A DNA stretch of 64,000 bases from Bacillus multifaciens (GTDB lineage Bacteria > Bacillota > Bacilli > Bacillales > Bacillaceae_G). The stretch spans positions 1 through 64,000 of the forward strand of contig NZ_JAVBXD010000007.1 of assembly GCF_030756675.1 (NCBI RefSeq), in the 5' to 3' direction. The notes under the pieces were generated by a model, which was not told where the DNA came from, searched no databases, and saw only the letters and a list, made by a program, of their open reading frames with translations. This document shows, piece by piece, positions 1-64,000 of the stretch; position 1 is the stretch's first letter; each line of letters opens with the position of its first letter. Position numbers and translations under genes: made by a program.

Positions 1-2
1 AA

Positions 3-737
3 CACGATAAACGCGGGCGATTTGCATATTTTGAACACCGGGTAGTAGATTCGCTTCATAATTTTATCATTGCCACAAATATCACCGCTGCGAATGTTCC
101 AGGACATCGTAAATTAATTGAACAAATTGAGGGATTAAAGAAATTATTTGGGAAGTATGCGGGAGAAATCGCCCTTGATTCAGGCTACTACAACGCTTCC
201 CTCGCACGCAGATTGTTTCAACGACAATTCTTTGTCTACATATCTTATCGACGATTCACGACAAAAGACCATCCGAATTGTCGTCGTTATCACTTTACAC
301 AAGTGAACAGCGATCTTTATGCCTGTCCTTGCGGTGTACCATTTAATTATAAAACAACAAATCGTCAAGGGTATCATGAGTTCAAACCACCTAAAGGAAG
401 CTGTCAATTCTGTCCATTTGCAAAAAAAGAAAATCAAGATCGTGTGTTACGAATTTCGATTCATCAAGACATTTACGATCAATTAAGAGAACAGCGCCTA
501 TCCATGAGAGGGAAAATTCTCCGTTCTGTTCGTCCATCTACAGTGGAACTGAGTTTCGCACATAGTAAAGAACTCCACGGTTTGCGCTATGCGCGATACC
601 GTGGAGTTCAAAAGGTTAAAGCACAAGTTTTGATGACGGCCATCATACAAAACTTAAAAAAGTGGACCAAACTTCGCTCACTTAAGCAAGTTGGTTTACA
701 CCTAACACATCAAATTATAGAAGAAACTACTTTATAA
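3..737 (+). mobile_element. IS1182-family transposase, C-terminal part (cut by window start)
   Basis: The reading frame is open from the first bases of the window to the TAA at 735-737, so the start lies upstream and about 244 C-terminal residues are seen. The tail contains the block ELHGLRYARYRG followed by VQKVKAQVLMTA and QNLKKW, which is the characteristic end of IS1182-type DDE transposases, and a cysteine pair region (CPCG, then CQFCPF) typical of the family's insertion domain. DNA transposition is the family role. No terminal inverted repeat could be identified, so the element boundary on the right is unknown. It is followed at once by a perfect hairpin. No frameshift is visible in the part present. 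Confidence 0.85.
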
Positions 738-750
738 AACAAATAGAAAT

Positions 751-786
751 CAAAGAAAATGCCAAAGAAATTTGGCATTTTCTTTG
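751..786 (+). terminator. Perfect 16-bp hairpin after the transposase
   Basis: Arms at 751-766 and 771-786 pair perfectly around a GAAA loop, and each arm carries A/T-rich ends. It lies 13 bp after the transposase stop and probably ends its transcript. It could equally be part of the element's end. Confidence 0.6.
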
Positions 787-810
787 ACAGAATCTTTTTT
801 CAACAAAGTG

Positions 811-840
811 AAAAAAGCCCTGCAAATGCAGGGCTTTTTT
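811..840 (-). terminator. Rho-independent terminator of lipL (bidirectional)
   Basis: AAAAAAGCCCTGC, a four-base loop, then GCAGGGCTTTTTT. On the minus strand the hairpin ends with a T-run and overlaps the lipL stop codon; on the plus strand it also works for the transposase side. Confidence 0.85.
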
Positions 841-1684
841 ACTTTTCTAATACAAGTGCTTTATTATTGCGATCAATCATGCGTTGTAAGTGATGCTCGT
901 ATAGCGGTACTTCATCTACTGTCAGCTGTGACGGCGTTAATTGCGGCGTAAAACGCTGTAATGTTTGTAAAAGGCGCATCATTAAATCTTGTACAGTAAT
1001 TTCTTCACCAAGTAGTTCAGATAGTGAAGCCATTGTACCTGGGACAATTTCAGGATACGTAAATCTAGTTTCTTCACCTTGAATTGCTAGGTTGTAAAAA
1101 TCACGAACAAGTGCTGCACGTGCAGAGCCACTTTCGGTAGCACATAAATAAATTTGTACTGCGACACCTCCGCGAATACGGCGCTGTGAAATACCAGCAA
1201 ATTTTTTATCGTTAATACTTAAGTCATAGCTTCCAGGACAGTAGGAACCAACGATTTCTTTTGCCTCAATATGAACAGGATAATCTTTCAGCATTTCTTT
1301 AATTAAATGCCACATTGTATCATAGCCAAGGTCGATATCGATACCTTTATCTGTTTCCTGGAATAGAAGAGAAATGTTTAGAACTCCCTCATCTAATACA
1401 ACAGCGAGTCCGCCTGAATTGCGGACAATAACATGGAAATCTTTCTTTTTTAAAAATTCAACTCCCTGCTTTAAATAAGGTAATCGTGTATCTTGAATGC
1501 CAAGAACAATTGTATTGTGATGAACCCAAGAGCGCATTGTTGCAGTGGACGTACCGTTCCCAACTGTTGTACATAACGTATCATCCATTGCGAAAGACTG
1601 CAGCGCATGAAATTGTGGACCTAAACTTGACTGATCAACAATGCGCCACTCTGGCTGAGATAAAATCGAACGAGAATCGCTCAT
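839..1684 (-). CDS. lipL: Octanoyl-[GcvH]:protein N-octanoyltransferase LipL (lipoate ligase family)
   Basis: 281 residues, the usual size of LipL (YwfL). The biotin/lipoate A/B ligase fold is recognisable from RNSGGLAVV (about residues 88-95) and from [10 protein letters not shown] with the candidate acyl-thioester cysteine at residue 149, followed by KKFAG. In B. subtilis LipL moves octanoate from the H protein of glycine cleavage to E2 subunits in lipoic acid assembly. The start ATG is preceded by AAGGGG at good spacing. The SYCPG motif separates it from plain LplA ligases but is shared with LipM, so LipM is the main alternative. The family and length favour LipL. Confidence 0.85.
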
Positions 1685-1735
1685 GTAAATAACCCCTTAT
1701 CTATAAAATGACAATATTTATTATAGCAAAAAAGA

Positions 1736-1918
1736 GTGAGTCTATATAAATACAAGTTGAAAACAGACATAAAAGCCCTTTTCTTTTGGGAGGGTGAGAG
1801 GAACTGGCCGTGCATAGGAGCGGTCAGTGCGCTTTTCTGCCACGTACTAGGATTAAAACGAAGAGAGAAAGCGAGTGGGGGCACTTTTTATTTTGGTTAG
1901 CAGCGGCTTATAGGTTGA
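1736..1918 (+). repeat. Interspersed repeat, family B (copy 1)
   Basis: This gene-free stretch shares an ordered set of blocks with 24455-24635, 51395-51512, 54560-54772 and, reversed, 63690-63866: a TATATAAAT...CAA start, a GAGAG..CTGGCC(G/A)TGCAT block, GCGGTCAG, TGCCAC(A/G)T and AAGAGAGAAAGCG. It has no coding capacity. It resembles the dispersed bcr repeats known from the B. cereus group, but I cannot assign a family number. Confidence 0.7.
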
Positions 1919-1928
1919 AAAGTCAAAA

Positions 1929-1959
1929 TAAAAAGGATGCTATGATAGCATCCTTTTTA
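1929..1959 (-). terminator. Terminator of the rsfA-like gene
   Basis: AAAAAGGATGCTA, TG, TAGCATCCTTTTT: a perfect hairpin whose left part touches the TAA stop at 1957-1959. It is symmetrical enough to act in both directions. Confidence 0.85.
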
Positions 1960-2655
1960 TTCTGCAATCTTTTCTAAGTTTCCGTTTCGATCCATGCGAA
2001 ATGATGTTTGTGTACGCTCTTCATCGTCCATTAATGCTAATTTACGTGCACGGTTCATAATTTTCATGAGCGTCTCGTAATCTTCTTGAACGGTTGTTGA
2101 TTGCTGTTCTAATTTTTCTACTTTCTTTTCTAGTTCAGCATTTCTTCGCATATACTCAGCGATGTCTTGTTTCAATCTCTCATTCTCTCTTTCGAGTGCG
2201 GATACTTTTACATTAGAAGTTCCGAGAGATTGTAGAAAATGAATAACGTCATGCATCGCAATGGAAGAATTTGTTGGCATTGCTTGCATTGTTTGCATAG
2301 ATTGCGTAGTTTGCATAGATTGAATAGGTTGCTGGGTATCAATACTAATATTCTCATCCGCTGTTACAGTAGATGAAATCGGCGGTGTATATAAAAGGCG
2401 TTTTTTTGTTTGCTCGCCCCCATTTGCACGCATTTTATCTTTGCGATGTTTCTTCGCAAGTTGTAATGCTTGATCGTAACTATAGCGTACGACAGCATTC
2501 CAGCGGAAACCGCAAGCTGCTGAGGTGCGATTTAATTTATCACCAACTTCTTCAAAGGCATTTAATTGTGTACTTCCTTCGCGGACGTGACGTAAAACGG
2601 TTTCAGCAAGAAGTAAATCATCTTCTTCAGTCCAAGCATCTTGTCTTACTTTCAT
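1957..2655 (-). CDS. rsfA: RsfA-family prespore transcriptional regulator
   Basis: 232 residues from the ATG at 2655; a longer frame begins at a TTG at 2682, but AAAGGGAGATG sits 8-9 bases before the ATG, so that start is preferred. The N-terminus ([20 protein letters not shown]) is the Myb/SANT-like helix-turn-helix of RsfA, and [13 protein letters not shown] is its recognition-helix region. A Q/T/M-rich linker (roughly residues 100-130) leads to a coiled coil around residues 145-195. In B. subtilis RsfA is a sigma-F dependent regulator that tunes forespore gene expression. The B. cereus group carries several paralogues, so this may be one of those and not the exact orthologue. Confidence 0.75.
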
Positions 2656-2891
2656 AGATTCATCTCCCTTTCTTTTTATCAATATCTTATTTTTAGAATG
2701 GACAAAATGAATTACTTTTATACAAAGCTGCCAAAATTATGGTAGATTTTGAGTGAAAATATGTTTATATGCCATTTGTTTCTTACAGGAAGAAAACTTG
2801 CATCACATCGAAAAGAAAGGTAAAATACCATTTAGTGTTTATTGTTATACGTACTTGAGAAAAGTTTCAAATAGAGGAAGTGTTATATACA

Positions 2892-3116
2892 ATGGGAAAC
2901 GAATTTCGTGTGTGTGATGATTGTCAGGCAACGAATATTAAGACGTTAGTACCGCGTTTAAAGAAAATAGATGGATGTGCAGATATTCAAATTGGTTGTC
3001 AATCATATTGCGGTCCTGGTCGCAAAAAATCATTTGCATTTGTAAATAATCGTCCAGTTGCAGCGCCAAATGAAGATGAGCTAATTGAAAAAATTGAAGC
3101 AAAGTTAAACAAGTAA
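2892..3116 (+). CDS. DUF1450 (YuzB-like) small cysteine protein
   Basis: 74 residues. The ATG at 2892 follows AGAGGAAG by 11 bases; a GTG at 2880 in the same frame would overlap that ribosome-binding site, so I reject it. Cysteines occur as CDDC near the N-terminus and as GCQSYCGPG in the middle, the arrangement of the DUF1450 family, which has a thioredoxin-like ferredoxin appearance but no established function. It lies directly before a Fur-controlled iron transporter but ends in its own terminator, so a link to iron is only suggestive. Confidence 0.75.
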
Positions 3117-3142
3117 AAAGATACGATGTCGTATCTTTTTTT
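3115..3142 (+). terminator. Terminator after the DUF1450 gene
   Basis: AAAAAGATACGA, TG, TCGTATCTTTTTTT; perfect arms and a T-run directly after the stop codon. Confidence 0.85.
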
Positions 3143-3185
3143 GTTTTGTGAAATGCAACAAAGTTTTATATAACAAAAATAGTGG

Positions 3186-3245
3186 TTGACAAATTTCAGT
3201 TCACGTTTGTAGAATAAAAGAAAGTGATATTGAGAATCGTTATCA
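3186..3245 (+). promoter_or_regulatory. Sigma-A promoter with Fur box for the siderophore transporter
   Basis: TTGACA (3186-3191), an 18-base spacer and TAGAAT (3210-3215) form a promoter. Right after the expected start lies TGAGAATCGTTATCA (3231-3245), a 7-1-7 inverted repeat close to the Bacillus Fur consensus TGATAATNATTATCA. Fur with iron would block transcription here. A second, weaker box, TGAGAATGAATTTCA, is at 3288-3302. Confidence 0.75.
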
Positions 3246-3280
3246 AAAATCAAGTTATATTCTTGATTTTCTTTTTTTGC
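3246..3280 (+). terminator. Weak hairpin with T-run inside the siderophore operon leader
   Basis: AAAATCAAG and CTTGATTTT pair around a 7-base loop and are followed by CTTTTTTT. It lies downstream of the promoter and first Fur box but before the first permease gene, so it would act as a leader attenuator if it works at all. Confidence 0.4.
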
Positions 3281-3340
3281 TTCTTAATGAGAATGAATTT
3301 CATTTTCTTGTTATACATATTGAAAGTTAGGATGTTGTAG

Positions 3341-4399
3341 ATGGAAGTGGGTATGAGAAAGGTTTATGAAGAAGAATCGGTAGACAAAAAAGAGATAAAA
3401 AGCCGTCCGTTTATCGCCTTGATGATTTTAATCGTTGGAACTGCTTTATTAGCTTTAAGTATGGCAGTTTCTATTTCATTTGGTGCTGCTGATATTAGTT
3501 TGAAAACAGTATGGCAAGCTGTATTTCAGTTTGATGCATCTACTACATATCATAGTGTCATTCAAGAATTGCGTCTTCCAAGGGCAATTGGAGGAGCAGT
3601 TGTCGGGGTGTTTTTAGCAGTATCTGGTGCAATTATGCAAGGGATGACGCGAAACCCACTTGCATCTCCATCACTTATGGGGATTACAGATGGAGCGGTA
3701 TTTGGCATCGCAATCATGTTTGCATTCTTTCCAAACTCGCCATATGTAATGTTTGTAATTGCTTCTTTTATCGGAGCAGCATTTGGTGCAAGTATTGTAT
3801 ACGGAATTGGCGCAGCATCCCCGGACGGATTAACACCAATTAAGTTAGCGTTATCTGGAGCAGCAATTAGTTCCTTACTAGGCGCAATTTCATCTGGGAT
3901 TGCCTTATATTTTAATCTAGCGCAAGAAGTTAGTATGTGGCATGCAGGCGGCGTTGCTGGTGTGAAATGGACGAGTTTAAAGATGTTACTTCCAGTCGGT
4001 CTTGTTTGTCTTATTATTGCGATTATGCTAGCGAGGTACATTACGATTTTAAGTTTTGGTGAAGAAATTGCTATTGGCCTTGGACAAAATACGAAGCTCA
4101 TTAAGTTTATTGGAACCATTCTTGTACTTGTGCTAACAGGTAGTGCTGTTTCCATAGCTGGGTCTGTTGGATTTGTTGGTCTTGTTATTCCGCATTTAAC
4201 ACGTTTTCTTGTGGGATCAGATTATCGATGGGTAATCCCATGCTCTGCTGTTTTAGGGGGATTACTTATTGAGTGTGCTGATATGATCTCACGTATCATT
4301 AATCCGCCGTTTGAAACGCCAATTGGTGCTGTAACAGCGATGGTTGGTGTACCATTCTTCCTCTACTTAGCACGTAAAGAAGGGAGAGGAAAAATGTGA
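3341..4399 (+). CDS. Ferric-siderophore ABC transporter permease (FecCD family), first subunit
   Basis: 352 residues, the normal size of a BtuC/FecCD permease, with the expected run of about nine or ten hydrophobic segments. The family signature RLPRAIGGAVVG is followed by SGAIMQGMTRNPLASP, and the C-terminal GFVGLVIPHLTRFLVG is the ATPase-coupling loop region. It moves Fe(III)-siderophore through the membrane with the partner permease just downstream. ATG 3341 is used; ATG 3353 is a possible alternative. Gene order and Fur box match the YfiZ/YfhA hydroxamate systems, but the ligand cannot be read from the permease. Confidence 0.9.
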   Translation: MEVGMRKVYEEESVDKKEIKSRPFIALMILIVGTALLALSMAVSISFGAADISLKTVWQAVFQFDASTTYHSVIQELRLPRAIGGAVVGVFLAVSGAIMQGMTRNPLASPSLMGITDGAVFGIAIMFAFFPNSPYVMFVIASFIGAAFGASIVYGIGAASPDGLTPIKLALSGAAISSLLGAISSGIALYFNLAQEVSMWHAGGVAGVKWTSLKMLLPVGLVCLIIAIMLARYITILSFGEEIAIGLGQNTKLIKFIGTILVLVLTGSAVSIAGSVGFVGLVIPHLTRFLVGSDYRWVIPCSAVLGGLLIECADMISRIINPPFETPIGAVTAMVGVPFFLYLARKEGRGKM

Positions 4400-5412
4400 G
4401 GCAAGGAATGTTAACGAGAAAAAACATCTCAGTTTTATCTAGTATTGGCCTGTTAATTTGCATCGTATGTTTAATTAGCTTACATACAGGTACGTTTAAA
4501 ATTTCACCAGTTGAGGTGCTGAAAACGCTCGTTGGTCTTGGAGCAGAAGATCAAACAACGATTTTATTTGAGTTTCGGATGCCGCGAATGATTGTTGCTC
4601 TTTTAGTCGGGTCAGCTTTAGCGGTATCCGGTGCAATTATGCAAGGGTTATCACGAAATCCACTTGCCGACCCAGGAATTATTGGCATTAATGCCGGAGC
4701 GGGATTGTCAGTTGTTATCTTTGTTTATTTCTTTTTTGGAAAAGTAACGATGACTTCGTTTTTACCTGTATTCATTCTGCCGTTTTTTGCTTTAGTTGGT
4801 GCAATAGTAGCGGCGGTTATCATCTATGCACTTGCTTGGAAAGACGGTGTTTCGCCGGTTCGATTAGTTCTTGTTGGGATTGCAGTAGCAGCTGGGTTTA
4901 GTGCTGCGAGCTTAGTGTTCTCGATGAAAATGACAGCGAATGATTTCCGTTTTGCAACGATCTGGTTATCGGGAAGTTTATGGGGGACAGATTGGAAGTT
5001 CGTATTAAGTGCGCTGCCGTGGATGCTTATTTTCTTACCAATTGCTTTTATGAAGGCACACGTTTTAAATGTAATGAATTTAGGAGATGCGGCGGCAACG
5101 GGGCTCGGTCTGAACGTTGAGAAAGAACGCCGTAAGCTGTTATTTATCGCTGTTTGCTTAGCTGGTGCATCTGTTGCAGTTGCAGGAGGAATCAGTTTTA
5201 TTGGATTAATGGCACCACATCTTGCCCGCCGTTTAGTAGGCGGAAAACATCAAATTATGCTGCCAACTGCTGCGTTAATCGGGACATTATTGCTACTGTT
5301 TTCTGATCTTCTTTCGCGCAGTTTACTTACAACATCAGAAATACCGGTTGGTCTTGTCATTTCAGTAATTGGCGCGCCGTATTTTATTTATTTACTTATA
5401 AAAACAAGATAA
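4396..5412 (+). CDS. Ferric-siderophore ABC transporter permease (FecCD family), second subunit
   Basis: 338 residues. The GTG start overlaps the previous stop in ATGTGA and is preceded by GGGAGAGG at 4383-4390, which implies translational coupling; ATG 4408 is an alternative. It repeats the family marks: FRMPRMIVALLVG, SGAIMQGLSRNPLADP, and GFIGLMAPHLARRLVG near the end (SFIGLMAPH). With the first permease it forms the heterodimeric channel. Confidence 0.9.
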   Translation: MRQGMLTRKNISVLSSIGLLICIVCLISLHTGTFKISPVEVLKTLVGLGAEDQTTILFEFRMPRMIVALLVGSALAVSGAIMQGLSRNPLADPGIIGINAGAGLSVVIFVYFFFGKVTMTSFLPVFILPFFALVGAIVAAVIIYALAWKDGVSPVRLVLVGIAVAAGFSAASLVFSMKMTANDFRFATIWLSGSLWGTDWKFVLSALPWMLIFLPIAFMKAHVLNVMNLGDAAATGLGLNVEKERRKLLFIAVCLAGASVAVAGGISFIGLMAPHLARRLVGGKHQIMLPTAALIGTLLLLFSDLLSRSLLTTSEIPVGLVISVIGAPYFIYLLIKTR

Positions 5413-5427
5413 GGGAGACGGATTTGT

Positions 5428-6219
5428 ATGCCATCTTTATCAGTTGAGTCGATATCTGTTGGATATAGTGAAAATTTAATTATTGATGGGTTATCTGTTG
5501 AAATACCGGAAGGAAAAATTACGACCATCATTGGTCCCAATGGATGCGGGAAATCCACGCTTCTGAAAACAGCATCGCGTATTTTAAAAGTAAAACAAGG
5601 TACTGTTTATTTGGACGGAAAAGCAATTGAGAAACAGCCAACGAAGGAAATTGCGAAAAAGATGGCAATTTTGCCGCAAACAGCAGAAGTGCCAACAGGT
5701 CTTAGCGTATTTGAACTTGTTTCATATGGGCGTTTCCCACATCAAAAAGGGTTCGGCACGTTATCAGAAGAAGACTATCGTTACATTCGCTGGGCGCTTG
5801 ATGTGACTGGTATGAAGGAATTTGCTAATCGCCCAGCGGAGGAGCTGTCAGGCGGCCAACGTCAACGTGTTTGGATCGCGATGGCACTAGCACAAGGAAC
5901 GGACTTGCTTGTGCTAGATGAGCCAACAACATATCTTGATATGGCACATCAACTTGAAGTGCTGAACTTATTAAAAAAGTTAAATGAAGAAGAAGGAAGA
6001 ACAATTGTGATGGTTATTCATGATCTAAATCACGCTTCTCGTTTTTCTGATCATATGATTGCGCTAAAAGATGGGAATTTAATGAAGCAAGGAACACCAG
6101 ATGAAGTCATGACATCTGAAACGCTTCGCGAAGTGTTTGAAATCGAAGCACAAATGGTTCCGTGTCCTGTTGGTGGTAAACCAATTTGCCTTACTTATGA
6201 CTTAGTGACAAGTGCTTAA
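5428..6219 (+). CDS. Ferric-siderophore ABC transporter ATP-binding protein (FecE-type)
   Basis: 263 residues. Walker A is GPNGCGKST (about 36-44), the ABC signature is LSGGQRQRV (about 141-149), Walker B is LLVLDEPT (about 160-167) and the H-loop is VIHDLNHA. It drives the two permeases encoded just upstream; the ATG follows AAGGGAGACGG. It closes the tight part of the operon; the binding protein gene follows only after a 168-base structured gap. The energiser belongs to the FecE/FhuC/YusV group. Confidence 0.9.
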   Translation: MPSLSVESISVGYSENLIIDGLSVEIPEGKITTIIGPNGCGKSTLLKTASRILKVKQGTVYLDGKAIEKQPTKEIAKKMAILPQTAEVPTGLSVFELVSYGRFPHQKGFGTLSEEDYRYIRWALDVTGMKEFANRPAEELSGGQRQRVWIAMALAQGTDLLVLDEPTTYLDMAHQLEVLNLLKKLNEEEGRTIVMVIHDLNHASRFSDHMIALKDGNLMKQGTPDEVMTSETLREVFEIEAQMVPCPVGGKPICLTYDLVTSA

Positions 6220-6231
6220 GCTGGTTTAAGT

Positions 6232-6290
6232 TTGTTCTAGCGATTAGTAAATTACTGATGATAAAGTTTAAGGTTTACTGCCTGCTAGAA
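6232..6290 (+). other. Structured RNA between ATPase and binding-protein genes
   Basis: GTTCTAGC (6232-6239) pairs perfectly with GCTAGAAC (6283-6290), and inside it AGTAAA pairs with TTTACT, leaving a small internal loop and an apical loop. There is no T-run after it (GGGGGAAA follows), so it does not look like a terminator. A processing or mRNA-stability role is inferred. Confidence 0.5.
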
Positions 6291-6387
6291 CGGGGGAAAT
6301 TTAAAATTCTATAAATTTTTATATACGGTTGTTTTGTCGAGAGAGCTCTTGCAGCACTTTCACTACAACGGATAAGGAGAGAGAAAT

Positions 6388-7329
6388 ATGAAAAAATTCA
6401 AAGCTACCCTACTAGTTTTCGTATTAGCGATTACTTCCGTATTATTTGCTGCATGTTCTTCTGATAAGAAAGAAGAAAAGAAAGCAGACGCAAAAAGTGA
6501 AGAGCGTGTTGTAAAACATGCAAAAGGGGAAATGAAAATACCTGCAAATCCGAAGAAAATTGCGGACTTAAGTGGATCAACAGAAGAGTTATTAATTTTA
6601 GGTATGAAGCCGGTTATTACGGCAAATACGACGCAAGAAAAAATTGATCCACATATTGCAGATAAATTAAAAGGCGTACAACCAGTTGGTTCTGCTTGGG
6701 GAGATAAAATTAACATTGAAGCGGTAGCCGCTGCAAAACCGGATTTAATTTTAGTCAATAACCGCCAAGAAAAAATTTATGATCAGTTATCTAAAATTGC
6801 ACCAACAGTCATGTTAAGTATTCCATTAGATCAATGGCGTCCGAAGTTTGAAGAAGTAGGTAAAATCTTCGATAAAGAACAAGAAACAGCCGCATGGTTA
6901 AAGAAATACGATGAAAAGGCAAACAAGTTACATGACCAAATCGTTGCCAAAACTGGCGACGCAAAATTCATGGTAATGGCTGCATATCCGAATGCATTCC
7001 GTGTGTACGGTGACTATGGATACGGTAGTGTTCTATTTAAAGATTTAAAATTACCAGCAGTTAATGGTACACCAGCAGACAAGCCGTTAGTACAATTACA
7101 AAAAGAAGCATTGATTGATTACAATCCGGATTTCTTATTTGTATTCACAACAGGCGACGGTAACCAGCGTCTAAAAGAGTTTCAACAAGAAACCATCTGG
7201 AAGAATATGAACGCTGTAAAAAATAACCGCGTGTATATGATTAAAAATGAAGATTTAAATAAAGGATACTTCCCGCTTGGTAAAGAGATGTTATTAGACG
7301 AACTATCTACGTTTATTTTAGGAAAATAA
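6388..7329 (+). CDS. Ferric-siderophore substrate-binding lipoprotein
   Basis: 313 residues. A lipoprotein signal peptide ends in LFAAC with the lipid-modified cysteine at residue 23, followed by a charged K/E/D linker. The rest is a class III (helical backbone) periplasmic-binding fold: PKKIADLSGSTEELL, then AAKPDLILVNNR and the C-terminal half after a long helix. It captures the ferric chelate outside the membrane and docks on the two permeases. AAGGAGAGAG precedes the start. It is most like the YfiY/FecB-type receptors; schizokinen, citrate and other chelates remain possible. Confidence 0.88.
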   Translation: MKKFKATLLVFVLAITSVLFAACSSDKKEEKKADAKSEERVVKHAKGEMKIPANPKKIADLSGSTEELLILGMKPVITANTTQEKIDPHIADKLKGVQPVGSAWGDKINIEAVAAAKPDLILVNNRQEKIYDQLSKIAPTVMLSIPLDQWRPKFEEVGKIFDKEQETAAWLKKYDEKANKLHDQIVAKTGDAKFMVMAAYPNAFRVYGDYGYGSVLFKDLKLPAVNGTPADKPLVQLQKEALIDYNPDFLFVFTTGDGNQRLKEFQQETIWKNMNAVKNNRVYMIKNEDLNKGYFPLGKEMLLDELSTFILGK

Positions 7330-7339
7330 TAATAATAGA

Positions 7340-7378
7340 GAAAATCACCTTCGTTTTTTGATGGTGGTTTTCTTTTTA
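7340..7378 (+). terminator. Terminator of the siderophore operon
   Basis: GAAAATCACC at 7340-7349 pairs with GGTGGTTTTC at 7363-7372 (one G-U pair), followed by TTTTTA. Confidence 0.8.
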
Positions 7379-7467
7379 TGCAGCAATATACAGTCTTTCA
7401 TTTCTTTCTGTTTCGCCTTTCGTTTATAATAGGAGTAAGAACGTATAATGGAGGGCGGTGAATTTTA

Positions 7468-8772
7468 ATGGCATATGTAAGTGAAAAATTAAATGAAACG
7501 AAAGTGTTTAAAGACCCAGTGCATAAATATGTGCATGTGCGCGATCGCGTAATTTGGGATTTAATCGGAACGAAAGAGTTTCAACGTCTGCGTCGCATTA
7601 AGCAGCTAGGGACGACATTTTTTACATTTCACGGTGCGGAGCATAGTCGCTTTACTCATTCACTAGGTGTCTATGAAATTATTCGCCGCATGATTGATGA
7701 TGTGTTTGATGGAAGACCGGATTGGAATGCTGAAGATCGTTTGTTGTGCTTATGTGCAGCGCTTCTTCACGATGTAGGGCACGGTCCTTTTTCTCATTCA
7801 TTTGAAAAAGTCTTTGAATTGAACCATGAAAAATTTACACAAGCAATTATTGTCGGTGACACAGAAATTCACGAGGTGTTAAGTCGCGTTGATCGTGAGT
7901 TTCCGCAAAAAGTAGCAGATGTCATTGCGAAAACTTCTACTAATAAATTAGCGATTAGTATGATTTCTAGCCAAATTGATGCAGATCGTATGGACTATTT
8001 ATTACGGGATGCGTATTTCACAGGTGTGAAATATGGAAACTTTGATATGGAACGAATATTACGAGTAATGCGTCCATTTAATAATCAAGTTGTGATTAAA
8101 TATAGCGGGATGCATGCTGTTGAGCATTATATTATGAGCCGTTATCAAATGTATTGGCAGGTATATTTTCATCCAGTCACGCGTAGTGCTGAAGTGATTT
8201 TAACGAAAATTTTACACCGGGCGAAAGCGTTGCATGAACAGTACTATACATTTAAATATCATCCCGTTCATTTCTATTCTTTATTTGAAGGAGAAGTAAC
8301 GATAGAGGATTATTTGAAGTTAGACGAGAATGTCATGTATTATTACTTCCAAGTATGGCAAGAAGAAGAGGATGCTATTTTAAGTGATTTATGCCGCCGT
8401 TTTATGAACCGTAACTTGTTCAAATGCGTGGATTTTACGGAAAAGCATGGATTAAACAATTGGGTAGAATTAAATAGTTTATTTAAGAAGATTGGGCTTG
8501 ATCCGGAATATTACTTAGTAGTAGATTCTACGTCGGACTTGCCGTATGACTTTTACCGTGCAGGTGAAGAAGAAGAACGCTTGCCGATTTTATTGCTTAT
8601 GCCAAATGGAGAGCTGCGCGAACTGTCTCGCGAGTCGGACATTGTGGAAGCAATTACAGGTAAAAAGAGAACGGATCAGAAGCTATTCTATCCGCATGAT
8701 TTACTGTATGAAGATGGACGAAAAGGAAAAGTAAAAGAAAAAATTATTCGTTTATTAGAAGGAAAAGAGTAA
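7468..8772 (+). CDS. ywfO: HD-domain dNTPase-like protein (YwfO)
   Basis: 434 residues, full length for the family. The HD-domain metal ligands are visible as HSRFTHSLGV near residue 60, then LLHDVGHGPFSH around residue 110 and a later aspartate in SSQIDADRMDYLL. The closest described group is the YwfO/EF1143 dNTP triphosphohydrolase-like family, which hydrolyses deoxynucleoside triphosphates; the native substrate here is inferred. GGAGGGCGG lies well placed before the ATG. It opens a block syntenic with the B. subtilis ywf/ywh region. Confidence 0.85.
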   Translation: MAYVSEKLNETKVFKDPVHKYVHVRDRVIWDLIGTKEFQRLRRIKQLGTTFFTFHGAEHSRFTHSLGVYEIIRRMIDDVFDGRPDWNAEDRLLCLCAALLHDVGHGPFSHSFEKVFELNHEKFTQAIIVGDTEIHEVLSRVDREFPQKVADVIAKTSTNKLAISMISSQIDADRMDYLLRDAYFTGVKYGNFDMERILRVMRPFNNQVVIKYSGMHAVEHYIMSRYQMYWQVYFHPVTRSAEVILTKILHRAKALHEQYYTFKYHPVHFYSLFEGEVTIEDYLKLDENVMYYYFQVWQEEEDAILSDLCRRFMNRNLFKCVDFTEKHGLNNWVELNSLFKKIGLDPEYYLVVDSTSDLPYDFYRAGEEEERLPILLLMPNGELRELSRESDIVEAITGKKRTDQKLFYPHDLLYEDGRKGKVKEKIIRLLEGKE

Positions 8773-8798
8773 GAGAAGCAGCTGTGCTGCTTCTCTTA
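8770..8798 (+). terminator. Bidirectional terminator between ywfO and the tautomerase gene
   Basis: TAAGAGAAGCAGC, TGT, GCTGCTTCTCTTA; perfect 13-bp arms between two convergent genes, starting at the ywfO stop. The T-runs are short. Confidence 0.75.
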
Positions 8799-8807
8799 TA
8801 GCAATAA

Positions 8808-8996
8808 TTACTCTTGGTCGCTTAAGCGTTTTCCACCAATTGCGTAATGATTTTTAGACATTTCTTCAATAAATACAACGATTTTTTCTTCTGGAGCACC
8901 AGTAGTTTCACTTACTGCAGCTGTTACTTTTTCAGCAAGGGCTTTCTTCTGCTCTTCTGTGCGGCCTTCTAACATTTTCACTGTTACGTATGGCAT
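8808..8996 (-). CDS. ywhB: 4-oxalocrotonate tautomerase family protein (YwhB/DmpI type)
   Basis: 62 residues. After removal of the start methionine the chain begins with the catalytic Pro-1 (MPYVTVKMLEGR), as in 2-hydroxymuconate tautomerases; Arg-11 is present in that same block. The start at 8996 is chosen because AAAGGAG precedes it; an upstream in-frame extension to 9056 has no such site and would destroy Pro-1. It interconverts enol and keto forms of small acids; the in vivo substrate in Bacillus is unknown. Confidence 0.88.
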   Translation of the reverse strand: MPYVTVKMLEGRTEEQKKALAEKVTAAVSETTGAPEEKIVVFIEEMSKNHYAIGGKRLSDQE

Positions 8997-9105
8997 ATGT
9001 ATCGCTCCTTTTATGTAGATTACAGTACTATTATAACGGATTCTTGAAAAGAACAATCAGAAAATGAAAGATTTTTTGTTTGCATAATTAAGAAGGAGAT
9101 GAAGT

Positions 9106-9780
9106 ATGGATAATTTCTTTAGATACCCATTGCATGAGTTACCGTTGTTAGCTCTTGCAGTTGCAATGGCACTCTCTGTACATGAGTTTGCACATGCATA
9201 TGTTGCTTATAAGTTTGGAGATTTAACGGCGAAAAACCAAGGGCGTTTAACGATATCACCCCTTTCTCATATCGATCCGATTGGTGCACTAGCATTCTTG
9301 TTTATTGGTTTTGGATGGGCGCGCCCTGTACCGGTAAACCCATATAACTTTAAGCGCCCGCGCCTTGCGGGGATTTGCGTTTCGATTGCGGGACCGATTA
9401 GTAATTTATTATTAGGGGCTTTCGGACTTGCTGCCTGGTATGGCTTGCTGAAATTTGGAGTGATTGAGGCAGTGCCAGTAGCAGTAGGGGAGACGCTATT
9501 TCAGTTCTTTCAAATTTTTATCGGGATTAATATCGTTCTATTTGTTTTTAATTTAATACCAATCCCGCCGCTAGACGGTTATCGTGTTTTGGAAGATTTA
9601 GCGCCAACCAATATACGTGCAAAAATGACGCAATATGAGAAATACGGTGCGATTCTTTTATTAATCCTTGTTATTACACCGCTAGATCGCTATACGATTC
9701 AACCAATATTTCAAGTTGTCATTCCGAATGTTTTAAGTATGTTGCATAGTATAATTGGACCATTATTTGGATTGTATTAG
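9106..9780 (+). CDS. ywhC: Site-2 protease family membrane metalloprotease (YwhC)
   Basis: 224 residues with about five hydrophobic segments. The zinc motif HEFAHA (an HExxH) is in the first membrane helix, and the third zinc ligand comes from PIPPLDGYR near residue 160. These define the rhomboid-unrelated S2P/M50 family that cuts substrates inside the membrane. GAAGGAGATG precedes the ATG. The gene is followed by ywhD with 16 bases between them, as in B. subtilis. No substrate is known to me. Confidence 0.87.
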   Translation: MDNFFRYPLHELPLLALAVAMALSVHEFAHAYVAYKFGDLTAKNQGRLTISPLSHIDPIGALAFLFIGFGWARPVPVNPYNFKRPRLAGICVSIAGPISNLLLGAFGLAAWYGLLKFGVIEAVPVAVGETLFQFFQIFIGINIVLFVFNLIPIPPLDGYRVLEDLAPTNIRAKMTQYEKYGAILLLILVITPLDRYTIQPIFQVVIPNVLSMLHSIIGPLFGLY

Positions 9781-9796
9781 AAGGGGAGGTTTTCCT

Positions 9797-10306
9797 ATGA
9801 CAGAGAAAAAGAAACAAATCGGTTTTAATATTATTAAAAATGACTCTACAGATGGACACGGCGGCTTTGGGGTCGGTGCATTAAGTCTTGAAAATATTTC
9901 TCCTGTTATTATTGATGTAACAGAAGGAACGGCAGTTGTGGACGTTGGAGCTATGCATGCCCGCAGTGCTGTTGAAAAAGGAATTAAATTTTTAATCAAT
10001 AAAGAAGAAGTACCAAATGCAAAACCATACTGGCTCGTTTGGGTAACGATTGAGAGAACAGCAAAAGGCGCATATTATGCAGGTGTGACTGCATGTGAAA
10101 TGACGGTAGACCGTGAAATTCGCCGCGGCTATAAATCACTTCCTGAACATGTAAATAAAATGGATAAATCATTAAAGCGTCACATTATGGTTGATCATAT
10201 GGATGAGCCTTCTAAAAAAGTGCTCGGAACATTCTTGAAAGAGCATAATGAAGAGCTATGGAATTCCTCTAGTGAGAAATTACGTAGTGAATTGTTAGGA
10301 GAATGA
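9797..10306 (+). CDS. ywhD: YwhD family protein
   Basis: 169 residues, close to B. subtilis YwhD. The ATG at 9797 follows GAAGGGGAGG; an upstream ATG at 9755 lies inside ywhC in another frame and is not used. The sequence is soluble, without signal or membrane segments, with a conserved GHGGFGVGALSL region near residue 20 and a glutamate/lysine-rich end. The family has no proven function; location after ywhC and before pbpG is conserved. Confidence 0.82.
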   Translation: MTEKKKQIGFNIIKNDSTDGHGGFGVGALSLENISPVIIDVTEGTAVVDVGAMHARSAVEKGIKFLINKEEVPNAKPYWLVWVTIERTAKGAYYAGVTACEMTVDREIRRGYKSLPEHVNKMDKSLKRHIMVDHMDEPSKKVLGTFLKEHNEELWNSSSEKLRSELLGE

Positions 10307-10307
10307 T

Positions 10308-10338
10308 AGGACCCCCTTTCTTGTTGAAAGGGGTTTTT
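10308..10338 (+). terminator. Terminator after ywhD
   Basis: ACCCCCTTTC (10311-10320), TTGTT, GAAAGGGGTTTTTG. Confidence 0.85.
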
Positions 10339-10441
10339 GTTTGTTTGAAAACGTGTTTTTCATTGAATGGTGCAGGAAAATTCTGATATTTGTCAGAAAT
10401 ATGTATTTAAATGGAAAATAAAGAGGTTAGAGGGTGGAAAT

Positions 10442-10987
10442 ATGAGAATGCGCGGGGATTCTATTTTTATAAAAAGTTTAGAAGCATGTGATGCAGAAGC
10501 TATGGTGCATTTGGAATCGAAAAACCGAGATTTTTTTCAACTGTATACAGCATTACGAGAGGATGAGTTTTATACGTTAGAGGGTCAAAAGGAGCGTATT
10601 AGAAAAGGGAATGAAAAGCAGGAGCTTGATGAGCAGTATTCATTTGGCATTTATCTAAATGAAACAGAAGAATTAATCGGATCTATTACATTGTCTGAAG
10701 TATTACGCGGCCCTTTGCAAGGTTGTTTTATTGGATATACCTTAGACAAACATCATAATGGGAAAGGATATATGACGGAAGCTGTTAAGCTAGTCGTGTC
10801 TTACGCATTTGATGAGTTAAAGCTTCATCGGATTGAGGCGGGCGTTATGCCACATAATATCGGATCAATAAAAGTATTAGAGAAATCAGGATTTCATAAA
10901 GAGGGAATTGCAAGGAAAAATGTAAAGATAAATGGGAAATGGGAAGACCACCAAGTATTAGCGATTGTAAATGATAAGGATGAATGA
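10442..10987 (+). CDS. GNAT acetyltransferase, RimJ/RimL type
   Basis: 181 residues from the ATG at 10442, which follows GAGGGTGG; an earlier in-frame ATG (10367) has no ribosome-binding site. The acetyl-CoA binding loop is at CFIGYTLDKHHNGKGYMTEA, followed by LHRIEAGVMPHNIGSIKVLE and KSGF, the typical RimJ-like C-terminal motifs. Such enzymes acetylate protein N-termini or small amines; YjcK/YkkB are B. subtilis relatives. It sits between ywhD and pbpG, an insertion relative to B. subtilis. Confidence 0.82.
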   Translation: MRMRGDSIFIKSLEACDAEAMVHLESKNRDFFQLYTALREDEFYTLEGQKERIRKGNEKQELDEQYSFGIYLNETEELIGSITLSEVLRGPLQGCFIGYTLDKHHNGKGYMTEAVKLVVSYAFDELKLHRIEAGVMPHNIGSIKVLEKSGFHKEGIARKNVKINGKWEDHQVLAIVNDKDE

Positions 10988-11027
10988 AAAAGGGAGAGAT
11001 AGAATACGCTCCCTTTTTCATTCAATT
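10983..11027 (+). terminator. Shared terminator between the GNAT gene and pbpG
   Basis: GAAAAAGGGAG and CTCCCTTTTTC pair across a loop of about 12 bases between convergent genes. Confidence 0.75.
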
Positions 11028-11031
11028 TTCT

Positions 11032-13089
11032 TTACCACGGAAAATACTTCTTCCACCAGCTTTGTTTATTTTTGTTCTTCTCTTTTAACACTGCCTCAAA
11101 TTCATCTTTCTCATCAATATGATCCATGCAGTATTCCGTTGGTTCCGTCCCTTTTACAAAATACATTTTGATAGAAACAGGGCACCCTTTCGTAGCAATT
11201 TTTCCGTTTTCAGGGTTAATGTTTAACGCGACTACATTGGCTGGTTTTTTAAAGTCTTGTTGCGGGGTTTCTTCTAACCCTTGCTCCATAATCGCGGCCC
11301 ATATATTTTTTGCATAGACTTGCTCGGCTGGGTTAGAGATTGTTTTTTGTTTATCATAGCCGACCCAAACGCCTGTTACGAGCTCTGGTGTAAAGCCGAT
11401 CATCCAGCTATCTGTCTCGGTTGAACCGGATTTTCCAGCGTACGTGCGTGATAACTTTGGAATCATATTTTGCCCCGTAACGGAGGCGTAGCTACTTAGC
11501 TTTTTGTTAAACATGCCCGTCATCATTTCTTCCATTACAAAGGCATTGTTCTCATCAAGAATTTGTTTGTTTTCTAAATGAGCATCATACAAAATGTTGC
11601 CGTCATGATCGACTACGCGCCGAATAAATGTTGGCTTTACTTGTTTGCCACCGTTAGCAATCAAACTATAAGCGTTCACCATTTCAAGAGGTTTTACAGG
11701 AGATGTTCCGAGCGCAAGCGATGGGACATCTTTTAATGAACTTGTAATTCCAAATTGCTTCGCTGTTTTTACGAGTGATTTTTCTCCTAAGAAAAGATGT
11801 GTTTTTACAGCGTATACATTGTCGGAAACAGCTAGTGCTTGCATCATTGTAATGAAGTCATCGGCGTAATAGTTTTTATAATTGGTCGGATTATACTTTG
11901 AAACACCGTCGCCTAATGTGAATACAGTATGCTCGCTTTTTAAGCGGGTTGCTGGTGTAAAGCCTTGCTCAAGAGCGGCGTAATATAAAAAAGGTTTAAA
12001 CGTCGAACCTGGTTGCCGGTATGCCTGTGTTGCCCGGTTGAACTGGCTTTTTTTATAATCACGTCCGCCGACAAGGGACATGATTTCGCCCGTTTTTGGA
12101 TTCATAGATACAATAGCTGTTTCTATCTCTGTTGTACTTGGAATGGTTTCATTTACTGTATGTTCGGCAATTTTTTGTAACTTTGGATCTAGTGTTGTGT
12201 ATACGCGCAGGCCACCGCGTGCCATCGTTTGCTCATCGAGACCAGCATCATTGATGAGAGAAGCTTGCACAGCATCTTGAAAATAAGGTGCAACTTCTGC
12301 TACTTCTTCTTTTTCAAGCGAAGCGAAGCCGAGTTGTTTTTGTTTTGCCGCTGCTGCTTCTTGTTTAGTAATATATCCTTGCTCTACCATTTCATTTAAA
12401 ATGATAGCTTGTCTTTCTTTTGCCTTGCTTTTATGCAAATAGGGAGAATACAAACTTGGTCCTTTTGGAATACCTGCAAGCATACTTGCCTCTGCTAAGT
12501 TTAAATCTTTCGCGTTTTTATTAAAGTAAAGACGTGCCGCTGCCTCGATTCCATAGGCACCGTGCCCGTAATAAATCGTGTTTAAATACCCTTGTAAAAT
12601 ATCGTTTTTATTGTAATTCACTTCTAGGCGAACGGTGTACATTGCTTCTAACAGCTTTCGCTTCCATGTTTTATCGTGATCCAAATATAAATTACGCGCG
12701 TATTGCTGCGTAATTGTACTCGCACCCTGTACTTTTCCCATCGCTTTAATGTCGGCAATCACTGCCCCGCCTATGCGCTTTAAATCAAAGCCATGATGGT
12801 TATAAAAGCGCTGATCTTCAATAGAAAGCGTTGCTTCTCTTACGTAAGGTGAAATATGATCGAGTGACACGTTATATCGTTTCTGCGTTCCGTGACTTTG
12901 CCCCATAACAGAGTCGTCATTCGCATAAAAGATAGTTGTTTGCGGAACTGCAACAGGTGGTGGTCCTAAAATTTTCGCAACAAGTAACACAATGAAAATA
13001 GTAAAAACAAAGAAAAGGACACATGATAGCAGTGCAGTAAGGAAAAAGCGCTTATATTTCGCTTGTTTTTCATTTGTCGTAAGTTCCAT
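11032..13089 (-). CDS. pbpG: Class A penicillin-binding protein 2D (PbpG)
   Basis: 685 residues, like B. subtilis PBP2d (691). One N-terminal membrane anchor (about 18-42) precedes a GT51 glycosyltransferase domain with EDQRFYNHHG and GASTITQQYARN, and a transpeptidase domain with the SxxK motif GSTFKPF, the SDN motif and KSG in AGKSGSTETDSW. It builds and cross-links peptidoglycan; in B. subtilis PbpG acts redundantly with PbpF in germ-cell-wall synthesis during sporulation. I start it at ATG 13089 because GAGGGGTGA lies 8 bases before; the GTG at 13101 would overlap that site. Confidence 0.9.
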   Translation of the reverse strand: MELTTNEKQAKYKRFFLTALLSCVLFFVFTIFIVLLVAKILGPPPVAVPQTTIFYANDDSVMGQSHGTQKRYNVSLDHISPYVREATLSIEDQRFYNHHGFDLKRIGGAVIADIKAMGKVQGASTITQQYARNLYLDHDKTWKRKLLEAMYTVRLEVNYNKNDILQGYLNTIYYGHGAYGIEAAARLYFNKNAKDLNLAEASMLAGIPKGPSLYSPYLHKSKAKERQAIILNEMVEQGYITKQEAAAAKQKQLGFASLEKEEVAEVAPYFQDAVQASLINDAGLDEQTMARGGLRVYTTLDPKLQKIAEHTVNETIPSTTEIETAIVSMNPKTGEIMSLVGGRDYKKSQFNRATQAYRQPGSTFKPFLYYAALEQGFTPATRLKSEHTVFTLGDGVSKYNPTNYKNYYADDFITMMQALAVSDNVYAVKTHLFLGEKSLVKTAKQFGITSSLKDVPSLALGTSPVKPLEMVNAYSLIANGGKQVKPTFIRRVVDHDGNILYDAHLENKQILDENNAFVMEEMMTGMFNKKLSSYASVTGQNMIPKLSRTYAGKSGSTETDSWMIGFTPELVTGVWVGYDKQKTISNPAEQVYAKNIWAAIMEQGLEETPQQDFKKPANVVALNINPENGKIATKGCPVSIKMYFVKGTEPTEYCMDHIDEKDEFEAVLKEKNKNKQSWWKKYFPW

Positions 13090-13163
13090 TTCTTTTGTCA
13101 CCCCTCATAGCATACTTTTACTAGTATTGAGGTTTTGGGTTGTTTTTAAACTATATAAATAAA

Positions 13164-13199
13164 AGAAAAAACGGGCTTGTTAGACAACCCGTTTTTTCT
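13164..13199 (-). terminator. Terminator after the YgbA-like remnant
   Basis: GAAAAAACGGG and CCCGTTTTTTC enclose an inner TTGT/ACAA pair; directly next to the remnant's stop at 13201. Confidence 0.75.
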
Positions 13200-13200
13200 T

Positions 13201-13401
13201 TTAGCTCTTTTTTCTTTTCGGTAAGTCAGGAGCCTTCTTCATTGTGTCAACAACATGCATGACCGCAAAACATGGATGTTTTAAAATCATTTTCGGTCCG
13301 CTCTTCTTCATAACATCCTTAACGAAATCTTTCATACCTGGTTTATAACAATGAATTTTGCAATTTTGACATGGAACTGATTCTATTGGTAGGTGGGGAC
13401 A
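13201..13401 (-). pseudogene. YgbA-like (nitrous oxide-stimulated promoter) protein, C-terminal remnant
   Basis: Read on the minus strand, the frame gives CQNCKIHCYKPGMKDF, then SGPKMILKHPCFAVMH, the conserved cysteine-rich core of the YgbA_NO family (PF11756), ending at 13201 in a basic tail. Only about 67 codons remain: the frame is closed by a TAA at 13411-13413, and the missing N-terminal half would hold the first conserved cysteines. Right beyond it the sequence changes to IS-like DNA. The E. coli homologue responds to nitric oxide; this fragment is probably dead. Confidence 0.65.
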
Positions 13402-13402
13402 G

Positions 13403-13575
13403 TTTGACGCTTACTGTTATATCAAGTAATTCAGCCTTAGCGTACGGAATCCGCGTTTTATTGGTGCTATCCCATGCCCATCAAGCTAAGGATTTAGGAC
13501 TACCCCAAAACGATAATTCTGTACAAATTGACACTGTATCTAAACTGACCGTTTTTGTTACTGTAAAATCATTGG
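13403..13575 (+). mobile_element. IS231-like terminal region (remnant)
   Basis: CATGCCCATCAAGCTAAGG at 13473-13491 resembles the terminal inverted repeats of IS231-type IS4-family elements as I remember them. A related sequence in opposite orientation, CCCCCTTAGCTTGATAGC, is at 16363-16380. No transposase is attached on this side. The assignment rests on this end sequence only. Confidence 0.4.
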
Positions 13576-13590
13576 TCTTCCCTTACTTCC

Positions 13591-14544
13591 CTATTCACAA
13601 ACAAGAATTTGCCGAGAAAAGTTTCCTTTTCTTGTTACGCAGCGGTCTGTAATTTCAAATCCAATTTCTTCGATCATGTGATCCATTGTTTCGCTTGTTA
13701 CAACTACTACTTTTTTTGCAATACGGCGCGCATGTTTTAAAATCGAGAATTGATCTTCTGGTGTTGCGCACGTAAATAGATTGTACGGCATATCGATAAT
13801 TGCTACATCGTAGTTTGTCTGAATGTCTTCGATAGGTCCTACTGTTACGTCTCCTTCAAAACCAAAATGCGCGATGTTTTCTCTTGATCCGATTACGACA
13901 AGCGGGTTAATATCACGGCCAACGATGTCAATGCCCATAGAGAGTGCTTCTACCACTACCGTTCCAATACCACAGCATGGATCGATCGCTTTGACTCCAT
14001 CAGGATTTGGCACAGCGATATTCGCAACAGCTCTCGCTACACGTGTGCTTAGTGACGTAGAATAGCTGCGTGGTTTTTTCACGTGATGGAACCAAACAGC
14101 CTCGCTTTCCATATATGTTCCGAAGTACCAACGTCCGCCAATGATTACAATGCCAAATACACGCTCTGGATGATGCACATCGGCTTCACCTTCAATATGC
14201 ATGCCGATATCTCGCTCAATAAGGCGGCGTTCTCCGTATTCTATTTTTTTCGATTTATCAAGATCATTAATTTTAACGAAGATGACTTTGAACGTGGATC
14301 CAGACAAATCAATCTGTTCGACCTGCTTCAAAATATCTGGAAGTTCATCTCCTTCATACATTACGTCAATCCGTTCTTTAATAAACGGGCTTCGGCTCGG
14401 ATCAATTTTGATTGTGCTTTTCAATATATTAGAGTGCGATTCCGTTCCAAAAAGTGAGCGCATCTCCATATAACATAAAGAACGTTCCTCTTCGCGAAAT
14501 GCATACGTATATATATACGCCGGTGTTTGGCTATGATTATCCAA
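13591..14544 (-). CDS. TRM11/Trm-G10-like THUMP-type RNA methyltransferase
   Basis: 317 residues. The C-terminal half is a Rossmann methyltransferase: DPCCGIGTVVVEALSMG is the S-adenosylmethionine motif I, GRDINP is motif II, and DMPYNL occupies the place of the N/D-PPY catalytic motif (first proline replaced by methionine). The N-terminal half resembles the THUMP-associated region seen in tRNA guanine-N2 methyltransferases (COG1041). A tRNA substrate is inferred. It stands alone between IS fragments and a GIY-YIG fragment. Confidence 0.75.
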   Translation of the reverse strand: MDNHSQTPAYIYTYAFREEERSLCYMEMRSLFGTESHSNILKSTIKIDPSRSPFIKERIDVMYEGDELPDILKQVEQIDLSGSTFKVIFVKINDLDKSKKIEYGERRLIERDIGMHIEGEADVHHPERVFGIVIIGGRWYFGTYMESEAVWFHHVKKPRSYSTSLSTRVARAVANIAVPNPDGVKAIDPCCGIGTVVVEALSMGIDIVGRDINPLVVIGSRENIAHFGFEGDVTVGPIEDIQTNYDVAIIDMPYNLFTCATPEDQFSILKHARRIAKKVVVVTSETMDHMIEEIGFEITDRCVTRKGNFSRQILVCE

Positions 14545-14629
14545 TCTATTCCCATCCTTTATCGTATCAAATTGTTCTTTCTCTCAAATGATATCCGTAT
14601 CATTGTGCAACGTAACGTTGCAAGCGGTA

Positions 14630-14681
14630 AAAAAGGACTAATAAGCCGAGGTAAAGTTGTCTCATTTTATTAGTCCTTTTT
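14630..14681 (-). terminator. Inverted repeat with T-run after the GIY-YIG fragment
   Basis: AAAAAGGACTAATAA (14630-14644) pairs perfectly with TTATTAGTCCTTTTT (14667-14681) around a 22-base loop. It lies just downstream (minus strand) of the GIY-YIG frame and may end its transcript. Confidence 0.6.
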
Positions 14682-14693
14682 ATGAGCTTTTAC

Positions 14694-14990
14694 TTATTTA
14701 AAGAACACTTTGTCTACATTATATTTCGACTTTTGTTTATTAGCGATATATGTTTCATAAATTTCTCTTTCCATCGCGTTTTCTAAAAGACAAATATCAA
14801 TTTTGATTACTTCATCTCTATGGTCTTTGATTACTGATACAGTATCTTCAAAATGTTTTTTTATTCTTGATCTTAACTTTCTTGCCTTACCAACAAACAT
14901 TAGTTCATTCTTGTTGTTATAAAACATAAAGATTCCACCTTTATCTCTAGGAATTAGGTGAAAATCAGTAAACTGTAGCTTTGCAATAAA
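14694..14990 (-). pseudogene. GIY-YIG (UvrC N-terminal-like) endonuclease, 5'-truncated
   Basis: Open frame from a stop near 14998 to 14694. The first in-frame ATG (14927) falls inside the domain: GGIFMFYN is the GIY-like strand and ELMFVGKARKLRSRIKKHF the YIG strand and its arginine, with EREIYETYI holding the conserved glutamate. A homology-bearing stretch of about 20 residues lies upstream of that ATG with no start codon or ribosome-binding site, so the 5' end seems lost. Whole relatives of about 120 residues are annotated as nucleotide excision repair endonucleases in this group. Confidence 0.6.
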
Positions 14991-15037
14991 ATTTGATTAA
15001 AAAATGTGTTTTAATCCTTATTTAAAAGCAAATATAA

Positions 15038-15082
15038 AAACTTCATTTTGAAAAAAGATTGATCAAAATGGAGTTTCTCTTT
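15038..15082 (-). terminator. Terminator-like hairpin downstream of the mepB-like gene
   Basis: AAACTTCATTTTGA pairs with TCAAAATGGAGTTT (one G-U pair) and is flanked by A- and T-rich runs. The rest of 14991-15224 is AT-rich without a recognisable gene. Confidence 0.55.
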
Positions 15083-15224
15083 TTAACTAAGTATAAAATT
15101 TTTATAAAAAAGTTTGATTATTTTAATACTCCTTATTCCACTAACGCACCTGTTTACGGAAATGGAATATTTTGTTTTAAATTATCGAACTTTATTTTAA
15201 AACCACATTTAGGGCTATCCAATT

Positions 15225-15734
15225 TTAGTTAGAGTATAGCTTTAATAGTTCTTGTATTGGTAAACTATTTGTATTGTTCATCCCAACAAAATATTCTAAT
15301 TGCCATTTCTGTGTTTCGATAGCTTGTTTGCTAGTGGGATTTTCCCAACTAGGGTAAACTCTAATTGCCATTTTTCCTTTTGTAGTGGCTGTTTTAAGGA
15401 TATTTTGTTTTATAAGTACTTCTTTTGGAAAAACGAATTGTCCAAAATTATTATTTCTAGTAAAAGTATTGATAACCAATAAATCAGTAGCTTTTTCATA
15501 TGAAAAGGCTTGGTTTTTATTATCCCCATCTTTTTCCCAAAAAGCAACAAACTGTCCTATCTTGGTAGGTGTTATTTTTGCGACTCTAAATCTAATCGAT
15601 TTTGAATTTAGCTGAAATATACCAGCCCCATAATCTGAATTTTGAGCTTCTTCTCGGACAGCTTTTATGGTTAAGCGATTGGGTTCATAAAACATTTTAT
15701 TTACATATGTTAACGCATTATAAAATTCATTCAC
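15225..15734 (-). CDS. MepB family protein
   Basis: 169 residues from a GTG at 15734 preceded by AGGGGAT; the frame can extend to a TTG at 15782, without a good site. Shared family blocks are YGAGIFQLNSKSIRFRVAK, FGQFVFPKEVLI and the end AIETQKWQLEYF. MepB is named after the third gene of the Staphylococcus aureus mepRAB efflux locus; its biochemical role is unknown. No MepR or MepA homologue is nearby, so the context gives no help. Confidence 0.75.
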   Translation of the reverse strand: MNEFYNALTYVNKMFYEPNRLTIKAVREEAQNSDYGAGIFQLNSKSIRFRVAKITPTKIGQFVAFWEKDGDNKNQAFSYEKATDLLVINTFTRNNNFGQFVFPKEVLIKQNILKTATTKGKMAIRVYPSWENPTSKQAIETQKWQLEYFVGMNNTNSLPIQELLKLYSN

Positions 15735-15904
15735 TGCTTTGCATCCCCTATTTTTTATACTACTAATTCTAACGCCTTTCAAATCAATATTGTCTTAATT
15801 TGAACGTAATGTCCAAATAAAGCTATTGAACTAACCGTTTGTGGAAGAAGGAAAACTGAAATAATAACATTTCGGTTCGACTTTTTTATAAACGGTATAA
15901 CTTT

Positions 15905-16264
15905 TTTCAAATTGACAGGTGCAAAGAAGTTAAGAAAGAACGCTTAGAATGCCATTTATATGGGCAACTCATTAGTATTTTACTCTGTTCATCGACGATG
16001 TTCAAAATGCGTCAGTTACTCTTAGATAAGAAAAAGAAAGAGCTAAGTGAATACAAATCCATCTATATGATAAAGAATTATTATCTATTGTTTTATGAGG
16101 GACTACAGAAGGGCATCCATGAATTATTAAAAATTTTATTGCGTTTGTTTTACCTGTTAGAAAAAAACGGACGAAAATCTCACTGTTACGAAAAGAAAAC
16201 AGTCTTTGATATCTTAGGTGTTGTGTATGATTGTACGTTGTCACAAAGTTTCCAAGTTGCATAA
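15905..16264 (+). pseudogene. IS4-family (IS231-like) transposase, C-terminal remnant
   Basis: A frame open from about 15905 reads [17 protein letters not shown], then [18 protein letters not shown], and ends with [19 protein letters not shown], the standard tail of IS231-type transposases. The first three quarters, including the DDE residues, are absent, and there is no start codon with a ribosome-binding site. An IS231-like inverted end lies about 100 bp downstream (16363-16387). It is a dead fragment. Confidence 0.75.
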
Positions 16265-16362
16265 TATTTTTAAAAACACCTATTTAATAGGTTTATTTGT
16301 TATGCACATCTTTAGTGTAGTCGTAGAAATTTCAAAAAACACATTCACATATACCCTCTTGT

Positions 16363-16387
16363 CCCCCTTAGCTTGATAGCGATGTGG
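16363..16387 (+). repeat. IS231-like terminal inverted repeat (right end)
   Basis: CCCCCTTAGCTTGATAGCGA, inverted relative to 13473-13491 with CTTAGCTTGAT in common. It follows the transposase tail at the spacing expected of an element end. Confidence 0.45.
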
Positions 16388-16406
16388 TGCTCCCCCTTAT
16401 ATAAAA

Positions 16407-16433
16407 AAGAGCTTCTTATTAAGAAAGAAGCTC
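16407..16433 (-). terminator. Terminator of the glycerophosphodiesterase gene
   Basis: GAGCTTCTT (16409-16417) and AAGAAGCTC (16425-16433) with a T-run on the minus strand; it overlaps the stop codon at 16419. Confidence 0.8.
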
Positions 16434-17138
16434 AAAGGCACGTGTTGGCCAGTCGGTAATGATGACATCGACGCCGTAATCTATCATCTTTTGTAAATCT
16501 TCGTATTCATTAATTGTATAGGGGCGGAATATGAATCCTTGCTCTTGAGCTGTTTGTACAAACTCTTTTGTAAGTAATTCAAAGTTTGGATGGAGGCCAT
16601 TAGCCTGTCTTTTCTTTGCTTCAGCAATTGGATCCGCAAGCGGTTCATCGTATAAAATTGCACGGGGAATCTCTGGTGCTAAATCTGCAAGCAGAGAAAC
16701 GGATTCATGGTTAAACGAAGAAAATACAATTCGATTAGTAAGATGGAATTCACGAACAAGATCTACGACTTTCTCTTCTATGCCAGGATAACGAATGACA
16801 TCTGTTTTTAATTCAATATTTAATTGCAGTGTTGTTGTAGAAAGCCAAATAAGCACTTCGCGGAGCGTTGGAATTTTCGCCTCATGAAAGGAAGAATCCT
16901 TACTGGCATCGAGTGCTTGTAATTGCTCGGCGGTTTGTTCACAGACAAGACCTGTTCCATTTGTTGTTCGGTCCACAGTTTCATCGTGAATCACAACAAG
17001 TTCGCCATCTTTTGATACATGTACATCAAGCTCAATGCCATGCGCACCAACGCGCTCTGCTTCTTGAAAAGCAATCATTGTATTTTCGGGATGTGTACTT
17101 CTCACACCGCGATGCGCAAAAATAAGTGGTTGTTTCAT
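16419..17138 (-). CDS. Glycerophosphodiester phosphodiesterase
   Basis: 239 residues, cytosolic (no signal peptide). Catalytic motifs of the GDPD TIM-barrel family are all present: HRGVRSTHPENT at residues 9-20, GIELDVHVSKDGELVVIHD with the metal-binding glutamate and aspartate and the second catalytic histidine, and a later IELKTD. It hydrolyses glycerophosphodiesters to sn-glycerol 3-phosphate and an alcohol, allowing reuse of lipid headgroups. GAAGGAGAGC precedes the ATG. It is transcribed alone, divergent from the MerR gene. Confidence 0.9.
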   Translation of the reverse strand: MKQPLIFAHRGVRSTHPENTMIAFQEAERVGAHGIELDVHVSKDGELVVIHDETVDRTTNGTGLVCEQTAEQLQALDASKDSSFHEAKIPTLREVLIWLSTTTLQLNIELKTDVIRYPGIEEKVVDLVREFHLTNRIVFSSFNHESVSLLADLAPEIPRAILYDEPLADPIAEAKKRQANGLHPNFELLTKEFVQTAQEQGFIFRPYTINEYEDLQKMIDYGVDVIITDWPTRAFELLS

Positions 17139-17236
17139 ATGTAATGAGCTCTCCTTCTTATTTGTTTTAACTCAATTATGAAACTGAGTAATTCAAAAGA
17201 CAACCTTTGTAGGAAAAATTTACAAAGGTGTAATAG

Positions 17237-17277
17237 TTGCATAAAAGTTAACGTTAACGTAAAATGTAATAACGTTA
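17237..17277 (+). promoter_or_regulatory. MerR-type promoter with palindromic operator
   Basis: TTGCAT (17237-17242) and TAAAAT (17260-17265) are separated by 17 bases. The perfect 12-bp palindrome GTTAACGTTAAC (17247-17258) sits in that spacer, and a second palindrome, TAACGTTA, is at 17270-17277. A palindrome between -35 and -10 is the usual place for MerR-family control, so autoregulation by the next gene is likely. Confidence 0.65.
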
Positions 17278-17290
17278 AGGGGGAATGGAC

Positions 17291-17692
17291 ATGTATAAAA
17301 TTGAGGAAGTTACAAAACAAACGGGTTTAACAAAGCGGACTCTTCGTTATTATGAGGAAATTGGTTTAATTCATCCACCAGAGCGCAGCGAAGGGAATAT
17401 TCGCTTATATACGGACGAAGATGTGGAGCAAATTAAAAAAATTGTAGAAGCAAAAGAAGTATTAGGGATTACGCTTCAAGAAATGCAGTATTTCTTATCA
17501 CTTAAAGAACGGATGGAGCAAAGAAAAAATAGCGATAATCCACGTGACCGGGAAGTTATTCAAGAAATCGCAAACATGCTTGCCAATCAAATTGAGACGC
17601 TAGATAAGAAAATGTTACAAATGAAGCGTGTGAAAGAGGAATTAGAACATAGCTTGGAAAGAGCAACGAAGTTTTTAGAAAAAGGAGAATGA
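17291..17692 (+). CDS. MerR-family transcriptional regulator
   Basis: 133 residues. The winged helix-turn-helix is at the N-terminus (TKQTGLTKRTLRYYEEIGLI, then ERSEGNIRLYTDEDV) and a long coiled coil (about 75-130) follows, as in dimeric MerR proteins. There is no ligand domain and no cysteine metal site, so it is not a metal sensor of the classical kind. The ATG at 17291 is preferred to 17285, which is too close to AAGGGGG. It shares an operon with an efflux transporter 5 bases downstream, its likely target. Confidence 0.88.
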   Translation: MYKIEEVTKQTGLTKRTLRYYEEIGLIHPPERSEGNIRLYTDEDVEQIKKIVEAKEVLGITLQEMQYFLSLKERMEQRKNSDNPRDREVIQEIANMLANQIETLDKKMLQMKRVKEELEHSLERATKFLEKGE

Positions 17693-17697
17693 TTCAT

Positions 17698-18852
17698 ATG
17701 GAGAGTAAACAACGACTTGGAAGACTTATTACAGTAGTCGCTACGTTTCTTGCCTTTTCGGGCATTGGAGTAGTCGATCCAATTTTGCCAATCATTGCAG
17801 AGAAGATTGGGGCAACGCATTGGCAAGTAGAAATGCTATTTACAGCTTATATTTTAACAATGGCTATTATGATGCTGCCAGCTGGTCTTCTTGCGGCAAG
17901 GTTTGGTGATAAGCGTATGATGACAATTGGTCTTGCAATTGTAACGGTATTTGCTTGTATTTGCGGATTATCACAAACCATTGCGCAGTTATCTATTTTT
18001 CGTGCCGGCTGGGGTTTAGGGAATGCGATGTTTTTTGCAACGGCGATGACATTATTAATTGCGCTGAGCAAAGAAGTACATGAAGCAGTTGGATTATATG
18101 AGGCCGCGATCGGTTTAGGGATGGCGGGAGGTCCGCTGTTAGGTGGTTTATTAGGTGGATATTCTTGGCGTTATCCGTTTTTTGCGACAAGTGTTTTAAT
18201 TGCTTTAGCATTTATTCTCGTTTTCTTTTTTGTAAAAGAACCAGAGCGCAAAGCGAAACGTAAGTCAGCTGGATTGAATGAATTACTTAGCCTAGTGAAA
18301 TATAAACCTTTTATACAAGGTGCCATTTCCGGGATGTTATATTACTATGCTTTCTTTGTTGTTTTAGCGTATTCGCCGCTTATTTTACATTTATCTGCTA
18401 TTCAGCTTGGGTTTGTCTTTTGCGGCTGGGGTCTTGCATTAGCGTATGGTTCTGCTGTGCTTGCACACCAATTAGAAGGAAAATACGAACCAAAAATGTT
18501 ACTGCGTTTTAGCTTACTTGTATTTGCTGGCTTTTTAATTTTATTATTCTTCGTACAAGTAATGTGGTTACAAATTGCACTGATCATTTTATCAGGATTA
18601 GCGTCTGGTCTTAATAATGCATTATTTACAAGTTACGTAATGGATATTTCTCCTTATGAAAGATCCATTACATCTGGTGTATATAACTTTGTTCGTTGGT
18701 TAGGCGGAGCAATTGCACCAATTTTATCTGGAATTCTCGGTCACGTGATTTCACCGCAAAGTCCGTTTTTAGTAGGAGGAATTGTGGCGCTAGTTGGATG
18801 TGTGATGATTTGCATACCAGTTCGTGAAAATGAGAGCAAAACCCTTTCCTAG
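17698..18852 (+). CDS. MFS drug:proton antiporter (DHA1-like)
   Basis: 384 residues with about twelve hydrophobic segments. The loop 2-3 motif of the MFS is LLAARFGDKRMMTIGL, and the motif-C-like GMAGGPLLGGLLGG in segment 5 marks drug:H+ antiporters. The ATG at 17698 is used since AAAGGAG lies 10 bases upstream, while ATG 17689 almost touches it. Cotranscription with the MerR regulator suggests an inducible exporter; substrates are unknown. Confidence 0.87.
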   Translation: MESKQRLGRLITVVATFLAFSGIGVVDPILPIIAEKIGATHWQVEMLFTAYILTMAIMMLPAGLLAARFGDKRMMTIGLAIVTVFACICGLSQTIAQLSIFRAGWGLGNAMFFATAMTLLIALSKEVHEAVGLYEAAIGLGMAGGPLLGGLLGGYSWRYPFFATSVLIALAFILVFFFVKEPERKAKRKSAGLNELLSLVKYKPFIQGAISGMLYYYAFFVVLAYSPLILHLSAIQLGFVFCGWGLALAYGSAVLAHQLEGKYEPKMLLRFSLLVFAGFLILLFFVQVMWLQIALIILSGLASGLNNALFTSYVMDISPYERSITSGVYNFVRWLGGAIAPILSGILGHVISPQSPFLVGGIVALVGCVMICIPVRENESKTLS

Positions 18853-18863
18853 GAAAGGGTTTT
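18838..18863 (+). terminator. Terminator of the MerR/MFS operon
   Basis: A perfect palindrome, AAAACCCTTTCC and its complement, that contains the MFS stop codon. Confidence 0.8.
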
Positions 18864-19038
18864 CTTACTGTTTTATACATAATTAACTAAATATACGAAC
18901 AAAAACAATTTGTTTCAAATATATTTACGGTATTTTTATATTTTTAACTATACATTTTATATGTTTTGTTTTATTTTTGTTAGGGGACATTAATGGTGTG
19001 TCCACATTATAAATTGCAATGAAAGGCGTGATCGCACA

Positions 19039-19866
19039 ATGGAACTATGGTTCACGGAAAAACAAACAAAGCATTTTGGAATTACAGCGCGTATTAACCG
19101 CACTTTACATACGGAGCAAACAGAATTTCAAAAGCTTGATATGGTTGAAACGGAAGAATTCGGTAACATGCTTATTTTAGATGGCATGGTTATGACAACG
19201 CAAAAGGATGAGTTCGTATATCACGAAATGGTAGCGCACGTACCATTATTTACACATCCAAACCCTGAAAACGTTTTAGTTGTTGGCGGCGGTGATGGCG
19301 GTGTTATTCGTGAAGTATTAAAACACCCAAGCGTGAAAAAAGCGACACTTGTTGAAATCGATGGAAAAGTAATCGAGTACTCTAAAAAGTACTTACCAGA
19401 AATTGCTGGTGAATTAGAAAACCCACGCGTAGATGTAAAAGTAGGCGATGGCTTTATGCACATTGCTGAAAGTGAAAATGAGTATGACGTAATTATGGTT
19501 GATTCTACTGAGCCAGTAGGCCCAGCTGTAAACCTATTTACAAAAGGATTCTATGCTGGAATCTCTAAAGCGTTAAAAGAAGACGGTATTTTCGTAGCGC
19601 AAACGGACAACCCTTGGTTCACACCGGAATTAATTTCAAACGTGTTTAAAGACGTAAAAGAAATTTTCCCAATTACGCGTCTATACACAGCTAACATTCC
19701 GACATACCCAAGTGGACTTTGGACATTCACAATCGGATCTAAGAAGCATGATCCATTAGAAGTAAGTGAAGAGCGTTTCCACGAAATCGAAACGAAGTAT
19801 TACACAAAAGAACTTCATAAAGCAGCATTTGCATTACCGAAATTCGTTGGGGATTTAATTAAGTAA
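19039..19866 (+). CDS. speE: Spermidine synthase
   Basis: 275 residues. [16 protein letters not shown] binds decarboxylated S-adenosylmethionine, [14 protein letters not shown] the next motif, and the catalytic aspartate is in [10 protein letters not shown]. It transfers aminopropyl to putrescine to give spermidine. The ATG follows AAAGGCG. In B. subtilis speE and speB lie together after pbpG; here two repeat units separate them. The 175 bases before it are AT-rich and show no clear regulator site. Confidence 0.93.
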
Positions 19867-19983
19867 GAAAAGCGGAAGCGGCTTGTTCAGAATGGGAGGG
19901 GGATGGAGCTCCTGACAAAGAGGCGCTTTTTGCCTCGGAGGAAGGCGCGAAGCCACCGAGCATTCTAGCCGCTGGAGCTAGAC
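19867..19983 (+). repeat. AAAAGCGG-type interspersed repeat, type I (family A)
   Basis: It runs from AAAAGCGGAAGCGGCTTG to GCTGGAGCTAGACA and carries the blocks GAGGGGGATGGAGC and GCGCTTTTTGCCTC. Reversed copies are at 55441-55554 and 61107-61206, and a short copy at 21842-21911. It lies immediately after the speE stop. Confidence 0.8.
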
Positions 19984-20100
19984 AAGAAAAGCGGAGCCGG
20001 CTATTCAGGCCTGCTGGTTAAGGGTCTTTCCCACAGAAGGAGTTTCTTCCTTCTCGCGGGGAAGAACGTGGTAAATCGATAAAGAGGAGCAAATAGCTCC
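19984..20100 (+). repeat. AAAAGCGG-type interspersed repeat, type II (family A)
   Basis: It begins with the same AAAAGCGGAGCCGGCT as type I but then diverges: GGTCTTTCCCACAGAAGGAG and a hairpin-forming TTCTTCC...GGGGAAGAA. Relatives are at 21034-21149 and, reversed, as a tandem pair at 61201-61448. Confidence 0.75.
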
Positions 20101-20159
20101 AAATTTGAGACAAAATGAAAGGTTGGGATACCTTAAGTTCCAGATAGGAGGAAAAGAAT

Positions 20160-21035
20160 ATGCGTTTTGATGAAGCTTATTCAGGTAAAGTATTTATTAA
20201 TAGTCATCCAAGTTTTGAAGATGCTGAAGCGGTTATTTATGGGATGCCAATGGATTGGACAGTAAGTTACCGTCCTGGTTCTCGTTTTGGCCCAGCACGT
20301 ATTCGTGAAGTATCAATTGGATTAGAAGAGTATAGTCCATATTTAGATCGTGAATTAGAGGAAGTTAAATATTTTGATGCGGGTGATATTCCGCTTCCTT
20401 TCGGTAATGCCCAGCGCAGCTTAGACATGATCGAAGAATATGTAACAAAACTATTAGATGCTGGTAAGTTTCCGCTAGGTCTTGGTGGTGAGCATTTAGT
20501 GTCTTGGCCAATTTTTAAGGCGATGGCCAAAAAATATCCGGATTTAGCGATCATTCATATGGATGCTCATACAGATTTACGTGAGTCTTATGAAGGTGAG
20601 CCGTTATCTCACTCTACACCAATTCGTAAAGTATGCGATTTAATTGGCCCAGAAAACGTATATTCTTTCGGGATTCGTTCTGGTATGAAAGAAGAATTCG
20701 AGTGGGCAAAAGAAGTTGGTATGAACTTATACAAATTTGATGTATTAGAACCATTAAAGAAAGTATTGCCAACACTTGCAGGACGCCCAGTCTATGTCAC
20801 AATTGACATAGACGTATTAGACCCAGCTCATGCTCCTGGTACAGGAACGTTAGAAGCTGGCGGTATTACATCAAAAGAACTATTAGATTCCATTGTTGCA
20901 ATTGCAAATTCAAATATAAACGTAGTTGGAGCAGACTTAGTTGAAGTAGCTCCTGTATACGATCACAGTGATCAAACACCAATCGCAGCAAGTAAATTTG
21001 TGCGCGAAATGTTACTTGGATGGGTGCAAAAATAA
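20160..21035 (+). CDS. speB: Agmatinase
   Basis: 291 residues of the ureohydrolase family. The binuclear manganese ligands appear as GGEHLVSW, HMDAHTDLRE and TIDIDVLDPAHAPGTG. It converts agmatine to putrescine, feeding SpeE. TAGGAGG is well placed before the ATG. Its TAA stop (21033-21035) overlaps the first bases of a type II repeat. Confidence 0.94.
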   Translation: MRFDEAYSGKVFINSHPSFEDAEAVIYGMPMDWTVSYRPGSRFGPARIREVSIGLEEYSPYLDRELEEVKYFDAGDIPLPFGNAQRSLDMIEEYVTKLLDAGKFPLGLGGEHLVSWPIFKAMAKKYPDLAIIHMDAHTDLRESYEGEPLSHSTPIRKVCDLIGPENVYSFGIRSGMKEEFEWAKEVGMNLYKFDVLEPLKKVLPTLAGRPVYVTIDIDVLDPAHAPGTGTLEAGGITSKELLDSIVAIANSNINVVGADLVEVAPVYDHSDQTPIAASKFVREMLLGWVQK

Positions 21036-21149
21036 AAGCGGAGCCGACTGTTAAGGCCTGGTGGCTAAGGTTCTTTCCCGCAAAAAGTGCTTTTTACTTT
21101 TTAGCGGGGAAGGTTCTTAGACTCGAGGGCCTAGGAGGCGTAGCTGGAT
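21034..21149 (+). repeat. AAAAGCGG-type interspersed repeat, type II
   Basis: AAAAGCGGAGCCGACTG at the left, a central hairpin (CCCGCAAAAAGTG...TTTTTAGCGGGG) and GGCGTAGCTGGA at the right. It begins inside the speB stop codon. Confidence 0.75.
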
Positions 21150-21192
21150 AAAAAAAGGCTATTTCGAATTTATTCGAGATAGCCTTTTTTTA
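21150..21192 (+). terminator. Terminator after speB
   Basis: AAAAAAAGGCTATTTCGAAT, TT, ATTCGAGATAGCCTTTTTTT; a long hairpin with one G-U pair. Confidence 0.85.
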
Positions 21193-21326
21193 TCGGAAAA
21201 TACATGATTTAACTTTCCTTACAATGATGTAAGAAAAGTGTAAGGAAAATCGATAGAGACTATCTTTTATAAATTTTATACTGAGGATAATAATAAGGAA
21301 GCGTTATGTAAGAGGTGAAAAGCTTG

Positions 21327-21686
21327 ATGCGTATGATATTAAAAGTTGGAGCGATATTTGCTATTTTATGCGGGGCAGGAGCCTTTTATTTACAAACGAA
21401 AACAGAAGGTGTGCAAGCTTTTGTAGATAACTTTTTTTCAAGTAAGGAAGTAAAGGCATGTTATGCTGTGACAAATCAAGGTGAGAAAAAAGGAGATCGG
21501 TATTTGTACGCCTTTACTGCTTATGATGGGGAAGGAAATAAGCAAGTTGTGAAAAAAATGATAAACCGTGAACTGCGACGTGGAGAATATTTGAAAATCT
21601 ATGCAAAAGGTAGTCAAGGTCAAGGATGGGCTGAATTACAAGAGAATGAAGTGCCGGCAAATGTACTAGAAAAATTGAGGAAATAA
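21327..21686 (+). CDS. DUF1093 (YxeA-like) secreted or membrane-anchored protein
   Basis: 119 residues with an N-terminal hydrophobic segment (about 3-22) that could be a signal peptide or anchor. The body shows the YxeA pattern YLYAFTAYDGEGNKQVV, LRRGEYLKIYAKG and WAELQENEVPANVLEKL. Such domains form a small OB-like barrel; no activity is established. ATG 21327 is chosen because AAGAGGTGA lies about 9 bases upstream; a GTG at 21315 overlaps it. Confidence 0.75.
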   Translation: MRMILKVGAIFAILCGAGAFYLQTKTEGVQAFVDNFFSSKEVKACYAVTNQGEKKGDRYLYAFTAYDGEGNKQVVKKMINRELRRGEYLKIYAKGSQGQGWAELQENEVPANVLEKLRK

Positions 21687-21689
21687 TGG

Positions 21690-21722
21690 AACCCGAGCTT
21701 TATAATAAACTTGGGTTCCTAT
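21690..21722 (+). terminator. Terminator after the YxeA-like gene
   Basis: GGAACCCGAG, 12-base loop, CTTGGGTTCC, then TATTATTT. Confidence 0.7.
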
Positions 21723-21841
21723 TATTTCACAAGAGTGATGGTTAATTAGGAAAGAAAAATTTATAAATTGTGTTGCAAATATAGCTTTCAGCAGACAGAC
21801 ACCATTGTTTTTTGATATGATAGAAAGAGTGTTTTATTTTT

Positions 21842-21911
21842 AGAAAAGCGGAAGTGGCTTGTTTAAAAGGAAGGCGTGAAGCCATCGAACATTTTGGCCA
21901 CTGAAGCTTAG
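21842..21911 (+). repeat. AAAAGCGG-type repeat, shortened type I copy
   Basis: AAAAGCGGAAGTGGCTTGTTT joins directly to GGAAGGCGTGAAGCC and GGCCACTGAAGCT, so the middle third of the type I unit is missing. Confidence 0.65.
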
Positions 21912-21951
21912 ATAATGCTATATCTATAATATTTTGAAAGGTGTGCAAGAC

Positions 21952-22389
21952 GTGGAGAAGCAACTTGCAGGCTTACCAGTACAGGTTCACTTTGTAACGG
22001 AAATTCGTGAAGGAACGCGAAAGGAAACTATTGCTTTTGATGCAAATGGTCTATACTATGTAAAAGGTCAAAGTACATATGTAACGTTTCAAGAGCCGAA
22101 CGAACAAGGCGAAGTGAAGACAATTATTAAAATCCAAGATGATCAAGTTCTCATTATGCGTTCCGGTGCTGTTTCGATGCGCCAAACTCATAAAAAAGGT
22201 GAGTGGACAACAGGAACGTATACAAGTGAGCTTGGAACGTTTGCGTTGCAAACAAAAACGGATAACGTCCTTTTTAAATGGTCGGAAGAAAAGAAAAAGG
22301 GACAACTCTTTCTAACGTATGCATTGCTTCTAAGTGAACAAGAAGCAGGCCGATATACAGTTACCATTAATCTTAAGGAGGCACAATAA
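21952..22389 (+). CDS. ywiB: DUF1934 protein (YwiB-like), calycin fold
   Basis: 145 residues. GTG at 21952 follows AAAGGTG by about 9 bases; the longer TTG start at 21934 has no site. The sequence is a succession of beta strands ([49 protein letters not shown]) as expected of the calycin-like DUF1934 fold. Its stop overlaps the argS start by one base, so translation is coupled; the same ywiB-argS order is found in B. subtilis. Function unknown. Confidence 0.85.
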
Positions 22390-24059
22390 TGAACTCTTTA
22401 GAACAAGTAAAAGAACTCATTAAAGAGGAAATTAAAGCTGCTGTAGTAAAAGCAGAATTAGCAACAGAAGAACAAATTACAAACGTTATATTAGAAACAC
22501 CGAAAGATAAAGCAAATGGCGATTTCTCTACAAATACGGCAATGCAACTTGCACGTGTAGCGAAAAAAGCACCTCGTATGATTGCAGAAGAATTAGTTGC
22601 AAATTTTGATAAAGCAAAAGCTTCTATTGAAAAAATCGAAATTGCTGGCCCTGGTTTCATTAACTTCTATATGGATAACAGCTATTTAACAGATTTAATT
22701 CCTACAATTATTACAGCTGGCGAAGCATATGGTGAAACAAGCACAGGTAAGGGAGAAAAAGTACAAGTTGAGTTCGTCTCTGCAAACCCAACAGGTGATT
22801 TGCACTTAGGTCATGCACGTGGTGCGGCAGTTGGTGATACGCTATGTAACGTATTAGCAAAAGCTGGCTACGATGTATCTCGTGAATATTATATTAACGA
22901 TGCAGGTAATCAAATTCATAACTTAGCGCTTTCTGTTGAAGCTCGTTACATGCAAGCGTTAGGTTTAGAAAAAGAAATGCCAGAAGACGGTTACCACGGT
23001 GCTGATATTATCGGAATTGGTAAGCACCTTGCAGAAGAATTCGGTGATCGTTACGTGCATGTAGATGCAGCAGAAAGCTATGAGTTCTATCGTCAGTACG
23101 GTTTAAAATATGAATTAGAAAAGCTTCAAAAGGACTTAGAAAGTTTCCGTGTGAATTTTGACGTTTGGTATTCTGAAACATCATTATATAAAAACGGTAA
23201 AATTGACGAAGCTCTTGCAGTATTAAAAGAGCGCGGTGAAGTGTTTGAAGAAGAGGGCGCAACATGGTTCCGTTCTACAACTTACGGCGATGATAAAGAC
23301 CGTGTATTAATTAAAAACGATGGTTCTTACACATACTTAACGCCAGATATTGCGTATCACCGTGATAAATTAGAGCGTGGTTTTGATAAATTAATCAACA
23401 TTTGGGGTGCTGACCACCACGGTTATATTCCTCGTATGAAAGCAGCAATTCAAGCGCTTGGATACGATAAAGATACATTAGAAGTAGAAATCATCCAAAT
23501 GGTACAACTATACCAAAACGGTGAGAAAGTAAAAATGAGTAAACGTACAGGTAAAGCTGTTACACTTCGTGAGCTTATGGAAGAAGTAGGCGTGGATGCA
23601 ATGCGTTACTTCTTTGCGATGCGCAGCGGTGACTCTCATTTAGACTTTGATATGGACTTAGCGGTATCAAAATCAAATGAAAACCCTGTATACTATGCAC
23701 AATACGCACATGCACGCGTATGCAGTATTCTTCGTCAAGGTGAAGAGCTTGGTTTAACTGCAGGCGGCGATGTGAACTACAAACTAGTTGCTTCTGAGAA
23801 AGAAGTAGACTTATTAAAGAAACTTGGTGAATTCCCAGCAGCGGTTGCAGAAGCAGCACAAAAACGTCTGCCGCACCGTATTACAAGCTATGCATTTGAT
23901 TTAGCAGCAGCGCTTCATAGCTTCTACAATGCAGAAAAAGTATTAAACCAAGATAACTTAGAATTAAGTAAAGCTCGTTATGATTTAATGCGTGCAGTAC
24001 GTATTACACTTCAAAATGCATTAGCATTAGTTGGAGTATCTGCACCAGAGAAGATGTAA
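22389..24059 (+). CDS. argS: Arginyl-tRNA synthetase
   Basis: 556 residues, class I synthetase. The HIGH-type motif is [15 protein letters not shown] near residue 137 and the second signature is KMSKRTGK near residue 382. The N-terminal 100 residues form the Add-1 tRNA-binding domain and the C-terminal part the DALR anticodon domain ending in NALALVGV. It charges tRNA-Arg with arginine. AAGGAGG within the end of ywiB is its ribosome-binding site. Confidence 0.95.
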
Positions 24060-24067
24060 TGAAGAAA

Positions 24068-24099
24068 ATATCTGATCAGTCGATAGACTGATCAGATAT
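24068..24099 (+). terminator. Terminator after argS
   Basis: ATATCTGATCAGTC, GATA, GACTGATCAGATAT: a perfect 14-bp stem; the following tract is only A/T-rich. Confidence 0.75.
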
Positions 24100-24454
24100 T
24101 AAAATAAGAAAATTGAAAAGTCATGAGGAAACATCTTACAGATAGTTTGATGTTGAAAAACCATCCCTGGGAAATCGTTTTCAGTTTTTTGTTCTAGATA
24201 TATATGTGCCGGCAAATGTGTTCTATTTCCGAAACAAGAATAGGAAATATTGCTTTATTGTAATTATTTTAGAATAATAGGCTTTGGAAATAGTTTCTGT
24301 TTAAGAGGGGTTGTTAGGAAATGACCTAATTGTTGTAATTTATGTTGTTACAACTAAGTCGCATATTTAAAATAATACTTCATCTAATCAAGTGTCTAAG
24401 CGATTAGCAAGTAACTAGGGGTTACATGTCTAAAGTATGCAAATAAAAAATGAT

Positions 24455-24635
24455 GGAAGAACCCTCTCACTGTTTAGGTAGGTGAGGGCATTTAGCCATG
24501 CATAGAGGTGGATAAGTTTTTTTCTTGCCACATGCAAAGATAAAAATAAAGGTAGAAAGCGCGAACGCAGATCATGTTTTGTTCTGCATAACAACGACTT
24601 ATATGTTGATAAATCGAAAGGAATCTATATAGTAC
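24455..24635 (+). repeat. Interspersed repeat, family B (copy 2, degenerate)
   Basis: GTGAGGGCATTTAGCCATGCATAGAGG, TTGCCACATGCAAAG and AGGTAGAAAGCGCG occur in the same order as in the other family B copies, with more substitutions. 24100-24455 before it shows no gene. Confidence 0.55.
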
Positions 24636-24699
24636 GTGCGGTACAATTTAGTTTTTCATCATTTGATAAGGGTAATGAAAAAATATAAATCTTTCAAAT

Positions 24700-25480
24700 T
24701 TGATATTATCATTAATTATGGGTATATGTCAATATCTCAATTCTTGGATTTGTGTCTTTTTAGAAAAACTAATGTATATAAGTTCACTTTCATTCTTCGA
24801 CATAGAACCCATTAGGCGAAGTGCTTTTTCTCAATGTACATTTATATACTCCAAAAATGAAAAGATCGACATTTGTATTTCTGTATGATGCATATGAACT
24901 CGGTCGACAATTACAATCTTTTTTATTACCTCAAATTTCTAATGTATTCAGATTTGGAGGATATGACTATTATCCGTATAGATAAGTAATAAATACTTCG
25001 TCCAGAGCATTTTTACATCATATAGCGCTGAGGTTGAAATACTGCCTGTTTTCTTGCCAGTTTGTTTCGGTGTGCAGATCGGTTTTGTATATTAAACATA
25101 AGGTGTTTTAACATATGACCGATTTCAGTTCGATCCCTGATTATAGAAAACCTTCAATGAAGTTTTTTCGCACACGAATGTACTAGCACGTTTCAAGGAT
25201 GTGCTTGTTTCGACGCTATTCTTCTTTAGGAGAATCATTATAGAAGTTGGCCAAATATATATTTGTTGCGAAACAGCTTGTCCATATTGCCCACATTAGA
25301 TTTTTTACGTACTTAGCATTTTACGATGGATATGAAGAAGTTTTGCAATCTCTACCACATAATATCCTTGCATAATAAGACGAATGATTATGATAGATCC
25401 TTTTAAAAGTTATTCTATCGTTCGTCCATTCCTTTATTTGTTCTTGTTAAATAGTACAAATCAGCTATTTCTCCGTTTAG
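24700..25480 (-). pseudogene. Decayed IS630-family transposase
   Basis: Translation of the minus strand in mixed frames gives the N-terminal helix-turn-helix region (LIMQGYYVVEIAKLLHIHRK), a KNLMWAIW-like core in place of the usual KKFNxGxMD, and further left MSIFSFLEYINVH in the place of the central DDE region. Stop codons and frameshifts interrupt it many times, so nothing can be made from it. The assignment rests on remembered family patterns and is moderate. Confidence 0.5.
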
Positions 25481-25543
25481 ACATATTGAAAAAATCAGAT
25501 GAGTTTATATAGAAGTAACATTTTGAGTTTCAAAGTAATAGAA

Positions 25544-25646
25544 GGGGTGAAGAAAGAGAAAAAGATAACAATAGTTATTCAATATATATAATGAAACAAT
25601 TCAATGACATTGAGTAATAGAGTCTTTGTTATTGCCTCTTCACCCC
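25544..25646 (+). promoter_or_regulatory. Long stem-loop in the leader of the surface protein gene
   Basis: GGGGTGAAGA (25544-25553) pairs with TCTTCACCCC (25637-25646), and inside it ATAACAA (25565-25571) pairs with TTGTTAT (25626-25632). The structure ends 45 bases before the gene start. It is not followed by a T-run. Confidence 0.5.
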
Positions 25647-25690
25647 AAAATTTATCTATATTGTAATTTAGAGGGGGGTTACCGCAAGGC

Positions 25691-28600
25691 ATGCATTTAA
25701 AAAGAATCACTTCGATTTTCTCAATTATAATGATTTTTATGTTTACTATAGGCCAGAGTTTAATGCCTATAATCGTAAATGCACAAGAGTTAAATACATC
25801 AGGACTTGTGGATAGTTTTCAGATTGGTAAAACAAATCTACAGACCACCGAACGAACTAAAGTAACTGTAAACTTCAGTGAAAAAAATGGTCTTAGGCTG
25901 AAGCCAGGAGACACATTAACATTAACACTGCCTCCAGAATTAAAAGGATTAGATAAAACGTTTCCTTTAGATGATTATGGTACTTGTAAAGCCACTGCAG
26001 GTACTGTTGTATGTACATTTAATGATAAAGTGAATACACATCAAAGTATTAAAGGGTATTTAAACTTTTACGTGGAAGCCGCTAATGTAGGAATGGATCA
26101 AAAGAAGGAGATTGAAACCAATTTCGGTACAAATGTAAATAAGCAAACTGTAACGATTACCGGTCCAACCAGTGGTGGTGGTACAGATCCTGGAAAGCCA
26201 CCGTTTTTTTATAAAACTGGTGATATGAACTCAGGTAAGGACGATGAAGTGCGTTGGTTCTTGAATATAAACTTAAATAAAGAAGAGTTAAGTCGCGATA
26301 TTGTTGTGACTGATAATTTACAGGAAGGTCAAACACTTAATAAGGATAGTTTCTATATAATTATTGATGATTATCTAGGTCGTAGAAGCTTATCGCTAAC
26401 AGAGTTTGAACAGAAGCGTTATGGAAAAATTACCTTTACTGGTGAAAACTCATTTCAAGTTTTGCTTTATAGGGATAAAGCGCGTCTTGCCTCCTTTACG
26501 ATTGGTTATACATCTACTATAACGGAAGCTGGAAAGAAGCAAGATTATTTTAAGAATGATTATACGATTGATTACCAAGTTTATAACAAAGACACAGTTA
26601 CTGAATCAGGTAGTTACCAAGTTGAAAATATGACAGCTGGTGGTGGCGCTAGCGGGGATTTACCTTCAAAAGGAACGCTAAAAATTGTTAAGCACCTTGA
26701 AGGAAATAAAGACAAAGTAATCCCGAATGTTTCATTTAAGTTGTATAAAGAGTCGGGTGAACAAGTTGGGGATCAGTATACAACAGATGAAAAAGGTATT
26801 ATCGAAATCAAGGATTTACTACCAGGGAAATATTATGTGCAAGAAGTTTCAGCGCCAAACTATATTGATTTTGACCCGCAGACAAAAGTAGCGTTTGAAG
26901 TGAAAGCAGATGCTGTAAACGGAATTGAATTACCGATTTCGAATAAAGTGAAAACTACATCTGTTGCAGGAACGAAGACTTGGAAGGATAACAACGCAAT
27001 AAATCGTCCAAAAACGATCAAAGTAGACTTACTACAAAACGGCACAGTGATTGCGACGCAAGAAGCAAGCGAAGCAACAGGCTGGAAGTATGAATTTAAA
27101 GATTTAACAGTATATAATACAGATGGTAAAGAGTATAAGTATGAAGTAAAAGAACAGCCAGTAAACGGATATGAATCCAAAGTGAATGGTTATGACATTA
27201 CAAATACAAAAGTAGGCAAGACAAAAGTAGAAGGAACAAAAATTTGGAAGGATAACGACGCGACAGATCGTCCAATCAAAGTCCAAGTAGAGTTATTCCG
27301 AAACGGTGAAAAGATTGACACGAAAGAAGTAACAGCAATAAACAATTGGAAGTACACATTTGACAATCTAGAAGCGTACGATGCGAATGGAGTCGCATAC
27401 AAGTATGAAGTGAAAGAAAAGCCAGTACCAGGATACAAATCCGAAGTAAACGGTTATGACATTACAAATACAAAAGTAGGCAAGACAAAAGTAGAAGGAA
27501 CAAAAACTTGGAAGGATAACAATACAACAAATCGTCCAAGTACAATCAAAGTCAATTTACTACAAAACGGCACGGTAATTGACACGAAAGAAGTAACAGC
27601 AATAAACAATTGGAAGTACACATTTGACAATCTAGAAGCGTACGATGCAGAAGGCAAAACATATAAGTATGAAGTGAAAGAAGAACCGATAGATGGATAT
27701 CAATCTGAAGTAAACGGTTATGACATCACAAATACAAAGGTTGGTCAAACAAGAGTAGAAGGAATAAAAACTTGGAATGACAACAATGCAACAGATCGTC
27801 CAAGTACAATCAAAGTAGATTTACTACAAAACGATACGGTAATTGACACGAAAGAAGTAAGTGCAGCAACAAATTGGAAGTACACGTTTGACAATCTACC
27901 AGCCTATGATGCAAATGGCAAAGCATATAAGTATGAAGTGAAAGAACAACCAGTACCAGGATATGAATCTAAAGTAAACGGTTATGACATCACGAATACA
28001 AAAGTAGGAAAAGTAATAGTAGAAGGAACAAAGACTTGGAAGGATAACAATGCGACAGATCGTCCAAGTACAATTCAGGTAGACTTGTACCAAAATGGTA
28101 CGTTTCTACTTACACAATATGTGACGGCAGCGGGTGATTGGAAGTACACATTCGTAGATTTACCAGCTTATGATGCAAACGGAAAAGCCTACACGTATAC
28201 AGTGAAAGAGAAACCAGTACCAGGATATGAATCTAAAGTGAATGGTTATGACATCACAAATACAAAAGTAGGAAAAACAAAAGTAGAAGGAACAAAGACT
28301 TGGAAGGATAACAACGCAACAGATCGTCCAAGTTCAATCCAAGTAGAATTACTCCGAAATGGAGAATCGGTTGACACAAAAGAAGTAACAGCGTCAACTA
28401 ATTGGAAATATACGTTTGACAATCTAGAAGCGTACGATGCGAACGGAGTAGCGTACAAGTACGAAGTGAAAGAGAAACCAGTAGCAGGATATGAATCTAA
28501 AGTGAATGGTTATGACATCACAAATACAAAAGTAGGAAAAACAAAAGTAGAAGGAACAAAGACCTGGAAGGATAACAACGCAACAGATCGTCCAAGTTCA

Positions 28601-29605
28601 ATCCAGGTAGAGTTACACCGAAACGGTGAAAAGATTGACACGAAAGAAGTAACCGCAGCAGATGGCTGGAAATACACATTCGACAATCTAGAAGCGTACG
28701 ATGCGAATGGAGTAGCATACAAGTATGAAGTGAAAGAAAAGCCAGTAGCGGGATATGAATCTAAAGTGAATGGTTATGACATTACAAACACAAAAGTAGG
28801 AAAAACGGCAGTAGAAGGAACGAAGACGTGGAAAGACGATAATGCGAAAGATCGTCCGGCAATGATCAAAGTGGATCTACTACAAAACGGTAAAGTAATC
28901 GCAACACAAGAAGTAACAGCGGAAAAAGGTTGGAAATATGCATTTAAAGATTTAGCAGCTTATGATGCGAATGGAGTAGCATACAAGTATGAAGTGAAAG
29001 AGCAACCAGTAGACGGATACAAATCCGAAGTGAAAGGTTATGACATCACAAATACAAAAGTAGGCGAGACAAAAGTAGAAGGAACGAAGACATGGAAAGA
29101 CGATAATGCAAAAGATCGTCCAAGCATGATTAAAGTTGACCTATTACAAAACGGCAAGGTAATCGCGATGAAAGAAGTAAGCGAAGCAACTAGCTGGAAA
29201 TATGCATTTACAGATTTAGCAGCATATGATGTTGACGGAAAAGCATATAAGTATGAAGTAAAAGAACAACCGGTAGACGGATATCAATCCGAAGTAAACG
29301 GTTATGACATTACGAATACAAAGATTCCGGAATGGACAGATGAAGATCCAAAAGATCCAAACAAAGGTCCAAACGTAGATCCAAAAGATCTAAACACAAA
29401 TACAGACACAAATAGTGATCCAAAAGATCCAAACAAAGGTTCAAACGTAGATCCAAAAGTTCCATCTAATAAAGAAAACGATAAGACGACAGTATTACTT
29501 CCTAAAACAGGAGGAGCACCAGCGGAGATGATTTCAATTGTTGGCGGTATGGTATTGTTCGTTATAGGTGGAATTTTATTCGCTCGTCAACGAATTAAAC
29601 AATAA
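25691..29605 (+). CDS. LPXTG cell-wall adhesin with nine Cna-B repeats
   Basis: 1304 residues. A signal peptide (about 1-31) precedes an A region (about 35-310) whose DEVRWFLNINL and DNLQEGQTL resemble collagen-adhesin binding domains. A SpaA-type domain follows (about 328-418), then nine near-identical 88-residue Cna-B domains (about 421-1212). Each repeat has the lysine of TKTWKD, the glutamate of YEVKE and the asparagine of DITNT needed for an internal Lys-Asn isopeptide bond. A D/P/N-rich wall spacer leads to LPKTG at about 1270, a hydrophobic span and RQRIKQ. Sortase A should fix it to peptidoglycan. AGAGGGGGG lies about 13 bases before the ATG. The ligand is unknown; collagen binding is only suggested. 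Confidence 0.92.
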   Translation: MHLKRITSIFSIIMIFMFTIGQSLMPIIVNAQELNTSGLVDSFQIGKTNLQTTERTKVTVNFSEKNGLRLKPGDTLTLTLPPELKGLDKTFPLDDYGTCKATAGTVVCTFNDKVNTHQSIKGYLNFYVEAANVGMDQKKEIETNFGTNVNKQTVTITGPTSGGGTDPGKPPFFYKTGDMNSGKDDEVRWFLNINLNKEELSRDIVVTDNLQEGQTLNKDSFYIIIDDYLGRRSLSLTEFEQKRYGKITFTGENSFQVLLYRDKARLASFTIGYTSTITEAGKKQDYFKNDYTIDYQVYNKDTVTESGSYQVENMTAGGGASGDLPSKGTLKIVKHLEGNKDKVIPNVSFKLYKESGEQVGDQYTTDEKGIIEIKDLLPGKYYVQEVSAPNYIDFDPQTKVAFEVKADAVNGIELPISNKVKTTSVAGTKTWKDNNAINRPKTIKVDLLQNGTVIATQEASEATGWKYEFKDLTVYNTDGKEYKYEVKEQPVNGYESKVNGYDITNTKVGKTKVEGTKIWKDNDATDRPIKVQVELFRNGEKIDTKEVTAINNWKYTFDNLEAYDANGVAYKYEVKEKPVPGYKSEVNGYDITNTKVGKTKVEGTKTWKDNNTTNRPSTIKVNLLQNGTVIDTKEVTAINNWKYTFDNLEAYDAEGKTYKYEVKEEPIDGYQSEVNGYDITNTKVGQTRVEGIKTWNDNNATDRPSTIKVDLLQNDTVIDTKEVSAATNWKYTFDNLPAYDANGKAYKYEVKEQPVPGYESKVNGYDITNTKVGKVIVEGTKTWKDNNATDRPSTIQVDLYQNGTFLLTQYVTAAGDWKYTFVDLPAYDANGKAYTYTVKEKPVPGYESKVNGYDITNTKVGKTKVEGTKTWKDNNATDRPSSIQVELLRNGESVDTKEVTASTNWKYTFDNLEAYDANGVAYKYEVKEKPVAGYESKVNGYDITNTKVGKTKVEGTKTWKDNNATDRPSSIQVELHRNGEKIDTKEVTAADGWKYTFDNLEAYDANGVAYKYEVKEKPVAGYESKVNGYDITNTKVGKTAVEGTKTWKDDNAKDRPAMIKVDLLQNGKVIATQEVTAEKGWKYAFKDLAAYDANGVAYKYEVKEQPVDGYKSEVKGYDITNTKVGETKVEGTKTWKDDNAKDRPSMIKVDLLQNGKVIAMKEVSEATSWKYAFTDLAAYDVDGKAYKYEVKEQPVDGYQSEVNGYDITNTKIPEWTDEDPKDPNKGPNVDPKDLNTNTDTNSDPKDPNKGSNVDPKVPSNKENDKTTVLLPKTGGAPAEMISIVGGMVLFVIGGILFARQRIKQ
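26950..29325 (+). repeat. Tandem 264-bp repeats, nine copies
   Basis: In-frame units encoding the Cna-B domains, each ending in GGTTATGACAT(T/C)AC(A/G)AA. Units 6 and 7 are almost identical, units 8 and 9 form a second close pair, and units 2 and 3 share long blocks, which points to duplication and conversion within the array. Confidence 0.9.
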
Positions 29606-29628
29606 ACAACTTTAGATGATTATTGATC

Positions 29629-29704
29629 GCCCCTTTTGGGAATCATTCAAAAAACTTCATGGACAGATGAAGAAAAGAATGAACCCTAAAGGGGTTTTTT
29701 CTAT
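29629..29704 (+). terminator. Terminator of the adhesin gene
   Basis: CCCCTTTTGGGAATCATTC pairs imperfectly with GAATGAACCCTAAAGGGG, followed by TTTTTTCT. Confidence 0.65.
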
Positions 29705-29723
29705 GTTGAAAACTTTTCTAAAT

Positions 29724-29772
29724 GAAATCAGCGCACCCGGGTTGAGTACCTGGGCGCGCTGATTTCGTTTTT
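29724..29772 (+). terminator. Second, GC-rich terminator hairpin
   Basis: GAAATCAGCGC and GCGCTGATTTC enclose a further CCCGGGT/ACCTGGG stem, then CGTTTTTT. Confidence 0.8.
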
Positions 29773-29775
29773 TAT

Positions 29776-29811
29776 GACAGGGATTAAATTGCTATAATCC
29801 CTGTGTTTTTT
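29776..29811 (+). terminator. Third terminator in the row
   Basis: ACAGGGATT and AATCCCTGT pair across a 10-base loop, then GTTTTTTG. Confidence 0.8.
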
Positions 29812-29812
29812 G

Positions 29813-29934
29813 CTTATCCCGCTATTCGTGGGCAGTAAGACCACCACCTCAAAATCGAGAGAGAAACGTTGTCCAGCTCTAGCGGCTAGAATCTCCGGTC
29901 GTTTCGCCCCCCACTGATGGAAGTTTCACTTTAT
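29813..29934 (-). repeat. bcr1-like element at the 3' end of map
   Basis: CTTATCCCGCTATTCG...GGCAGTAAGACC at the left and CACTGATGGAAGTTTCACTTTAT at the right. The TTTAT-type target duplication at the right end (29930-29934) contains the map stop codon. The middle carries a piece of the type I repeat (GTCCAGCTCTAGCGGCTAGAAT), so it is a composite. Confidence 0.75.
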
Positions 29935-30677
29935 AGCTCTGTTAAAATAATCGGTTCACCGCGAGTTACAACGATTGTATGCTCGCACTGTGCAACTAGG
30001 CTTTTATCTGGTGTGACAAATGTCCAGCCATCATCGCCGCGTTCGATAATATGATCTGCCCTCATAGATACGAATGGCTCTACTGCTAAGACAAGTCCGT
30101 CTTTTAAGAGAGCATTATCCATTGGATCGAAATAGTTTAAGATATGATTTGGTGCTTCGTGTAAGCTAAGACCAATGCCATGTCCCGTTAAATTTTGAAT
30201 GACTGTATAGCCATGTTTACGAGCATCATTGGCAACTGCACGGCCAATTTGGTTTTGTTTTGCACCAGCTTTTATTTTTTTCATAGCTGCCCAAAATGCA
30301 CTTTCAGCAGCAGCGCAAAGTTTTTCTTTTGCTTCGTCTTGCCCAAGAACAAATGAAATACCTGTATCTGCATAGTAACCATCGAGTGCCGCAGATACGT
30401 CGACGTTTACTAAGTCGCCTTCTTTTAGAACACGGTCTCCTGGGATGCCGTGCGCAACCTCTTCATTGACGCTAATGCAAGTTGTACCTGGAAAATCATA
30501 TTCTTTTTCAGGTGCAGAAATTGCACCGTGCTCATCTAATACTTTTTTACCGATTAAATCAAGCTCTTTTGTTGTCATACCTGGCTTTGCTTGTTTTTTC
30601 ATTTCCTCGCGTGCAAGCGCAACGATGCGGCCAATTTTTCGTAAGCCTTCTAAATCTTGTTCATTGCGAATAATCAT
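29931..30677 (-). CDS. map: Type I methionine aminopeptidase
   Basis: 248 residues; start at 30677 after GAGGAAGGA, with 16 unsupported residues upstream removed. The metal-binding residues of the pita-bread fold are present: NVDVSAALDGYYADTG gives two aspartates, LTGHGIGLSLHEAP the histidine, VEPF the first glutamate and CEHTIVV the last. It removes the initiator methionine from new proteins. It is not in the ribosomal operon, so it is probably the second Map of the genome (YflG-like). A bcr1-like element abuts its stop. Confidence 0.9.
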   Translation of the reverse strand: MIIRNEQDLEGLRKIGRIVALAREEMKKQAKPGMTTKELDLIGKKVLDEHGAISAPEKEYDFPGTTCISVNEEVAHGIPGDRVLKEGDLVNVDVSAALDGYYADTGISFVLGQDEAKEKLCAAAESAFWAAMKKIKAGAKQNQIGRAVANDARKHGYTVIQNLTGHGIGLSLHEAPNHILNYFDPMDNALLKDGLVLAVEPFVSMRADHIIERGDDGWTFVTPDKSLVAQCEHTIVVTRGEPIILTEL

Positions 30678-30776
30678 GAAAACCACTGTCCTTCCTCGAA
30701 TGTACATCTTACATGATTGTATCATGTTTATTTTTGTCCTGCTACTGACCTAAGAAGTCACTCATTTCAAGATTTC

Positions 30777-30803
30777 ATGACATTTGTCATATTCATGTCA
30801 TGA
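30777..30803 (+). promoter_or_regulatory. Double palindrome upstream of the ABC/two-component operon
   Basis: ATGACATTTGTCAT (30777-30790) is a perfect palindrome and TCATGTCATGA (30793-30803) is a second one sharing the ATGACA element. They lie 69-95 bases before the first gene and are a likely operator for the LuxR-type response regulator of the operon. Confidence 0.5.
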
Positions 30804-30871
30804 CGTCTCGTACTGTTTTCCAACTTTTCCAATTTATACAATATAAATATAAGAACGTCGGAGGTGGAGAA

Positions 30872-31774
30872 ATGAAACAAGTAATTGAAGTAAATGGTGT
30901 TTCAAAAACATTTAAACATAAAAAAGCAGTAAATAACGTTTCATTTACAGTAGCGAAAGGGGAAATCGTTGCATTACTTGGACCGAACGGAGCTGGTAAA
31001 ACGACAACTATTTCGATGATGCTCGGATTAAGGGATCCCTCGGAAGGAGAAATTTCAATCTTCGGTAAGAGCCCAAAACACCGAGATGCTCGCAATCGCC
31101 TTGGAGCAATGCTGCAAGAAGTGAGCGTCATTGATAGTGTGTCAGTAGAAGAAGCGATTGATTTGTTTCGTAGTTATTATACGAATCCGATTGCAAAAGA
31201 AACATTACTTCAGCTGTCCAATTTAGCATCAGAAAGAAAAGAGCGATGCGAAAAGCTATCGGGCGGTCAAAAAAGACGTTTAAATTTTGCACTCGCACTT
31301 GCTGGGAATCCTGATTTGCTTTTCTTAGATGAACCAACAGTAGGGATGGACATTACATCTAGAAAAAGCTTTTGGGATACAATTCGAAAATTAGCGGATG
31401 AAGGAAAAACAATCATTTTAACAACACATTATTTAGAAGAAGCGGATGCATTAGCAGATCGAATTTTATTATTTGGTAACGGCAAAATCATTGCTGATGG
31501 CACGCCGGATGAAATGAAAGCGACGATTTCTCAAAAAACAATTTCGTTTTATGTAAAAGAGGAATTGCCAAAGGGTATGCTTCGCAGCTTACCTCACGTT
31601 ACAAGTGTTCAGTGGCATGAAAAACGTGTGGTGCTAACAACAGATGATACGGATGCTACGCTTCGAGAAATTTTTCATAGAAACTTGCCTGTTATGGATA
31701 TCGCTGTTGAGCGCGGTAGCTTGGATGAAGCTTTTGAACAATTTGTCGCAAATCAGAAGGAGGAAATCGCATGA
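30872..31774 (+). CDS. ABC transporter ATP-binding protein (YvfR-like)
   Basis: 300 residues from the ATG preceded by CGGAGGTGGAG. Walker A is GPNGAGKTT, the signature LSGGQKRRL, Walker B LLFLDEPTVGMD and the switch histidine is in LTTHYLEEAD. The 90-residue C-terminal extension is usual in DrrA-type exporters. It overlaps the permease gene by four bases. Order ATPase-permease-kinase-regulator equals B. subtilis yvfRSTU. Export of an antibiotic or lipid is inferred from the family. Confidence 0.88.
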   Translation: MKQVIEVNGVSKTFKHKKAVNNVSFTVAKGEIVALLGPNGAGKTTTISMMLGLRDPSEGEISIFGKSPKHRDARNRLGAMLQEVSVIDSVSVEEAIDLFRSYYTNPIAKETLLQLSNLASERKERCEKLSGGQKRRLNFALALAGNPDLLFLDEPTVGMDITSRKSFWDTIRKLADEGKTIILTTHYLEEADALADRILLFGNGKIIADGTPDEMKATISQKTISFYVKEELPKGMLRSLPHVTSVQWHEKRVVLTTDDTDATLREIFHRNLPVMDIAVERGSLDEAFEQFVANQKEEIA

Positions 31775-32505
31775 GAGCGTTTTGGATGCAATGTAAAATA
31801 GAAATATTACGTACGTTTCGCAATAAATTATTTATCTTTTTCTCATTACTAATGCCGGTGATGTTTTACTATATTTTCACCAATGTCGTATCAACACCAG
31901 GAAACGGTGATGCATGGAAAGCGCACTATTTAATTTCGATGGCTACGTTTAGTATTGTAGGATCAGCACTTTTTGGCTTTGGTGGTCGGTTATCCCAAGA
32001 AAAAGGGCAGGGCTGGACACAGCTTTTACAAATTACACCGCTGCCAGAAGGCGTGTATTTATTTGCGAAAATTGGTGCTCAAACGGTTGTAAATGCTTTT
32101 TCAATTGCAGTTATTTTCATCGCAGGTATATTAATAAATCATGTAGATTTAACGATTGGACAGTGGATTGGCGCTGGATTATGGTTATTAATAGGTGTGA
32201 CACCATTTCTAGCAATTGGAACGATTATTGGTGCGATTAAGAAGACAGATGCTGCCATGGGCCTTGCGAACATGTTAAATATGTGTTTAGCCATTCTTGG
32301 CGGATTATGGATGCCAATAGAAATACTCCCAAAGGTGTTAAGAAGTATTGGTGAATGGACACCGACATATCATTTCGGAAGCGGCGCTTGGGATATTGTC
32401 GCAGGTAAAGCAATCAGTTTGGAAAATGTTGTGGTATTAGGAGGTTATTTTATCGCTTTTGTTGTACTATCAATATATATAAGAAAAAGACAGGAAGCGG
32501 TATAA
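31771..32505 (+). CDS. ABC-2 type permease (YvfS-like)
   Basis: 244 residues with six hydrophobic segments: one at about 20-40, then a cluster from residue 55 to 235. FRNKLFIFFSLLMPVMFYYIF at the first segment is the usual ABC-2 start and GGLWMPIEILPKVLRSIGEWTP the usual loop before the last segment. It starts in the ATGA overlap with the ATPase gene and must partner it. Confidence 0.87.
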   Translation: MRAFWMQCKIEILRTFRNKLFIFFSLLMPVMFYYIFTNVVSTPGNGDAWKAHYLISMATFSIVGSALFGFGGRLSQEKGQGWTQLLQITPLPEGVYLFAKIGAQTVVNAFSIAVIFIAGILINHVDLTIGQWIGAGLWLLIGVTPFLAIGTIIGAIKKTDAAMGLANMLNMCLAILGGLWMPIEILPKVLRSIGEWTPTYHFGSGAWDIVAGKAISLENVVVLGGYFIAFVVLSIYIRKRQEAV

Positions 32506-32506
32506 C

Positions 32507-33634
32507 ATGGTTGAAAAGAAGCAGTTTGAAATCTTTCCAAAACATATGGGGCTTTTCCCTTATATATGGCTCGTATACTTGTTGTTTCCTCTTTACAGCT
32601 TTATGGGGCAATCAGGGTGGAAATTGATATTAGGAGGCGGTATGCTTGTCCTCTTTGTTATCGCATACCGCCAGCTTTATTTTGTGCCAAATAATTTTGT
32701 TATGTGGGCCTGCATTCAACTTGTAATTACATTCTTATTTAGTACGTATTATAACCCATATATGATTTTCTTTGGATTTTATACAGCAAATGCAATGGGA
32801 TTTGCACCGACAAAAAAACAATTTCGCTTGTTGTTTTTCCTTTTGATTACAATGATTGGTTCGTTTATGTTGGTGAACATGCGCGAGTTTACAAACACGT
32901 CTGCTATAACTGCAATTCCGATGTTTATTTTAATGATTGTTACACCTTTTGGCATGCGGAATTTTAACCAGAAAAAAGTATTAAGAACACAATTAAGTGA
33001 AGCGAATGAACAAATCCGTGATTTAGTGAAGCGCGAAGAACGCCAGCGTATTGCACGAGATTTACATGATACGTTAGGACATACGTTATCGCTTATTACG
33101 TTAAAAAGTCAGCTTGTTGAGAAGCTTATCGTGAAAAATCCGGAACGCGCTTGTCTAGAAGCGAAGGAAATTACGCAAACATCTAGAACAGCGTTAAAAC
33201 AATTGCGGGAATTAATTTCTGATATGCGGATGATTACTGTCGAAGAAGAGCTAGAGCAAGTAAAGGTGATTCTTCAAGCTGCTAGCATATCGCTTGAGGT
33301 GCAGCAGGAGACAAGTACGAATGTATTATCACCGCTAGAGCAAAACATTGTCGGAATGTGTTTACGTGAAGCGGTGACAAATGTTGTGAAGCATAGTAAA
33401 GCAACAGAGTGCACGATTACATTATTTGAAGAACAAGGGAAATTGATCGTGCAAGTAAAGGATAATGGTATTGGATTACAAAAAAATCACGATGGGAATG
33501 GTATTCTTGGTATGAGAGAGCGATTGGCTCTGATTGATGGAATGCTTAAATTAAATGATGTTCATAATGGAACGATGTTAACGATACATGTTCCAATTGT
33601 CATAAGAACGGGGAAAGAGGGTGCGCGTGCATGA
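32507..33634 (+). CDS. Sensor histidine kinase, NarL-type partner (YvfT/DesK-like)
   Basis: 375 residues. About four to six membrane segments fill residues 15-160, followed by a coiled linker and a HisKA_3 box, ERQRIARDLHDTLGHTLS, with the phospho-accepting histidine. The ATPase domain has LREAVTNVVKHSKA, DNGIGL and GILGMRERL. It lacks an extracellular sensing domain, so it probably senses the membrane or the transporter itself, as in DesK and LiaS-type kinases. It begins one base after the permease stop and overlaps the regulator gene by four. Confidence 0.9.
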   Translation: MVEKKQFEIFPKHMGLFPYIWLVYLLFPLYSFMGQSGWKLILGGGMLVLFVIAYRQLYFVPNNFVMWACIQLVITFLFSTYYNPYMIFFGFYTANAMGFAPTKKQFRLLFFLLITMIGSFMLVNMREFTNTSAITAIPMFILMIVTPFGMRNFNQKKVLRTQLSEANEQIRDLVKREERQRIARDLHDTLGHTLSLITLKSQLVEKLIVKNPERACLEAKEITQTSRTALKQLRELISDMRMITVEEELEQVKVILQAASISLEVQQETSTNVLSPLEQNIVGMCLREAVTNVVKHSKATECTITLFEEQGKLIVQVKDNGIGLQKNHDGNGILGMRERLALIDGMLKLNDVHNGTMLTIHVPIVIRTGKEGARA

Positions 33635-34233
33635 TTCGAATCATTATTGCAGAAGATCAGCGTATGCTTCGCGGAGCATTAGGAGCTTTACTGGACTTAG
33701 AGGATGACATTGAAGTCGTTGGGCAAGCAGAAAACGGAGAAGAGGCTTTAAAGCTAATTGAAACATTACAGCCGGATATTGGTATTATGGACATTGAAAT
33801 GCCGATTCAAAGCGGTCTCGATGTTGCTGAAACGTTACGGAAACAGCAATCACCCTGCAGAGTTATGATTTTAACAACATTTGCTCGTCCTGGTTATTTT
33901 GAGCGCGCAATGAAAGCAAATGTGCAGGGATATTTATTAAAAGATAGCCCGAGTGAAGATCTTGCAGCGGCAATTCGTAATGTGATGAATGGAAAACGAG
34001 AAATTTCTCCTGAGCTTATGTTTGGGCTTTGGCAAGAACAAAATCCATTAACAGATAGGGAAAAGGAAGTTCTTCTATTAGCGAAAGAAGGAAAGACGAC
34101 AAATGAAATCGCCAAAACGCTGTATCTTTCATCTGGAACCGTGCGAAATTATATTTCGGATGTTCTAACGAAGCTAGATGCAAAAAATCGGATTGAGGCG
34201 ATTGGGATTGCCGAAGAAAAAGGCTGGATATGA
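33631..34233 (+). CDS. Response regulator, NarL/LuxR type (YvfU/DesR-like)
   Basis: 200 residues. The receiver has the acidic pair in IIAEDQRMLRG, the phosphorylated aspartate in GIMDIEMP and the lysine of LLKDSP. The LuxR-type DNA-binding domain runs from NPLTDREKEVLLLA to ISDVLTKLDAKNRIEA. It should be phosphorylated by the kinase encoded just upstream and act on the operon's own promoter. Confidence 0.92.
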   Translation: MIRIIIAEDQRMLRGALGALLDLEDDIEVVGQAENGEEALKLIETLQPDIGIMDIEMPIQSGLDVAETLRKQQSPCRVMILTTFARPGYFERAMKANVQGYLLKDSPSEDLAAAIRNVMNGKREISPELMFGLWQEQNPLTDREKEVLLLAKEGKTTNEIAKTLYLSSGTVRNYISDVLTKLDAKNRIEAIGIAEEKGWI

Positions 34234-34277
34234 AAAAAGATGTTTACCAATGTGAATCGGTAAACATCTTTTTTTAC
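34230..34277 (+). terminator. Terminator of the ABC/two-component operon
   Basis: AAAAAAGATGTTTACC and GGTAAACATCTTTTTTT pair perfectly; on the other strand the same hairpin follows the nprB-like remnant. Confidence 0.85.
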
Positions 34278-34833
34278 CATTTTTTCTTGGAATAATATTT
34301 CACCATTCATTAAATCAATAATTGCGTGATCACTAACGATTTGATCATTATTTTCATATATAAATGTAATAACATCAGCGTATGTGTAGTTGCCGTCTGC
34401 CTTTTTATAAATGACAGTTTCACTAGTGAACTCTTTTTCTAGCGCATCGTTTAGAATTTGAAGAGCGCTTCGTAAGGAAGTTTTTACTTCATTTTTCGAC
34501 AAAAAATTTGTTATAGTAAGATTAGGTTGTTGTGCTAAATTTTGGACAATCTTGCCGCTGACAGTTGTAATTACTCCATTTTTATCTACTTTTACAATTA
34601 AGTCTTGGCCGTATACTTTGTAGCTTTATAAGTTTGGGTAAGACGTACTTTTGTTTGATTTTCTTTTGTTTTGTTTCTTTATTTGTCAGTTGGAAATCAA
34701 CATTTTTTTCAGTGGTAACTTGTTCTTGTTGTGCCTTTGCCCCTTGTACTTGGTTTTTATCAATTTTTTGCGTATGAATTACTTCAGTTGATAAAGAAAG
34801 GAACAGACCGAAAGTAAGAAGGGCACAAGTCAT
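34260..34833 (-). pseudogene. nprB: M4 metalloprotease propeptide remnant (NprB-like)
   Basis: On the minus strand a signal-peptide-like start (TCALLTFGLFLSLST) leads, through at least two one-base frameshifts near 34600-34640, to VYGQDLIVKVDKNGVITTVSGK and then to SLRSALQILNDALEKEF, and later IIDLMNGEIL. These are the FTP and PepSY propeptide parts of thermolysin-family proteases. The whole catalytic domain with HExxH is missing; the sequence runs straight into the terminator. A PlcR-controlled nprB divergent from plcR is the known arrangement in B. cereus, so this is its probable relic. Confidence 0.7.
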
Positions 34834-34916
34834 TTTTTATAATTCATCTCTAATACTCCTAATCTTGTATTTGTATGAGATGAATTGTAAGGGGAAATTG
34901 CTGAATTCTATATAAA

Positions 34917-34948
34917 TTATGCGATATTTCGTATCGAAATTTGTCGAA
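34917..34948 (+). promoter_or_regulatory. plcR control region: degenerate PlcR box and Spo0A box
   Basis: TATGCGATATTTCGTA (34917-34932) fits the PlcR consensus TATGNAN4TNCATA with two mismatches. TGTCGAA (34942-34948) is a consensus Spo0A box. The published plcR promoter is activated by PlcR and repressed by Spo0A through such sites. Confidence 0.5.
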
Positions 34949-35014
34949 ATGGCATTATTGTAGTGGTATGGCCATTTTTTTACTAAATTGCTATAAATGG
35001 GATGGTGGACGAAT

Positions 35015-35872
35015 ATGCACGCGCAAAAACTAGGAGCCGAAATTAAAAAGATTCGAGCAATGAGAGGTTTAACACAAAAGCAGTTATCTGATAACATATG
35101 TCATCAATCTGAGGTAAGTAGAATTGAATCAGGAGTAGTATATCCAAGTATGGATATATTGCAAGGAATTGCGGCGAAGCTACAAGTACCAATTATTCAT
35201 TTTTATGAAGTACTGGCTTATTCCGATATTGAACGAAAAAAACAATTTATGAGCCATATTAAAGTGCTATGTAAACAAAAGAAATATGAAGAAATTTATA
35301 AAAAGGTATGGGATGAATTAAAGAAAGAGGAAGATCATCCAGAGTTTCAACAGTTTCTTCTTTGGCACCATCACTTATCAGCGTACGTGTTAAAAAAAGT
35401 AAATTATGAATACTGCATTTTGGAATTGAAAAAATTAATAAATCATCAATTAGTAGGTATCGATGTGTTTCAAAATTTATATATCGAAAATTCAATTGCA
35501 AATATTTATGCGGAAAATGGACATATTCAAAAAAGCCTCGAACTTTATCAAGATATTTTAAAACAGTTAGAGTCACTACATAGTAACGAGGAATTTGCGA
35601 TAAAAGTTGGCTATAATTATGCTAAGACATTGTATTCAGATGAACAGTATGAACGAGCTCTTTATCAAGTTAAAGCAGCCATTGAAACATCATGCAGTAT
35701 TGGTAACATGACACTTATTGGGCAATTATTTTATCAAAAAGGAGAATGTCTGGAACAGCTAGGGCATCCAGAAGATGATAGTAGAATTGCTTACGAAAAA
35801 GCGCTTTTCTTTTTTGAACTGTTAGACTTATACGCTTATAAAAATACGCTTTTAAATAAACTGAATGTTTAA
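35015..35872 (+). CDS. plcR: PlcR, quorum-sensing virulence regulator
   Basis: 285 residues, exactly the length of PlcR. An N-terminal XRE-type helix-turn-helix (LGAEIKKIRAMRGLTQKQLS, then CHQSEVSRIESG) is followed by five degenerate TPR repeats (about 70-285) that bind the PapR peptide. PlcR with PapR activates secreted enterotoxins, phospholipases and proteases. The start at 35015 follows GGATGGTGG. The TPR half seems clearly divergent from the PlcR I remember from type strains (from memory only), in line with the unusual PapR next door. Confidence 0.93.
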   Translation: MHAQKLGAEIKKIRAMRGLTQKQLSDNICHQSEVSRIESGVVYPSMDILQGIAAKLQVPIIHFYEVLAYSDIERKKQFMSHIKVLCKQKKYEEIYKKVWDELKKEEDHPEFQQFLLWHHHLSAYVLKKVNYEYCILELKKLINHQLVGIDVFQNLYIENSIANIYAENGHIQKSLELYQDILKQLESLHSNEEFAIKVGYNYAKTLYSDEQYERALYQVKAAIETSCSIGNMTLIGQLFYQKGECLEQLGHPEDDSRIAYEKALFFFELLDLYAYKNTLLNKLNV

Positions 35873-35888
35873 CTAGGTAAAAAATGGG

Positions 35889-35904
35889 TATGCACAATTG
35901 CATG
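35889..35904 (+). promoter_or_regulatory. PlcR box upstream of papR
   Basis: TATGCACAATTGCATG matches TATGNAN4TNCATA at all but the last defined base. It lies 56 bases before papR, with TATATT as a possible -10 about 20 bases further on. Confidence 0.7.
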
Positions 35905-35959
35905 TTTTATGGGTAAAATTTCATGTTATATTAGAAAAAAGACATAGGGGGAATGGAAT

Positions 35960-36106
35960 ATGAAGAAAATTCTTGTTGGAAGTTTATTAACATTAGCAAT
36001 GCTAGCTGGTATTTCATTTGGCGGTACATTAGTAGATCAAAATCAAGCAGTAACAAATCATAGTGATGTAGTACAATTAGCTTCAGATTTACCATATGAG
36101 CATTAA
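35960..36106 (+). CDS. papR: PapR signalling peptide precursor
   Basis: 48 residues, too short for most gene finders. A basic start (MKKILVG) and hydrophobic signal sequence precede a polar part that ends in ASDLPYEH. The secreted precursor is cut outside the cell to a C-terminal heptapeptide, imported by the oligopeptide permease and bound by PlcR. The heptapeptide here is SDLPYEH; I know ADLPFEF, SDMPFEF, NEVPFEF and SDLPFEH as the published types, so it is nearest to the last. The gene is immediately downstream of plcR as always. Confidence 0.92.
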   Translation: MKKILVGSLLTLAMLAGISFGGTLVDQNQAVTNHSDVVQLASDLPYEH

Positions 36107-36114
36107 GATATAAA

Positions 36115-36149
36115 AACAACCGTCTAATCAAGGCGGTTGTTTCTTTTTT
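36115..36149 (+). terminator. Terminator after papR
   Basis: AAACAACCG and CGGTTGTTT around a short loop, then CTTTTTTA. Confidence 0.8.
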
Positions 36150-36153
36150 AGGT

Positions 36154-36276
36154 TTTATTCCCCGAATAGAGTCCCCTACTCATTGAAAGAGTACTAAATC
36201 TTGATTCAATTGTTTCCATCTTGTAAAGGTCATTGTTTTTGCAGGAGAACAGTTCACAATGTAAGTTTCACTTTAT
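36154..36276 (-). repeat. bcr1-like element at the 3' end of the cardiolipin synthase gene (degenerate)
   Basis: It is bounded by TTTAT at 36154-36158 and 36272-36276. The right end GTAAGTTTCACTTTAT is typical; the left end (TTCCCCGAATAG) is diverged. The right TTTAT contains the stop codon of the cardiolipin synthase gene. Confidence 0.55.
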
Positions 36277-37466
36277 AGAAAAAAAGAAAGTAACGTTCCA
36301 ATCCATTCTTTTCCTTTATCCAAAAGGGATAGAGAAGAAACATCGTCCATAGAAAGTAAAACGGAAGATTCTAAATCTTGATCGATTTCTTTCTTCACTT
36401 GTTCTAAAAATGGTGAGCCATATAATATACAATTAATTTCATGGTTAATATATAAGCTTCGCTTATCAAAATTTGCTGTTCCAATATCACAAATATAGCC
36501 ATCTACCATTACAATTTTCGCGTGAAAAAATCCATCTAGAAATTCGTAAATATGACAGCCTGCTTGAATAAGCTTCCGGCAATATGGAAGTTTTGCTTCG
36601 CGAACGAATGGATGATCTGCTTTTTTAGGTACGAGTATCGTGATACGAACGCCTCTTTTGTGAGCGCGCAGCAATGCGTTCGTTAGTTTTTTGCTAGGAA
36701 TAAAATAGGGTGTACCAATATACAGCTCTTTCGTTGCCTTTTCAATGAGATCGAGAAAAGTTTGTTGTAAATATGCGCCGTCGGTCGGTATGAACTGATG
36801 AGAAGTTTCACCTTTTTTTAGTATTGGAAAATAATAATTTTCGTGCAATAAGTCTTCATTTGTATCATCGCGCCAATCGTGTAGAAACTGCGTTTGCAAA
36901 TCTTGCACACCCTCTTCGGTAAGACGGAGATGATAGTCACGCCAAGCCCCTAGTTCTTTGTTGTGTCCTAAATATTCTTCCCCGATGTTGAAGCCTCCGA
37001 TGTACCCGATTTTTCCATCGATAATTGTAATTTTTCTATGGTTTCTTTGGTTAACAGAGAAAAAGAGAAAGGGAAGGCGAATTTTATGACAAAATGAAAA
37101 GTGCACACCGCGCTCCTTTAATTTATGGATCATTTGTTTTGACAAATGATGACTGCCGATTCGGTCAAGAAGAAGGCGAACTTCAATACCTTGCTCTGCT
37201 TTTTCCATTAAAAGCTGTAAAAAGGTATGGCTAATCTCATCATTTTTTACGATAAAAAACAAAATATGTATATGATGTTTAGCGTGTTGTATATCAGTAA
37301 ATAGTTCCTTATATAATGTTTGTCCGTATGTATACAGTTTAAAATTACTATGGCGTATAGGAAAGGAACGTGGTTTAAGGCTGTTTAAATGGATTTTTCT
37401 TCCGCATATAAAGTCGAAAGTTGCCCACAGTAAGAGAAAGATAAGGACGAGAAATAAAAAGCTCAT
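36273..37466 (-). CDS. Cardiolipin synthase-type phospholipase D protein
   Basis: 397 residues. One N-terminal membrane segment (about 1-17) precedes two PLD domains; the HKD motifs are HRKITIIDG (about residue 142) and HAKIVMVDG (about residue 320). Such enzymes condense phosphatidylglycerol to cardiolipin, although B. cereus has several paralogues. Typical Cls has two membrane segments and about 480-510 residues; this shorter form matches the B. subtilis YwiE/YwjE-like group. It is the usual neighbour of papR in this group. Confidence 0.85.
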   Translation of the reverse strand: MSFLFLVLIFLLLWATFDFICGRKIHLNSLKPRSFPIRHSNFKLYTYGQTLYKELFTDIQHAKHHIHILFFIVKNDEISHTFLQLLMEKAEQGIEVRLLLDRIGSHHLSKQMIHKLKERGVHFSFCHKIRLPFLFFSVNQRNHRKITIIDGKIGYIGGFNIGEEYLGHNKELGAWRDYHLRLTEEGVQDLQTQFLHDWRDDTNEDLLHENYYFPILKKGETSHQFIPTDGAYLQQTFLDLIEKATKELYIGTPYFIPSKKLTNALLRAHKRGVRITILVPKKADHPFVREAKLPYCRKLIQAGCHIYEFLDGFFHAKIVMVDGYICDIGTANFDKRSLYINHEINCILYGSPFLEQVKKEIDQDLESSVLLSMDDVSSLSLLDKGKEWIGTLLSFFL

Positions 37467-37493
37467 GTAATCATTCCCCCCTCTATATTCATT

Positions 37494-37573
37494 TTTATCC
37501 CGCTATTCGGGAGATTGATTTAACTAACATCAATGAGAAATGAAAAAACCTACTGCTGAAAGTGTCGCTTTAT
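37494..37573 (+). repeat. bcr1-like element upstream of the fad operon
   Basis: TTTATCCCGCTATTCGGG at the left, GAAAGTGTCGCTTTAT at the right, TTTAT at both ends (37494-37498 and 37569-37573). It is shorter than the 62895 copy. It lies 60 bases before the fad promoter. Confidence 0.65.
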
Positions 37574-37631
37574 AGTTTCACCGAAATAAAAAGCTTTATG
37601 AAAAAATATATTGTTGTATAACAAAAAACTG

Positions 37632-37659
37632 TTGACTGAATGCTCACTCATCATATAAT
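37632..37659 (+). promoter_or_regulatory. fad operon promoter with FadR-like operator
   Basis: TTGACT (37632-37637), 16-base spacer, TATAAT (37654-37659). The spacer is TGAATGCTCACTCATCA when its first base is taken from the -35, close to the Bacillus FadR (YsiA) consensus TGAATGAN4TCATTCA. Long-chain acyl-CoA would lift repression. Confidence 0.65.
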
Positions 37660-37749
37660 GGGAGTAGGGGTAGTGAATTCAGAAAATTATTTATTTTTGA
37701 AGATTCAAAAATAAAAAGTTATACTACATGGAGAGGGGTTGGCAGAAAT

Positions 37750-39858
37750 ATGAATAGCTTATTAATTGTCAATTGGTTGGCGACAATCGCCGTCGTAGCG
37801 TATGCAGCGTATTTATTTGTGTATCTTATCCGCACACGGATTACCTACATACGATTAGGAAAGAAAGTAGAGTTTGATCGCCGCTTCAAAGAAAGATGGG
37901 ATCTTATTAAAGGGAATGTCTTCGGACAAAAGAAGCTACTCAAAGATAAAAAAAGCGGTATCATGCACGTTATGTTTTTTTACGGATTTATTCTTGTCCA
38001 GTTTGGAGCAATTGACTTCATATGGAAAGGCTTAGCACCAGGATCACATCTTCCACTTGGACCACTATATTCTGCATTTACATTCTTCCAAGAAATCGTC
38101 ACACTTGTCATTTTAATCGCAGTCTTTTGGGCTTTTTATAGAAGGTATATTGAGAAGCTTGTTCGTTTAAAGAGGAACTTTAAAGCAGGGCTAGTTTTAA
38201 TTTTTATTGGCGGCTTAATGTTATCTGTTCTCCTTGGTAATGGAATGGGCATCATTTGGCATGGCGAGGAATTATCATGGAGTGAACCGATCGCTTCTGC
38301 AATCGCTTACTTATTTTCTGGGATTGGCGAAACAGCTGCAATTGTCGTGTTCTATTTTGCGTGGTGGCTGCATCTACTTATTTTGTTAACGTTTTTAGTT
38401 TACGTTCCGCAATCGAAACACGCGCATTTAATTGCAGGACCAGCAAATGTATACTTTAGCCGTTTAACAAACCCAGGGAAATTAGAAAAAATTGATTTTG
38501 AAGATGAAACGCAAGAAACATTTGGCGTTGGGAAAATTGAAGACTTCAAACAAACGCAGCTTATTGATTTATATGCATGCGTAGAGTGCGGCCGCTGCAC
38601 GAATATGTGCCCGGCAACAGGAACTGGTAAGATGTTGTCGCCAATGGATTTAATTTTAAAATTGCGTGACCATTTAACAGATAAAGGTGCAGCAGTAACG
38701 TCACGCGCACCGTGGGTACCAACCGTTGCGTTTAACAATACAAAAGGCAACCAATTAGCGATGATGGCAGCTGGAGATGGACAACATGAATCGGCAGCAA
38801 CGCTAGCATACAATCCAAGTTTAATTGGCGATGTCATTACGGAAACAGAAATTTGGGCTTGTACAACGTGCCGTAACTGTGAAGATCAATGTCCGGTTAT
38901 GAACGAACACGTTGATAAAATTATTGATTTACGCCGCTACCTCGTTTTAACAGAAGGAAAAATGGATCCAGAAGCGCAGCGTGCTCTGACAAATATCGAG
39001 CGTCAAGGAAACCCTTGGGGGCTGAATCGTAAAGAGCGTGAAACGTGGCGCACGATGGAAGAGGAAGTTTCTATTCCAACTGTGAAAGAAAAAGCGAAAG
39101 CAGGCGAAGAGTTTGAATACTTATTCTGGGTAGGATCTATGGGATCTTATGATAACCGCAGTCAGAAAATTGCGTTATCGTTCGCGAAGTTAATGAATGA
39201 AGCTGGCATTTCCTTTGCGATCCTCGGAAATAAAGAGAAAAACTCGGGAGATACACCGCGCCGCCTTGGGAATGAATTTGTTTTCCAAGAGATGGCAAGT
39301 AAAAATATTGAAGAATTCGAGAAAGCAGGCGTGAAGAAGATTGTGACAATCGATCCGCATGCGTATAACACGTTTAAAAATGAGTATCCAGACTTTGGCT
39401 TACAAGCAGAAGTCTATCATCATACAGAATTGTTAGCACAGTGGGTGAAAGAAGGGCGCTTAAAGCCAGTTCACCGCGTAGAAGAAACGATTACGTATCA
39501 CGATTCCTGTTATTTAGGGCGTTATAACGAAGTGTACGAAGCGCCGCGCAATATTTTAAAAGCGATTCCAGGTGTGAAGGTTGTTGAAATGGAACGTAAT
39601 CGCGAAACAGGAATGTGCTGCGGAGCGGGCGGCGGTCTGATGTGGATGGAAGAGACGGCTGGTTCGCGTATTAACGTGGCACGTACCGAACAAGCACTTG
39701 CTACATCGCCGACGATGATTGGTACGGGCTGCCCGTATTGCTTAACGATGATCAGCGATGGTACGAAGGCAAAAGAAGTAGAAGAGCGCGTGCAAACGCT
39801 TGATATAACAGAGATTTTAGAGCGCTCTGTCATCGGACCGAAGAAAGAAGCAATGTAA
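37750..39858 (+). CDS. fadF: Membrane iron-sulfur oxidoreductase of fatty-acid degradation (FadF)
   Basis: 702 residues. About six membrane segments occupy residues 1-235. Two ferredoxin-type clusters follow: CVECGRCTNMCPA near residue 276 and CTTCRNCEDQCPV near 371. Two cysteine-rich CCG domains close the protein, the second with MCCGAGGG near residue 622. This is the architecture of B. subtilis FadF (YwjF), thought to pass electrons from acyl-CoA dehydrogenases and electron-transfer flavoprotein to the quinone pool. It heads a FadR-controlled operon. Confidence 0.9.
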   Translation: MNSLLIVNWLATIAVVAYAAYLFVYLIRTRITYIRLGKKVEFDRRFKERWDLIKGNVFGQKKLLKDKKSGIMHVMFFYGFILVQFGAIDFIWKGLAPGSHLPLGPLYSAFTFFQEIVTLVILIAVFWAFYRRYIEKLVRLKRNFKAGLVLIFIGGLMLSVLLGNGMGIIWHGEELSWSEPIASAIAYLFSGIGETAAIVVFYFAWWLHLLILLTFLVYVPQSKHAHLIAGPANVYFSRLTNPGKLEKIDFEDETQETFGVGKIEDFKQTQLIDLYACVECGRCTNMCPATGTGKMLSPMDLILKLRDHLTDKGAAVTSRAPWVPTVAFNNTKGNQLAMMAAGDGQHESAATLAYNPSLIGDVITETEIWACTTCRNCEDQCPVMNEHVDKIIDLRRYLVLTEGKMDPEAQRALTNIERQGNPWGLNRKERETWRTMEEEVSIPTVKEKAKAGEEFEYLFWVGSMGSYDNRSQKIALSFAKLMNEAGISFAILGNKEKNSGDTPRRLGNEFVFQEMASKNIEEFEKAGVKKIVTIDPHAYNTFKNEYPDFGLQAEVYHHTELLAQWVKEGRLKPVHRVEETITYHDSCYLGRYNEVYEAPRNILKAIPGVKVVEMERNRETGMCCGAGGGLMWMEETAGSRINVARTEQALATSPTMIGTGCPYCLTMISDGTKAKEVEERVQTLDITEILERSVIGPKKEAM

Positions 39859-39930
39859 CATACAAGAATCCGTACAACTTTAGATAAAAGGAGGTGCAAA
39901 TAGTGCACCTCTTTCTCACAACAGCTGCAC

Positions 39931-39946
39931 TGAACGAGCGTTCAAT
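39931..39946 (+). promoter_or_regulatory. Palindromic FadR-like site before the thiolase gene
   Basis: TGAACGAGCGTTCA (39931-39944) is a 6-2-6 perfect palindrome followed by AT. It resembles the FadR half-site TGAA(T/C)G. It lies 38 bases before the thiolase start. Confidence 0.5.
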
Positions 39947-39981
39947 CAACGCCGTAATAAAAAGAAGTGGGGGAATATGTT

Positions 39982-41163
39982 TTGACAAGAACAGTAATTT
40001 TAAGTGCTGCAAGAACACCTGTTGGAAAGTTTGGGGGAGCTTTAAAGGATGTAAAGGCAACGGAGCTTGGCGGAATTGCAATTGGAGCGGCATTAGAGCG
40101 TGCGAATGTTGCAGCAAGTGATATTGAAGAAGTTGTATTTGGAGCGGTTATTCAAGGAGGACAAGGGCAAATTCCATCGCGCCAGGCAGCTAGAGAAGCA
40201 GGGATTCCGTGGGAGACTCGCACAGAAACAGTGAATAAAGTTTGTGCATCCGGACTTCGTGCTGTAACGTTAGCAGATCAAATTATTCGTACTGGCGATC
40301 ATTCGTTACTTGTAGCAGGCGGCATGGAATCGATGAGCAATAGTCCATATATTTTACGCGGCGCACGCTGGGGATATCGCATGGGGCATAACGAGGTTGT
40401 CGACTTAAATGTGGCAGATGGTCTAACGTGCTCATTTACTGGCGTGCATATGGGCGTGTACGGCGGCGATGTTGCGAAAGAAGACGGCATTTCCCGTGAA
40501 ATGCAAGACGAGTGGGCATACAGAAGCCATATGCGTGCGATTACAGCGCAAAAGGAAGGCCGCTTTGAAGAAGAAATTGTCCCTGTATCTGTGCCGCAGC
40601 GAAAAGGGGAACCGGTAGTCGTAGCGGACGACGAAGCACCGCGCGGAGATACAACACTTGAAAAGTTAGCAAAGCTAAAACCTGTATTTGATAAGGCTGC
40701 AGCGGTTACGGCTGGGAATGCACCAGGTTTAAATGATGGAGCAGCGGCGCTCGTATTAATGAGTGAAGAGCGCGCGAAGGAAGAAGGAAGAAAGCCGCTT
40801 GCAACGATTTTAGGGCATACAGCGATTGCGATTGAGGCAAAGGATTTTCCGAGAACACCAGGCTATGCCATTAACGAGTTATTAAAGAAAACAGGCAAGA
40901 AAGTGGAAGACATTGATTTATTTGAGATTAATGAGGCGTTTGCTGCTGTAGCGATTGCAAGTGCAAATATTGCAGGCATTGATCCAGAGAAGATTAACGT
41001 AAACGGCGGCGCAGTTGCGATGGGGCACCCAATTGGAGCAAGTGGGGCGCGCATTATCGTGACTCTTATTCATGCATTGAAGCAGCGCGGCGGCGGCATC
41101 GGAATTGCTTCTATTTGCAGCGGTGGTGGTCAAGGTGACGCAATCATGATCGAGGTTCAATAA
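39982..41163 (+). CDS. mmgA: Acetyl-CoA C-acetyltransferase (thiolase)
   Basis: 393 residues from a TTG at 39982 preceded by GGGGG; a GTG at 39967 is less well placed. Catalytic residues are in [12 protein letters not shown] (nucleophilic cysteine near residue 88), in [18 protein letters not shown] (histidine) and in CSGGGQGDA (second cysteine). It cleaves 3-ketoacyl-CoA or condenses acetyl-CoA. It lies in one direction with the dehydrogenase genes and matches MmgA/AtoB enzymes. Confidence 0.9.
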
Positions 41164-41180
41164 AAAAGGGGGCTATAAAC

Positions 41181-42032
41181 ATGACAGTACAAAAGATTGT
41201 TGTAATTGGTTCGGGGCAAATGGGTTCTGGAATTGCACAGGTGTGTGCGATGGCAGGGTATGACGTATATATGCAAGATTTAAAACAAGAGCAGTTAGAC
41301 CGCGGAATCGGGATTATTACGAAAAATTTATCTAGACAAGTTGAGAAGGGCCGCATGAGCGAAGATGATAAGCAGGAAACGTTAAATCGTCTAACAGCAA
41401 CGCTTACGCTAGATTGTGTAAAAGAAGCAGACCTTGTCATCGAAGCGGCTGTAGAAAGAATGGACATTAAGAAGCAAATTTTTGCGAACTTAGATGAATT
41501 AGCACCTGAGCATACGATTTTGGCAACAAATACGTCTTCGCTGCCAATTACTGAAATTGCAGCTGTTACGAATCGTCCAGAAAAAGTCATCGGTATGCAC
41601 TTTATGAATCCAGTTCCGGTTATGAAGCTTGTCGAAATTATTCGCGGCTTAGCAACAGAGGACGCTGTATATGAAACGATCGAGGATATTACAAAAAAAA
41701 TCGGCAAAGTCCCAGTTGAAGTAAATGACTTCCCAGGGTTTGTTTCTAACCGTATTTTATTGCCAATGATTAACGAGGCAATTTATACGCTATATGAAGG
41801 CGTGGCAACGAAAGAAGCAATCGATGAAGTTATGAAGCTTGGTATGAATCATCCGATGGGACCGTTGACGCTTGCTGATTTTATCGGTTTAGATACGTGT
41901 TTATACATTATGGAAGTACTGCATGAAGGATTAGGAGATAGCAAATATCGACCATGCCCGCTCCTACGTAAATATGTGAACGCAGGCTGGTTAGGACGTA
42001 AGACAGGACGCGGTTTTTACGTTTATGAATAA
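41181..42032 (+). CDS. mmgB: 3-hydroxybutyryl-CoA dehydrogenase
   Basis: 283 residues. The Rossmann NAD-binding loop is [15 protein letters not shown] at the start; the catalytic dyad lies in [15 protein letters not shown] (histidine) and in the glutamate of that block, and [14 protein letters not shown] is the usual helix before the C-terminal dimer domain ([10 protein letters not shown]). It oxidises 3-hydroxyacyl-CoA. A GGGGG site lies before the ATG, 17 bases after the thiolase stop. Confidence 0.92.
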
Positions 42033-42108
42033 TAAACACCTCTTTTGGTGTACTAGTGGTCTTACTAAATCGTTCAATCACAATAGAAAATAATTTGAGG
42101 TGGAGCAG

Positions 42109-43239
42109 ATGAACTTTCAATTTACAGAAGAGCAGCAAATGATGCGGAAAATGGTTCGGGACTTTGCCGGGAAGGAAATTGCTCCCTTTGTTCCTATGAT
42201 GGAACAAGGGGTGTTTCCTAGAGAAGTCCTAAAGAAAATGGGTGAGCTTGGACTAATGGGGATACCGATTCCAGCGAAATACGGCGGAGCGGAAATGGAT
42301 TTTATTTCGTATATTTTAGCCATTCATGAAATTTCAAAAGTAAGCGCGACCGTGGGAGTGATTTTAGCGGTACATACTTCTGTTGGAACGAATCCAATTT
42401 TATATTTTGGAACAGAAGAGCAAAAACAAAAATATCTTCCAAAGTTGGCAGCTGGTGAATATTTAGGAGCATTTGCATTAACAGAGCCAAGTGCGGGATC
42501 AGATGCTGGGAGCCTAAAATCAAGAGCGGTTAGGCAAGGTGATGAGTACGTTATTAACGGTTCGAAAGTATTTATCACAAACGGCGGCGAGGCAGACACA
42601 TATATTGTCTTTGCTTCTACGAATCCGGAGGCAGGTACACGCGGAATATCGGCATTTATCGTTGAAAAGAATACACCGGGTTTAATTGTTGGAAAAGATG
42701 AACACAAAATGGGGTTATTAGGTTCTCGTACAGTGCAATTAACATTTGAAGATATGAAAGTCCCTGCTGAGAATTTGCTTGGCGAAGAAGGTCAAGGGTT
42801 TAAAGTGGCGATGGCAAATTTAGATGTTGGTCGCATCGGTATCGGGGCACAGTCACTTGGTATCGCTGAGGCAGCGCTGGAGTGTGCTACTGATTATGCG
42901 AAAGAGCGTCATCAATTTGGTAAGCCAATTGCTGCGCAGCAAGGGCTAGGCTTTAAGATAGCGGATATGGCAACATCTGTTGAAGCAGCTCGTTTGCTTG
43001 TGTACCGCGCTGCATCATTAAGAGCACAAGGTTTACCGTGCGGGAAGGAAGCGTCAATTGCAAAATTATTTGCTTCCAAAACAGCAGTAGAAGTTGCTGT
43101 TGAAGGTGTGCAGGTGCTTGGTGGTTATGGATATACAAAAGAGTATCCTGCGGAGCGCTTCTTCCGCGATGCAAAAATATGTGAGATTTATGAGGGAACA
43201 AGTGAGATTCAGCGCTTAGTTATTAGTAGAGCGCTTTAA
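42109..43239 (+). CDS. mmgC: Acyl-CoA dehydrogenase (first of two)
   Basis: 376 residues; ATG at 42109 after GAGGTGGA, in preference to a GTG at 42100. The family signatures are present: [14 protein letters not shown] around residue 125 and [20 protein letters not shown] near the end, where the catalytic glutamate lies in [14 protein letters not shown]-dependent alpha,beta-dehydrogenation of acyl-CoA is its role. It is about 55 percent like its neighbour by eye, so the two arose by duplication. Confidence 0.9.
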
Positions 43240-43252
43240 GGGGGAAATAGAG

Positions 43253-44392
43253 ATGCATTTTAAACTATCAGAAGAGCACGAAATGATTCGGAAAATGGTT
43301 CGTGATTTTGCGAGAAATGAAGTGGCACCAACGGCAGCGGAGCGCGATGAAGAAGAACGCTTTGACCGCGCTTTATTTGATCAAATGGCGGAGCTTGGCT
43401 TAACTGGTATTCCGTGGCCTGAAGAGTACGGTGGAATTGGAAGTGATTACTTAGCTTATGTGATTGCAGTAGAAGAGTTGTCACGTGTTTGTGCATCTAC
43501 AGGTGTAACATTATCGGCGCATACATCGCTTGCAGGATGGCCAGTTTTTAAATTTGGTACAGAGGAGCAAAAGCAGAAATATTTACGTCCAATGGCAGAA
43601 GGAAAGAAAATGGGTGCTTATGGCTTAACGGAGCCGGGTTCTGGCTCTGATGCTGGTGGAATGAAGACGACAGCAAAGCGTGATGGCGATCATTATATTT
43701 TAAACGGATCGAAAATTTTCATTACAAACGGCGGAATTGCAGATATTTATGTTGTATTTGCACTGACAGACCCAGAATCAAAGCAGCGTGGTACAAGTGC
43801 ATTTATTGTGGAAAGCAGTACGCCGGGATTTTCTGTTGGAAAGAAAGAGAGCAAGCTCGGTATTCGTTCTTCACCGACGACGGAGATTATATTTGAGGAC
43901 TGCCGTATTCCTGCTGAGAACTTACTTGGCGAGGAAGGGCAAGGGTTTAAAATTGCAATGCAAACGTTAGATGGCGGCCGTAATGGTATTGCCGCGCAAG
44001 CGGTTGGTATCGCACAAGGTGCACTTGATGCTGCCGCTGATTATGCGAAGGAACGCCATCAATTTGGGAAACCGATTGCCGCGCAACAAGGAATTGGCTT
44101 TAAACTAGCGGATATGGCGACGGGAGTAGAGGCGGCGCGCTTGTTAACATATCAAGCGGCTTGGCTTGAATCAGAAGGCTTGCCGTATGGAAAAGAATCA
44201 GCAATGTCGAAATTATTTGCAGGAGATACAGCAATGAAAGTGACAACAGAAGCTGTGCAAGTATTTGGGGGATACGGTTATACAAAAGATTATCCAGTGG
44301 AACGCTTTATGCGCGATGCAAAGATTACGCAAATTTACGAAGGGACGCAAGAAATTCAGCGTCTTGTTATTTCACGTATGTTAACAAAGTAG
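43253..44392 (+). CDS. acdA: Acyl-CoA dehydrogenase (second of two, AcdA)
   Basis: 379 residues. [19 protein letters not shown] and [20 protein letters not shown] with the glutamate of [11 protein letters not shown] mark it as the same family as the preceding gene, 13 bases away. AAGGGGGAAA precedes the start. In B. subtilis acdA also stands between fadF and rpoE. Chain-length preference cannot be told. Confidence 0.9.
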
Positions 44393-44397
44393 AAGTG

Positions 44398-44428
44398 AGA
44401 AGAAGCGTAGGAGCCTCCTACGCTTCTT
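44398..44428 (+). terminator. Hairpin between acdA and the TetR gene
   Basis: GAAGAAGCGTAGGAG pairs perfectly with CTCCTACGCTTCTTC... around two bases. No T-run follows, so it may stabilise or separate the messages instead of ending them. Confidence 0.5.
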
Positions 44429-44458
44429 CCTGCAAAATGATAGAAAGGGGTGAAGGAG

Positions 44459-45100
44459 ATGGTTAAACACAATGTACAAGCATCTGTGAAAGATGAAAGA
44501 CTCATTGCACTTCGGCGTGAACAAATGATTAAAGGTGCTGTGCAGCTCTTTAAACAAAAAGGATTTCCGCGCACAACAACGAGAGAAATCGCAAAGGCAG
44601 CAGGCTTTAGCATTGGTACACTCTATGAATATATTCGAACGAAAGATGATGTTCTTTATTTAGTGTGTGATAGTATTTATGAACATGTAAAAGAGCGCTT
44701 AGAGCAAGTGCTTTGCAAAGGAAAAGGCAATGTTGATAGTTTAAAAGCAGCGATTACAAATTACTTTAAAGTGATGGATGAATTGCAAGAAGAGGTTCTT
44801 ATTATGTATCAAGAGGTTCGTTTTCTACCAAAAGAATCGCTGCCTTACGTACTAGAGAAAGAATTTCAAATGGTCGGGATGTTCGAAGATATTTTACAGC
44901 AATGTGTTCAAAATAAAGTATTTACTTTAACAAAAAAAGAGATTCAACTGCTTGCTCATAATATTTTTATTCAAGGACAAATGTGGGGATTTCGTCGCTG
45001 GGCGTTGCAGAAACTTTATACATTGGAAGAGTATACAGAGATGCAAATTCGCTATGTATTAAATGGTGCTCATATGATTCAAAATGAAAAAGGAAAATAA
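44459..45100 (+). CDS. TetR-family regulator, probable FadR-type repressor
   Basis: 213 residues from the ATG at 44459, with AAAGGGGTGA upstream (GTG 44450 would overlap it). The TetR helix-turn-helix is TTTREIAKAAGFSIGTLYEYIRTKDDVLYLV, here given in part as REIAKAAGFSIGTLYEYI. The C-terminal part is a helical ligand pocket. Position at the end of the fad cluster and the TGAATG-type operators upstream make an acyl-CoA sensing repressor likely. Confidence 0.8.
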   Translation: MVKHNVQASVKDERLIALRREQMIKGAVQLFKQKGFPRTTTREIAKAAGFSIGTLYEYIRTKDDVLYLVCDSIYEHVKERLEQVLCKGKGNVDSLKAAITNYFKVMDELQEEVLIMYQEVRFLPKESLPYVLEKEFQMVGMFEDILQQCVQNKVFTLTKKEIQLLAHNIFIQGQMWGFRRWALQKLYTLEEYTEMQIRYVLNGAHMIQNEKGK

Positions 45101-45114
45101 CCTTCCACATGCAG

Positions 45115-45147
45115 AGGGAATCACTTTATGATTCCCTATTTTTTTTG
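45115..45147 (+). terminator. Terminator after the TetR gene
   Basis: AGGGAATCA, CTTTA, TGATTCCCT, then ATTTTTTTT. Confidence 0.85.
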
Positions 45148-45249
45148 TGGCATATTTGGTGCAGTTTTGTTTATAATAAATAGTATGGATTTTTTTGAAC
45201 AGGCCTTTATATAATTAGGATATATTTTAAGAAAGGAAGTGCCGCACAA

Positions 45250-45777
45250 GTGAATTTAAAGCAATTTTCACCAGAAGAGCTAAAAGAATTGTCCATGATC
45301 GAAGTAGTACATAGCTTGTTAGAGGACAAAAAACAAGCAACACCGTTTCATGATCTAGTTCAAGAAATTGCTCAATTACTGGGACTATCTGAAGAACAAG
45401 TTGCTGCGAAAATCGCGCAATTTTATACAGATTTAAATATCGATGGGCGCTTTATCAACCTTGGAGAAAATCGTTGGGGATTACGTGGATGGTACCCATA
45501 CGAGCAAATTGATGAAGAAATTTTACCTCAACCGAAGCCTAAGAAGAAACGTAAAGTTGAGGAAGATGAGTTAGATGACTACATCGAAGAAGATGAAGAT
45601 GATTTCGAAGACGATGGCGACATCGAAGAAGATGATGTAGAAGATCTTGATGAACTTCTTGAGGAAGATGATGATCTTGATGACTTAGATGAAGAAGAAG
45701 AAAATGATGATGATTTCGTTGAAGAAGATGAATTAGAATACGACGAATCAGAAGAAGAAGAAGAGGAAGAGCTGTAG
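45250..45777 (+). CDS. rpoE: RNA polymerase delta subunit
   Basis: 175 residues from a GTG after AAAGGAAGTG. The folded N-terminal HARE-HTH domain (1-90) contains [16 protein letters not shown] and [19 protein letters not shown]. The C-terminal half is a nearly pure run of aspartate and glutamate (about 105-175), as in all delta proteins, which displaces RNA from polymerase and aids recycling. Gene order with pyrG downstream is as in B. subtilis. Confidence 0.95.
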
Positions 45778-45780
45778 TTC

Positions 45781-45920
45781 TTGACTTTTCATTATCGTCC
45801 ATGTAGAATCATTTTTGGGCTCTTTAAAAAAGACGATAATAACTTTTACGTGTAAATATAAAAGAAAATTGCTCCCTATTTATTACTTTTGGTGATAAAG
45901 GGAGCAATTTTCTTTTTTGT
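45781..45920 (+). promoter_or_regulatory. pyrG promoter and CTP-sensing attenuator leader
   Basis: TTGACT (45781-45786), 17 bases, TAGAAT (45804-45809), then a start at GGGC (45817-45820). The leader ends in a terminator, GAAAATTGCTCCC (45864-45876) with GGGAGCAATTTTC (45900-45912) and TTTTTT. This is the B. subtilis pyrG scheme: at low CTP polymerase stutters and adds extra G to the 5' end; the G tract pairs with the CUCCCU strand and prevents the terminator. Confidence 0.85.
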
Positions 45921-46005
45921 TTTTTGTTTAGAAAAATGAAAGAGTCTAACAATAAGATAAGATAAGGTAAGTGTTATCTACATACGTTGCGATTTGCAAC
46001 GGTAA

Positions 46006-47646
<1,641 letters not shown>

Positions 47647-47650
47647 TAAG

Positions 47651-47683
47651 AAAAGGCGTCCTACTATAGGGCGCCTTTTTTCG
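47651..47683 (+). terminator. Bidirectional terminator between pyrG and ywjG
   Basis: AAAAGGCGTCCTA and AGGGCGCCTTTTTT pair with one G-U, between convergent genes. Confidence 0.8.
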
Positions 47684-48211
47684 TTACTCATATTCATTCA
47701 TAATGTCATCGATTGTAAATTTTAATCCGTGATATGCAAATAAGGCCGTCATTAAACTTGGAAAGCCATAACGAGAGCCATCATCATCTGGAATTAATGG
47801 TTTTGCAAGTTTTGTATCGATATGTGCATCGGTGAATTGTTCTAACGATAATTCGCCTTCTTGTTTAGCAGAAATACCAACAACGAAATGACCGTTTTCT
47901 TGCAATTGTTTTGCTAGTGAAATGATTTCTTCGTCTGTGGAAAAACGGCTAATCAGTAGTACGCGATCAGAGGTAGTTATGTCTGCTTGTTTACCGTCTT
48001 CAACTAGACGTTTTGCATTTTGCATAGGCTCCAATCCATATAAAGCTTCGCAAATTACGCCTTCCATTTCTTTTGTACCATGCAAATAAATGTGCCCATC
48101 TGAGACTAATGCTTGGGCAAGTAAACGAGCGCTATCTTCTATATTCATCTCTTCTTTTTGGGCAATTTTTGTGAAATAGCCACCTAGCTGAGTGGAAAAA
48201 ATTTTAAACAT
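47684..48211 (-). CDS. ywjG: DUF2529 protein (YwjG)
   Basis: 175 residues. It looks like a small SIS-type (sugar isomerase) fold: DGHIYLHGTKEMEGV at the first strand, DRVLLISRFSTDEEII in the middle and FVVGISAKQEG. B. subtilis YwjG occupies the same place next to pyrG and spo0F, also opposite in direction to pyrG. No activity is known. AGGAGCATC lies before the ATG. Confidence 0.83.
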   Translation of the reverse strand: MFKIFSTQLGGYFTKIAQKEEMNIEDSARLLAQALVSDGHIYLHGTKEMEGVICEALYGLEPMQNAKRLVEDGKQADITTSDRVLLISRFSTDEEIISLAKQLQENGHFVVGISAKQEGELSLEQFTDAHIDTKLAKPLIPDDDGSRYGFPSLMTALFAYHGLKFTIDDIMNEYE

Positions 48212-48322
48212 GGTGATGCTCCTTTCTAACGTGCTTGACGGCTTTCATTATAGCTTATTTACTCACAAAGGTGCTAGCACTAGGAAATGGGAAGCAGTAA
48301 AATAAGAAAGAATAGGAAGGAA

Positions 48323-48331
48323 TTTGACAAA
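48323..48331 (-). promoter_or_regulatory. Spo0A-box-like site upstream of spo0F
   Basis: TTTGTCAAA on the minus strand fits the relaxed Spo0A consensus TTTGTCRAA; AGGAATTT directly around it recalls a sigma-H -35. B. subtilis spo0F has Spo0A sites and a sigma-H promoter. 48212-48402 holds nothing else I recognise. Confidence 0.4.
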
Positions 48332-48402
48332 AAGAAGCGAAAGTAATCGAAAGAGATAAAAACAATACAAATTATGTGTTTATTATAGAAAGGTTGGGGA
48401 GC

Positions 48403-48771
48403 ATGGAAGGGAAAATTTTAATCGTTGATGATCAATACGGTATTCGTGTTTTATTACATGAGGTGTTTCAAAAAGAAGGTTACGAAACATTCCAAGCGGC
48501 AAATGGTTTTCAAGCCCTTGATATCGTGAAAAATGATTGTCCGGATTTAGTTATTTTAGATATGAAAATTCCAGGCATGGACGGAATTGAAATTTTAAAA
48601 CATATAAAAGAAATTAATCAAGACATTAAAGTGATTTTAATGACGGCTTATGGTGAATTAGATATGATTCAAGAAGCGAAAGAACTCGGTGCGTTAATGC
48701 ACTTTGCAAAGCCGTTTGATATTGATGAAATTCGAGGGGCTGTGCGAAAAGAAATTGCTGTAGAAGCGTAA
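48403..48771 (+). CDS. spo0F: Sporulation phosphorelay response regulator Spo0F
   Basis: 122 residues, a lone receiver domain. The acidic pair is at residues 9-10 ([10 protein letters not shown]), the phosphorylated aspartate at 53 ([12 protein letters not shown]), the threonine in LMTAYGELD and the lysine at 103 (HFAKPFD). Spo0F receives phosphate from sporulation kinases and hands it to Spo0B. The start at 48403 follows GAAAGGTTGGGG; the in-frame ATG upstream has no site and would add nine residues. Confidence 0.95.
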
Positions 48772-48918
48772 TCGTGAATTTTTTATTAAAAAATATGGAA
48801 AAAAGCGTTTTCATGGACTGATGAGCAGGTGAATGCGGTTGAGTTTTTGAGTACAAGTTGGTATCCTATGGAGTGTAGAAGAAAGTCCGGTATGTGATTA
48901 TACATATTTTTCCTCGTC

Positions 48919-48951
48919 GTGGTGATACTACCACCGATAAGAACTTATCGG
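48919..48951 (+). promoter_or_regulatory. Two adjacent inverted repeats before fbaA
   Basis: GTGGT, GATACT, ACCAC (48919-48934) is followed at once by CCGATAAG, AA, CTTATCGG (48934-48951). They end 31 bases before the gene. No T-run follows, so an operator or mRNA 5' structure is more likely than a terminator. Confidence 0.4.
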
Positions 48952-48982
48952 ATACAAAAAAACGTTTTTAGGAGGATTTACC

Positions 48983-49840
48983 ATGCCTTTAGTTTCCATG
49001 AAAGAAATGCTAAACAAAGCGCTAGAAGGAAAATACGCAGTTGGTCAATTCAACATGAATAACTTAGAGTGGACACAAGCTATCTTAGCTGCTGCGGAAG
49101 AAGAAAAATCTCCTGTAATTTTAGGTGTATCTGAAGGTGCAGCTCGTCATATGACTGGTTTCAAAACAGTTGTAGCTATGGTTAAAGCTTTAATCGAAGA
49201 AATGAACATCACTGTTCCTGTTGCGATTCACCTTGACCATGGTTCAAGCTTCGAAAAATGTAAAGAAGCGATTGATGCAGGTTTCACATCTGTAATGATC
49301 GATGCTTCTCACCACCCATTTGAAGAAAATATCGAAACTACTAAAAAAGTAGTTGAATATGCACATGCACGTAACGTATCTGTAGAAGCTGAGCTTGGTA
49401 CAGTTGGCGGACAAGAAGACGACGTAGTAGCTGAAGGTGTTATCTACGCTAATCCAGAGGAATGTAAAGAACTAGTAGCTGCAACAGGTATCGATTGCCT
49501 AGCTCCAGCATTAGGTTCTGTACATGGCCCTTACAAAGGTGAGCCTAAATTAGGATTCAAAGAAATGGAAGAAGTTCGTGATTTAACTGGTGTACCTTTA
49601 GTACTTCACGGTGGTACTGGTATCCCAACAGCTGACATCAAAAAGTCTATTTCTTTAGGTACTTCTAAAATCAACGTAAACACTGAAAACCAAATCGAGT
49701 TTACAAAAGCGGTTCGTGAAGCATTAAATAAAGACCAAGAAGTTTACGATCCTCGTAAATTTATCGGACCTGGTCGTGAAGCAATTAAAGCGACAGTAAT
49801 CGGTAAAATTCGTGAGTTTGGTTCTAACGGTCAAGCATAA
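48983..49840 (+). CDS. fbaA: Class II fructose-bisphosphate aldolase
   Basis: 285 residues. The zinc histidines appear in HLDHGSSFE, in [12 protein letters not shown] and in [17 protein letters not shown] is the loop of the family and NVNTENQ binds the substrate phosphate. It cleaves fructose 1,6-bisphosphate in glycolysis and makes it in gluconeogenesis. AGGAGG precedes the ATG. In B. subtilis ywjH (transaldolase) follows; here it does not. Confidence 0.96.
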
Positions 49841-49857
49841 TTTTAAAAACGACTTTA

Positions 49858-49888
49858 GAAACCGTCTAGCCTTTTAGACGGTTTCGTT
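49858..49888 (+). terminator. Terminator after fbaA
   Basis: GAAACCGTCTA, GCCTT, TTAGACGGTTTC, then GTTTCGTT. The remaining gap to murA (49889-50100) shows no gene. Confidence 0.75.
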
Positions 49889-50100
49889 TCGTTGTATAAT
49901 GAAAGCGTGAACATTTTATAGGATAGACAAATTTCTACTTGTTAGGGCATTTCAAGAGAAATATTTTTGTAATTGTGTAAAAATAAAGGAAACAAATAGC
50001 ATGGATATACTCGTAAGTGTAAGACGTATCCGAAGTAGTGAACTTACCGGTTAAAGTAGGGAATAGATCGGGAAATGAATTCACAAGAAGGGGGCTTGAG

Positions 50101-51390
50101 ATGGATAAGTTGCTGATTGAAGGCGGTGTGCCCTTACATGGTTCGATTCGTGTGAGCGGTGCAAAAAATAGTGCTGTTGCGCTTATTCCTGCGACCATTT
50201 TAGCAGAAACACCAGTTACAATTGGTGGTGTACCTAATATTTCTGATGTGAAAATACTTGGTGATTTGTTAGAGGAAATCGGTGGATCTGTCACGTATCA
50301 TCAAGATGAGGAAATGACAATTGATCCTTCTAAGATGGTAGCAATGCCTCTTCCAAATGGAAAAGTAAAAAAACTACGTGCTTCTTATTATTTAATGGGA
50401 GCAATGCTCGGTCGTTTCAAACAAGCGGTAATTGGACTTCCTGGTGGATGTCATTTAGGACCAAGGCCAATTGACCAGCATATTAAGGGATTTGAAGCAC
50501 TTGGAGCACATGTCACGAATGAGCAAGGTGCAATATATTTACGTGCAGATGAACTACGGGGCGCGCGTATTTATTTAGATGTTGTCAGCGTAGGTGCAAC
50601 AATTAACATCATGCTTGCTGCCGTGCGTGCAAAAGGTAGAACAATCATTGAAAATGCAGCGAAAGAACCAGAAATTATTGATGTAGCCACACTGCTTACG
50701 AGTATGGGGGCTCGTATTAAAGGAGCAGGAACAGACGTGATTCGTATTGATGGTGTTGAATCGCTTCACGGTTGTTATCATTCTATTATTCCTGATCGTA
50801 TTGAAGCTGGAACATATATGATTTTGGGTGCGGCTTCGGGCGGTGAAGTTGTAGTTGATAATGTGATTCCGCAGCACTTAGAATCTATAACGGCTAAGCT
50901 TCGAGAAATGGGTGTAAGAGTAGAAACACACGATGATCAAATTGTGGTAGGCGGGGATCGCCAGTTAAAAATGGTAGATGTAAAAACGCTCGTATATCCA
51001 GGGTTTCCAACTGACTTACAGCAACCGTTTACGACGTTATTAACGAAGGCTAGTGGAACGGCAGTTGTAACAGATACCATTTACGGCGCGCGATTTAAAC
51101 ATATAGATGAATTAAGAAGAATGAATGCGCAAATTAAAGTAGAAGGTCGTTCTGCTATCGTGACAGGCCCTATTTCACTGCAAGGAGCGAAAGTGAAAGC
51201 GAGTGACTTACGTGCCGGAGCTGCTCTTGTCATTGCAGGTTTAATGGCAGAAGGAATCACCGAGGTTACAGGGCTAGAACATATTGATCGTGGTTATGAA
51301 AATTTAGAGGACAAGCTTCGAGGTCTTGGAGCGAAAATTTGGCGTGAAAAAATGACAAGACAAGAGATTGAACAGATGAAAAACGCCTAA
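50101..51390 (+). CDS. murA: UDP-N-acetylglucosamine 1-carboxyvinyltransferase (second MurA, MurZ type)
   Basis: 429 residues; the ATG at 50101 follows GAAGGGGG, so 21 residues of upstream frame are not counted. The active-site cysteine (residue 117) is in [13 protein letters not shown], the site alkylated by fosfomycin; [10 protein letters not shown] near residue 22 and [11 protein letters not shown] near the end are the other signatures. It makes the first committed precursor of peptidoglycan. Location between fbaA and glpX-rho marks it as the MurZ-type paralogue. Confidence 0.93.
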
Positions 51391-51394
51391 AGAG

Positions 51395-51512
51395 CTTTGT
51401 ATATATAAATACAAATTGAAAAAGTGATATAAAACCTTTCTTTTGGCGCGGATGAGAGCATCTGGCCATGCAAAGTTAAACAAAGAGAGAAAGCGATATA
51501 CTTGTATAAAGT
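51395..51512 (+). repeat. Interspersed repeat, family B (copy 3, short)
   Basis: TATATATAAATACAAATTGAAAA, then GATGAGAGCATCTGGCCATGCA, a direct jump to AGTTAAACAAAGAGAGAAAGCG. It lacks the GCGGTCAG...TGCCACATG middle found at 54560. Confidence 0.65.
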
Positions 51513-51597
51513 GTAAGGGGAAACGTCATAAGGTAAACGCTATGGAACCTTATGTGTGTGAAATATAAATATTACGGCTTAAAGGAGAGGGATTAGA

Positions 51598-52563
51598 TTG
51601 GAAAGAAGTTTATCCATGGAATTAGTACGTGTAACGGAGGCTGCAGCGTTATCATCAGCACGCTGGATGGGACTTGGTAAGAAGGACGAAGCAGACGGGG
51701 CAGCAACTTCAGCAATGCGCGATGTGTTTGACACAGTACCGATGAAAGGGACTGTAGTAATTGGTGAAGGAGAAATGGACGAAGCACCAATGCTGTATAT
51801 CGGTGAAAAATTAGGGACTGGATATGGTCCGCGCGTTGACGTAGCGGTTGATCCGTTAGAAGGAACAAATATCGTTGCAGCAGGAGGATGGAATGCATTA
51901 GCAGTCATTGCCGTAGCGGACCATGGAAACTTGCTACATGCACCTGACATGTATATGGATAAAATTGCGGTTGGCCCAGAAGCTGTTGGTGCGGTTGATA
52001 TTAATGCACCGGTTATTGATAACTTACGTGCTGTTGCAAGAGCAAAAAATAAAGATATTGAAGATGTTGTAGCAACTATTTTAAATAGACCGCGTCATCA
52101 AGCAATTATTGAGGAAATCCGTAAAGCGGGAGCGCGCATTAAATTAATTAATGACGGTGATGTAGCTGGTGCTATTAACACAGCATTTGATCGCACAGGT
52201 GTTGATATTTTATTCGGATCTGGCGGTGCACCGGAGGGAGTTCTAGCTGCTGTAGCATTAAAATGTTTAGGTGGAGAAATTCAAGGGAAGCTTCTTCCGC
52301 AAGACGAAGCAGAATTAGAGCGCTGTAAAAAAATGGGTATTAATGACATTAACCGTGTTCTTCTTATGGAAGATTTAGTAAAAGGTGACGATGCAATTTT
52401 TGCAGCAACAGGTGTTACGGACGGTGAATTACTGCGCGGTGTTCAATTTAAAGGAAGTACTGGTACAACGCACTCCCTTGTTATGCGCGCGAAATCGGGA
52501 ACAGTTCGTTTTGTTGACGGACGTCACAGTTTGAATAAAAAACCAAATTTAGTTATAAAGTAA
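51598..52563 (+). CDS. glpX: Class II fructose-1,6-bisphosphatase
   Basis: 321 residues from a TTG preceded by AAAGGAGAGGG. Metal-binding motifs of GlpX are visible: [22 protein letters not shown] and the glutamate in [10 protein letters not shown]. It dephosphorylates fructose 1,6-bisphosphate in gluconeogenesis; B. subtilis YwjI is the counterpart and lies at the same place. Its TAA is the first stop inside a short bcr1-like element. Confidence 0.93.
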
Positions 52564-52608
52564 AACTTCCATGAGTGGGGTCTTACTGTCCACGAATAGC
52601 GGGATAAA
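52555..52608 (-). repeat. Short bcr1-like element at the 3' end of glpX
   Basis: Only 54 bases: on the minus strand TTTATCCCGCTATTCGTGGAC, AGTAAGACCCCACTCATGGAAG, TTTTACTTTAT. ATAAA target copies are at 52555-52559 and 52604-52608. It seems to be the outer ends of the element without its middle. Confidence 0.7.
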
Positions 52609-52636
52609 ATAAGAAGTGTAAAAGTGATGGATAGAG

Positions 52637-52664
52637 CGAAGACAAATTTTATTGTCTTCGCTTC
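52637..52664 (+). terminator. Terminator after glpX
   Basis: GCGAAGACAA and TTGTCTTCGC around a six-base loop, then TTCTTGTATTT. Confidence 0.7.
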
Positions 52665-52825
52665 TTGTATTTGTCTTGCAATGTATTGATTAAAATGAGG
52701 TAAAAGGGTTACAATAGTGAATATTACTCTACTTGTACTTATTGCCTTTCATTAATATGTATTAACCTTCCGAAATTTCCCTTATCCAATGAAAAAAGAG
52801 AATAATATTAAAGTGTGGTGTCCGA

Positions 52826-54097
52826 ATGAATTTAACAATTTCAGCATTAGAGAACATGAAGTTAAAAGAGTTATATGAACTTGCAAAAGAATTTAAGATT
52901 TCTTATTACAGCAAATTAACAAAGAAAGAGTTAATTTTTGCAATTTTAAAAGCACGAGCAGAAAAAGAAGGTTTCTTTTTCATGGAAGGTGTACTGGAAA
53001 TTATTCAATCAGAGGGATTTGGATTCTTACGTCCAATCAACTACTCTCCTAGTTCTGAAGATATTTATATTTCAGCTTCGCAAATTCGTCGTTTTGATTT
53101 GCGTAATGGGGATAAGGTTTCTGGTAAAGTACGACCTCCGAAAGAAAATGAACGCTATTTCGGATTGTTGCAAGTTGAGGCAGTTAATGGGGACGACCCA
53201 GAGTCAGCAAAAGAACGCGTGCATTTTCCAGCGTTAACACCGTTATATCCAAATCGTCAAATGAAATTGGAAACGGAAACGAAGAAATTATCAACACGTA
53301 TCATGGATTTAATTGCACCAGTTGGATTTGGGCAACGTGGTCTTATCGTTGCACCGCCAAAGGCTGGTAAAACGATACTGTTAAAAGAAATTGCACACAG
53401 CGTTACAACAAATCATCCAGAAGCAGAACTGATTGTACTTTTAATTGACGAACGTCCAGAGGAAGTAACGGATATTGAACGTTCTGTAAAAGGCGATGTT
53501 GTAAGTTCTACTTTTGATGAAGTACCAGAAAATCATATTAAAGTAGCGGAACTTGTATTAGAACGTGCGATGCGTCTTGTTGAGCATAAAAAAGACGTTA
53601 TCATTTTAATGGATAGTATTACCCGTTTAGCGCGTGCTTACAACCTTGTAATTCCGCCAAGCGGACGTACGTTATCTGGTGGTATTGATCCAGCGGCATT
53701 CCATAGACCGAAGCGCTTTTTCGGAGCGGCTCGTAATATTGAAGAGGGCGGTAGCTTGACAATTTTAGCAACAGCTCTTGTTGATACAGGGTCTCGTATG
53801 GATGATGTTATTTATGAAGAGTTTAAAGGAACAGGAAATATGGAGCTTCATTTAGATCGTTCTTTAGCAGAACGTCGTATTTTCCCAGCTATTGATATTC
53901 GTCGTTCTGGCACTCGTAAAGAAGACTTATTAATTCCGAAAGAACATTTAGATAAGTTATGGGGTATTCGTAAAACAATGAGAGATACGCCAGACTTCAT
54001 CGAAAGCTTCTTGCGTAAGTTGCGTCAAACAAAGTCAAATGAAGAATTCTTGCAAAATATCCCGGCAGATTCAAAGAGATATGTCACGATGAAATGA
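52826..54097 (+). CDS. rho: Transcription termination factor Rho
   Basis: 423 residues. The N-terminal helical domain (1-45: [17 protein letters not shown]) is followed by the cold-shock-like RNA-binding domain (EGFGFLRP, about 60-66) and the RecA-like ATPase with Walker A APPKAGKT near residue 175, Walker [16 protein letters not shown] and the Q-loop [10 protein letters not shown]. It is a hexameric RNA translocase that ends transcription of untranslated messages. GTGTCCG lies before the ATG, a weak ribosome-binding site, as often seen for autoregulated rho. Confidence 0.95.
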
Positions 54098-54113
54098 TGC
54101 TAAAAACAGGTAG

Positions 54114-54142
54114 TTGCAAAATGCAGATAGCCTTGTTATAAT
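54114..54142 (+). promoter_or_regulatory. Sigma-A promoter of rpmE2
   Basis: TTGCAA (54114-54119), 17 bases, TATAAT (54137-54142), directly after rho. The leader is about 90 bases. Confidence 0.7.
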
Positions 54143-54238
54143 TTCATCATGTGCGTTTCATCAATACAGTTGTAATAGCAACTAACGATGAAAAAACTCT
54201 GTTTCGAAAATGATTCAGGGCGGAAGGAGATGAAAAGA

Positions 54239-54484
54239 ATGAAAGCAGGAATCCATCCAGATTACAAGAAAGTTGTATTTATGGATACAAACACAGGCTT
54301 CAAATTCTTAAGCGGATCTACAAAAGGTTCTAACGAAACTATCGAGTGGGAAGATGGTAACACTTATCCGTTACTAAAAGTTGAGATCAGTTCTGATTCT
54401 CACCCATTCTACACAGGACGTCAGAAGTTTGCTACTGCAGACGGACGTGTTGACCGCTTCAACAAGAAATACGGCCTTAAGTAA
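54239..54484 (+). CDS. rpmE2: Ribosomal protein L31 type B
   Basis: 81 residues from the ATG at 54239 after GGAAGGAGATG; the 17 upstream residues are not supported. [31 protein letters not shown] and DRFNKKYG are L31 marks. It has no CxxC zinc motif and carries the insertion of the type B (zinc-independent) form. In B. subtilis the gene after rho is the zinc-binding rpmE, and the type B form (ytiA) is elsewhere, so the B. cereus lineage has the other form here. Confidence 0.93.
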
Positions 54485-54559
54485 TAACAAACATAAAGCA
54501 GGCAAGTGTATATATCCGCTTGTCTGTTTTTTTTGCGAAAATATAAACTTTTACCTACT

Positions 54560-54772
54560 TAGAGTAAGTATATAAATCCAAATTAAAAAACGACATAAAA
54601 CCATCTTTTTTTAGGTGGGCGAGAGCATCTGGCCGTGCATAGAAGCGGTCAGGGTCTTTTACTGCCACATGCGAAGTTTAAACAAAGGGAGAAAGCGAAT
54701 GGAAGCTCCTTTTTTTCTGCATAGCGGCAATCTATATGTCGGAAAATCAAAATGGATTCATATAGACGAAAG
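54560..54772 (+). repeat. Interspersed repeat, family B (copy 4, complete-looking)
   Basis: TATATAAATCCAAATTAAAA, GGGCGAGAGCATCTGGCC, GTGCATAGAAGCGGTCAG, CTGCCACATGCGAAG, AAAGGGAGAAAGCGAATGG and a right part with GCATAGCGGC and ATATGTCGGAAAATC. About 210 bases, the longest copy. It ends 10-15 bases before tdk and may carry the tdk promoter or ribosome-binding site (AAAGGAGGAGC). Confidence 0.75.
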
Positions 54773-54783
54773 GAGGAGCTCCT

Positions 54784-55362
54784 ATGTACTTAATAAATCA
54801 ACACGGTTGGCTTGAAGTGATTTGTGGAAGCATGTTCTCCGGGAAATCAGAAGAGCTCATCCGCCGTGTGCGCCGTACGCAATTCGCAAAGCAAAACGCG
54901 ATTGTATTTAAACCGTGCATTGATAATCGTTATAGTGAAGAAGATGTTGTGTCGCATAATGGATTGAAAGTAAGAGCAGTCCCTGTTGCGGCTTCAAAAG
55001 AGATGTTTGAACACGTAACAGAAGATATTGATGTTATAGCAATTGATGAAGTGCAATTTTTTGATGGGGACATTGTGGAAGTGGTGCAAGAATTGGCAAA
55101 CCGAGGCTATCGTGTAATTGTTGCCGGTTTAGACCAAGATTTCCGTGGTCTACCATTTGGACAAGTTCCTCAGCTTATGGCAATTGCGGAGCATGTAACA
55201 AAACTGCAAGCAGTATGTGCTGAATGTGGATCTCCTGCAAGCCGTACGCAACGTTTAATCGATGGGGAACCAGCTTCTTTTGATGACCCAATTATTTTAG
55301 TTGGCGCATCGGAATCATATGAACCACGTTGTCGTCATTGCCATGCTGTACCGATTAAATAG
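54784..55362 (+). CDS. tdk: Thymidine kinase
   Basis: 192 residues of the type II (bacterial/TK1) family. Walker A is [10 protein letters not shown] (about 15-24), Walker B-like IDEVQFFDG near residue 88 carries the catalytic glutamate, the lasso is SRTQRLIDG and the structural zinc is held by CAEC and CRHC. It phosphorylates thymidine for salvage. AGGAGGAGC precedes the ATG. Confidence 0.95.
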
Positions 55363-55369
55363 AGATAAA

Positions 55370-55397
55370 AACTCGCTACGTAAGGCGGGTTTTTTTA
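55370..55397 (+). terminator. Terminator after tdk
   Basis: AAACTCGC, TACGTAAG, GCGGGTTT then TTTTT; short stem with a G-U pair. Confidence 0.7.
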
Positions 55398-55440
55398 GAA
55401 AATGCGAATAGTTAGATGTGAATCTGTTTTTAGGTGATAT

Positions 55441-55554
55441 CTAGTTCCGGCGGCAAGAATGGTCGGTGGCTTCGCTTCTTCCTATGAGGCAAAGAGCGCC
55501 TCTACGTCAGAAGCTCCATCCCCCTCTCATTCTGAGCGAGCCGCCTTCGCTTTT
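55441..55554 (-). repeat. AAAAGCGG-type repeat, type I (reverse copy)
   Basis: On the minus strand AAAAGCGAAGGCGGCTCG, GAGAGGGGGATGGAGC, GCGCTCTTTGCCTC, GAAGCGAAGCCACCGACC and CGCCGGAACTAG, in the order of 19867-19983. Confidence 0.8.
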
Positions 55555-55630
55555 AAAATATAATTTGCGTTTTTTTTGTTATGTACCATATACTATGTGT
55601 ATTAGAGACTAGGATGTTGAGGTGAATGGT

Positions 55631-56698
55631 GTGTTAGATCGTTTGCAAGCTGTAGAAGATCGTTATGAAAAGTTAAACGAGTTTCTAAGTGATCCAGAGG
55701 TTATTAGTGATCCGAATAAACTGCGTGAATATTCAAAGGAACAATCTGATATGCAAGAAACGGTAGAGGTATACCGTGAGTATAAAGATGTTCGTGAACA
55801 ATTAAGAGATGCAAAAGCGATGTTAGAAGAGAAGTTAGATGCTGACATGCGTGAAATGGTAAAAGAGGAAGTTTCTGAGCTAGAGGGACAAGAGAAGGAA
55901 TTATCAGAGCGTCTGAAAATTTTACTTGTTCCAAAGGACCCGAATGATGATAAAAACGTTATCGTTGAGGTTCGTGGGGCTGCTGGTGGTGATGAAGCGG
56001 CATTATTTGCTGGTGACTTATACCGTATGTATAGCCGTTATGCTGAGGTGCAAGGTTGGAAAACTGAAATTATCGAAGCGAGCTATACAGAACTAGGTGG
56101 ATATAAAGAGATTATCTTTATGATCAACGGTAAAGGCGCTTTCGCAAAATTGAAATTTGAAAATGGTGCACACCGTGTGCAACGTGTTCCCGAAACAGAA
56201 TCTGGCGGACGTATCCATACTTCTACAGCAACTGTAGCTGTATTACCAGAAGCAGAAGAAGTAGAGATTGATATTCATGAAAAAGATGTTCGTGTTGATA
56301 CGTTTGCTTCTAGTGGCCCTGGTGGACAAAGTGTTAATACAACGATGTCAGCGGTACGTTTAACGCATTTACCGACTGGTGTAGTTGTTTCTTGTCAGGA
56401 TGAAAAGTCACAAATTAAGAATAAAGAAAAAGCAATGAAAGTATTACGTGCACGTGTTTATGATAAGTTTAGACAAGAAGCACAAGCTGAGTACGATCAA
56501 AACCGTAAACAAGCTGTTGGTACGGGAGACCGTTCTGAGCGTATTCGTACGTACAACTTCCCGCAAAACCGTGTTACAGACCATCGAATCGGTTTAACGA
56601 TTCAAAAGCTAGATCAAATCTTACAAGGTAAGTTAGATGATTTCATCAACGCCTTAGTGATGGAAGATCAGGCGCAAAAGATGGAGGCAGCTGAGTAA
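55631..56698 (+). CDS. prfA: Peptide chain release factor 1
   Basis: 355 residues from the GTG at 55631, preceded by GAGGTGAA; the upstream in-frame GTG (55622) overlaps that site. The stop-codon reading loop is in [15 protein letters not shown] (PxT-type tripeptide) and the catalytic GGQ in [20 protein letters not shown]1 ends translation at UAA and UAG. Its stop overlaps prmC by one base, so the factor and the enzyme that methylates its GGQ are made together. Confidence 0.96.
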
Positions 56699-57546
56699 TG
56701 CGTGTCTATGAAGCCCTGAAATGGGCTTCTTCTTTTTTACGTGAACATGGACGTGATGAAAATGCGGGAGAAATTGTCCTTTGTCATGTATTAAAGACGA
56801 ATCGAACAGGTTTGATGATGAACATGCGTGAAGAATTAACGGCAGAACAAGAGCAAACTTTTACAAACTTTATTCATAAGCATGTGGAGGGTATTCCTGT
56901 TCAGTATTTAATTGGATATGAAATGTTTTATGGGCGCTCATTTTTCGTAAATGAAGAAGTGCTCATTCCAAGACCGGAAACCGAGGAACTTGTGCTAGGT
57001 GTGTTAACACGTATTCGCCGCAAATTTGGTGATAAAGATGTGCATGTGGCGGACATTGGTACTGGGAGCGGAGCAATCTCAATTACTCTTGCTTTAGAAA
57101 ATCCGCATTTACATGTATACACAGTCGATATTGCCACGGAATCAATTGAAGTGGCGCAAAAAAATGCGGCAGAACTTGAGGCGAATGTAACGTTCTATCA
57201 CGGTGATTTATTGTCGCCATTTCAGGAAACGAAGCAAAAACTAGATGTCGTTGTGTCAAATCCACCTTATATTCCAGAAGAGGATTGGAGAGGTCTTTCT
57301 TCTGTAGTGAAAGAGCATGAGCCAAAGCGTGCACTTGTAGGCGGTGAAGATGGGCTTGATTTCTATCGCCGCTTTATGGAGGAATTGCCAAAGGTGCTGC
57401 AAGAAGAGGCAATTGTTGCTTTTGAAGTGGGTGTAGGACAAGGTGAAGATGTACGTGCCTTACTGCAAGAAACATTCCCTCATGCGCATGTAGAGGTGGT
57501 ATTTGATATTAACGGGAAAGATCGCATGGTCTTTGCGGAAATGTAA
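56698..57546 (+). CDS. prmC: Release factor glutamine methyltransferase
   Basis: 282 residues. The substrate motif [13 protein letters not shown] and the S-adenosylmethionine loop [16 protein letters not shown] define PrmC (HemK). The N-terminal helical domain (1-80) docks the release factor. It methylates the glutamine of the GGQ motif in RF1 and RF2. Start ATG overlaps the prfA stop (TAATG). Confidence 0.95.
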
Positions 57547-57550
57547 TTTT

Positions 57551-57576
57551 AAAAGGGAGCTGAGTCAGCTCCCTTT
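57551..57576 (+). terminator. Terminator after prmC
   Basis: AAAGGGAGCTGA, G, TCAGCTCCCTTT: perfect stem, T-run short (TTTCG). A separate palindrome TTCGGCATGCCGAA follows at 57583-57596. Confidence 0.65.
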
Positions 57577-57628
57577 CGTGCATTCGGCATGCCGAACATT
57601 GCTGAAGGATCTTTAAATTGTGTCGAAA

Positions 57629-57681
57629 CGCCGATATATTTTAAAAAAACGGTCGATATATTGTGAAAATCGCCGATATAT
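57629..57681 (+). promoter_or_regulatory. Three phased direct repeats upstream of spoIIR
   Basis: CGCCGATATAT (57629-57639), CGGTCGATATAT (57650-57661) and CGCCGATATAT (57671-57681). The shared (C/T)CGATATAT cores start at 57631, 57653 and 57673, i.e. 22 and 20 bases apart, about two helical turns. They lie 110-160 bases before the gene. Confidence 0.6.
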
Positions 57682-57790
57682 CAGTGGACATGTAATCGCT
57701 CGTTTAAAAAATGAATAGATTCTAAATTTAGTAGTTTAGAAAGAAAAAAACTTGTCTACACTGTTTTACTGAAGGGGCGGTGGAGATAAG

Positions 57791-58618
57791 ATGAAAAAAC
57801 AAGCGATTGCTTATCTACTTTTATTATTAATCGGTGCACAAATGATTGCGCACTTTGGATATATGAAAGCTGATGCAAAGGGACCTGTCCTAATTCCAAA
57901 AGAGGCAATTCGATTACGTATTTTGGCTAATAGTGATTCGAAGGAAGACCAAGAGTTAAAACGTAAAGTGCGTGATGAAGTGAAAGCGCAAATCGATGGC
58001 TGGGTGGCAGAGTTAAAATCGTTTGAAGACGCACGCCGCGTCATTCAAAGCCGCATTCCAGAACTTGAACAAACAGTTGCAAAAACATTGAAACGAGAAG
58101 GTAGTAAGGAAACTTTTACAGTTCAGTTTAATAAACATATAAAATTTCCAACGAAAGTATATGGAAACTTTATTTATCCAGCTGGAGAGTATGAAGCAGT
58201 ACTTGTGACAATCGGAAAAGGTGAAGGGGCAAATTGGTGGTGTGTGTTATTCCCACCTATGTGTTTCTTAGACTTTTCAAGTGGTACAGCTGTAAAGCGA
58301 GAAGAGAATGTTGTACAGGCAGAAACAATTGATGAAGACGATATAGAAGAAAATTATGAACAGAAAGAAATTGTAAAAGAAGAAGTAAAACAATTTCTTA
58401 AAGTGAAGAAAGAGACGCAAATCGCACCGAAACAAAAAGTGAAAGCAAAGGCTGCGCAAGAAAACCGTATTGAAAAAGAATTACAAGAAGAAAGTAAGCA
58501 AGAAGAACCGCGTGTTAGTAAACAAGAAGAGCAAGTGAAGGTAGTAGAAGAAACGGAAGAAAAGCCAGAAGTAAAATTGTTTATTGTAGAGGCATTTACA
58601 TCTTTATTTTCAAAATAA
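57791..58618 (+). CDS. spoIIR: Stage II sporulation protein R
   Basis: 275 residues. A signal peptide or N-terminal anchor (about 1-28) precedes the SpoIIR domain: IRLRILANSDSKEDQELKRKVRD, then FTVQFNKHIKFPTKVYGN and WWCVLFPPMCFLDF. Made in the forespore under sigma-F and secreted to the intermembrane space, it triggers SpoIIGA to process pro-sigma-E. After residue 180 comes a long lysine/glutamate-rich tail of low complexity; B. subtilis SpoIIR, at 224 residues, is about 50 shorter. GGGGCGGTGGAG precedes the ATG. Confidence 0.93.
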   Translation: MKKQAIAYLLLLLIGAQMIAHFGYMKADAKGPVLIPKEAIRLRILANSDSKEDQELKRKVRDEVKAQIDGWVAELKSFEDARRVIQSRIPELEQTVAKTLKREGSKETFTVQFNKHIKFPTKVYGNFIYPAGEYEAVLVTIGKGEGANWWCVLFPPMCFLDFSSGTAVKREENVVQAETIDEDDIEENYEQKEIVKEEVKQFLKVKKETQIAPKQKVKAKAAQENRIEKELQEESKQEEPRVSKQEEQVKVVEETEEKPEVKLFIVEAFTSLFSK

Positions 58619-58630
58619 GTTCTAAAAAAG

Positions 58631-58666
58631 AATCCCTCCTCATATATAAAAGTATGGGGAGGGATT
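58631..58666 (+). promoter_or_regulatory. Hairpin hiding the ribosome-binding site of the GNAT gene
   Basis: AATCCCTCCTCATA (58631-58644) pairs with TATGGGGAGGGATT (58653-58666) with one G-U pair. The GGGAGGG Shine-Dalgarno sequence of the next gene, 4-5 bases before its ATG at 58671, is entirely inside the stem. No T-run follows. Confidence 0.6.
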
Positions 58667-58670
58667 GTGT

Positions 58671-59129
58671 ATGAAACAAATCCGTTTTGCTACAAAAGCA
58701 GATGTGGAAAGACTGCAAATCTTTTTTGGACAAGCTCGGATGAAAGAAGAGTGCTTAGATCAATTGTATGGGAATTTTATGATATTAGAAGAAGAGGAAC
58801 AAATTCAAGCAGCTGTTGGATATGAGCAAGCTGGAAATGATGCGCTTCTTCGTTCTTGTTTATTCACACCTGCTGTGGATAAAACGATGTTCCTACATTT
58901 TTTCGAAACGTTTTTACAGTATATTAAAGAGAAAAATATTGAACAATTATATTTACTCACAAATAGTCCACAATCTGTGACAATATTTCAGTTTTTTCAA
59001 TTTGAAATGGTTGAAAAGGATGTTGTAGCAGAAGGAATCCGGGAATTAGAACATTTTTGTAAAAATATAAAACAACCGAATGTAATTATACTAAATTGTC
59101 AGCTATTCACAAAGTTATCCACTGATTAA
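58671..59129 (+). CDS. GNAT-like acetyltransferase (YwlB-type position)
   Basis: 152 residues. The N-terminus IRFATKADVERLQIFFGQA fits the GNAT start, and FMILEEEEQIQAAVGYEQ the central strands, but the acetyl-CoA loop (Q/R-x-x-G-x-G/A) is not evident, so activity is doubtful. B. subtilis has ywlA and ywlB between spoIIR and ywlC; this is the likely ywlB counterpart. Start ATG 58671 is preferred over the upstream TTG. Its end lies in the DnaA-box cluster. Confidence 0.65.
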   Translation: MKQIRFATKADVERLQIFFGQARMKEECLDQLYGNFMILEEEEQIQAAVGYEQAGNDALLRSCLFTPAVDKTMFLHFFETFLQYIKEKNIEQLYLLTNSPQSVTIFQFFQFEMVEKDVVAEGIRELEHFCKNIKQPNVIILNCQLFTKLSTD

Positions 59130-59295
59130 ATGAATTTATCCACATTTTGTGGATAAATCTTATTTGTCTTTTGGATAAATATCATAGTAAACTACAAATA
59201 ACAAGTATTTCATGGCAGAAAAGGACGTGGAAAAAAATGAATACAAAAATGTGGACTGTGGATAATGTTGTGGAAATAAAAAAAGATTATCCACA
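59103..59295 (+). other. DnaA-box cluster
   Basis: Four perfect TTATCCACA boxes: 59136-59144 (+), 59148-59156 (-), 59257-59265 (-), 59287-59295 (+). Three with one mismatch: 59103-59111, 59115-59123 and 59170-59178. They span the end of the GNAT gene, the gap and the first 20 codons of tsaC. B. subtilis has a strong DnaA-binding region at the same gene (ywlC) that helps restrain replication initiation. Confidence 0.8.
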
Positions 59296-60280
59296 ATTAC
59301 AAGAAGCAGCGCATTTATTACGAGAAAATGAAGCGATAGCATTTCCGACTGAAACAGTGTATGGACTTGGTGCGAATGCATTAAGTGACGAAGCTGTTGC
59401 AAAAATTTTCGAAGCAAAAGGAAGACCAAGCGATAATCCGCTTATTGTACATATTGGTACGGAAGAACAATTAGATGGCATTGTAGCTGATATTCCGCCA
59501 GTTGCGAATGTATTAATGAAGCATTTCTGGCCAGGACCATTAACGCTTGTTTTTCCGAAAAAAGACGGGATCTCTGAAAAAGTAACGGCTGGATTGGAGA
59601 CGGTGGCAGTTCGTATGCCAGATCATCCGGTAGCATTAGCGCTTATTGAAGCAGCAAGTGTACCAGTAGCGGCTCCAAGTGCGAATCGTTCTGGGCGCCC
59701 TAGCCCAACGCTCGCTTCCCATGTATATGAAGATTTAGATGGGAAAATTGCTGGTATTGTGGATGGCGGGGCAACTGGTGTTGGTGTGGAATCAACTGTA
59801 CTAGATTGTACGAGTGAAATACCAACGATTTTGCGTCCGGGTGGTATTACGAAGGAACAATTAGAAGAAGTAATTGGCCCTGTTTTATTAGATCCAGCAT
59901 TAAAGGATGAAACGGAAAAACCAAAATCGCCAGGGATGAAATATACACATTATGCACCGAAAGCCCCACTTAGTATTGTTGAAGGTTCACGTACATTTAT
60001 TCAACAACTTGTGGATAATAAAAAGCAAGAAGGTTATAAAGTAGGTGTATTAACAACAGAGGAATATGAGCATGTGTATAAAGCAGACGTTGTTCTTTCT
60101 TGCGGAAAGCGCAGTGAGTTAGCAACCGTTGCGACAAAGCTTTATGATGTATTGCGTACATTTGACGCAAGTGGTGTTGATATTATTTTTAGCGAGTCGT
60201 TCCCAAGCGAGGGGATTGGCAGTGCAATCATGAATCGTTTAACAAAAGCTGCAGGTCACCAAATCATCTTCGAAAAATAA
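59237..60280 (+). CDS. tsaC: L-threonylcarbamoyladenylate synthase (Sua5/YwlC type)
   Basis: 347 residues, the long Sua5 form like YwlC (346). The ATG at 59237 follows AAAGGACG; 30 residues of upstream frame lie in the DnaA-box region and are dropped. The YrdC domain has AIAFPTETVYGLGANA, KIFEAKGRPSDNPL and the loop VPVAAPSANRSGRPSPT; a linker (MKYTHYAPKAPL) and the Sua5 C-terminal domain follow. It makes threonylcarbamoyl-AMP from threonine, bicarbonate and ATP for the t6A37 modification of ANN-decoding tRNAs. Confidence 0.93.
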   Translation: MNTKMWTVDNVVEIKKDYPQLQEAAHLLRENEAIAFPTETVYGLGANALSDEAVAKIFEAKGRPSDNPLIVHIGTEEQLDGIVADIPPVANVLMKHFWPGPLTLVFPKKDGISEKVTAGLETVAVRMPDHPVALALIEAASVPVAAPSANRSGRPSPTLASHVYEDLDGKIAGIVDGGATGVGVESTVLDCTSEIPTILRPGGITKEQLEEVIGPVLLDPALKDETEKPKSPGMKYTHYAPKAPLSIVEGSRTFIQQLVDNKKQEGYKVGVLTTEEYEHVYKADVVLSCGKRSELATVATKLYDVLRTFDASGVDIIFSESFPSEGIGSAIMNRLTKAAGHQIIFEK

Positions 60281-60289
60281 ATTCTAACT

Positions 60290-60330
60290 CTCCTCGGACG
60301 TGCATATTGTGAAGTAGCAAGTCCGAGGAG
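60290..60330 (+). promoter_or_regulatory. Hairpin hiding the ribosome-binding site of mntP
   Basis: CTCCTCGGAC (60290-60299) pairs perfectly with GTCCGAGGAG (60321-60330); the mntP Shine-Dalgarno sequence GAGGAGGG begins in the right arm. Loop of 21 bases; no T-run. Confidence 0.55.
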
Positions 60331-60337
60331 GGACATT

Positions 60338-60898
60338 ATGACGATTGAACATATTATAAGCGAATTGTTGCCGCTATTTATTATGGCATTTGCGCTAGGG
60401 CTTGATGCGTTTTCTGTTAGTCTCGGTATGGGGATGATTACGCTTAAGCTGCGTCAAATCTTTTATATAGGCATTACAATTGGTACATTTCATATCATTA
60501 TGCCTTTTATCGGTATGATGCTTGGTCGTTTTTTATCAGAGCAATTTGGCTCTGTTGCTACTATTATAGGTAGTATTTTATTAATGGGATTAGGATTTCA
60601 CATTGTGTATACGTCAATGTCACATGATGATGAGCATAGAAATGTTCCGGCCGGGGCAAGTTTACTATTGTTTGCTTTTAGTGTGAGTATGGATAGTTTT
60701 TCGGTTGGCTTAAGTCTCGGTCTTTACGGAGCGCGTACGTTTGTTACAATTCTCATATTCGGTATTGTGAGCATGATGCTTACTTGGTTTGGATTGTTAA
60801 TTGGTCGCAAGGCACATAGCTTTCTTGGAACATATGGAGAAGTACTTGGCGGTATTATACTTGTTGGATTTGGGATAAAATTATTATTTTCAGTATGA
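60338..60898 (+). CDS. mntP: Manganese efflux pump MntP
   Basis: 186 residues with six membrane segments in two homologous halves; each half has the conserved acidic motif, [14 protein letters not shown] in the first and [14 protein letters not shown] in the second. It exports manganese. The ATG follows GAGGAGGG. There is no yybP-ykoY manganese riboswitch before it, but its ribosome-binding site is in a hairpin. Counterpart of ywlD in B. subtilis. Confidence 0.92.
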
Positions 60899-60930
60899 AC
60901 GCAGTCAACTTCTTAGAAGGAATGACGACT

Positions 60931-61064
60931 ATGGTTAAAATCAAACGATTTTTTGATATTATTGTTAGCTTTTTTATTTTCTGGTTTATCTTATTTCCTT
61001 ATATTTCTTTGTTGTGAAATTAGCGAAACCGAAGAAAGAAGCAGAATCATTTCGCGAAGAGTAA
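60931..61064 (+). pseudogene. Small membrane protein gene, apparently frameshifted
   Basis: ATG at 60931 after AGAAGGA opens a frame of 28 residues (MVKIKRFFDIIVSFFIFW and more hydrophobic residues) ending in TGA at 61015. In the neighbouring frame the sequence goes on as VVKLAKPKKEAESFREE to a TAA at 61062, a natural cytoplasmic tail for a one-segment membrane protein. A one-base indel near 61010 would join them. A real 28-residue protein cannot be excluded. Confidence 0.5.
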
Positions 61065-61096
61065 AAGCCTAGCTGCGATAAGTAGCTGGGCTTTCG
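61064..61096 (+). terminator. Terminator after the mntP region
   Basis: AAAGCCTAGCT, nine bases, AGCTGGGCTTT (one mismatch or G-U pair), then CGTAGTATTT. Confidence 0.6.
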
Positions 61097-61106
61097 TAGT
61101 ATTTAC

Positions 61107-61206
61107 ATAATATATCGGTGGCTTCGCGTCTTCCGCCGAGGCAAAAAGCGCCTCTATGTCAGAAGCTCCATCCCCCTCTTGTTCTGAGCGAGCCGCCTCC
61201 GCTTTT
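61107..61206 (-). repeat. AAAAGCGG-type repeat, type I (reverse copy)
   Basis: On the minus strand AAAAGCGGAGGCGGCTCG, GAGGGGGATGGAGC, GCGCTTTTTGCCTC and CGCGAAGCCACCGA, the order of 19867-19983 without its last part. Confidence 0.8.
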
Positions 61207-61448
61207 AATCTATCCAGCTCCGACTCCCAGCCCCTCCCGTCTAAGAACCTTCCGCACAAAAAGGTAAAGAGCACCTTTTGTACGAAAGAACCTTAGTCGA
61301 CGAGGCTGAACAGTCGCCTCCGCTTTTAATCTATCCAGCTCCGGCTCCTAGCCCCTCCCGTCTAAGAACCTTCCGCACAAAAAGGTAAAGAGCACCTTTT
61401 GTACGAAAGAACCTTAGTCGACGGGGCTGAACAGTCGCCTCCGCTTTT
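61201..61448 (-). repeat. Tandem pair of type II repeats, 121-bp period
   Basis: GCTTTTAATCTATCCAGCTCC starts at 61201 and again at 61322; the two 121-bp units differ at only a few positions (GACTCCCAGC against GGCTCCTAGC; ACGAGGC against ACGGGGC). The unit is the reverse of 21034-21149, with a hairpin GCACAAAAAGGT...ACCTTTTGTAC in the middle. The array ends at the stop codon of the flavin reductase-like gene. Confidence 0.85.
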
Positions 61449-61450
61449 AA

Positions 61451-62059
61451 TTACGGCCTTACAAGTTCAAATTGCTCTCCAAGTTTTGCGTAGTTATGCC
61501 CGGCTAATCGGCTTATTGGTTTTAGTTGTTCAGCGTGAATGCGTCCATTTTCATATAGGTGCTCAGCGATATGGAATCGGACGATGCGACCGATTAGTAG
61601 ATCGCATGCTGGGGAATCCTCTGTTCCACCTAATTGAATCGCGCGCTCTAATACACATTCCATACGAATACTTGCTTCTTTTACCCCTGGTACAGAAATG
61701 ACATCGCTATCAATTGGTGTTAGTTTGGCAAGTTCAATTTCGCTTTCGTTTGGAGGAAGATTAGCTGCTGTTTTGTTAATAGCCTCTGCATAAGATTCAT
61801 CAGAAATATGAACGACAAATTCTTCTTTTTCCATTGCATTTCGTGCTGTATCTTTTGGCTTTCCATCTTTTCGTTGTACGGAAACGGAGATAAGAGGCGG
61901 ATTCGCCGCAACGATATTAAAGTAGCTAAACGGGGCGCCGTTTAGGATCCCCTCATTTGTAACAGTTGTGACAAATGCAACTGGGCGCGGAATAATGCTT
62001 CCCGTTAGTAATTTGTAATTGTCTTTTTCAGTTTGCTCATTTGGATTAATAGACAGCAT
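61451..62059 (-). CDS. Flavin reductase-like FMN-binding split-barrel protein
   Basis: 202 residues from the ATG at 62059, after GAAGGGGGAT; the 11 residues upstream are not counted. LLTGSIIPRPVAFVTTV is the N-terminal signature, NGAPFSYFNIVAANPPLISV the FMN-contact region and FVVHI the following strand of the family. These bind FMN and reduce flavin or act on small substrates; the partner is unknown. B. cereus group relatives are simply called flavin reductase family. It is part of the insert between mntP and ywlE. Confidence 0.85.
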   Translation of the reverse strand: MLSINPNEQTEKDNYKLLTGSIIPRPVAFVTTVTNEGILNGAPFSYFNIVAANPPLISVSVQRKDGKPKDTARNAMEKEEFVVHISDESYAEAINKTAANLPPNESEIELAKLTPIDSDVISVPGVKEASIRMECVLERAIQLGGTEDSPACDLLIGRIVRFHIAEHLYENGRIHAEQLKPISRLAGHNYAKLGEQFELVRP

Positions 62060-62216
62060 ATATGTAATCCCCCTTCTTAATATGTGTAGCACTTCTTTGT
62101 TTGTTTACAAGATAAAAGGGGGAAACTCCTGCTGGAAAAATATATTTTTGTAAGGGGATAAAAAATGGAGCTGGCTCAAAAGAGATGTAGAAGTCTTTTG
62201 AATCAGCCCCATTGGA

Positions 62217-62241
62217 AAAAATCTTGAATTCGAGATTTTTA
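62217..62241 (-). terminator. Terminator of the DoxX gene
   Basis: AAAAATCTCGAATTCAAGATTTTTT on the minus strand. A further inverted repeat, AATGGAGCTGGCTCAAAAGA with TCTTTTGAATCAGCCCCATT, is at about 62164-62214. Confidence 0.75.
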
Positions 62242-62242
62242 G

Positions 62243-62629
62243 TTAAATTAACGTGTAAGCACCAGGTCCAATAAGCGCTACGCCAACTGCAACTGCGATT
62301 AAAATAAGGTTATATTCAAAGCCGTTTTGTGTAACCCAGTAGCCGTTTTTACCGTGAACTGTGATGATGGCCACTAACATCGTGCCGACAATAAATAGAG
62401 CACCTACCCAAGTGAAAATACCAGCAGCAAATAAGAAACCGCCTAGTAATTCAGTTGCTCCGGCCATAAATGCCATCAATACGCCTGGTCGTAAGCCGAT
62501 TGATTCCATCCAGCCGCCAGTTCCTTTTAAACCGTAACCACCGAACCAGCCAAATAACTTTTGAGCGCCATGCCCCATGAAAGTAATCCCGATAATAAGA
62601 CGAATAATAAGAAGACCAATGTTCATCAT
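62243..62629 (-). CDS. DoxX family membrane protein (CatD-like)
   Basis: 128 residues with four membrane segments. GITFMGHGAQKLFGWFGG, SIGLRPGVLMAFMAG and ELLGGFLFAAG are typical of the DoxX/YqjF group. B. subtilis CatD belongs here and helps resist catechol with CatE, a dioxygenase; no catE-like gene is next to it. GGAGG lies before the ATG. Confidence 0.85.
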   Translation of the reverse strand: MMNIGLLIIRLIIGITFMGHGAQKLFGWFGGYGLKGTGGWMESIGLRPGVLMAFMAGATELLGGFLFAAGIFTWVGALFIVGTMLVAIITVHGKNGYWVTQNGFEYNLILIAVAVGVALIGPGAYTLI

Positions 62630-62654
62630 TTTATAAAACCTCCAAAAAGTTTAT

Positions 62655-62697
62655 TTACTTATCTTATGTAAGTAATAATAAAATAGTTACTTACTTT
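62655..62697 (-). promoter_or_regulatory. Overlapping palindromes upstream of the DoxX gene
   Basis: TTACTTATCTTATGTAAGTAA (7-bp perfect arms, 62655-62675) overlaps a second repeat AGTAA...TTACT (62671-62691), followed by TTACTT. Such TTAC/GTAA repeats are bound by MarR/DUF24 regulators like CatR and YodB that control quinone-stress genes. Confidence 0.5.
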
Positions 62698-62894
62698 AGT
62701 CAAGTGGATAATTAAATAAATAAAAATAAATTTTACAAACAATAAATGAAAAGATAATGATGTTGTTAAGCGTTTTAGAAAATTTGTGGGAAAAATCAAA
62801 GGGAATTCGCTTCCTTTTCGATTAAATTCAGACAGTCTGAATTGACTGGAATTTTGCGAGGCGATACAATAAGGGTCTGGTTAATAATTTCATT

Positions 62895-63018
62895 TTTATC
62901 CCGCATTAACGGGCAGTAAAGGATGAGGAAGAACAGGGAAGAAAACTGCCCGTAAAAGCCCGGTTGGGCGGGCTAACCATCAGTGAAAAAAGCGTCACTG
63001 ATGGAAGTTTCACTTTAT
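62895..63018 (+). repeat. bcr1-like element, long copy
   Basis: TTTAT at both ends (62895-62899 and 63014-63018); left end CCCGCATTAACGGGCAGTAA, right end CATCAGTGAAAAAAGCGTCACTGATGGAAGTTTCAC. The inner sequence forms hairpins (ACTGCCCGT/ACGGGCAGT, GCCCGGTTGGGC, CATCAGTG/CACTGATG). It lies 50 bases before the PTS gene. Confidence 0.8.
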
Positions 63019-63068
63019 GGAAATTTTTTTATATCGCTAAAGCGGTGAATGATGAGGAGGATTATCCT

Positions 63069-63566
63069 ATGTTTAAAAAATTATTTGGTTTTGGTTCTAA
63101 AACAAATGCAGAAACAATCGTATCTCCATTAACTGGAGAAGTGAAAAATATTGAAGAAGTACCAGATCCAGTATTCGCTGGTCGTATGATGGGGGACGGT
63201 GTTGCCATCGATCCAACTGAAGGTGTAGTAGTATCCCCGGTAGATGGTGAGATTGTACAATTATTCCACACAAAACATGCTGTAGGGATTAAATCAACAA
63301 ACGGTGCAGAAATCTTAATCCACGTCGGATTAGAAACTGTAAAAATGGAAGGCGAAGGTTTCGAAACGCATGTATCGGAAGGACAAACTGTTAAAGCTGG
63401 CGATAAATTAATCTCTTTCGATTTAGAATTAATTCGTGAAAAAGCGAAAAGTACAATTACACCAATCGTTATTACAAACACAGATGCAACAGAATCTATT
63501 GAAACAACTGTAGGTGTAACAGCTACAAAAGGTTCAACTGGAGTAATGAAAGTAACAATGAAATAA
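63069..63566 (+). CDS. PTS glucose-type IIA protein (Crr-like)
   Basis: 165 residues from the ATG at 63069 after GAGGAGGA; the 35 upstream residues lie in the bcr1-like element. The phospho-accepting histidine is in AEILIHVGLETVKM and the second active-site histidine in LFHTKHAVGI. It takes phosphate from HPr and gives it to an IIB domain of a glucose-type permease. It is a stand-alone IIA with no IIBC gene nearby, so it must serve permeases coded elsewhere. Confidence 0.92.
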   Translation: MFKKLFGFGSKTNAETIVSPLTGEVKNIEEVPDPVFAGRMMGDGVAIDPTEGVVVSPVDGEIVQLFHTKHAVGIKSTNGAEILIHVGLETVKMEGEGFETHVSEGQTVKAGDKLISFDLELIREKAKSTITPIVITNTDATESIETTVGVTATKGSTGVMKVTMK

Positions 63567-63578
63567 TCGTTTGACAAA

Positions 63579-63617
63579 TCAGGAATCCATTTCATAATCG
63601 GAATGGATTCCTTTTTT
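63579..63617 (+). terminator. Terminator after the PTS IIA gene
   Basis: AGGAATCCATT, ten bases, AATGGATTCCTTTTTT. Confidence 0.85.
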
Positions 63618-63689
63618 ATGTTGGGTGTTAAAATGGAGAATAGTGGTATATTTTTTCTTGTGTTACTATATATCCATTTTAATTTTCCG

Positions 63690-63866
63690 GCACATAAGCC
63701 ATTGCTATGCAGAATACAACATACCTGCTACTGGCTTGCTCCTTTTGTTTCAAACCTCGCATGTGGCAGGAAAAAGGGATCTGACCGCTCCTATACACGA
63801 CTAGACGCTCTCGCCCTCCCCTAAAAAAGCGGTTTTTATGTCTGTTTTTTAACTTATATATACATT
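63690..63866 (-). repeat. Interspersed repeat, family B (copy 5, reverse)
   Basis: On the minus strand TATATATAAGTTAAAAAACAG, GGGAGGGCGAGAGCGTCTAG, GGAGCGGTCAGATCC, CTGCCACATGCGAGG and GCATAGCAATGGCTTATGTG. Near full length. Confidence 0.75.
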
Positions 63867-63931
63867 TCTTTTTTTCGCTATCATTGTGAGTTATGATGAA
63901 AAGAGATATTCATCATAAGGAGTGGTGTTTG

Positions 63932-64000
63932 GTGAAGCGAGTATTATTCGTTTGTACAGGAAATACGTGCCGCAGCCCGATGGCAGAGGCACTATTACGT
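63932..64000 (+). CDS. ywlE: Low-molecular-weight phosphatase YwlE, 5' end (cut by window end)
   Basis: Only 23 codons are in the window, from a GTG preceded by AAGGAGTGG. They contain the whole catalytic loop, VCTGNTCRSPMAEA (C-x5-R-S), with the threonine position that in YwlE favours phosphoarginine over phosphotyrosine. In B. subtilis YwlE removes phosphate from arginines marked by McsB. In that species it directly follows mntP (ywlD). Confidence 0.85.
   Translation, partial: MKRVLFVCTGNTCRSPMAEALLR

Follow-up and report, generated by a model that had tools for sequence, protein, structure and literature searches.

A probable pherotype IV-like PlcR-PapR pair

The 64,000-nucleotide stretch of DNA analysed here (the window) carries a plcR-papR pair whose presumed signal, SDLPYEH, most probably represents a variant of an already described signal rather than a new language. 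We give a probability of roughly 60% to the reading that the two genes form an intact PlcR-PapR system from the Bacillus cereus group, with a pherotype IV-like signal bearing a conservative Phe-to-Tyr change at place 5, which works normally and to which pherotype IV receptors respond at least in part. Tyr5 and His7 are both within the usage of the receptor family and the peptide is one base change away from SDLPFEH, so a working pherotype IV-type pair is the simplest reading. The family matches, the gapless PlcR alignment, the kept Lys87, Lys89, Gln237 and Tyr275 and the conserved gene order speak for it; against it stand the divergent TPR part of PlcR and the fact that two of the three relatives with Tyr5 are weak analogues. 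Confidence is held at this level because pherotype IV is reported to be highly specific, the PFEF core is reported as the more conserved part of the peptide and Tyr in class II comes from one review's notation. Both genes, their families, their neighbours, the residues that bind the peptide Glu and a terminator behind papR are present in the window; the functional closeness to pherotype IV is what we infer.

PlcR-PapR is a model for specificity between a short signal and its receptor. A natural allele that is one hydroxyl group off a tested pherotype would tell if Phe5 is a specificity place or a mere hydrophobic anchor, and the relatives with the same core described below, four of them with an exact PlcR box before the signal gene, form a natural series on the joint change of signal and receptor. 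By analogy with papers on other strains, PapR would be secreted, cut to SDLPYEH and re-imported; the heptapeptide would bind the TPR groove of PlcR, and peptide-bound PlcR would activate PlcR-box promoters, including that of papR.

The papR gene and its product

papR (35960..36106, forward strand) is an ORF with an ATG start encoding a 48-residue signal precursor, and it begins 87 bp downstream of the end of plcR, as expected of PapR, a small gene directly behind plcR. The product scored 60.8 bits with the Pfam family Bacillus_PapR (PF05968; cut-off 27, E 1.6e-16), and papR is therefore a real gene and no chance ORF. Translation of the ORF confirmed the statement of an earlier note on this DNA that the last seven residues of PapR are SDLPYEH. 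The N-terminus resembles a signal sequence by eye. The C-terminal seven residues are reported as the mature PapR in other strains (PMC4147580) and, by analogy, the codons of the presumed mature heptapeptide lie at 36083..36103 (forward strand). The Tyr codon is TAT (36095-36097), a single base different from the Phe codon TTT. An intrinsic terminator (36114..36142, forward strand, -16 kcal/mol) stands behind papR, and none of 200 shuffles folded as stably. The NCBIfam search gave zero matches for PapR and none exceeding the cut-off for PlcR; searches with PapR found nothing in the plasmid collection at E 0.01 or in the phage collection at E 0.1.

The PlcR receptor

plcR (35015..35872, forward strand) encodes a receptor and activator of 285 residues with position 35015 as its start, or 291 in the longest ORF (34997-35872). 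With its HTH_3 and RNPP_C domains, that is an HTH plus an RNPP TPR domain, and its high similarity to the solved PlcR, the product belongs to the PlcR class. Residues 1-284 align gap-free to the sole PlcR sequence in the PDB (2qfc, 3u3w, 4fsc; E 4.4e-133) and, judged from this alignment, plcR is intact and full-length. Identity to the crystallised PlcR was 58/66 (88%) in residues 1-66, 131/204 (64%) in residues 81-284 and 38/69 (55%) in residues 216-284, and residues 118-122 are HHHLS here vs. QYYVA in the crystallised protein. The earlier note was thus right that this 285-residue PlcR is divergent in its TPR half, as measured against one PlcR only, the crystallised protein of group I.

Lys87, Lys89, Gln237 and Tyr275 are all conserved in the window PlcR. 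According to PMC6568020, Lys89, Gln237 and Tyr275 are specific partners of the peptide Glu, both Phe side chains of the peptide sit in hydrophobic pockets, and activation is stopped by alanine or D-residues at Pro4, Glu6 and Phe7; the sections of that paper examined contain no test of Tyr at place 5. In a scan of genome contigs PlcR found three loci, with best identities of 35% (short stretch) and 31% (full length), while in viral contigs four stretches fitted a pattern and none was confirmed.

The heptapeptide compared with known pherotypes

The four group heptapeptides given in the earlier note (ADLPFEF, SDMPFEF, NEVPFEF and SDLPFEH) agree with Table 1 of PMC3673130. To say that every group has Phe at the third-last place is too strong, as the class II signal is written VP(F/Y)E(F/Y) in a review (PMC5007282), whose notation is the one support for Tyr in class II in the sections consulted. 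The same review names the first and last residues of the pentapeptide as the generally variable places that give specificity. In the window pentapeptide these are Leu and His, the same as in pherotype IV. Since the pentapeptide is LPYEH and not LPFEH, the strict pherotype IV form, the proteins are filed as PapR and PlcR, pherotype IV-like. SDLPFEH and the window peptide agree in six of the seven residues, Leu3 and His7 among them, and differ at place 5 (Phe in PapR IV, Tyr here). SDLPFEH is the heptapeptide reported for strain G9241, and KDLPFEY that for ATCC 14579 (PMC10017872). In the part of PMC7267880 consulted, high specificity is ascribed to pherotype IV receptors, so even a mild Phe5-to-Tyr change might matter, and the PFEF core is reported as the more conserved part among 29 strains (PMC6568020).

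The signal was also said to be unusual. It does differ from the four textbook heptapeptides, but Tyr at the third-last place is not in itself unusual, and the idea that it is unprecedented was rejected: it occurs in the class II notation, in PapRa7 and in the propeptides of three of ten relatives. Class II allows Tyr at the same place as in the window peptide, but its Pro is preceded by Val and its final residue is aromatic, where the window has Leu and His. The PapRa7 peptide of the PlcRa-PapRa7 system, CSIPYEY, likewise has Tyr third-last (PMC3519770, in the sections consulted), although this is a paralogous system with a 93-residue precursor and different residues at both ends of the peptide. 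The PapR-like peptide of an Exiguobacterium alkaliphilum plasmid (locus L010), SDLPYEV, shares six of seven residues with the window peptide, Tyr5 included, but its receptor is only 33% identical and has neither Lys89 nor Gln237, and the gene lies upstream and divergent. SDLPYEH and LPYEH, searched as word beginnings, were absent from the literature searched, and the strings VPYEY, VPYE and LPYE were not found there (VPYE and LPYE among the matches listed).

Gene neighbourhood and PlcR boxes

The region upstream of plcR contains a yvfT-like sensor kinase (32507..33634, forward strand; HisKA_3, DesK_N and HATPase_c), a yvfU-like response regulator (33631..34233, forward strand; Response_reg and GerE), both named from family and place, and an ABC transporter pair. 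The same gene order is reported for the B. cereus group in the part of PMC2588459 consulted. A protease gene remnant of at least two open pieces, in the place and orientation of nprB, lies at 34149..34836 (reverse strand). In one piece the FTP propeptide profile reached 19 bits (E 0.0013), below its cut-off of 21, and the other piece matched nothing meaningful; the name nprB is based on place. A PDB search with a remnant piece gave a single weak match to an unrelated cytochrome construct, which was taken as noise. NprB is reported to mature PapR, and nprB remnants are reported in other strains, among them G9241, whose peptide is SDLPFEH (PMC10017872). As the gene at the nprB place is a remnant here, PapR would probably be processed by another protease.

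A PlcR-box-like site with one mismatch (35889..35904, forward strand) ends 55 bp before the papR start, and a weak one with two mismatches (34918..34933, forward strand) lies upstream of plcR. The window has six one-mismatch sites vs. 3.74 expected, which is not significant (13 of 100 shuffles reach six), and 66 two-mismatch sites vs. 49.3 expected (one of 100 shuffles reaches 66); these window counts were not taken alone as evidence. It is the location of the site at 35889..35904, not the count, that suggests a PlcR box there. Another one-mismatch site (48891-48906), which may be due to chance, lies 76 bp upstream of an ORF (48983) whose product belongs to the class II fructose-bisphosphate aldolase family.

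Two further genes were observed in the window. A likely surface adhesin of 1304 residues (25691-29605, forward strand) combines a collagen-binding domain with nine Cna_B stretches. A 397-residue protein with PLD-like domains (36273-37466, reverse strand), which we take to be cardiolipin-synthase-like, is encoded convergently with papR.

Alternative readings

The pair could instead represent a fifth specificity group: Tyr5 and the groove of PlcR would have changed jointly, leaving little crosstalk with pherotype IV. The 131/204 identity of the TPR part to the group I PlcR, the change from QYYVA to HHHLS at residues 118-122, the high specificity described for pherotype IV (PMC7267880, in the part consulted) and the absence of SDLPYEH from the literature searched would all fit such a group. 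However, with group I as the only reference, the divergence may amount to no more than what normally separates groups, the specificity places carry the Leu and His of class IV, and Tyr5 is a mild change that is used elsewhere (class II, PapRa7 and the relatives). We consider a fifth group unlikely. More doubtful still is its extended form, in which SDLPYEH and the divergent PlcR, with Tyr5 and groove co-changed, would be a fifth group inside wider cross-genus PlcR-like/PapR-like circuits with an LP[F/Y]E core, some of them with exact pherotype I or IV pentapeptides, and bacteria of one genus may respond to, or be blocked by, signals of another.

It is very improbable that the pair is decaying, with the neighbouring protease gene reduced to a remnant and the signal drifting without selection. 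The remnant at the nprB place and the box mismatches (one before papR, two before plcR) would be in line with decay, but plcR and papR are full-length and the contact residues are kept. Moreover, functional plcR-papR is reported in other strains in which nprB is absent or truncated, and PapR can be processed by another PlcR-regulated protease (PMC10017872, in the sections consulted).

PlcR-like genes and signals outside the B. cereus group

Twenty-one plasmid records contained PlcR-like genes, as did, at E <= 1e-15, 49 of the 398 genomes from the class of G001. Out of a larger number of matches we examined nine of the 21 plasmid places, L004, L011-L039, L001 and L005, which gave 41 loci whose receptor reached E <= 1e-15. 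A signal-like small ORF ending in or repeating [LIVM]P[FY]E was found within about 700 bp in 12 of the 41 loci, vs. 0.0 such ORFs per set when the flanks were randomly resampled (first-order) in 30 rounds. Once the copies L004, L011 and L015 were removed, nine distinct loci remained, and L036, which failed the signal filter and was seen on inspection (its precursor has five KEIPFEF copies), brought the total to ten distinct propeptides that have an [LI]P[FY]E core and adjoin a PlcR-like gene in bacteria other than the B. cereus group. L036 alone among the ten passed the Pfam PapR cut-off (28.6 bits, cut-off 27); the propeptides of the other nine may be called PapR-like by place and motif. The PapR profile found nothing in the 398 genomes of the class of G001, which is not evidence of absence, since the controls likewise gave 0/14.

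Place 5 is Phe in seven of the ten relatives (L001, L006, L008, L009, L013, L036 and L040) and Tyr in three: L010 (SDLPYEV), L028 (TELPYEY, three times) and L041 (LDLPYEA). L008, L009 and L040 end in His. The receptors were compared over the matched part of each row. Eight have Gln at 237, the exceptions being L010 with Asn and L041 with His; at 89, six have Lys, L001/L004 and L036 have Gly, L010 has Gln and L041 has His. L010 and L041 therefore have neither Lys89 nor Gln237, both of which are kept in the window, and are weak analogues; L028 is the only fair analogue among the three Tyr5 relatives.

Other cores were also observed: LPLEY or IPLEY repeats at L017, L024, L025 and L026, LPPEY repeats at L034, LPFQH at L037 and L038, LPFIN at L020 and LPDIY at L018. 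The remaining examined loci had no clear signal candidate. The LPFQH candidates (L037 1132-1323 and L038 2645-2767), with Gln for Glu6, adjoin receptors with Glu at 237 instead of Gln, which raises the possibility of a swap of the two partners. Glu237 was also present at L035, L039 and L043, with no recognised signal.

An exact PlcR box was found within 400 bp in five of 36 loci (random resampling: mean 0.05 sites per set, largest 2 in 500). In four PlcR-like/PapR-like pairs it stands 43 to 107 bp before the signal gene: L006 (signal gene 2882-3058, box at 3102), L008 (2881-3048 and 3114), L013 (2369-2542 and 2600) and L040 (1177-1359 and 1467). These pairs come from plasmids of Planococcus versutus, P. 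maritimus and Alkalihalophilus pseudofirmus and from one genome. At L007 the exact box was present and no signal gene was found.

The pherotype IV pentapeptide LPFEH is exact in an Exiguobacterium plasmid (L009 2373-2522) and in the Alkalihalophilus plasmid (L040 1177-1359), and the pherotype I pentapeptide LPFEF in Exiguobacterium flavidum (three copies, L001 4891-5109) and in one genome (L013 2369-2542). Crosstalk between genera through these shared pentapeptides is possible. Tandem precursors with three to six signal copies and an LP[FYLP]E[FY] or IP[FL]E[FY] core were seen beside PlcR-like genes at L001 (4891-5109), L017 (2374-2742), L024 (1090-1458), L025 (2379-2699), L028 (2353-2586), L034 (2383-2721) and L036 (2393-2710); PlcR-type precursors with repeats, up to six copies, are already known according to the part of PMC9765709 consulted.
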